The notes below the pieces were generated by a model, which saw only the letters and a program-made list of their open reading frames with translations, was not told where the DNA came from and did no database searches. From positions 1 through 23,395 of the IMG/VR virus record IMGVR_UViG_3300006790_002190: a DNA stretch of 23,395 nt, one strand, 5' to 3'. Position 1 is the first letter of the stretch. Each line of letters begins with the position of its first letter. A program made the position numbers and the translations under genes. Positions 1 to 23,395 of the stretch are shown here, in pieces. The stretch comes from a virus.

Positions 1-341
1 GTCATTAAATGCCATAAAATGGGGGTACCAGGTTTAATTCTACTACCACCTGCTACCCCCACCACGTCATATGTTTGTAACCCCGTAAGTGTACGATCGA
101 TAAAATTAACCGAATCAATAGTTACATCGTCATGAGCAAAAATAATAGCATCATACCCATCACTTGATTCAAGAAACTCATTATATACTTCACATAAGCC
201 TTTTTTATTGTTAGTCTTTACTTCAAGAGTTGCATTAAAATTAGCATGACCTAAACCATGCTGCAGCATACTTTGGTAAAGATGAGTTTCCTTTTCATCT
301 TTTTTAGATGTTGCTGATGCTATTAAAACTTTACTACCCAT
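1..341 (-). CDS. Glycosyltransferase, N-terminal part (runs off window)
   Basis: The first 113 codons of a gene that continues past the left edge are visible. It starts MGSKVLIASATSKKDEKE. An AHDDV acidic motif at residues 69-73 follows a hydrophobic strand (YDAIIF), as in the metal-binding DxD turn of GT-A glycosyltransferases. A VVGVAGGSRIKPGTPILW stretch follows. The ATG at 339-341 lies 8 nt inside the upstream gene, so translation is probably coupled. Donor and acceptor sugars cannot be read from the sequence. Its role would be adding a sugar to a glycan in the host cytoplasm, together with the glycosyltransferase encoded just upstream. The fold class is fairly sure; the substrate is unknown. 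Confidence 0.7.
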   Translation of the reverse strand, partial: MGSKVLIASATSKKDEKETHLYQSMLQHGLGHANFNATLEVKTNNKKGLCEVYNEFLESSDGYDAIIFAHDDVTIDSVNFIDRTLTGLQTYDVVGVAGGSRIKPGTPILWHLM

Positions 342-582
342 CACTTTTTTCTTTTGAAGGACTACTGAAATGTTTTTCGACTACTGCGATCATATCTTCA
401 ACATCTTTCAATTCTTTAAATTTATTTTTTATTTCCGTTACAATATTAGGGTGCTCACCAATACCAACGGGTTGGTTAAGATAGACTTGAATTTCAGCTA
501 AAACTTGTAATCGTTTACCGATATACTCTTGTCTAATACCCGTAACAATATTTGAACCAACTACATTTTTTTCTTCCGACAT
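334..582 (-). CDS. Hypothetical protein, 82 aa
   Basis: I do not recognise this small protein. It is soluble and mixed-charge, with a probable helical C-terminal half (residues 45-70, rich in K/E/V) and no Cys, signal peptide or membrane segment. It sits between two glycosyltransferases, 9 nt downstream of one and overlapping the start of the next by 8 nt, so it is part of the same message. The context suggests an accessory protein for glycan modification, but this is only positional. A TAAAATA box lies 5 nt before the ATG, a variant of the box seen before other starts in this window. Confidence 0.6.
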   Translation of the reverse strand: MSEEKNVVGSNIVTGIRQEYIGKRLQVLAEIQVYLNQPVGIGEHPNIVTEIKNKFKELKDVEDMIAVVEKHFSSPSKEKSDG

Positions 583-591
583 AAAAATATT

Positions 592-1287
592 TTATCTATC
601 AACTAAGCTTTTCCAGTCATATAAAGGTGATTGATAATTTGATAAAACGGTTGTTGACCAGCCAGGTAATGATGAGTATAAATGTTTACCTTTATCTTTA
701 AGAGATAAAAATCTTAAATGATCTAACGAGCCTTGATGACCCCTATTACTAAAATCATAATGTATATCAAAATCTTCTTTTAGAGTTTTAATGCTACAAG
801 CGAACGTATCAGTAGTAGAAGGAACTTCTTTCCAAAAAATAGATTTCGTTAATCTTACATTGCTTTTATAATTTTTATAGTCATCTCCATATTTGTCAGG
901 GTGATCATACAACGTAACATAATCAAATTCTTTTAAACCTTCTAATAAAATTTTATCCCAATTTTGTCTATGAAGATAATCATCTTCTACAAAATATACG
1001 TACTTTGATTTTAACAATTTAGCATATTCTATTGATCGTAAATAGCTTTTAGCACCTGTTCCTCCATTTATATTAATGATAGGTATATCAAAATCATTTA
1101 CATAATGGTCTGTTTTTTGGACGCCGTCGAATAAAATTTTTACATCTAAATCTACTTCACCGGATTTAGTATCAATTAAGTTTTGAAGACACTTTTTTCT
1201 ATCAAACCACTTGGGTCTATCTTTTCCTACACTTATATTGCTAAAATTGCAATGACGAGATAGTACTGTTATTAAGGGTATGGCCAT
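592..1287 (-). CDS. GT-A type glycosyltransferase, 231 aa
   Basis: The protein has a GT2-like GT-A layout. An N-terminal strand (IPLITVLSRHC) is followed by a central YVYFVEDDYLH stretch at about residues 96-106, with E101-D102-D103 as the probable metal/nucleotide-sugar motif. A later segment, HQGSLDHLRFLSL, could carry the acceptor-side catalytic acid. There is no membrane segment, so it should act in the cytoplasm. Its start overlaps the end of the upstream Pyr_excise-like gene by 16 nt and its stop is 9 nt before the 82-aa gene. Alternative: an uncharacterised phage GT-fold protein that does not use sugars. The sugar specificity cannot be judged. Confidence 0.7.
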   Translation of the reverse strand: MAIPLITVLSRHCNFSNISVGKDRPKWFDRKKCLQNLIDTKSGEVDLDVKILFDGVQKTDHYVNDFDIPIININGGTGAKSYLRSIEYAKLLKSKYVYFVEDDYLHRQNWDKILLEGLKEFDYVTLYDHPDKYGDDYKNYKSNVRLTKSIFWKEVPSTTDTFACSIKTLKEDFDIHYDFSNRGHQGSLDHLRFLSLKDKGKHLYSSLPGWSTTVLSNYQSPLYDWKSLVDR

Positions 1288-1718
1288 ATGTATTCCAAAT
1301 CATCTTCCTCTTCCGGCCAAATATCTCTATACCACTCGGGTTGTTTCTGAATTAACATACTTCTATGTGATTTATGAATATCTTTTCTTCCTAACCATTC
1401 AGGATAAGAATGATTATTTTTTTCCACATAATGAGCAGCGATTTTATCGAAACAAGTATCCTTATATCCTCGTTCCTTCCAAGCAATACAAACATCCAAA
1501 CCATATTCCACTAATGCATTTGAATGATCATGACTATCTTTAAGATACCACATCTTTCTACAAGGATGATTTTTCCATCCTTTGTATGGCCTATCCTCTT
1601 TGGAAGCCTTGATAGAGTTTAATAACTGCAAAACTTCTACACGTTGTTTGCCTAAACGTTTTTGATCTAAAACTTTAGCGCTTTTGTAAAAGTTCTTGTA
1701 TGGTAAGAATGTTTGCAT
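1272..1718 (-). CDS. Pyrimidine-dimer glycosylase-like (Pyr_excise/MSMEG_6728 family)
   Basis: The N-terminus MQTFLPYKNFYKSAKVLD followed by QKRLGKQRVEVLQLL, then GWKNHPCRKMW and the CIAWKERGYKDT segment, match my memory of the MSMEG_6728 family, which is grouped with the T4 endonuclease V (DenV)-type Pyr_excise domain. DenV cleaves the glycosidic bond and backbone at UV-induced pyrimidine dimers. A repair role would suit a phage of sunlit water. The family assignment is from recall, and the family's activity is less well established than DenV's. The gene sits among glycosyltransferases, 12 nt below its upstream neighbour. A TATAAT hexamer lies 6 nt before the ATG (see the separate entry). 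The length of 148 aa fits the family. Confidence 0.7.
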   Translation of the reverse strand: MQTFLPYKNFYKSAKVLDQKRLGKQRVEVLQLLNSIKASKEDRPYKGWKNHPCRKMWYLKDSHDHSNALVEYGLDVCIAWKERGYKDTCFDKIAAHYVEKNNHSYPEWLGRKDIHKSHRSMLIQKQPEWYRDIWPEEEDDLEYIWPYP

Positions 1719-1724
1719 TACTTT

Positions 1725-1730
1725 ATTATA
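1725..1730 (-). promoter_or_regulatory. Possible -10 box (TATAAT), 6 nt before ATG of the Pyr_excise-like gene
   Basis: A perfect TATAAT on the minus strand is separated by six bases from the start codon at 1716-1718. No convincing -35 hexamer is visible 16-18 nt upstream (GAGGGA at the 16-nt spacing). If used, the transcript would start at or next to the ATG. Confidence 0.35.
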
Positions 1731-2513
1731 TCACTCTTCCGCAAATTCCCTCATGTCTAACATAGTAGGGTCTCTGTCGTCGTAATGTTTAATGTGAAGA
1801 TGACCATGATTAACGTCAAAGTATTTTTTCCTATCACAATGTGATTTTTCATTGTAATCATAGTATGATTTTATACCAGTTAAATACATTGCAAACGCCA
1901 ACTCATCTGCTATACCTGTAGTAAAGCCTGGGTGATTATAAGTTTCTTCACATAACATATCAAGCTTTTCTAAAAACAGTTTAAACTCAAATTTATCGTT
2001 AAATTTAAACATTGCAACAGGATCGTCACCAACCGGTATAACTTTTGCATCTTCTAAATTACCGATATATTTTTCGTAAAAGTAAATCGCTTTATTATCA
2101 TTATGTTCTACTTTTTTGTCTAAAGTAGCACCACCCATATCCCAGTATAACCCGTGTACAAAATGATTTGAAACGGTTTCTTCATTAACTTCATCAGTAA
2201 ACGTGATATCAGTTTGTAAGTGTAAAACTTTAAGATACCCTAACTCAAAAGCTTCTTTGATACCAAATCTAGTAGCTTGTAAAATTTCACAGAAACCACC
2301 TTCATGATCGTAACTTTTTACAAAATTTGTATTGGTATATTTTTTTATATCTACAATTTTTAAATTAGGATGATCATCAACCCTACTGGGGTTGGTAGTA
2401 ACGCAAATAAATTGCGTGTTAGGTAAAGCTTCACGCAATTTTGCAAATCTTCTGTTATATTCATCGATATATTCATCGTGAATAGCAGTTGTTTCAATAC
2501 AAAAATCCGTCAT
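1731..2513 (-). CDS. Possible glycosyltransferase-like protein, 260 aa
   Basis: This is a soluble 260-aa protein without a signal peptide. The order of elements resembles a GT-A domain. There is an N-terminal strand (TQFICVTTNP), a helix (ATRFGIKEAFELGY), then a strand ending in an acidic turn (KVLHLQTDITFTDE, about residues 94-107), where a DxD-type motif would sit. A His/Asp-rich C-terminus follows (HGHLHIKHYDDRDP). The motif is weak, so this is only a likely glycosyltransferase, supported by the flanking glycosyltransferase genes. Its ATG overlaps the stop of the upstream 44-aa gene (TAATG), which implies coupled translation. Confidence 0.5.
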   Translation of the reverse strand: MTDFCIETTAIHDEYIDEYNRRFAKLREALPNTQFICVTTNPSRVDDHPNLKIVDIKKYTNTNFVKSYDHEGGFCEILQATRFGIKEAFELGYLKVLHLQTDITFTDEVNEETVSNHFVHGLYWDMGGATLDKKVEHNDNKAIYFYEKYIGNLEDAKVIPVGDDPVAMFKFNDKFEFKLFLEKLDMLCEETYNHPGFTTGIADELAFAMYLTGIKSYYDYNEKSHCDRKKYFDVNHGHLHIKHYDDRDPTMLDMREFAEE

Positions 2514-2647
2514 TACCTACCTTGTCCGCGATATTGTTTTACATAATTTTTGCTATTTTTATTTTTACTTTGTTTCTTCGAATGTTGCCATTTACGGTTA
2601 ACAAGTTTACCAAATGTTACTTTTCTTTTATCTTTAATCTTAGCCAT
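2513..2647 (-). CDS. Small, highly basic protein, 44 aa
   Basis: A complete short reading frame runs from ATG at 2645-2647 to TAA at 2513-2515. It starts MAKIKDKRKVTFGKLVNRKW and ends QYRGQGR. Nearly a third of the residues are Lys or Arg and almost none are acidic, as in small nucleic-acid- or ribosome-binding proteins. Support for it being real: it fills the gap exactly, its stop overlaps the next start (TAATG), and a purine-rich GGGGATAA lies just before the ATG. I do not recognise the family. It could bind RNA or DNA, but this is inferred from charge only. Confidence 0.6.
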   Translation of the reverse strand: MAKIKDKRKVTFGKLVNRKWQHSKKQSKNKNSKNYVKQYRGQGR

Positions 2648-2650
2648 AAA

Positions 2651-2824
2651 TTATCCCCAATTAATGTCGTCGTAATTTTCTGAATAAGCAGAAATATTAT
2701 GTCTTGCTTTATCACCTTTACCCGCGTTTCTGTTCTCTGACTTATTATTCGAAGATGAAACTTTCGATTTTGCAGCCGGAACTGACGTTTTATTTACTTT
2801 TGAATATGGTATTTTATCACTCAT
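2651..2824 (-). CDS. Hypothetical small protein, 57 aa
   Basis: A reading frame from ATG at 2822-2824 to TAA at 2651-2653 encodes MSDKIPYSKVNKTSVPAAKS through to a C-terminus YDDINWG. The middle is Ser/Asn/Lys-rich and probably disordered, and the end is aromatic and acidic. It fits exactly between the tRNA-Arg (3' end at 2830) and the basic 44-aa gene (start at 2647), which argues that it is real. The start codon is only 5 nt after the encoded CCA of the tRNA, so tRNA 3' processing would give a nearly leaderless message. Function unknown. Confidence 0.55.
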   Translation of the reverse strand: MSDKIPYSKVNKTSVPAAKSKVSSSNNKSENRNAGKGDKARHNISAYSENYDDINWG

Positions 2825-2829
2825 AAAAG

Positions 2830-2906
2830 TGGTACACCTGGCACGACTCGAACGTGCGACCCACTGCTTAGAAGGCAGTTGTTCTATCCAACTGAACTAC
2901 AGGTGC
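2830..2906 (-). tRNA. tRNA-Arg (anticodon UCU)
   Basis: A complete cloverleaf of 77 nt is visible. The acceptor is GCACCUG/CAGGUGU, the anticodon arm ACUGC-CUUCUAA-GCAGU gives anticodon UCU, and the T arm is GCACG-UUCGAGU-CGUGC. The discriminator is A and CCA is encoded. It decodes AGA, a codon favoured in AT-rich genes. The 5' end is one base from the stop codon of the dCMP deaminase gene and the 3' end is 5 nt from the next ATG. Confidence 0.95.
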
Positions 2907-2907
2907 G

Positions 2908-3315
2908 TTAAATCTTTTCAATTATTATATCGGTCTGCCGAAGAAGATCAATACCTTCTTGCGTTCGATAATCTTCGTTATAAACTAGTCGAATTATTCC
3001 TGATTGAATTATTAACTTAGCACAATCAAAACAGGGAGAGCAAGTGAGATACATGGTAGAACCAATGCTGCTGTTGGTAGAACGAGCTATTTTCATTAAA
3101 GCATTACTTTCCGCATGCAAAACTTCAGGTTTTGTTTTGTTATCTACTTCACAGCTGTTATTAAATCCAGAAGGTGTACCATTAAATCCATTAGAAATAA
3201 CTTGACCATCTTTAACTATTACACAACCAACTTTACGACGTTCAGCTTTACTTAATTTAGAAAAACTATACGCCATTTCAATAAAAATTTTATCTAAATC
3301 AGTTTGTTGAGCCAT
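2908..3315 (-). CDS. Deoxycytidylate (dCMP) deaminase
   Basis: This enzyme converts dCMP to dUMP, feeding thymidylate synthesis. The zinc site is clear: H67-A-E69 (HAESN), with E69 as proton shuttle, and P94-C95-F-D-C98. The substrate loop GFNGTPSGFNNSC (residues 43-55) is typical of phage and bacterial dCMP deaminases. At 135 aa it is near the minimum for the family, lacking the longer insertions of the T4 enzyme. It would work with the nrdA/nrdB products encoded further upstream. It overlaps the preceding small gene by 17 nt and ends one base from tRNA-Arg. Cytidine-type deaminases are less likely given the loop. Confidence 0.93.
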   Translation of the reverse strand: MAQQTDLDKIFIEMAYSFSKLSKAERRKVGCVIVKDGQVISNGFNGTPSGFNNSCEVDNKTKPEVLHAESNALMKIARSTNSSIGSTMYLTCSPCFDCAKLIIQSGIIRLVYNEDYRTQEGIDLLRQTDIIIEKI

Positions 3316-3487
3316 TGAATTTTAAAATAGGAATTATTTCGTAATGATGGTGAGGTTTAAAATAATCGACATATTGTTTTGCATCTTCTATGTTGTTAAA
3401 TGTTGCATCAATATGCTGATCTTTACAAGCATAATTTACTTCAATATTTTGACTTAAACTATAAATTAAAACTGCTAATGAGGTCAT
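3299..3487 (-). CDS. Hypothetical small protein, 62 aa
   Basis: I do not recognise this protein. It starts MTSLAVLIYSLSQNIEVNY, followed by a helix-like stretch (NNIEDAKQYVDYF) and HHHYEIIPIL, which together look like a compact alpha/beta fold. The ATG shares four bases with the upstream stop (ATGA at 3484-3487) and the end runs 17 nt into dCMP deaminase, so it appears to be translated as part of a coupled chain. No cofactor or catalytic motif is visible. The tight overlap on both sides is the main reason to call it a gene. Confidence 0.55.
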   Translation of the reverse strand: MTSLAVLIYSLSQNIEVNYACKDQHIDATFNNIEDAKQYVDYFKPHHHYEIIPILKFNGSTN

Positions 3488-3684
3488 AAATCAGTAGGTG
3501 TTGCTAATATATTTTCTTTTGATCTATTATATATGTCATCCAATTCTTCTACCACATGATTTCTTCCCCATCTTGTTGTAATGACTGTTGCATCTTTTAC
3601 TCTTTCAATAGATACTACTGTATCCAAATTGTAAAGTACTGTTTCTTTACTTTGATAGTCCGTTAGTTTTACTAAGTGTGCCAT
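3484..3684 (-). CDS. Hypothetical small protein, 66 aa
   Basis: The protein begins MAHLVKLTDYQSKETVLYNL. The open frame extends upstream to 3744, but that extension lies inside the tRNA-Cys, so the ATG at 3682-3684, 10 nt after the tRNA's CCA, is the sensible start. The pattern of short strands (VKLTDY, TVLYNLDTVVSI, DATVITTRWG, NHVVEEL) followed by an acidic helix suggests a small beta-rich domain. It is faintly like FlbD-type small proteins, a resemblance I would not rely on. It is coupled to the next gene by an ATGA overlap. Function unknown. Confidence 0.6.
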   Translation of the reverse strand: MAHLVKLTDYQSKETVLYNLDTVVSIERVKDATVITTRWGRNHVVEELDDIYNRSKENILATPTDL

Positions 3685-3694
3685 AAATTTAAAT

Positions 3695-3770
3695 TGGAGC
3701 ACGCCCAGGGTAACGCTCCCTGCATAGATGGTTTTGCAGACCACTCCGTTCGCTTGCTCGGTCGACGTGC
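3695..3770 (-). tRNA. Atypical tRNA-Cys (anticodon GCA) with non-canonical D and T loops
   Basis: A 76-nt cloverleaf can be drawn. The acceptor GCACGUC/GGCGUGC is all paired with one U-G. The anticodon arm is GUGGU-CUGCAAA-ACCAU with anticodon GCA, the variable loop is CUAUG, and the T stem is CAGGG/CCCUG. Discriminator U and an encoded CCA follow; U73 with GCA is the Cys identity combination. The oddities are a T loop of AGCGUUA instead of UUCRANY, G at position 8 instead of U, and a D arm with only three solid pairs (CCG/CGG) and no GG pair in the loop. It lies one base from a normal tRNA-Ile2, which supports tRNA ancestry. It may be a functional unusual tRNA, a decaying one, or a tRNA mimic. 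Confidence 0.7.
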
Positions 3771-3771
3771 A

Positions 3772-3847
3772 TGGTGGGCCTTGTAGGATTTGAACCTACG
3801 GCCAATCGATTATGAGTCGATTGCTCTAACCGCTGAGCTAAAGGCCC
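3772..3847 (-). tRNA. tRNA-Ile2 (anticodon CAU, expected lysidine, reads AUA)
   Basis: A complete 76-nt cloverleaf is present. The acceptor is GGGCCUU/AAGGCCC, the D arm is GCUCAGCGGUUAGAGC, and the anticodon arm AUCGA-CUCAUAA-UCGAU has anticodon CAU. The T arm is GUAGG-UUCAAAU-CCUAC, with discriminator A and an encoded CCA. The D arm and the anticodon loop CUCAUAA closely match the E. coli minor isoleucine tRNA (ileX) as I recall it, not elongator or initiator Met. Host TilS would have to modify C34 to lysidine for AUA reading, which suits an AT-rich phage. Elongator Met is the alternative. Confidence 0.88.
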
Positions 3848-3856
3848 TATAAATAG

Positions 3857-3884
3857 ATATTAATTACGCCACTAATTAAATCAA
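3857..3884 (-). promoter_or_regulatory. Possible sigma70-like promoter for the tRNA-Ile2/tRNA-Cys pair
   Basis: On the minus strand TTGATT (3879-3884) and TAATAT (3857-3862) are separated by 16 bases. Initiation would fall a few bases before the tRNA-Ile2 5' end at 3847. The 16-nt spacing equals that of the two nrd-region promoters. The hexamers are imperfect and the region is AT-rich. The rest of the gene-free stretch 3848-3962 shows nothing else that I can support. Confidence 0.3.
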
Positions 3885-3962
3885 GCATAAATAGTCTTAC
3901 CTATTATACCTCTTATTCCTTAACTAGTATTAGGAATTTTATTGAGCAAGCTGGCTAGCTAT

Positions 3963-4586
3963 CTAAGAATTTTGGGCTATAACTGCGTTAATATAATCAG
4001 CTTCAGCTGAAGGGGATCCATTTTCTGTTATATATGAAATGGCAAGATCTTTTGCATTTTGAAGATATGCTCTCTGTTGGTCAGTCAAAGTTTCATTAAA
4101 TTGAGGCCATTCAAGATTATCTTCTATAACATTTTTCATATGAATAATGTTGTTTAATTTACCTGTAGGGGTTGTAATATCTACATTAATATCAGGTTTA
4201 AATCTTTCTTGAACATCAACCATAAATGTTATTAATTTTTGAGTTTGTTCAACCGTTAACATATTGTTACACGATTCTGCAGCTAATGATTCAGCAGACA
4301 TGGTACTTGCAGCCGGATCTTCAGAATCACACTGCCATGGTATAAATTTTTCAATTAAAACTTTAGCATCACCTAAAAGTGCATTAACATGATTTAAAAT
4401 TTCACCGGAGTTAGCTTCAATTACTAATGGGGCTATGTAATCTATTTCGTTTTGTAGTTTTGCTGTTTCTAATTTTACATCTTCAGTTTGATCTAAACTA
4501 CCATTAGCTGCCATAGCTTGATTAGCAGCTGCTAATTTATCTATTAAAGCCTGTTGTTGCAATTTTACACTATTAGGTAATCCCAT
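3963..4586 (-). CDS. Hypothetical protein, 207 aa, helical
   Basis: I do not recognise this protein. It is acidic and mostly helical. An N-terminal Gln/Ala-rich helix (residues 8-30) is followed by several amphipathic segments, and a QQRAYLQNAKDLAISYI helix lies near the C-terminus. There are two Cys residues in the middle (WQCD and ESCNN) and no signal peptide or membrane segment. It is a stand-alone transcription unit, with a strong terminator upstream (4622-4658) and a late-type box 5 nt before the ATG, suggesting a virion-associated or late protein. No tRNA or gene overlaps it, and a 115-nt gap separates it from tRNA-Ile2. Confidence 0.65.
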   Translation of the reverse strand: MGLPNSVKLQQQALIDKLAAANQAMAANGSLDQTEDVKLETAKLQNEIDYIAPLVIEANSGEILNHVNALLGDAKVLIEKFIPWQCDSEDPAASTMSAESLAAESCNNMLTVEQTQKLITFMVDVQERFKPDINVDITTPTGKLNNIIHMKNVIEDNLEWPQFNETLTDQQRAYLQNAKDLAISYITENGSPSAEADYINAVIAQNS

Positions 4587-4591
4587 AACAA

Positions 4592-4599
4592 TATTTATT
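4592..4599 (-). promoter_or_regulatory. Late-type box AATAAATA, 5 nt before ATG
   Basis: AATAAATA on the minus strand differs from the T4 late promoter TATAAATA at one position. It is 5 nt from the start codon of the 207-aa gene and directly downstream of a terminator, so this gene needs its own promoter here. It would give a transcript starting at or very near the ATG. Confidence 0.5.
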
Positions 4600-4621
4600 C
4601 AATTTGTAAATTAATCCTTAT

Positions 4622-4658
4622 AAAAAATTAGAGTTCATAGATATACTATGAACTCTAA
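4622..4658 (-). terminator. Rho-independent terminator after the two-helix membrane protein gene
   Basis: A perfect 13-bp inverted repeat (TTAGAGTTCATAG / CTATGAACTCTAA) with a 5-nt loop is followed on the minus strand by six Ts (4622-4627). It begins 18 nt after the stop of the 69-aa gene. The repeat also continues into A/T on the other side, but no plus-strand gene would use it. Confidence 0.88.
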
Positions 4659-4675
4659 AATTTATTTTATATTTT

Positions 4676-4885
4676 TTAAGATGATGCAATAAGCTTATTA
4701 ACACTCCATCTATAAACAAAAAAGTTTGTAGTTAGAGCACCAATTAGAATAATAGGCATAGCAAAGATTTCTGGTAAACCAACAATCCCTGCAATTAATC
4801 CTGATACAAATCCAATACCAGCTGCTGCAAGCATGCCAACTAACTGATATAAGAACCACCATAATAATACTGTACTGTTTTTCAT
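4676..4885 (-). CDS. Small two-helix membrane protein, possible holin
   Basis: The 69-aa protein has two predicted membrane helices. The first is about residues 7-34 (LLWWFLYQLVGMLAAAGIGF onward, rich in Gly/Ala with a GxxxG-like pattern). The second is about residues 40-58 (FAMPIILIGALTTNFFVY). A short basic C-terminus RWSVNKLIASS follows. Size and topology fit a class II holin, but holins have no diagnostic motif and I see no endolysin beside it. It follows a gene for an exported protein by 4 nt and is closed by a strong terminator, so the two probably work together in the cell envelope. Confidence 0.65.
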   Translation of the reverse strand: MKNSTVLLWWFLYQLVGMLAAAGIGFVSGLIAGIVGLPEIFAMPIILIGALTTNFFVYRWSVNKLIASS

Positions 4886-4889
4886 AAAT

Positions 4890-5480
4890 TTATTCCGTTA
4901 CAAATCTTTCTAGAAGAGGCGCACCTGGTCCTACTGCTCTTGGAGTATGCCAAACATATCCTAACTCAAATGTGTTAGCCATTTCAGGAGCTACGTCATC
5001 TACTATATCTCTGTAAGCCATATATTCTTCTGGGTTAGCAGCCATAATTTCATGACCAACTACAATGCCAAAACGTTTTTCGTTTTTTAAAACCCATCTA
5101 AAAATTAATTTTGTTAAACGTGGATTTTTTCTTGTTACTTCAAGTAAACAATTTAACTTTAAAAATCCTCCATGTGAATTAGGAATTGTTTCTATAAGGT
5201 TATAGAACGTTTGATGTTGATTAGAAGGGTTGGATTGTTTTACATGTATACTAACAAATCGAGGAATATCATTTACATCAAACCCCGCCCAAGTTTCTTC
5301 ATCACTGGCTTTTAAAAAATGATGTTGATCGTCCCCTTCATTAGTTAAAGGGTGTAATCTATGCCCATTAATGAAAATAATAATGTCAGGGCTATGCGAT
5401 AATTTGTCTAAATTATCTTGAATAGTACCACCCAACGCGTTACTAGCGGTTAATAATGCAATAATAAAAAATTTCTTCAT
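4890..5480 (-). CDS. Exported protein with signal peptide, 196 aa, function unknown
   Basis: The N-terminus MKKFFIIALLTASNALGG is a classic signal peptide (two Lys, a hydrophobic core, small residues before Gly17), so the product should enter the periplasm. The mature part has no motif I can name. It contains DIIIFINGHRLHPLT, a His-rich DDQHHF, a single Cys (LNCLLEV), GIVVGHEIMAANPEEYMAYRD and a Pro/Gly-rich tail (WHTPRAVGPGAPLL). HEIMAA is not the HExxH zinc signature. It is co-transcribed with the two-helix membrane protein. Possible roles are lysis control, superinfection exclusion or cell-wall action; none is supported directly. Confidence 0.7.
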   Translation of the reverse strand: MKKFFIIALLTASNALGGTIQDNLDKLSHSPDIIIFINGHRLHPLTNEGDDQHHFLKASDEETWAGFDVNDIPRFVSIHVKQSNPSNQHQTFYNLIETIPNSHGGFLKLNCLLEVTRKNPRLTKLIFRWVLKNEKRFGIVVGHEIMAANPEEYMAYRDIVDDVAPEMANTFELGYVWHTPRAVGPGAPLLERFVTE

Positions 5481-5492
5481 ATATTTTTTTAT

Positions 5493-6131
5493 TTAATTAT
5501 AACTACAATCTAAATTATACAACTGATTAAGTTTACTAATACATTCAAATTCTTCTTTACAAAATTTTCTTAAATTTTCTAATGATTTTTGAGTAAGAGG
5601 TGTAGATTTTGAAATAGTTTTATTTTGCGTACTAAAATTATTAGCACGTATTTTAAGTTTAGTATTAAAAAATTTAGCTAAATCTTCATTTAAAGTTTCT
5701 TGCTTAAAAACAAACTCTATATTTTTTGGATCAATTTTTTCTAAAAACTCTTTTAAGTAAAATGAAATATTATAACGAACATGATGTACATTTAGAAAAT
5801 CTTCTTTTACTTTATCATCATCTAAATTTTGTGCAATGTTATTAATATTTTTATATTTGTTTAAAACTTCTATTTCAAAATTGTTTTTTGGATTTTCAGT
5901 CTTTTTTTCAATTAACACGCTATATCTATAACGAAAAGCTGAAACTAACCTTTCAACTGGATGTCTTATATTAATAAGGTATTTTAGATTATTATCTATA
6001 ACAGGCTTTTTTTCATGGGCAATAAATCTATCACCGTTTAAAAAATTACTAATATTATGATCACGTAATGCTTTTCTAATAGAAAGACCGCCGCATTTTC
6101 CTATATGTATAAAATAAAGCTTATTATTCAT
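5493..6131 (-). CDS. Sulfotransferase (Sulfotransfer_2-type), 212 aa
   Basis: Two PAPS-binding elements are visible. The 5'-phosphosulfate loop is FIHIGKCGGLSIRKAL (residues 7-22, as in the family's hxPKxGSTS loop). The 3'-phosphate site is INIRHPVERLVSAFRYRY (residues 53-70), with Arg56 and Ser64 in the usual places. The family transfers sulfate from PAPS to a hydroxyl or amino group, often on a carbohydrate. The start is set at the ATG at 6129-6131; an earlier in-frame ATG at 6146 lies inside tRNA-Thr. A run of six Ts separates the tRNA's CCA from this ATG. The substrate is unknown, but the many glycosyltransferases in the window suggest a phage-made glycan. Confidence 0.8.
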   Translation of the reverse strand: MNNKLYFIHIGKCGGLSIRKALRDHNISNFLNGDRFIAHEKKPVIDNNLKYLINIRHPVERLVSAFRYRYSVLIEKKTENPKNNFEIEVLNKYKNINNIAQNLDDDKVKEDFLNVHHVRYNISFYLKEFLEKIDPKNIEFVFKQETLNEDLAKFFNTKLKIRANNFSTQNKTISKSTPLTQKSLENLRKFCKEEFECISKLNQLYNLDCSYN

Positions 6132-6137
6132 AAAAAA

Positions 6138-6214
6138 TGGAGCCAAAGATCGGACTCGAACCGATAACCTGATGATTACAAATCAACTGCTCTGCCAATT
6201 AAAGCTACTTTGGC
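6138..6214 (-). tRNA. tRNA-Thr (anticodon UGU)
   Basis: A 77-nt cloverleaf is visible. The acceptor is GCCAAAG/CUUUGGC, the anticodon loop UUUGUAA gives UGU, and the T arm is AUCGG-UUCGAGU-CCGAU. The discriminator is U and CCA is encoded. The anticodon stem GUUGA/UCAUC has one U-U mismatch. It decodes ACA. It is four bases downstream of tRNA-Leu, so both probably come from one precursor. Confidence 0.92.
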
Positions 6215-6218
6215 TAAA

Positions 6219-6305
6219 TGGTACCAGTGGTCGGACTTGAACCGACAAGCCCAAACGGGCGACAGATTTTAAGTCTGTTGTGTTTGCCAATTTCACCACA
6301 CTGGC
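6219..6305 (-). tRNA. tRNA-Leu (anticodon UAA)
   Basis: This is an 87-nt class II tRNA. The acceptor is GCCAGUG/CACUGGU, and the anticodon arm ACAGA-CUUAAAA-UCUGU gives UAA. A long variable arm (CGCCCGUUUGGGCUU) contains a CCC/GGG hairpin. The T arm is GUCGG-UUCAAGU-CCGAC, with discriminator A and an encoded CCA. It reads UUA, a favoured codon in an AT-rich phage. Confidence 0.95.
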
Positions 6306-6400
6306 TAACTTAAAAGATATTGAGATAATATATACAATCCCAAAACAATCCATATATCATCTTTTGCTAATTCTTTAATTATATAAAATGTTTTATTCAC
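6305..6400 (-). CDS. Possible 31-aa membrane micropeptide (GTG start)
   Basis: The gap between the Cys-tailed gene and tRNA-Leu is open in one frame. It runs from a GTG at 6398-6400, overlapping the end of the upstream gene, to a TAG whose last base is the first base of the tRNA. The product begins MNKTFYIIKELAKDDIWIVL and ends YILSQYLLS, a short charged N-terminus then one hydrophobic helix. No strong ribosome binding site is seen. In AT-rich sequence such a frame can occur by chance, so this is tentative. If it is not coding, the stretch 6306-6392 holds nothing else that I can identify. Confidence 0.3.
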   Translation of the reverse strand: MNKTFYIIKELAKDDIWIVLGLYILSQYLLS

Positions 6401-6593
6401 AACCGCAATTTCCTCCACAGCATGTGTCATTGTCGTCATTATAAGAAACGTTCTGATTTACTCTACTTGCATAAGCAAGTATTTTACCTGAAATAAAATC
6501 AGCTAACGAATCTCTTAATGTGTCAGAATCAAAATTTACTTGATTGTATTTATCAGCAAATTCATCTAATGATTTTTTAATTACTTCTTTCAT
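6393..6593 (-). CDS. Small protein with Cys-rich tail, 66 aa
   Basis: I do not recognise the family. The first 45 residues look helical and acidic (KKSLDEFADKYNQV, LRDSLADFISGKILAYASRV). The last ten residues are CCGGNCGCE preceded by DT, giving four Cys in eight positions, which could bind a metal ion or a cluster. An AAAGGGA purine run three bases before the ATG is one of the few Shine-Dalgarno-like sites in this window. The start overlaps the ParB-like gene by 17 nt. Confidence 0.65.
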   Translation of the reverse strand: MKEVIKKSLDEFADKYNQVNFDSDTLRDSLADFISGKILAYASRVNQNVSYNDDNDTCCGGNCGCE

Positions 6594-6948
6594 ATTCCCT
6601 TTGTGTAAATAGTACCCTCATCGTTTTTGTTGCTTTTCTCATACAAATTTCTCTAACTCTAATAGTTTTTTCGCCTTTTTGAAAAGCATCAGCAAGCCTA
6701 TGCTTACCATCGATAACATCAGTATAGTTACCTGCCAAATCTTTTACAACTAAAATAGGTTGTAAATTTTTTCTCGATTCTTTTATTAATTGCGGATCTA
6801 AATCAAACTTTCTAAATTTTTTGAGTTCCCACAATTTTACGTTGCGTATCTTTACTTTATTATTAGTTAAATATTCGAAAATATCATCAAGAGTTACAAC
6901 GTATCTATGATCTTTATCGTACCAGTATGTCATTAGTGTTGAAATCAT
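6577..6948 (-). CDS. ParB/Srx-fold (ParB-like nuclease domain) protein, 123 aa
   Basis: The core QPILVVKDLAGNYTDVIDGKHRLADAFQKG (residues 63-92) is the ParB N-terminal fold. It has a strand, a turn, a strand and the DGxHR-type motif D80-G-K-H83-R84, followed by a helix and a strand ending VREI. In ParB this motif binds CTP; in phage relatives it is found in stand-alone proteins and nucleases of unclear role. There is no DNA-binding HTH after it, so it is not a partition protein. The ATG overlaps the upstream stop (ATGA); Met6 is an alternative start. It overlaps the Cys-tailed gene by 17 nt. Confidence 0.72.
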   Translation of the reverse strand: MISTLMTYWYDKDHRYVVTLDDIFEYLTNNKVKIRNVKLWELKKFRKFDLDPQLIKESRKNLQPILVVKDLAGNYTDVIDGKHRLADAFQKGEKTIRVREICMRKATKTMRVLFTQREYERSN

Positions 6949-7607
6949 TCAGTCAAAAGTTCTTGTTTAGTCTTGTAAAAATACTCTGTTGTATCACCTA
7001 AGCTCCATTTGTCTCCCGTTTCGACAGAGTAATCTTTAGTACAGACATTAAAATCGGGTTTTTCTGTCTTCTCAGGTATGAGAGATTGTTCATACCATCT
7101 TATTCTATTATTAGGTTGTGCAGCAAATTGACCGTTGTTAAGTTTAATAATATTAAAACTTTTATGTTCTTGTTGTAATTCACTGTAACCCGTGTTAAGA
7201 ATGTTAGGTTCAGGATGACACGAGTCAATAGTAAAATAATAATTACCTTTATAAAAATTTTTATCTTTTGATTGGTATTCACAAGGCAATCCAACTAAAG
7301 AATCTTTTTGTATAACACTAATATAATATGAAAAGCAATCCCATAACTCTAACATTTCAAGAGATAATTGTTTTTCTTTATCAAAATCTTCTTTCCAAAC
7401 AAAAGCAGATATAGGTAATTTGTCATAAAGTGCTCCATATTCTAGTAGAAGAGTTTCAAATAAAAGAGCTCGCCCTGGTTTTGATTTTACTGTAACCCAA
7501 GTACCTTCTACTAATTCCCCTTTACCTTTATCATCTTTTAAATCATAAAGATATTCTTTTTTTACCCAAACTGGGGTTACCGGTAAGTTAGCTACTAAAA
7601 AAGACAT
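6945..7607 (-). CDS. Conserved phage-type hypothetical protein, 220 aa
   Basis: I cannot name a function. The sequence starts MSFLVANLPVTPVWVKKEYL, and a GTWVTVKSKPGRALLFETLL segment is followed by EYGALYDKLPISAFVW. I believe similar proteins occur in T4-like cyanophages, but that is recall, not a search. It is soluble, rich in aromatic residues and has a C-terminal Trp/Tyr cluster. A perfect T4 late-promoter sequence lies 6 nt before the ATG, inside the end of the upstream Lar-like gene, so it may be expressed late and independently. It is coupled to the ParB-like gene by an ATGA overlap. Confidence 0.7.
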   Translation of the reverse strand: MSFLVANLPVTPVWVKKEYLYDLKDDKGKGELVEGTWVTVKSKPGRALLFETLLLEYGALYDKLPISAFVWKEDFDKEKQLSLEMLELWDCFSYYISVIQKDSLVGLPCEYQSKDKNFYKGNYYFTIDSCHPEPNILNTGYSELQQEHKSFNIIKLNNGQFAAQPNNRIRWYEQSLIPEKTEKPDFNVCTKDYSVETGDKWSLGDTTEYFYKTKQELLTE

Positions 7608-7810
7608 TAATCGTATTTATACCGTCTATTCCAAACTTCACTTATTGATCTAATAGCTGTAGGTTTATGATCTTGTTCAATTTGAGGACCTTGAGCTCCA
7701 CATTTTTGACACATAATACTCCAAAATCTATCACTACCAAGCATTTTCCAATCTATTAATTTTTTACTTCCACAAAAAGGGCATGGTTTTTTATCGTATT
7801 GTTTTGCCAT
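7607..7810 (-). CDS. Lar-family-like zinc-ribbon protein, 67 aa
   Basis: The layout is KPCPFCGSKKL (C10, C13), then MCQKCGAQGP (C34, C37), and a C-terminal EVWNRR (60-63). This is the signature of the Lar restriction-alleviation family (Lar_restr_allev) in phages and prophages: four zinc-binding Cys, a GA.GP turn and a WNRR end. The named member from the Rac prophage modulates EcoKI restriction; most phage homologues are untested. The product is probably a small zinc protein that binds a host or phage protein. A CATAAT box lies 5 nt before the ATG. The stop overlaps the next gene's ATG by one base. Confidence 0.75.
   Translation of the reverse strand: MAKQYDKKPCPFCGSKKLIDWKMLGSDRFWSIMCQKCGAQGPQIEQDHKPTAIRSISEVWNRRYKYD
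7614..7621 (-). promoter_or_regulatory. T4 late-promoter sequence TATAAATA, 6 nt before ATG
   Basis: A perfect TATAAATA on the minus strand lies inside the 3' end of the Lar-like gene and 6 nt before the start of the 220-aa gene. This is the exact T4 late -10 consensus. At this distance the message would be leaderless or nearly so. Confidence 0.5.
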
Positions 7811-7830
7811 ACTTTATTATGCAATGTATC

Positions 7831-8562
7831 TTAACAATTCAATTTTTTAACTGTTTTATCCCCTCTTGTAAATTTTGCTATAGTACCGTTTTTATTAATA
7901 ATATCTCTAGAAGAATAATTTGCATAATAAAGAGATTCACTTAAATCGTTTGTTTTTACATAATAAAATGTCAAGTAAGCTAAAAATACATCCCCAGCTG
8001 CACAAATTTCAAAATTGTATACTTTATTAGGTTGGTGTATTTTTTGAGAGTAAATAAATCCCTTCTCAGCAGTTGTAATAATCAGTTTATCTTTCCATTC
8101 ATAAGGTTCAATTTTTGTTTCTATTAAATCAAATTCGTCTTTATTAATTTTAATAATTTTTGCTTTTTTACAAAAATGAGATAATACTTTTGTGGTTTCT
8201 AAAAAAACGTTTTTATTTTGTTTACATATTTTTTCTATATGATTTTCAGTTAAAAAACCAAAACCATTGTCAGAAATAATAACAGCATCATAATTTTTAA
8301 CGTTTGGTAATGTCTTACATTCATCTAAACTCTCTAAATTATCTTTTCTTTCTAGAGTTTCAAATGTTGTATCGTTTATAATTCTTTGTTTTTCGAAATA
8401 TTCTGAATTATGGTGAAAATCTGGTTGGATTCCTAAAGTCTTAAGAGCATTACATACATTACCACCCATACCTTGATCAATAATTTCTCTTGTAATATTA
8501 TTATTTTTATCAACGTATGTAAACTTATCTGTGCATTTTTCGCCTATAACTAAAATTTTCAT
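7831..8562 (-). CDS. PfkB-family carbohydrate kinase, 243 aa
   Basis: The N-terminus MKILVIGEKCTDKFTYVD is the first strand of a ribokinase fold, DQGMGGNVCNALKTLG (29-44) is the substrate-side Gly/Asn motif, and CAAGDVFLAYL (187-197) is the GAGD motif with D191 as catalytic base. Family members phosphorylate sugars or nucleosides. The overall order recalls the heptose-7-phosphate kinase domain of HldE, which feeds LPS heptose synthesis, but this is not certain. The start is set at Met at 8560-8562; a longer form begins inside the RNA hairpin at 8577-8580. It follows a glycosyltransferase block, suggesting that it makes an activated-sugar precursor. Confidence 0.78.
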   Translation of the reverse strand: MKILVIGEKCTDKFTYVDKNNNITREIIDQGMGGNVCNALKTLGIQPDFHHNSEYFEKQRIINDTTFETLERKDNLESLDECKTLPNVKNYDAVIISDNGFGFLTENHIEKICKQNKNVFLETTKVLSHFCKKAKIIKINKDEFDLIETKIEPYEWKDKLIITTAEKGFIYSQKIHQPNKVYNFEICAAGDVFLAYLTFYYVKTNDLSESLYYANYSSRDIINKNGTIAKFTRGDKTVKKLNC

Positions 8563-8569
8563 TAGACAC

Positions 8570-8645
8570 AAAAAAACCATGCAAGCTCACCTACAAAACC
8601 GTAAGTACCACCACATACAATACGGTCACCCAATCACTTGCATGG
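8570..8645 (-). ncRNA. Structured RNA element or attenuator between a glycosyltransferase gene and pfkB-like gene
   Basis: On the minus strand a 9-bp outer stem CCATGCAAG (8637-8645) / CTTGCATGG (8577-8585) encloses an inner 6-bp stem ACCGTA (8621-8626) / TACGGT (8598-8603). Seven Ts follow (8570-8576). The outer stem starts 6 nt after the upstream stop codon. The T run ends 7 nt before the pfkB-like ATG. It could be an intrinsic terminator with a branched loop, a switchable attenuator, or a small RNA. A GATAAATA box at 8653-8660 would start transcription almost exactly at the outer stem. Confidence 0.65.
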
Positions 8646-8651
8646 CTAAAT

Positions 8652-9344
8652 TTATTTATCTAATCCGTAATTTTTACAATACTTTAAATTACTTATTTTT
8701 TTCTTTTTGTAAGCTAAATCTTCCCAAGTATATTCATACTTTCCAATATGTCCTAATTTTATAGTACTGTCTATAAAAATTTCGAACCCGCACTTTTGTG
8801 CATATTTGCAAAAAGAAAAATCTTCACCCAAATAATATGTTTGTCCTTCTTCTTCCCATACGTTAGGTTTAAACCATGAATAAGAAGGACAATCAAAACT
8901 AGTATTACATAAAGGTAATTTAAGCTTATCCACCATTTCAAGATAAACTTCTTTTTTCGTTTTTAAAAATCCCGTAGCAACGCAATTTACTTTATAAACT
9001 TTCCCTTGTTCGCCGAAATTTATTTCTTGATCGTTAGTTAAGGGGTCAAACGTCATTTCTGGGTGACCTTTAAATGGGTAAACACCCGCAATTATTTCTT
9101 TTTCTGAATTTATTAATTTATATATATCATCAATTTCAAAATTAACGTCACCGTCTATCCAAAATAAATTATCGAAATCCCTTCTGTAAACGGCATCATA
9201 AGCCATTTTACATCTACATTGATCAATTGCTGAATAGCCCGGTGTTCGCCAAACTTCTAAACCTTCGCTTTCAAGCTTTCTTAATTTTTCATCTACCTTC
9301 CACTCGATACCCCCGTTACATGGTACTAATATTACTGTCTTCAT
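8652..9344 (-). CDS. GT-A type glycosyltransferase, 230 aa
   Basis: MKTVILVPCNGGIEWKVDEK is followed by GYSAIDQCRCKMAYDAVYRR and then LFWIDGDVNF. D64-G-D66 forms the DxD motif that holds the metal and nucleotide sugar. The later YYLGEDFSFCKYAQKCGFEI resembles the conserved ED acceptor-site motif before the C-terminal helix, and LGHIGKYEY provides the usual late His. There is no membrane segment. Phage proteins of this type are common in T4-like marine phages. The first 29 nt overlap the end of the upstream glycosyltransferase, and the structured element follows its stop. Confidence 0.8.
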   Translation of the reverse strand: MKTVILVPCNGGIEWKVDEKLRKLESEGLEVWRTPGYSAIDQCRCKMAYDAVYRRDFDNLFWIDGDVNFEIDDIYKLINSEKEIIAGVYPFKGHPEMTFDPLTNDQEINFGEQGKVYKVNCVATGFLKTKKEVYLEMVDKLKLPLCNTSFDCPSYSWFKPNVWEEEGQTYYLGEDFSFCKYAQKCGFEIFIDSTIKLGHIGKYEYTWEDLAYKKKKISNLKYCKNYGLDK

Positions 9345-10020
9345 AATTTTGGGTATATAATTTGTAAAATTGTTGTTCGTTACATGGGTGTTCGTAAAAA
9401 AGCTGTTTGTTAATATTAATTTTTATTTCAGCTTCTTCTAAAATTTTTGCAATTATTAAATCGTCTAGACCTGATTTTACTTTTTTTAATTTACCCCGAT
9501 AACTCATTATTTCTTGTAATGATTTTTTAGATAAAATAAAACATTCTCCTGAGCAAAAATATCTAGGTAAATCGTGATTATATGGTTCTCTTATTTTATA
9601 AGTTTTCGCATTTACTGCTTTATATCTTATTAAAGTTTCATTTTCTTCGTTTATTTCAACTTTGTTTCCAATATAATCTCCGGTAAGTTTAATATTTGAT
9701 AATATATCACTATTAAGCAAAAACGTATCATCATCCAGTTTTAAAATGTAATCGTATTTTTTAAGTACCTTTTTGTATTTTTTAAAAAATAAAAATAATT
9801 TTTTATGATTATTAATAATTTGATCAGGTACGGGTAAATAAACATCTGTGAAATGAACACCATTTTTATCGCATGAAATAGAAGTATCGTTACTACCACC
9901 GTAAATAAAAAATACATCTACATTTTCAGGTAATTCTTTTATATATGTATCTAATGCAGCTAATTTATAGCCTATATTATTTTCAAACGTTGGTATTATT
10001 AAAGCAAACTGAGTCGTCAT
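9316..10020 (-). CDS. Galactosyltransferase-like (GT31-type) glycosyltransferase, 234 aa
   Basis: DYILKLDDDTFLLNSDIL (residues 90-107) carries the DDD motif. Further on, RYFCSGECFILSKKSL matches the GG/SGxGYxLS turn of beta-1,3-galactosyltransferases, and GLDDLIIAKILEEAEI corresponds to their EDV segment. These three elements in this order are typical of the GT31 family, though the sugar cannot be assigned. It lies in the middle of three overlapping glycosyltransferase genes, with 38 nt shared upstream and 29 nt downstream. It probably extends the same oligosaccharide as its neighbours. Confidence 0.75.
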   Translation of the reverse strand: MTTQFALIIPTFENNIGYKLAALDTYIKELPENVDVFFIYGGSNDTSISCDKNGVHFTDVYLPVPDQIINNHKKLFLFFKKYKKVLKKYDYILKLDDDTFLLNSDILSNIKLTGDYIGNKVEINEENETLIRYKAVNAKTYKIREPYNHDLPRYFCSGECFILSKKSLQEIMSYRGKLKKVKSGLDDLIIAKILEEAEIKININKQLFYEHPCNEQQFYKLYTQNYEDSNISTM

Positions 10021-10915
10021 TATAAATTCTTTCTTTTAGAAGTTCAAATAAACTACCTTCATAACTATCACTGATATTAGAAAAATTGCTAAAAGGAATT
10101 TTAGCAAAATCAAAAATACAATTTAGATATGTAAACAATTCTATTTCTGTAAAAATGTATTCATATTTTTCTATGAATAAATCTAAAGCTTTATTATATT
10201 CTACTAAAAAATTATCAAATTTTTCCTTATGCATTCCTATTAAACCACCTGTCATAGAAAAATAACCAACATTATCAAATAAAGTGTTTAAAAAATATCT
10301 TGGTTCTTGATTTATTGATTGTAAAGTAATAATAAAGCTTTTAAATTTTTCATTTATTTCAAATAACCGGTTTATAAGTTTGGGTTGGAAAACATCGGTT
10401 TTATTATTCGGGTAGTAATTATTATTATCTTGTAATGTAAAATCGTGACTAGTACCTCCATGACTAACAGGTATATATGATTCGTTTGATAAAGCAGCAT
10501 CTACCCAAACTATATTGGATGCATTATATTCTTTAAATAATTTTTCCATCATATAAACTCTTGATATAGCAAGAGGTGGGCTCCAACAGTATAATTTATC
10601 AGGGTTTCTTAAAACTAAATTTTTACACCTTTCCCATAATTTATTATATTGAGGTACTAACGTTTCTACATTAAAAGGTATAAATTCTATATTCGTTGTA
10701 TCTAAATATTTTTCGTAAACATCCGGTATTAATAAATTTTCACCCCTAAAAGATACTTCTTTATCATTACAAAAAATAAAAATTTTTGAATCGGTATTAA
10801 TTAAACTTTTTACTCCACTTATATAATGTTCGACTTCCATTTCCCTAGATAAACTTTTATGTTCACCTATACAAAATGGATCTACTTTATATACTGCAGT
10901 AAGAATACAATTCAC
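9983..10915 (-). CDS. Glycosyltransferase-like protein (HtrL/YibB-like), 310 aa, GTG start
   Basis: The N-terminus NCILTAVYKVDPF, a SKIFIFCNDKEV strand, a LVPQYNKLWERCKN helix and NIVWVDAALSN (residues 134-144), where a DxD-like turn is expected, resemble HtrL/YibB-type putative glycosyltransferases. The second half contains YFSMTGGLIGMHKEKFDNFL, typical of the region after the catalytic core. The start codon is GTG (10913-10915); a stop lies two codons upstream in frame. It is the first gene after the hsp20 terminator, so it should have its own promoter, but none is clear. The last 38 nt overlap the next glycosyltransferase gene. Confidence 0.65.
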   Translation of the reverse strand: MNCILTAVYKVDPFCIGEHKSLSREMEVEHYISGVKSLINTDSKIFIFCNDKEVSFRGENLLIPDVYEKYLDTTNIEFIPFNVETLVPQYNKLWERCKNLVLRNPDKLYCWSPPLAISRVYMMEKLFKEYNASNIVWVDAALSNESYIPVSHGGTSHDFTLQDNNNYYPNNKTDVFQPKLINRLFEINEKFKSFIITLQSINQEPRYFLNTLFDNVGYFSMTGGLIGMHKEKFDNFLVEYNKALDLFIEKYEYIFTEIELFTYLNCIFDFAKIPFSNFSNISDSYEGSLFELLKERIYNDDSVCFNNTNV

Positions 10916-10950
10916 ATCTTAATTTAAGAAATATCCAACTATATCAATGG

Positions 10951-10976
10951 AAAAGCGGCCACCGAAGTGACCGCTT
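10951..10976 (-). terminator. Rho-independent terminator of hsp20
   Basis: On the minus strand AAGCGGTCAC-TTCG-GTGGCCGCTT forms a 10-bp stem (one T-G pair) closed by a stable UUCG tetraloop. It is followed by a short T run. It lies 17 nt after the hsp20 stop codon. Confidence 0.88.
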
Positions 10977-10992
10977 ACTAGCTCGAATTAAA

Positions 10993-11409
10993 TTACTTAA
11001 CTTCGATAATTTTTACATCTTTTTCCTTCTGCTTTTTAGAAGGTACTGTTACTTTAAGCACTCCATTTTCTAGAGATGCTTCAAGCTTATTTACATCAAA
11101 TTTATATTGATCAAAACCAAAAGAACGATTATAACTTTCTTCTTTTGAGCCTCCACTAGAGGTAATAGTTCTTGATGCATTAATGTAAACTTGATCTTCT
11201 TCAACCGTCATTTTAAGGTTTTCTTTAGTTACACCAGGTAGATCAATTTCACATGTGAATTGTTTATTTGTAGTATTAAATCTAACCTTGTCGTCAGAAA
11301 AGGAGGATTTACCTAACGAAAAAAATGGATCGTTAAAAAAAGTATCTAACAGATCTGAGCCGTACCGTCCCGCTCTCGGACTTCCTAAAACACTTAATAA
11401 TTTACTCAT
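10993..11409 (-). CDS. hsp20: Small heat-shock protein, Hsp20/alpha-crystallin family
   Basis: The 138-aa protein has a Phe-rich N-terminal arm (LLDTFFNDPFFSLG). The alpha-crystallin domain includes CEIDLPGVTKENLKMTV and the hallmark LENGVLKVTVP near the C-terminus. The end is KIIEVK, a likely variant of the I-x-I tail that links dimers. Such proteins hold unfolding proteins and are a regular part of T4-like marine phages, probably assisting late protein folding. The gene is alone on its transcript: a late-type TTAAATA box lies 5 nt before the ATG and a UUCG terminator follows. The length is normal for the family. Confidence 0.93.
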   Translation of the reverse strand: MSKLLSVLGSPRAGRYGSDLLDTFFNDPFFSLGKSSFSDDKVRFNTTNKQFTCEIDLPGVTKENLKMTVEEDQVYINASRTITSSGGSKEESYNRSFGFDQYKFDVNKLEASLENGVLKVTVPSKKQKEKDVKIIEVK

Positions 11410-11414
11410 ACAAT

Positions 11415-11421
11415 TATTTAA
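11415..11421 (-). promoter_or_regulatory. Late-type box TTAAATA, 5 nt before hsp20
   Basis: TTAAATA followed by ATTGT and then the ATG. The first T differs from TATAAATA only in phase and sequence context. This is the only promoter-like element near the start of hsp20. Confidence 0.45.
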
Positions 11422-11453
11422 GCGTCTATCCCCTTAATATCAATAAAAAATAT

Positions 11454-11470
11454 CCCACCATTCCCACCCC
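11454..11470 (-). other. G-rich tract in hsp20 upstream region
   Basis: On the minus strand the run GGGGTGGGAATGGTGGGA stands out in an otherwise AT-rich region. Three runs of three or more Gs and one of two could form a weak G-quadruplex in RNA or single-stranded DNA. The gene-free stretch is 11410-11504. It also contains AAGGAG followed by TATAAAC and an ATG whose frame closes after one further codon, so no protein is made from that site. Confidence 0.4.
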
Positions 11471-11504
11471 TCTTTTATAGCATGTTTATACTCCTTCAAA
11501 ATTA

Positions 11505-12077
11505 TTAAACATGAACAAGAGAAAATTCTTTAGCCTCATCCGGTATCTTTATTGAACGTTCTAATAAAACTCTCCATGCGTTTTTACCTTTTGTTGTATT
11601 TAATGAATCGTGCATACTTTCTCCTAACATGGGAGTATATACATAACCATAACCTTTATTATTAGTACCGAGATAATTATAACCTAAACTATTATAGAAT
11701 GGTAAAGCATCTTTATCACACCACATCCTAATATGATGACAATTATTTTTATAACCATCTTTCCATGCTTTTTCTAAAAGTTGTTTAGCTACTCCTTTAC
11801 GTCTATAACGTTTACATGTAAACAATCTTTTAATATGCAAGTCGTGATTTTCAAAAGTGTAAGCAATACCACCGACTATATTTTTACCGGGTAATGAAAT
11901 AATATTACCTAACTCAAATCCCAGCTTTATAGGAAACTTGTCCCAATAATTATTTTCGTCCCAATAAGGCACTATATCATTGTGAGTGTAATCGTAAGCC
12001 CATTCATCATAATATTGCAAAAAATTGCAATGTTTAAGAAAGTAGTCTCTACCGGCTGAGTATGTAACAAAGTTCAT
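11505..12077 (-). CDS. GNAT-family N-acetyltransferase, 190 aa
   Basis: The acetyl-CoA-binding signature is visible at HIKRLFTCKRYRRKGVAKQL (81-100, with R92-R93-K-G-V-A97), followed by LLEKAW. MWCDKDALPFYNSLGYNYLG is the usual beta6-beta7 end of the fold. The N-terminal 50 residues are rich in Tyr/Trp/Asp and may bind the substrate. GNAT enzymes move an acetyl group from acetyl-CoA to an amine on a small molecule or protein; the substrate cannot be predicted. A TATAAT box lies 6 nt before the ATG, 20 nt past the nrdB stop. An outlying Trp/His C-terminus has no known motif. Confidence 0.8.
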   Translation of the reverse strand: MNFVTYSAGRDYFLKHCNFLQYYDEWAYDYTHNDIVPYWDENNYWDKFPIKLGFELGNIISLPGKNIVGGIAYTFENHDLHIKRLFTCKRYRRKGVAKQLLEKAWKDGYKNNCHHIRMWCDKDALPFYNSLGYNYLGTNNKGYGYVYTPMLGESMHDSLNTTKGKNAWRVLLERSIKIPDEAKEFSLVHV

Positions 12078-12083
12078 TTATAA

Positions 12084-12089
12084 ATTATA
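12084..12089 (-). promoter_or_regulatory. Possible -10 box (TATAAT), 6 nt before the GNAT gene
   Basis: Perfect TATAAT on the minus strand, six bases from the ATG at 12075-12077. The hexamer 16 nt further upstream (TGGATG) is not a good -35. Confidence 0.35.
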
Positions 12090-12097
12090 TGATGATA

Positions 12098-13096
12098 TTA
12101 AAAATCATCCACCAAAGCACCACTGGATTGATATTCAATCACACGAGTCTCAAAAAAGTTTTTAGCTTTTAACAAGTCTTGTACTTCAGATAAAAAGTCA
12201 AAAGGATTACGATCTGAATCGAATCTAAATTCAATACCAACCCCTTCAAGTCGTCTGTTACCAATATATTGCATATATTCAACAAACATGTCAGCATTCA
12301 ATCCTAAAATACCATTAGGTAAAACATCTTTAGCATATGCAATTTCTAACTCAACAGCTTGCTTAAGAATTTCAGTTAGCTCGTTAGTAAATTCTTCTGT
12401 CCAAACTTCTGGGTGTTGTTCTTTAATTTTATTAATAAGAGTAGAACCAAATTTGATATGATTACTTTCATCTCGTAAAGTATATTCAATCTGCTCACCA
12501 ATACCAGGTAACTTATCTTTCATTGAAAGTAACATTGCAAATCCAGAAAAGAAAAATGTACCTTCACAAACAACCCAATATAGAAAGGCAGCTTTTAGTA
12601 ATTCTTGTTTACCTTCAAATGTATCAACGTCAATATCTTTTGAAATACCACGAGTTACATTCATTAAAAATTCATCCTTCGCTTTGATAGAAGGAATATT
12701 GCTGTACGCTTCATATACATCAGCAATATCTAAAGAAAGAGAATCGCAAATATGAACAATAGTGTCGTTATGTAAACATTCTTCCCAAATTTGGCGAGAC
12801 ATGTACTGTCTACATTCCGGGTCGGTAATATATTTGTAAAGAGTTACTAGATTATTACCTACCAAACTTTCACTACCTGCAAAGAAACCAAGAGTACGTT
12901 TGGCAACATGTTTTTCTTCTTCTGTGAGTAAATCACTATTCCAATTTTGTATATCTCTTGTCATTGGAATCTCTTCTGGGTCCCAATTATTACGTTTACC
13001 TGTCTTATAAAGATCCCATGCCCATTTGTTTACGTGAGGTAGAATTTGATTTACACCAGCAGAATCGCTTGAAAGTATTTGACCCGTTTTTGCCAT
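12098..13096 (-). CDS. nrdB: Class I ribonucleotide reductase beta subunit, class Ic-like
   Basis: The R2 protein carries the metal-radical cofactor used by NrdA to reduce ribonucleotides. Six ligands are seen: E76 (SESLVGNN), E106 and H109 (EECLHND), E178 (CEGTFF), E210 and H213 (RDESNH). Glu rather than Asp at the first ligand, and similarity along the whole chain, point to the Chlamydia-type class Ic group (Mn/Fe). The residue at the radical position, four after H109, is Ile113, not Tyr or the Phe of class Ic. The tail FFETRVIEYQSSG keeps the Tyr used in electron transfer to NrdA. A promoter-like TTGTAA-N16-TATAAT lies 8 nt upstream. Confidence 0.95.
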   Translation of the reverse strand: MAKTGQILSSDSAGVNQILPHVNKWAWDLYKTGKRNNWDPEEIPMTRDIQNWNSDLLTEEEKHVAKRTLGFFAGSESLVGNNLVTLYKYITDPECRQYMSRQIWEECLHNDTIVHICDSLSLDIADVYEAYSNIPSIKAKDEFLMNVTRGISKDIDVDTFEGKQELLKAAFLYWVVCEGTFFFSGFAMLLSMKDKLPGIGEQIEYTLRDESNHIKFGSTLINKIKEQHPEVWTEEFTNELTEILKQAVELEIAYAKDVLPNGILGLNADMFVEYMQYIGNRRLEGVGIEFRFDSDRNPFDFLSEVQDLLKAKNFFETRVIEYQSSGALVDDF

Positions 13097-13104
13097 ATAA
13101 AATA

Positions 13105-13132
13105 ATTATATGCTGACTGCTAAAAATTACAA
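13105..13132 (-). promoter_or_regulatory. Possible sigma70-like promoter for nrdB
   Basis: TTGTAA (13127-13132) and TATAAT (13105-13110) with a 16-nt spacer. The -10 is 8 nt from the ATG. The -35 overlaps the stop codon of the 72-aa gene. The same 16-nt spacing is found in the promoter before the 171-aa gene. Confidence 0.5.
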
Positions 13133-13345
13133 GAATAGTTTTTTTGAGATATTTTTAAATACATTTCTTCCGGTGTCTGACAATTGATTTTCTATAGATA
13201 AAAATGTATCGTGAATTTTTTTCTTTTTAATAGATTTAATAAATACAGGGTCTAGCCCCATATGTTCTTTTACAACATACAGGACTAAACTTAATTCATC
13301 TTCATTTAATTGACTAAGATCATCTGTAAACAATCTTACTGACAT
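13127..13345 (-). CDS. Hypothetical protein, 72 aa, between nrdA and nrdB
   Basis: I do not recognise this small protein. It is helical, with an acidic first third (LFTDDLSQLNEDELSLVLYV) and a basic middle (IKSIKKKKIHDTF). It lacks CxxC, so it is not the glutaredoxin sometimes found beside phage nrd genes. Its start overlaps the nrdA end by 10 nt and nrdB follows after 30 nt, so it is made with the reductase. It may regulate or assemble the enzyme, but only position supports this. Confidence 0.6.
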   Translation of the reverse strand: MSVRLFTDDLSQLNEDELSLVLYVVKEHMGLDPVFIKSIKKKKIHDTFLSIENQLSDTGRNVFKNISKKLFL

Positions 13346-15786
13346 GATTCACAATCTGGATTATTAATATTACAAGCAACTACTGTACCTTCCTGAGCAG
13401 GTGTTGTTTCTTCTTTCTTTACCGTCTTTACTGTGCTTTTTTCAATTTGGCTTGCTCCTTTATTTCTCAGATAATAAGTGGTTTTTAATCCTACTTCCCA
13501 TGCATGCATATACATATCATTCAACGATTTTAACGATGTTTGATCATTATATAAATTCAAGCTTTGACCTTGATCAATCCACACTTGTCTTGCAGCTGCA
13601 GCAGAGATTAACTTAAGTTGATCTTGTTGAAATGCCGTTTTGTATTTGTCTTTTAATCTATTCTTATCGTCTCTACTTACCCCTTTAGGAAACTCATAGA
13701 GCGTTAAATCTCCGTTACATGCTTTAAGGTTTTCTAATGCGTCTATCGTCCATGCTCCTATAGATTTCATATCTTTAACAAACGCATCATTTATCATGGT
13801 AAAATCACCAGATAAAGTACTGTAAACAAAGATATTATTGTAATAAGGTTCAATACTCTGCGCACAGCCAACAATACTACTAATAGTAGCGGTAGGAGCT
13901 ATTGCCATTGTATTGGAATTACGCATTCCATGTCGTTTAATATGGTTTCTAACTGGTTCCCAGTTAAGAGTTGTAGTTACATCGAACTCTCTACCACGAT
14001 ATTCACACAGTTTTTCGTAAGTATCTACTGGTAACAAACCTTTATCCCACAAAGAACCTTTGTACGTTGAATAACTACCACGTTCTTTTGCAAGTTTTGT
14101 ACTAGTATTAATCGCATGATATGAAATATATTCATAAATTTTACCAGATAAGTTAATTGCGTCGTCAGAATCCATGTTGATATCAAGATGATAAAACATA
14201 TCATGCCAACCCATCGAACCTAAACCAATAGGTCTATGTTTAGTGTTAGAATTTCTAGCTTCTTCTGTTGGGTAAAAGTTAATATCAATAACATTGTCCA
14301 ACATTCTAACTGCAATTTCAACTGTACTTTTTAATTTATCATAATTAACATCATCATTATTAAGATGTTCACGCAGATTAATACTACCTAAGTTACATAC
14401 TGCGGTCTCACCATATTCTTTAACCTTTCTAGTACCGTCTTCCTTATAAGTACTAGCCTTAGTATGTAGTAGAATTTCTGTGCAAAGATTTGAACTGTGC
14501 ACAACACCTTCATGCTGATTACTGTAACGTAGATTTGAAGGATCTTTGAATGTAATCCACGGGTGACCCGTTTCGAAGATCATTCGGAGCATCTTCTTCC
14601 AAAGCTCCTTCGCATCTACTTTCTTGAACGTCTTTAACTCCCCAGCTTTACCCCGTTTAACACATTCTGCATATTCATTTTCAAACTCTTCACCCCAGCT
14701 TTCATGAAGAGTTGGACATTCATATGGACTGAACAAATACCAATCACCACTCTTCTTAACTTGCTTAATAAACAAGTCTGGAATCCAATTAGCCGTATTC
14801 ATGTCATGAGTACGTTTACGTTCATCACCTGTGTTTTTCTTTAGTTCAAGAAACTCATTAATTTCACCATGCCACGATTCAAGATAACCACAACCAGCTC
14901 CTTTACGTTTACCACCTTGGTTAACTGCAACAAGCATGTCATTATAAATTTTCCAAAAGTAAACTGCACCCTGAGATAATCCGTTGGTACCTTTAATAAG
15001 ATTACCAGCCGGTCTAAATGGGGTTAAGTCCATACCTAAACCGCCTGCAAATTTACTCTTTAGCGCTTCTTGATGTAGCCCATCGAAGATACCATCTATA
15101 CTATCTTCAAAAGTTGATAAAAAGCAAGATGAGAGTTGATTGTGAACACAACCAGAGTTAAACAAAGTAGGCGTTGATGACATGAATGTAAACGTCGAAA
15201 GGACGTCGTAGAACTTTTTCGCCCACTCGGTTTTATTTTCCTCTTTTATTGCAAGACCCATTGCAACTCTCATCCAAAATGCTTGAGGTGTTTCTAACCT
15301 CTTTTGATCAATATGCAAAAGATACCGATCATAAATTGTTTGTAAGCCGAGATATTCAAATTTATCGTCTCTTTCAAGTTTTAAGTAATTTGAAAGCTCG
15401 GTTAAATTAAATTTCTTTAGTTCTTTTGAGGCAATACCCTCTTTAACAAGACGCTTAAGATTAGTAATAAAACTTTTTCTATATTGTAACTCATATGCGT
15501 CTTTGTCTGCACTTTCATTAAACACTTCTTTGACAATAGTTTTATGCAAAAGTCTTGCTGCTACTTTTTTGTATTCAGGTTCTTGTTCAATTAAAGCTCT
15601 TGCTGACTTAATAAGCGATTTATCAATATCAGAAGTTTTTACCCCGTCAAAAAGTTTAATTCGAGCATTGTAGATAATTTGATCTACATCTACCGATTCA
15701 ATATTTTCGCAAGCTCTAACGACGCAAGTTTTAATTTTCTCTTCGTCAAAAGCTGCTTTCCTGCCGTTTCTTTTAATTACATTCAT
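13336..15786 (-). CDS. nrdA: Class I ribonucleotide reductase alpha subunit
   Basis: The 816-aa enzyme makes deoxyribonucleoside diphosphates. Residues 1-90 form an ATP-cone (VIKRNGRKAAFDEEKIKTCV), so dATP/ATP control of activity is possible. Catalytic residues are visible: C221 and C464 as the redox pair, N433-L-C435-T-E437 as the radical Cys and acid-base residues, and Y771-Y772 for radical transfer. The C-terminal DCESCQ provides the thioredoxin-facing cysteines, here only two residues apart. Length is normal for class I. The ATG overlaps the upstream stop (ATGA). It pairs with NrdB encoded 240 nt downstream. Confidence 0.97.
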   Translation of the reverse strand: MNVIKRNGRKAAFDEEKIKTCVVRACENIESVDVDQIIYNARIKLFDGVKTSDIDKSLIKSARALIEQEPEYKKVAARLLHKTIVKEVFNESADKDAYELQYRKSFITNLKRLVKEGIASKELKKFNLTELSNYLKLERDDKFEYLGLQTIYDRYLLHIDQKRLETPQAFWMRVAMGLAIKEENKTEWAKKFYDVLSTFTFMSSTPTLFNSGCVHNQLSSCFLSTFEDSIDGIFDGLHQEALKSKFAGGLGMDLTPFRPAGNLIKGTNGLSQGAVYFWKIYNDMLVAVNQGGKRKGAGCGYLESWHGEINEFLELKKNTGDERKRTHDMNTANWIPDLFIKQVKKSGDWYLFSPYECPTLHESWGEEFENEYAECVKRGKAGELKTFKKVDAKELWKKMLRMIFETGHPWITFKDPSNLRYSNQHEGVVHSSNLCTEILLHTKASTYKEDGTRKVKEYGETAVCNLGSINLREHLNNDDVNYDKLKSTVEIAVRMLDNVIDINFYPTEEARNSNTKHRPIGLGSMGWHDMFYHLDINMDSDDAINLSGKIYEYISYHAINTSTKLAKERGSYSTYKGSLWDKGLLPVDTYEKLCEYRGREFDVTTTLNWEPVRNHIKRHGMRNSNTMAIAPTATISSIVGCAQSIEPYYNNIFVYSTLSGDFTMINDAFVKDMKSIGAWTIDALENLKACNGDLTLYEFPKGVSRDDKNRLKDKYKTAFQQDQLKLISAAAARQVWIDQGQSLNLYNDQTSLKSLNDMYMHAWEVGLKTTYYLRNKGASQIEKSTVKTVKKEETTPAQEGTVVACNINNPDCESCQ

Positions 15787-16298
15787 CGTGTTCTACAAAT
15801 TATAAAAGGTTTAACGCTAGCCATTCGCTGATACCATGGTATAGACTCATCTAAATAAAACAAGTGCGGGTCTAAAATACCATCGTGCAAGTCATTTATA
15901 TCATCAAATGGATATATACCAATACTATAATAAAGATAATTTTGTGATGTTTCAATATTAAATTCAGAAAACAATCTTCTATAATTATCCAAATTTAAAA
16001 AATTATCTATGTTTAAGGATGCTGGAATAAGCGATTTACATAGTTTATCAAATAGCTTATTACCTTTTAGCTTTACACCGTAATAATATGATGTGTCTTT
16101 TTCACCGGTTGGCGAACTAATGGTATGCTTAAATCTTATAGGGTTTAAATTAGAACAAATTTTGAGTCTATTTTCATCGTATTTGTTTTTTATTTTAAAC
16201 CCGTAAAAAAGAAATGAATTAGTGTCTAAAAAAGAGGACTTATCCTTGTATAAATCCTCAGTAACTAATGTTTCGCATAAATCTATTGATATTGGCAT
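15783..16298 (-). CDS. Hypothetical protein, 171 aa, coupled to nrdA
   Basis: No family is recognised. It is soluble, rich in Tyr, Phe and Leu (LDTNSFLFYGFKIKNKYDE, YYYGVKLKGNKLFDKL) with a C-terminal SIPWYQRMASVKPFIICRTR. It starts right after the best sigma70-like promoter in the window and its stop overlaps the nrdA ATG by four bases. It is therefore the first gene of the nrd transcript. Expression together with nrdA suggests a role in nucleotide metabolism or early takeover, which is inference from position. No membrane segment or signal peptide is visible. Confidence 0.65.
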   Translation of the reverse strand: MPISIDLCETLVTEDLYKDKSSFLDTNSFLFYGFKIKNKYDENRLKICSNLNPIRFKHTISSPTGEKDTSYYYGVKLKGNKLFDKLCKSLIPASLNIDNFLNLDNYRRLFSEFNIETSQNYLYYSIGIYPFDDINDLHDGILDPHLFYLDESIPWYQRMASVKPFIICRTR

Positions 16299-16304
16299 TC
16301 TTAA

Positions 16305-16332
16305 ATTATATAAAAACTCTAAGAAATATCAA
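16305..16332 (-). promoter_or_regulatory. Sigma70-like promoter of the nrd operon
   Basis: TTGATA (16327-16332) and TATAAT (16305-16310), 16 nt apart, match the consensus at 11 of 12 positions. The -10 is 6 nt from the ATG of the 171-aa gene, so transcription should begin at or next to the start codon. The -35 overlaps the stop codon of the upstream gene. Confidence 0.65.
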
Positions 16333-16556
16333 GATGCTGCAAACGTTTTTGTAACTATTAAATTAGGTAATTTAAATACCTTGCCCGTTTTACCTGAAGG
16401 TGTCTCAACAATACAACTTACTAAATCTCCTGTGACTACTGGACCTTGAACTATTTTTCCACCTACCTGGCGTACTGTTTTTATTGCTCCGGTGTTTACA
16501 TCAATAGTTTTTAATGTGTATTGATTGTGTACCGCAACAGTAAGTCCTAAGTCCAT
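16329..16556 (-). CDS. Hypothetical small beta-rich protein, 75 aa
   Basis: I do not recognise the family. The sequence alternates short strands and Gly/Pro turns (LTVAVHNQYTLKTIDVN, GGKIVQGPVVTGDLVSCIVE, TPSGKTGKVFKLPNLIVT), typical of a small beta barrel. It is the last gene of the tail block in transcription order and has a late-type box 5 nt before the ATG, so it may be a minor virion or assembly protein. The next promoter begins at its stop codon. Confidence 0.6.
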   Translation of the reverse strand: MDLGLTVAVHNQYTLKTIDVNTGAIKTVRQVGGKIVQGPVVTGDLVSCIVETPSGKTGKVFKLPNLIVTKTFAAS

Positions 16557-16560
16557 ATCA

Positions 16561-16770
16561 TTATTTAGTAGTTTTAGCTTTTGTACTTTTTGTAGATGAA
16601 ATAATATTATCTAATTTTGTGTTAAATTCTAATCTAACTGTTTCTAATTTTTCATCAAATTTAGATAGTAGTTCAACTTGCTGTTTAAGTTGAGTAATTT
16701 CAAAATCTTTAATATCAATTTGATTGTAAAGATCATTAATCTTAGCGATTTCTTCGTTGTTTAATGACAT
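16561..16770 (-). CDS. Small coiled-coil protein, 69 aa
   Basis: Residues 5-55 show a heptad-like pattern (INDLYNQIDIKDFEITQLKQ then VELLSKFDEKLETVRLEF), which predicts a coiled coil. A Lys/Thr/Ser tail (SSTKSTKAKTTK) follows. I do not recognise a family. It lies between the gp26/gp51-like gene and the small beta-rich gene and has a TATAAATC box 5 nt before the ATG. It could be a chaperone or a tail assembly factor; the position is the only support. Confidence 0.6.
   Translation of the reverse strand: MSLNNEEIAKINDLYNQIDIKDFEITQLKQQVELLSKFDEKLETVRLEFNTKLDNIISSTKSTKAKTTK
16562..16567 (-). promoter_or_regulatory. Late-type box TAAATA, 5 nt before the 75-aa gene
   Basis: CTAAATA then ATGAT then the ATG at 16554-16556. 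The box overlaps the stop codon of the coiled-coil gene. The five-base spacer ATGAT is identical to that before the tail-tube gene. Confidence 0.45.
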
Positions 16771-16775
16771 ACTAA

Positions 16776-16783
16776 GATTTATA
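16776..16783 (-). promoter_or_regulatory. Late-type box TATAAATC, 5 nt before the coiled-coil gene
   Basis: TATAAATC differs from TATAAATA only at the last base and is followed by TTAGT and the ATG at 16768-16770. It overlaps the end of the upstream gp26/gp51-like gene. Confidence 0.45.
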
Positions 16784-17636
16784 CGCCAGCATTAGCATAT
16801 CCATGGGTAGGCATGCTACTTTTCTTATTACTCTGCTCAGTGTTATTTTTTTCGTATTCTTTCGAAAGAGTTTTTAGTAATAATTTTGTTTCGTTAGGGG
16901 ATAAATTTAAGTACTCGGAAGGGGATATGTTTATTTTTCTAGAACATATGTATTGTTCGTAATGTAAATTATCTAAACTATTATTATACAAAAGTTTTAA
17001 CATATACATTATGGAATCTATCGAATAATCAAAAAATATAGTTTTTGTTTCTCCGTTGCTTCTAAAATCAAAAAGTTTTACAGGTATAATTTTATTATTT
17101 TTTAAATTGTTACCTAATTTAATAACAATTTTAGTAGGTAAATTTTCAATTATTTCTTCCTTTTCATATGAAGGTAAATCTCCGAGCGAAACTTTTAAAC
17201 CATTATATTCTACTTCATTTATAAAATCAAATATAGTGTCATTTTCAGTAATATGGGTAGGTACATTATAATAAATTTTATAATTTTTATAGCTTACAAA
17301 TTTTTGATCCGAAATAAAATTTTTTAAAATTTTATCAGCTATAGGTTTTAAGTCTACTGCGGTTTTAATTTTATCTTTAGATAGTACTTCTAAAAATGAA
17401 CCTATACAATTAATTCTAGCATTTAATAAAATTAAAAATTTATCTATGTAATTAATTTTTACATTTTTATTAGAAATAAGAAAAAGAGATAAGTTATCAA
17501 AATAATCGCAAATTAAATTATTATCATTTAACAGTATATATTTTTGTATATCAAGTAAATTTTTGTTTATTAATTCTTTACAGTAAACTATATTATTATT
17601 AGATATGTTTACCGGAAATTTGAAACTTAAATCCAC
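16779..17636 (-). CDS. Baseplate hub assembly protein, T4 gp26/gp51-like (tentative), 285 aa, GTG start
   Basis: T4 gp26 and gp51 help assemble the baseplate hub. The visible resemblance is an N-terminal CKELINKNLLDIQKYILLND segment, then YIDKFLILLNARINCIGSFLE at about residues 64-84, matching the family's conserved helix before the 'R..siG' turn. A C-terminal IFFDYSIDSIMYMLKLLY follows. The match is weak and from memory. Position next to the gp48/54-like gene supports a baseplate role. The start is GTG (17634-17636) with a TTAAATT box 5 nt upstream. The C-terminal 30 residues are polar and probably disordered. Confidence 0.5.
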   Translation of the reverse strand: MDLSFKFPVNISNNNIVYCKELINKNLLDIQKYILLNDNNLICDYFDNLSLFLISNKNVKINYIDKFLILLNARINCIGSFLEVLSKDKIKTAVDLKPIADKILKNFISDQKFVSYKNYKIYYNVPTHITENDTIFDFINEVEYNGLKVSLGDLPSYEKEEIIENLPTKIVIKLGNNLKNNKIIPVKLFDFRSNGETKTIFFDYSIDSIMYMLKLLYNNSLDNLHYEQYICSRKINISPSEYLNLSPNETKLLLKTLSKEYEKNNTEQSNKKSSMPTHGYANAGV

Positions 17637-17644
17637 AAATAAAT

Positions 17645-18538
17645 TTAACCTAAGTCGGTAAATCCTCCACGCTGTAATGGGGATATTCTATTAAAGATAC
17701 CATTACCTGAAGATAATTTATTAAGAATGTCGGGTAACGGTAAGTATAAATTATCATTTAAAGTGTAATTAGAAAACGTCCATTCTGTATCAAACATTTC
17801 CCATTGTTCTTGATCATAAGTTAAATTTCTAGATGCAACATCAATAGGCATACAATTATAAAAAGACCATACTTTTCTAGGTATTTGCGATAAACCTTGA
17901 TATGATCTGGTGTATTGTAAAACCGTAATAGTTGTACCTACATTTCTTTCATCACCTGCCGGTCTTGCTACAAAACCAAAATGACTTGCTAGCATTGACC
18001 AAGGTCTGATACAAAAATCTACAAAAGATGTATTTGTTTCTCTAAATTCAATAGTTAAATTTGAAAACGGGTTTCTACCTGTTTGAATTTGACCTGGTAA
18101 AAATCCTCTCTGTTTATCGCCAAACATTTTAGGTTTATCAACAGATAAATTTTGCATTGATGGTATATTAACACCTTGAGCAAACATACAACCTACAATT
18201 TTATTAAGAGTATATTTTTTACAAATTCTTACTGCTTGGTCAATATCAAAATTATTATAATTACCTTGTGTTCTTTCAAGTTGATGTAATATAGCAGTTT
18301 GAAGTAAAGCAGGATAGCCTTGAATTAAAACCATCCATTGCGTACGCATAGGAATAGACGTAGACCATCTTTCCAATCTTTGTAAGAATAAATCTCTTGC
18401 ACTTATTAATGGCGAACCCGGTACTGTAAATCCAAAAACAGATGTGAATTGAGGTTGTGATAAAGGATTTTGACCGGTCAACAAACCGCTAGCATTTTCC
18501 CCAACACCTCGTATAAAATCTGTTAAAGGGTTATTCAT
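17645..18538 (-). CDS. Baseplate-tail tube protein, T4 gp48/gp54-like, 297 aa
   Basis: In T4, gp54 and gp48 sit on the hub and start the tail tube; both have a tube-like fold. Here the core from KPKMFGDKQRGFLPGQ through LTIEFRETNTSFVDFCIRPW, TITVLQYTRSYQG and RKVWSFYNCMPIDVASRNLT has the order and aromatic pattern of that fold. 'Strand, PW helix, strand, FYNC..P' is typical of phage tube initiators. Which of gp48 or gp54 it corresponds to is uncertain. The length is close to that of T4 gp54 (320 aa). It follows a GNAT gene by 5 nt and precedes the gp26/51-like gene by 8 nt. Confidence 0.65.
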   Translation of the reverse strand: MNNPLTDFIRGVGENASGLLTGQNPLSQPQFTSVFGFTVPGSPLISARDLFLQRLERWSTSIPMRTQWMVLIQGYPALLQTAILHQLERTQGNYNNFDIDQAVRICKKYTLNKIVGCMFAQGVNIPSMQNLSVDKPKMFGDKQRGFLPGQIQTGRNPFSNLTIEFRETNTSFVDFCIRPWSMLASHFGFVARPAGDERNVGTTITVLQYTRSYQGLSQIPRKVWSFYNCMPIDVASRNLTYDQEQWEMFDTEWTFSNYTLNDNLYLPLPDILNKLSSGNGIFNRISPLQRGGFTDLG

Positions 18539-18543
18539 TTATA

Positions 18544-18894
18544 TTATTTAGGGTTATTATATAGGGTAAGTACACCATTAAAAAAGTCTTTTCTGTATTT
18601 GAATATCTTACATAGTGATATCCAACAGTATTGTGCTTGCTCGCTTGCTTCCCAGTAGCTAGTTTTTAACATACCCAATTCTTCAATTGCGTGAGAATAT
18701 AGTAATTTACCATAACCTTTACCTCTATATTTTAATTCTATAACAGAAGAACTGACGAAAAGAAAATCATCTCTCTCTTCGTCAGTCCCTACAGTAATTT
18801 CTCCTATTCGTAATTTATTTACTTTTTTTTGAAGAAACATTTTATAAGTGACTGACCCTTTTCCCTTTTCAGTCTTAAATAAAATTTTCTCCAT
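18544..18894 (-). CDS. Small GNAT-family acetyltransferase, 116 aa
   Basis: FVSSSVIELKYRGKGYGKLL (residues 46-65) contains the Q/RxxGxG acetyl-CoA loop (R57-G-K-G-Y-G), followed by the usual helix YSHAIEELG. The N-terminal part supplies strands (KLRIGEITVGTDEE). The C-terminal part lacks the normal final strands, so the domain is short, and the substrate may be a protein rather than a small molecule. It is unexpectedly placed inside the tail module, between the tube gene (10 nt upstream) and the tube-initiator gene. A role in modifying a tail protein is possible but unproven. Confidence 0.72.
   Translation of the reverse strand: MEKILFKTEKGKGSVTYKMFLQKKVNKLRIGEITVGTDEERDDFLFVSSSVIELKYRGKGYGKLLYSHAIEELGMLKTSYWEASEQAQYCWISLCKIFKYRKDFFNGVLTLYNNPK
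18545..18550 (-). promoter_or_regulatory. Late-type box TAAATA, 6 nt before the gp48/54-like gene
   Basis: CTAAATA overlaps the stop codon of the GNAT gene and is followed by ATATAA and the ATG at 18536-18538. Confidence 0.45.
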
Positions 18895-18904
18895 AAATTA
18901 CATA

Positions 18905-19450
18905 TTATCGTCGTCTAAAATAATGGTATGCCATGGTGGCAGAAAAATTAACAAATTGACCCGTGCCAGCTGACATGTTATACTCAATAGGTCCTACACT
19001 TCTTACTGATGCACCCACCAATTGATATTGAGCAACCGCATCTAACTGAGTATCTAATTGCAATAATTCAATAATCGCTGATTGTCTTGGTGCAAAATAA
19101 TTACCTGTACTAGTAGCATCATCAAATATATCACGTGACATATCTTCAAATTTTTGACGTATTTGAGAATTTTGATCGCAATAAAAATTAATGGTGTAAC
19201 CTTCACTTCCAGGGTAAGTTGCATTTCCGGGAATATTAAAATTTAACCCCATATATGGGACGGCGACATTAGTAATAGCTCTTTCAGGTAAAGAAGCGGT
19301 TGTAGCATAAACAAGATCATCTTCGTCGAAGGTTACTGCACTTGCACCTCCAGAGTCAATACTTAAAACTCTAAATTGAAAGTCTCTTGCAAAATCACGT
19401 TCAACTGCTACTCTGTAAAAATCAGATATGGTTTGACGTACGTCTGGCAT
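18905..19450 (-). CDS. Tail tube protein, T4 gp19-like, 181 aa
   Basis: The protein forms stacked hexameric rings of the inner tail tube. The order of elements fits T4 gp19. First comes an N-terminal FARDFQFRVLSI strand and then ASLPERAITNVAVPYMGLNF. Next is a YPGSEGYTINFYCDQNSQIR segment leading into RQKFEDMSRDIFD, the helix on the outside of the tube. It ends with VGASVRSVGPIEYN and VNFSATMAYHYFRRR, the paired C-terminal strands. The length is near that of T4 gp19 (163 aa). It lies two genes after gp18, as expected, and a CATAAATA box precedes the ATG by 5 nt. Confidence 0.8.
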   Translation of the reverse strand: MPDVRQTISDFYRVAVERDFARDFQFRVLSIDSGGASAVTFDEDDLVYATTASLPERAITNVAVPYMGLNFNIPGNATYPGSEGYTINFYCDQNSQIRQKFEDMSRDIFDDATSTGNYFAPRQSAIIELLQLDTQLDAVAQYQLVGASVRSVGPIEYNMSAGTGQFVNFSATMAYHYFRRR

Positions 19451-19454
19451 ATCA

Positions 19455-19985
19455 TTATTTATGCTTTTGTGGTGGTTTCACGTCAATATATAAAAGAGGT
19501 CTAGTTAATCTACTTAAAGGGCAACCTTTATCATTTTTTGCTCTGTTTAAAATCTCACTAAAAATTTTAAAAAGTAACATATTATTGTTATATAAAACAG
19601 TTTGTATTTTTGAAATTAAATTTTTATATGTATCTCCGTGATGAGGGCTATATGTAATCATACCATCCCATAATTCATATTGATTATATACTAACATTTT
19701 GTAGTCAGTAGGAGTTAACCCTTTATTAAAATATGTATCAGTTCCCCACAATTTAAGCATATTAACAAATGTTGATATTAATATTGATTCCGCTTTATCT
19801 TTAAATTTATCCGATTGTGTATACGTATCGACTATTGATATTAACCATCTAGTATCAAAAGTTTTTAAAATTTCATTTAAGTTATTTTCTACATTGTTAT
19901 TAAAATTAGTGAAACTAAAACTTTCCTTACGCCTATTTTGAATAATCTGTTTTTTTATTTTTAAAAAGAGCTCAGTCTCTTTCAT
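19455..19985 (-). CDS. Hypothetical protein, 176 aa, between sheath and tube genes
   Basis: I do not recognise this protein. It is helical and basic, with a KIKKQIIQNRRKESFSFTNF N-terminus, a WLISIVDTYTQSDKFKDKAE segment and a C-terminus LLYIDVKPPQKHK. No motif, signal peptide or membrane segment is seen. It starts 37 nt after the sheath terminator hairpin and stops 4 nt before the tube gene, so it sits in the place where T4 runs directly from gene 18 to 19. It could be a structural or assembly protein specific to this lineage. Confidence 0.65.
   Translation of the reverse strand: MKETELFLKIKKQIIQNRRKESFSFTNFNNNVENNLNEILKTFDTRWLISIVDTYTQSDKFKDKAESILISTFVNMLKLWGTDTYFNKGLTPTDYKMLVYNQYELWDGMITYSPHHGDTYKNLISKIQTVLYNNNMLLFKIFSEILNRAKNDKGCPLSRLTRPLLYIDVKPPQKHK
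19456..19461 (-). promoter_or_regulatory. Late-type box CATAAATA, 5 nt before gp19-like gene
   Basis: CATAAATA then ATGAT then the ATG at 19448-19450. It is one base from the T4 late consensus and lies in the 3' end of the upstream gene. Confidence 0.5.
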
Positions 19986-20022
19986 ATTTTATTTTATTAG
20001 GTATTTGTAATTAAACAATCAC

Positions 20023-20050
20023 AAAAAAAGCCGGACCTTTCGGCCCGGCT
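20023..20050 (-). terminator. Rho-independent terminator of gp18
   Basis: On the minus strand AGCCGGGCC-GAAA-GGTCCGGCT forms a 9-bp GC-rich stem (one G-T pair) with a GNRA tetraloop, followed by seven Ts. It starts 26 nt after the sheath stop codon and is by far the most GC-rich hairpin in the window. Confidence 0.93.
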
Positions 20051-20075
20051 CTACGACTTGCATAGCTTGTGCGAC

Positions 20076-22592
20076 TTATCCTACTATCTCCGAGAAATCC
20101 TGGCCTGTTCTCGTAGCGTAGAAGTTCACCAAAATAAACTCAGCTGCTCTAACTGGTTTCAAGTATATATCTACTACCAATTCATTCGCATCGATGACGT
20201 CTGGCGTATTATTACGTTCGTCGCAAACAATCAGATAATCATAAAGGCCTTGATTGTTCTTTGCATCTTCGAATATTGGGGTTAGAACATTGATAACGTT
20301 TGTTCTGGTAAACAATGTATTTGGCTCGAAAACAAAATACTTCACTGTTTCCCTTGTGCGCTTTTCAAGGTAAAGGAATAGACGTCGTACATTTACTCTA
20401 TCAAACGCACTTGGTTGACTTTGAAGTGTTTTCTGACCAAAAACTACAAACCCTTCACTAGGGAACAACGCAACTGGGTTAATATTAACCTGTTCGTACA
20501 ACTGATCACGTTGTTTCTGATTCGGGTAAAGAGCGATATCAGTTACTCTTCCACTTAATAACCCTCTTGTAAATCCAGCTGGTGCATACCAAGGTGCAAA
20601 ATTAGCATCTGTGTTAGCATAAATTGCTGCAGCAACACCAGAGAATGGAATCCAAACTAAACCACCAACACCTTGATCTTCAACTTGCGCCCATGATGCA
20701 TATGCTGAGGCATAATTAGTGTTAATCGGGGTGTATAACTGTTTAACGGGTGTTAAAATGTTAAGCGGAAATGATTGACCTGGTATGTTAATACCTTTAG
20801 TGTTATCACCGGTAACAAATACTTGTCTCAAAGGATCTGAAATGTAAATAAAATCTTTTCTTACATTTTCAGCAAAGTTAATAAACTTGTTCTGAATTGT
20901 TAACCAAGAACTTCTAAGAGCTGAGCCATTTGGTCCAATATTAATACCGGTTGCTGATAATTCATTAAGACCCATTACTGAATCTCTATCATCAAAGTAA
21001 TCATTGTTAGCCGGTCTGTTAGCTGAAACTTCAGTGTACTGAGTTGTTGCATTAATTGTACCTAAACCACCTTCAGGCATAATATCAATATCAAACAAAT
21101 CAACATTTGCTAATCTATCAAATACACGATCAAGTTTTTCACCAATATTACCAATCTTATTATTTGATGCTTTAGTGGTGCTGTATCTACCGAATGGTAA
21201 TGCAGCTGCATCACCTAAACCGTATGAAGTAACACCTAATGAACTCCAAGTGTCTCCAGCAGTATTGTAAATAGCATTACCTGCACTAAGTTGCGAAACT
21301 TGAGCACTAGTCCAACCAACAATTTGTTGATAAGCTTCATCACTACCGTAGTTATTATTAATAAGCTGGTTAGTAATTAATCTAATTTTACGTTTTGGTG
21401 TACCGTCATCATTAATTGAACCAACGCCAAATCTACCAGAAATATTAGGATTAATTTTAATTGCACAATTAACACTATTGTTAGTGGTGATTTGAGGTAA
21501 GTAAAAACTTTGTGGTGCCCCACCGTTAGGTGAATTAATTTGTCTGTAATAGTTAATACTTCCTGTATAACCTTCTTCCAAGACGTAATCTAATTTAGTT
21601 ACTTCTGGTGAAAAGACTGATGTTCTTAATTTGTAGATACCTAATACTAAAGTATCATCAAAATTATTATTATTAATATTGAACGTTGCAATACTTTCCT
21701 GTGTTTCAGAAATGTTAGCTGGAGTAGCTTCACTATTATAAGTTGCTGAAAGTAAGAAATTTAATCTTGTACTTGGCACTGTTTGCAAACTGTTGTACGT
21801 AATTTGATTTACTTCACTTTCATTCTTTGATACCAAAAATTTAGTAATGTCATCATAATCAGTGCTAGCATAAAGATTTGTATTATCAACAAGACTTGAA
21901 TAATAACCTTCTAATTTTTGATTGATTGTTGTTTTTGCTGTATTAAGCAATATAATACCAGCGCCTGCTAAACCAGATAACTGATCTTGTAAAGTGGTCT
22001 GATCTGAAGTAGCAAATTTACCTGAATCTGCTTCTACTGTATTACTCCAATTAATTGCCGAATCATCTAATATACCAATATATTGAGATTGCGTTAACGG
22101 TACAAAAGCAGGTTTACCAACAAAATACCAAATATCGTCGGTAGCTGATGCTGGTGAAAATTGAGAAGTTGTTTGACTATTTACCGTATCAATATTAGCT
22201 GATAGGTAATTTGTACCTGTAATATCACCTGCTGTAATTGCTTTATACGCTGTAGAGTTAACAGGTATAACTGGGTAAACCGTAGCGAAATATTTGTTAG
22301 AAAACCCATCACCAGCATTTTCACCGTAAGGTAATCTATTAACTAAGATATTTGCTCTACTTCCAAAAGACTGCGATACTGTATGGTAAAAATATCTTTC
22401 TGCTGGGTTTGTTGGTTGACCGTAAATTTGCTCAAATTCAGATAAACTGGAAACTTGCAAAATTTCATCATTTGGTCCAATGGGAGCGAAACCTGTAATG
22501 AAAATATTTGTCCCTATTTTGTCAGCAGCTCTTAAGGACAAATCCACTTCATTAATTTCTACACCTGGACTTTGTATAGTTCTTCGTGCCAT
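20076..22592 (-). CDS. Contractile tail sheath protein, T4 gp18-like, 838 aa
   Basis: The N-terminus MARRTIQSPGVEINEVDLSL is the usual sheath start (SPGVxxxExD), whose first strand links subunits in the contracted mesh. ADKIGTNIFITGFAPIGPND and SLSEFEQIYGQPTNPAERYF are also conserved. The C-terminal half from GLVWIPFSGVAAAIYANTD through KYFVFEPNTLFTRTNVINVL to VDIYLKPVRAAEFILVNFYA is the sheath core. T4 gp18 is 659 aa, so about 180 extra residues lie in the middle and probably form surface domains. Met at 22590-22592 is chosen over one two codons upstream because it has the standard 5-nt spacing to the CATAAATA box. Confidence 0.93.
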   Translation of the reverse strand: MARRTIQSPGVEINEVDLSLRAADKIGTNIFITGFAPIGPNDEILQVSSLSEFEQIYGQPTNPAERYFYHTVSQSFGSRANILVNRLPYGENAGDGFSNKYFATVYPVIPVNSTAYKAITAGDITGTNYLSANIDTVNSQTTSQFSPASATDDIWYFVGKPAFVPLTQSQYIGILDDSAINWSNTVEADSGKFATSDQTTLQDQLSGLAGAGIILLNTAKTTINQKLEGYYSSLVDNTNLYASTDYDDITKFLVSKNESEVNQITYNSLQTVPSTRLNFLLSATYNSEATPANISETQESIATFNINNNNFDDTLVLGIYKLRTSVFSPEVTKLDYVLEEGYTGSINYYRQINSPNGGAPQSFYLPQITTNNSVNCAIKINPNISGRFGVGSINDDGTPKRKIRLITNQLINNNYGSDEAYQQIVGWTSAQVSQLSAGNAIYNTAGDTWSSLGVTSYGLGDAAALPFGRYSTTKASNNKIGNIGEKLDRVFDRLANVDLFDIDIMPEGGLGTINATTQYTEVSANRPANNDYFDDRDSVMGLNELSATGINIGPNGSALRSSWLTIQNKFINFAENVRKDFIYISDPLRQVFVTGDNTKGINIPGQSFPLNILTPVKQLYTPINTNYASAYASWAQVEDQGVGGLVWIPFSGVAAAIYANTDANFAPWYAPAGFTRGLLSGRVTDIALYPNQKQRDQLYEQVNINPVALFPSEGFVVFGQKTLQSQPSAFDRVNVRRLFLYLEKRTRETVKYFVFEPNTLFTRTNVINVLTPIFEDAKNNQGLYDYLIVCDERNNTPDVIDANELVVDIYLKPVRAAEFILVNFYATRTGQDFSEIVG

Positions 22593-22597
22593 ATACA

Positions 22598-22605
22598 TAT
22601 TTATG
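22598..22605 (-). promoter_or_regulatory. Late-type box CATAAATA, 5 nt before gp18
   Basis: CATAAATA on the minus strand, then TGTAT, then the ATG at 22590-22592. It is one base from the T4 late consensus. Confidence 0.5.
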
Positions 22606-22623
22606 GTTTCTTAGAAAAGAAAC
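22606..22623 (-). other. Small hairpin between gp3-like gene and gp18
   Basis: A perfect 7-bp stem GTTTCTT / AAGAAAC with a 4-nt loop directly abuts the late-type box of gp18. No T run follows, so it is a poor terminator. It could mark an RNA end or protect a transcript. It is the only structure visible in the 53-nt gap. Confidence 0.35.
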
Positions 22624-22652
22624 TTTAAAATGCATTATTTCATATAAATATA

Positions 22653-23237
22653 TCAGGGCGATAACAATTTAACATAAAATTGGCTATATGCCATGGAAAA
22701 ACTACATTCAATTTCACTTGGATCTCTATAGGAATAACTAATACCACTTAACTTTGTGGGAAAACCTTTAGTAAAATCAAACTGAGCTATAAATTTATTA
22801 TATTCATCTAAAGCATAAATTGTAAAATTAGCCATATATTCTTCTTCTACAACTTTTCCTTTTTTATAATCAACATCAGGGTTAAAATAACCTTTTTTGT
22901 CGTCTTGCAATTTATCAAGCCATTTATATATAAACCAGTAATTACCGAATCTATTATCAATAGTAAAATTTATATCTAAAGGTGCATAAGTTGGTCTATT
23001 ATGACTTGTAACATGCAAATTTTGACCTGAATATCTAACCTCTACCTCAGGAACACTAACTTCTGGTATGACACTACCGTAAATTGAAAATTGTACCTTG
23101 TCGGGATTTACTAAATCGTTACTTCTTACGGTTTTTGAAACGTCATCCTTTAAAAACTTAGGGGTAGGTATTACAAGGACAAATTTATCCTTTCTTTCCT
23201 TGTTAAATGGAGACTGTGTGTAATTAGTAAAGGCCAT
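22653..23237 (-). CDS. Tail completion/sheath stabiliser protein, T4 gp3-like, 194 aa
   Basis: T4 gp3 caps the head-proximal end of the tail tube. The shared pattern as I recall it is KFVLVIPTPKFLKDDVSK, then VQFSIYGSVIPEVSVPEVEV (gp3: SVPIPSIRIPV). Next come PTYAPLDINFTIDNRF and WFIYKWLDKLQDD (gp3: W..MYEWM), then ANFTIYALDEYNKFIAQFDF, and SGISYSYRDPSEIECSFSMAYSQFYV (gp3: EVEFSY...C.A.IPYTYFQV). The fold is again tube-like. T4 gp3 is 176 aa, so the length fits. It overlaps the unidentified upstream gene by 14 nt. The gap to gp18 contains a small hairpin. Confidence 0.72.
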   Translation of the reverse strand: MAFTNYTQSPFNKERKDKFVLVIPTPKFLKDDVSKTVRSNDLVNPDKVQFSIYGSVIPEVSVPEVEVRYSGQNLHVTSHNRPTYAPLDINFTIDNRFGNYWFIYKWLDKLQDDKKGYFNPDVDYKKGKVVEEEYMANFTIYALDEYNKFIAQFDFTKGFPTKLSGISYSYRDPSEIECSFSMAYSQFYVKLLSP

Positions 23238-23395
23238 TAATATCTTTATTTAAACCAAAATCAGCAGCGGGGCTAAAAGATCTTTGAGTTTGAAACTCAT
23301 TTGCTGCAACCCAACCGTTAGATTTCATCCAATCTAATTCAGAATTACTATCATTTTCAAATTTTTCATTAAAAACTACAGTATCAACATTATTA
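23224..23395 (-). CDS. C-terminal end of an unidentified gene (runs off window)
   Basis: The last 56 codons of a gene that begins beyond the right edge are visible. They end DFGLNKDINGLY and are followed by TAA at 23224-23226. The segment includes ELDWMKSNGWVAANEFQTQR. This is acidic and polar, without a motif I can name. It overlaps the gp3-like start by 14 nt, so it belongs to the same late operon. Its place before gp3 and gp18 suggests a neck or tail-completion gene, but that cannot be shown from the fragment. Confidence 0.6.
   Translation of the reverse strand, partial: NNVDTVVFNEKFENDSNSELDWMKSNGWVAANEFQTQRSFSPAADFGLNKDINGLY

Follow-up and report, generated by a model that had tools for sequence, protein, structure and literature searches.

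To our knowledge, the G18-U55, U54/A58 and G19-C56 contacts of the tRNA elbow are treated as near-universal, except in mitochondria and a few special tRNAs. Canonical tRNA also holds a trans Watson-Crick/Hoogsteen-type pair at U8/A14, and Escherichia coli tRNA-Cys retains both G18 and G19 as well as an ordinary T loop. The Steinberg laboratory has reportedly used selected suppressor tRNAs to study the 54/58 pair and D/T helices. The U54/A58 pair of canonical tRNA is likewise of the trans Watson-Crick/Hoogsteen type (PMC7912444). The Levitt pair of E. coli tRNA-Cys is an atypical G15-G48 (PMC9976931), which was also found in many relatives of the tRNA described here, whereas our locus has C15-G48. 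The closest published case is eukaryotic tRNA-Ala, which, according to Westhof et al. (2020, PMC7566577), has R15/A48 together with A54/A58, a combination that neither bacteria nor archaea show. Like the rewired tRNAs we report, it carries linked 15/48 and 54/58 changes in one isotype; however, no 18/55 change has been described for it, whereas in the rewired tRNAs 18/55 is changed and 54/58 is A/U or G/G. With A54/U58 and C15-G48, our locus is therefore not of the tRNA-Ala type. Hallmark elbow nucleotides (GG, T-psi-C) are also missing from tRNA-Pyl and metazoan mitochondrial tRNAs (PMC7609411), but in these the D loop or the connectors are shortened, or the D/T contact is lost, while our locus has normal stems and loop lengths and G19-C56. 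The selC* tRNA-Cys and allo-tRNA are unusual bacterial tRNAs too, one of them a tRNA-Cys, but their acceptor and T stems are 8/4 or 9/3 in place of 7/5. In the open-access literature, which was covered in part, we found no description of an A18/G55 elbow or of phage tRNAs with such an elbow.

The locus lies in a fragmentary virus record of 23,395 bases (hereafter the window, meaning the whole stretch of DNA analysed), which encodes a tRNA-Cys(GCA) on the minus strand, 3770->3695, with the CCA included. By element it reads GCACGTC GA CCG AGCAAGCGAA CGG A GTGGT CTGCAAA ACCAT CTATG CAGGG AGCGTTA CCCTG GGCGTGC T CCA, and every one of its 20 stem pairs is standard, two being G-U (7 acceptor, 3 D, 5 anticodon and 5 T). 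Its parts and its upstream neighbour are as follows.

3695..3770, minus strand: tRNA-Cys(GCA) with the alternative elbow and CCA, 5' end at 3770, identified from sequence, relatives and a covariance-model match of 50.9 bits
3764..3770, minus strand: acceptor 5' strand GCACGTC, pairing with 3699-3705 (7/7 standard), with compensatory changes in relatives L001 and L002
3762..3763, minus strand: G8 A9, with G8 in place of U8; G8/G14 is found only alongside Y15-R48
3749..3758, minus strand: D loop AGCAAGCGAA (with 13 and 22), aligned to L001, L002, L065, L089, L198 and L257
Within the D loop, minus strand: G14 at 3757, C15 at 3756, A16 at 3755, A18 at 3754 and G19 at 3753
3735..3737, minus strand: anticodon GCA, present in all Cys relatives
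3723, minus strand: G48, partner of C15, a Levitt pair swapped from R15-Y48; the 15/48 types co-occur
3711..3717, minus strand: T loop AGCGUUA, conserved in the class; GGCGGUA in the closest relatives, with 54 and 58 both changed
Within the T loop, minus strand: A54 at 3717, G55 at 3716, C56 at 3715, G57 at 3714 and U58 at 3713, then U59 and A60
3695..3698, minus strand: discriminator U73 (3698) and CCA (3697-3695)
3772..3847, minus strand: canonical tRNA-Met(CAT), found by ARAGORN and Rfam

The CCA of the tRNA-Met is separated from the start of the tRNA-Cys by 1 nt, an ATG lies at 3684, 10 nt past the tRNA-Cys end, and the two tRNAs are probably carried on one transcript. Folded as a free single strand, the tRNA-Cys does no better than shuffles (MFE, z +1.06), a measure which is not informative for cloverleafs.

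A first-pass annotation of this DNA had claimed an intact cloverleaf with GCA, U73 and CCA, a T loop of AGCGUUA, G8 and a D loop lacking GG, and all of these were read in the sequence. GCA and U73 are the major CysRS identity elements, with G2-C71 and C3-G70 as minor determinants in E. coli (PMC9976931); the window has C2-G71 and A3-U70 at the latter positions, which are not strictly defining. The window tRNA thus shares with canonical bacterial tRNA-Cys (type I) the 7/5/5 stems, GCA, U73, CCA, G19-C56 and R57, and differs from it in having A18/G55 for G18 and U55, A54/U58 for the U54/A58 reverse Hoogsteen pair, C15-G48 and G8/G14. The annotation had also held that the normal elbow contacts could not form. 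This is correct for G18-U55; G19-C56, however, can form, because the nucleotides it had numbered G18 and C19 are G19 and nucleotide 20 by alignment to relatives. It should be noted that 18/19 assignments throughout rest on alignment of D loops of variable length.

The expectation that automated scans may miss such a gene was borne out. ARAGORN reported tRNA-Arg, Met, Thr and Leu in the window but not the tRNA-Cys, and an Rfam cmscan of the window at E<=1 likewise found the four other tRNAs, all canonical, without it. By contrast, a covariance model built from relatives with the window sequence left out (R1) matched it at 50.9 bits (E 4e-13). This match, together with independent viral contigs carrying a nearly unchanged gene with compensated stems, rules out a chance cloverleaf. 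The misses by ARAGORN extend across the class of G55 tRNAs: 46/49 of those with G54/G58, 47/93 with A54/U58 and 17/140 with U/A, compared with 7/1628 canonical tRNAs. The class is therefore undercounted by ARAGORN, and the window copy escaped the general Rfam tRNA model. An Rfam Plastid-ycf2 match at 3774-3847 (plus strand) was rejected as spurious, being antisense to the tRNA-Met and below the gathering score.

The search for relatives that the annotation had proposed returned near-identical copies in other phages, with compensated stems and the odd loops conserved. The pattern CTGCAAA-N15-AGCGTTA-N12-TCCA matched two contigs (L001, 200 kb; L002, 122 kb) whose D arm and T loop are identical to those of the window tRNA, and their acceptor stems (GCACGGC/GCCGTGC and GCACGGT/ACCGTGC) are compensated relative to GCACGTC/GGCGTGC in the window. 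Relaxing the scan added about 30 further viral contigs in which the cloverleaf is perfect; almost all have an AGCGTTA T loop and a D loop containing AAG. The nearest relatives, from a D-arm motif scan (L198, L201, L209, L221, L223, L227, L230, L233, L236 and L240), have the T loop GGCGGTA, not AGCGTTA, so that 54 and 58 both differ while the remaining tRNA is nearly alike. At least one of them comes from a related phage, since a protein of L223 is 82% identical to the product of window ORF 1272-1718. A neighbour-protein search for the same locus returned L005 alone, without the tRNA and without synteny there, and when the tRNA was compared with isolate phages by blastn, all matches were short and partial and the gene was found in no isolate. 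Other pattern matches, such as L007, L009, L024 and L043, had no stems and were set aside as chance.

Some contigs carry unusual tRNA-Cys genes in other contexts. In one phage contig (L044, 2043 and 1963, minus strand) a rewired tRNA-Cys with T loop CGCGTTA adjoins a canonical one. The tRNA-Cys at L054 7849-7934 has an AGCGTTA T loop, and its D loop, which has no AAG, carries a small hairpin as an insertion (GAGACTCGTCTC). A 551 kb Verrucomicrobia LW23 contig (L065, 6222-6297 and 6418) carries rewired genes for tRNA-Cys and tRNA-His next to a canonical tRNA-Asn, possibly on a mobile element, and the LW23 genome has a canonical tRNA-Cys elsewhere (L101). Verrucomicrobia were considered as a source of the rewired form and rejected: the L065 and L054 genomes also have canonical tRNA-Cys, so the rewired gene there seems to be an additional copy, possibly a mobile one.

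The altered positions were found to change together. Scanning for tRNA-Cys genes whose T loop is TGCRANY gave at least 43 distinct phage genes, all of them A18G19, while the TTCRANY tRNA-Cys genes, among the matches listed, had GG in the D loop; the TGCRANY scan set no D-loop condition, which makes the 18/55 comparison a fair test. When tRNA-Cys genes among the matches listed were clustered at 75% identity, there were 52 GG/U55 clusters, 44 AG/G55 clusters and 0 mixed (Fisher 2e-28, not fully corrected for shared ancestry), and at 85% there were 72 and 58, respectively, with a single exception (L484). Across all isotypes, among the loci listed, GG occurred with UC in 1316 tRNAs and AG with G55C56 in 211, counts which come from pattern scans of mostly uncultured contigs and are not population frequencies. 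Four more G55C56 tRNAs have loops with both AG and GG (CAGG three times, AAGTGG once), giving a total of 215, and with those four counted there are at least two G55C56 tRNAs in each of 20 isotypes. The exceptions were L484 (AG with U55), L352 (G55 without AG), L495 (A18 U19 with G55C56) and L054 (the inserted D-loop hairpin).

Positions 19 and 56 covary in the same way: A56 occurred with GU in 20/20 tRNAs, U56 with GA in 39/39 and G56 with GC in 4/5, so that G-C, U-A, A-U and C-G pairs are all seen. At 54/58, the 216 G55 tRNAs comprised 110 UA, 54 AU and 40 GG, with shuffles giving a mean of 82 and a maximum of 106. The 15/48 types included G-G, A-A, C-G, U-A and others, and G8/G14 was restricted to tRNAs with Y15-R48 (14/14). 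U8/A14 and U54/A58 are the same type of pair, and in some members each is replaced by G/G, consistent with a single kind of exchange. The same switches were found in all isotypes, and in phage and cellular genes alike.

Further A18/G55 phage tRNAs, in some contigs several of them beside canonical ones, were found at L142 11348, L046 7221 and 2948, L054 7134, 7429, 7655 and 7768, L089 1073 and L003 2336 and in L260, L282, L306, L308 and L354.

In a genome scan, many chromosomes of Saccharibacteria (Patescibacteria) were found to carry an AGCGTTA tRNA-Cys. Among 147 Saccharimonadia genomes, nine have a true AGCGTTA tRNA and none of these nine has a TTCRANY tRNA-Cys; the reverse also holds. Six other NGCGTTA matches in this set were without stems and were discarded. 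Neither pattern was present in 44 of the genomes, 39 of which match R1 strongly (72 bits or more); of the 30 that were read, 27 combine a TAG, GAG or CAG D loop with a T loop of TGCRANY type, and the other 3 combine AAG with AGCATTA, GGCGGTA or GGCAGTA. Judged from these sequences, Saccharibacteria tRNA-Cys is a series running from canonical (TGG, TTCRANY) through intermediate (NAG, TGCRANY) to fully changed (AAG, AGCGTTA or GGCRGTA), and it aligns without gaps over 74 nt. In a phylum-wide sample the intermediate was found in 10/96 genomes, with A18G19 in 9 of those 10. One 792 kb contig (G003), which is most but not all of a genome of about 0.9 Mb, was read for its 37 tRNAs: the sole tRNA-Cys is rewired and the A18/G55 elbow occurs in no other.

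A different exchange was seen in a Saccharibacteria tRNA-Gly(GCC) and one other tRNA, which have the T loop TTAGAGT (or TTAAAGC) and a D loop with G18 U19, giving U19-A56 for G19-C56 (G003:C1:306200, L094, L105-L107, L110, L112, L114, L116, L120 and L123).

On sequence evidence, the window gene very probably encodes a tRNA-Cys with A18/G55, A54/U58, a swapped core and G19-C56 kept, most likely translating during infection. In such a tRNA, A18 facing G55 would hold the L-shape in place of G18 facing U55, the G19-C56 contact would be retained, A54/U58 would close the T loop in place of U54/A58, and the core of this sub-class would use C15-G48 for R15-Y48 and G8/G14 for U8/A14. Since the positions have changed together as compensated sets, the fold may be kept without the hallmark nucleotides. 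Hundreds of phage tRNAs show the same swap, as does the one tRNA-Cys detected in a Saccharibacteria chromosome that is nearly complete, which points to an alternative working design, not a broken gene; the annotation's suggestion of a functional tRNA whose elbow is rewired thus has strong support from conservation and coordinated change. We infer the exact geometry of A18/G55, as well as the charging of the window tRNA with cysteine and its use by the ribosome. The modifications m5U54, pseudouridine-55 and Gm18 cannot form on it because the bases are absent.

Why such an elbow should exist is a separate question, and one answer does not compete with the structure itself: selection, as opposed to neutral compensatory drift, could have favoured an elbow that evades a host enzyme reading G18/U54/U55, either a nuclease or, through dependence on their modification, TrmA, TruB or TrmH. 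The form is carried by many phage contigs and in all isotypes, and the letters removed are those which the modification enzymes need (PMC7912444). However, the other four window tRNAs are canonical, and A18/G55 is confined to tRNA-Cys in the G003 Saccharibacterium, a restriction that drift would also explain. We therefore regard selection as an unlikely reason, and it is similarly doubtful that A18/G55 is a second, selected elbow solution by which phages and Patescibacteria evade host elbow-reading enzymes. If this were true, tRNAs would fold without m5U54, pseudouridine-55 and Gm18, and decoding during infection could go on even with host tRNAs under attack or undermodified.

The tRNA elbow is a site recognised by tRNA-binding proteins, and a phage gene with an altered elbow might instead act outside translation as a decoy or mimic, titrating a tRNA-binding nuclease or modification enzyme. 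This is highly improbable given that GCA and U73 (the major CysRS identity elements; PMC9976931) and CCA are kept, that no tRNA-Cys besides the rewired one was found in a Saccharibacteria chromosome, and that elbow variants occur in all 20 isotypes.

A small D/T helix, in which the nucleotides the annotation had called G18-C19 pair antiparallel with G55-C56 (G18-C56 and C19-G55), is suggested by the GC present in both window loops, and the annotation had proposed looking for covariation between the two loops. Covariation is indeed there, at 18/55 and 19/56, but not as the proposed swap. The nucleotide that follows the invariant AG varies (T in 128, C in 58, A in 25 and G in 3) while G55 is constant, so there is no conserved C-G pair at that place; in the gapless alignment with canonical relatives (TGG -> TAG/GAG/CAG -> AAG) the invariant A and G fall at 18 and 19; and in other tRNAs positions 19 and 56 covary with each other. 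We consider this helix very unlikely. Decay of a tRNA-Cys that has lost its elbow, although in keeping with the altered positions 8, 18, 54, 55 and 58 and with a gene that standard finders miss, is left next to no room by conservation and covariation, with 20/20 stem pairs, loop letters identical in distant phages, compensated stem changes, coordinated tertiary positions and the rewired form as the sole tRNA-Cys found in a near-complete Saccharibacteria chromosome.

The preferred reading, a working tRNA-Cys with an exchanged elbow, means that elbow contacts can be swapped in coordinated sets, both in 20 isotypes of phage tRNA and in the cellular tRNA-Cys of Patescibacteria. It offers natural covariation evidence for contacts whose covariation is normally hidden by their invariance, and the Saccharibacteria series shows an intermediate form along the evolutionary path. 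tRNAs unable to take the usual elbow modifications would also be useful for probing the purpose of those modifications.

T4-like structural genes lie elsewhere in the window, on its minus strand. The tail sheath shares about 34-39% identity with those of isolates over partial length, the best E-value among the matches listed being to Pelagibacter phage Mosig. By PHROGs matches, the phage also encodes a sulfotransferase-like protein at 5493-6146, an Hsp20-type protein at 10993-11409 and a ribonucleotide reductase large subunit at 13336-15786, all on the minus strand.
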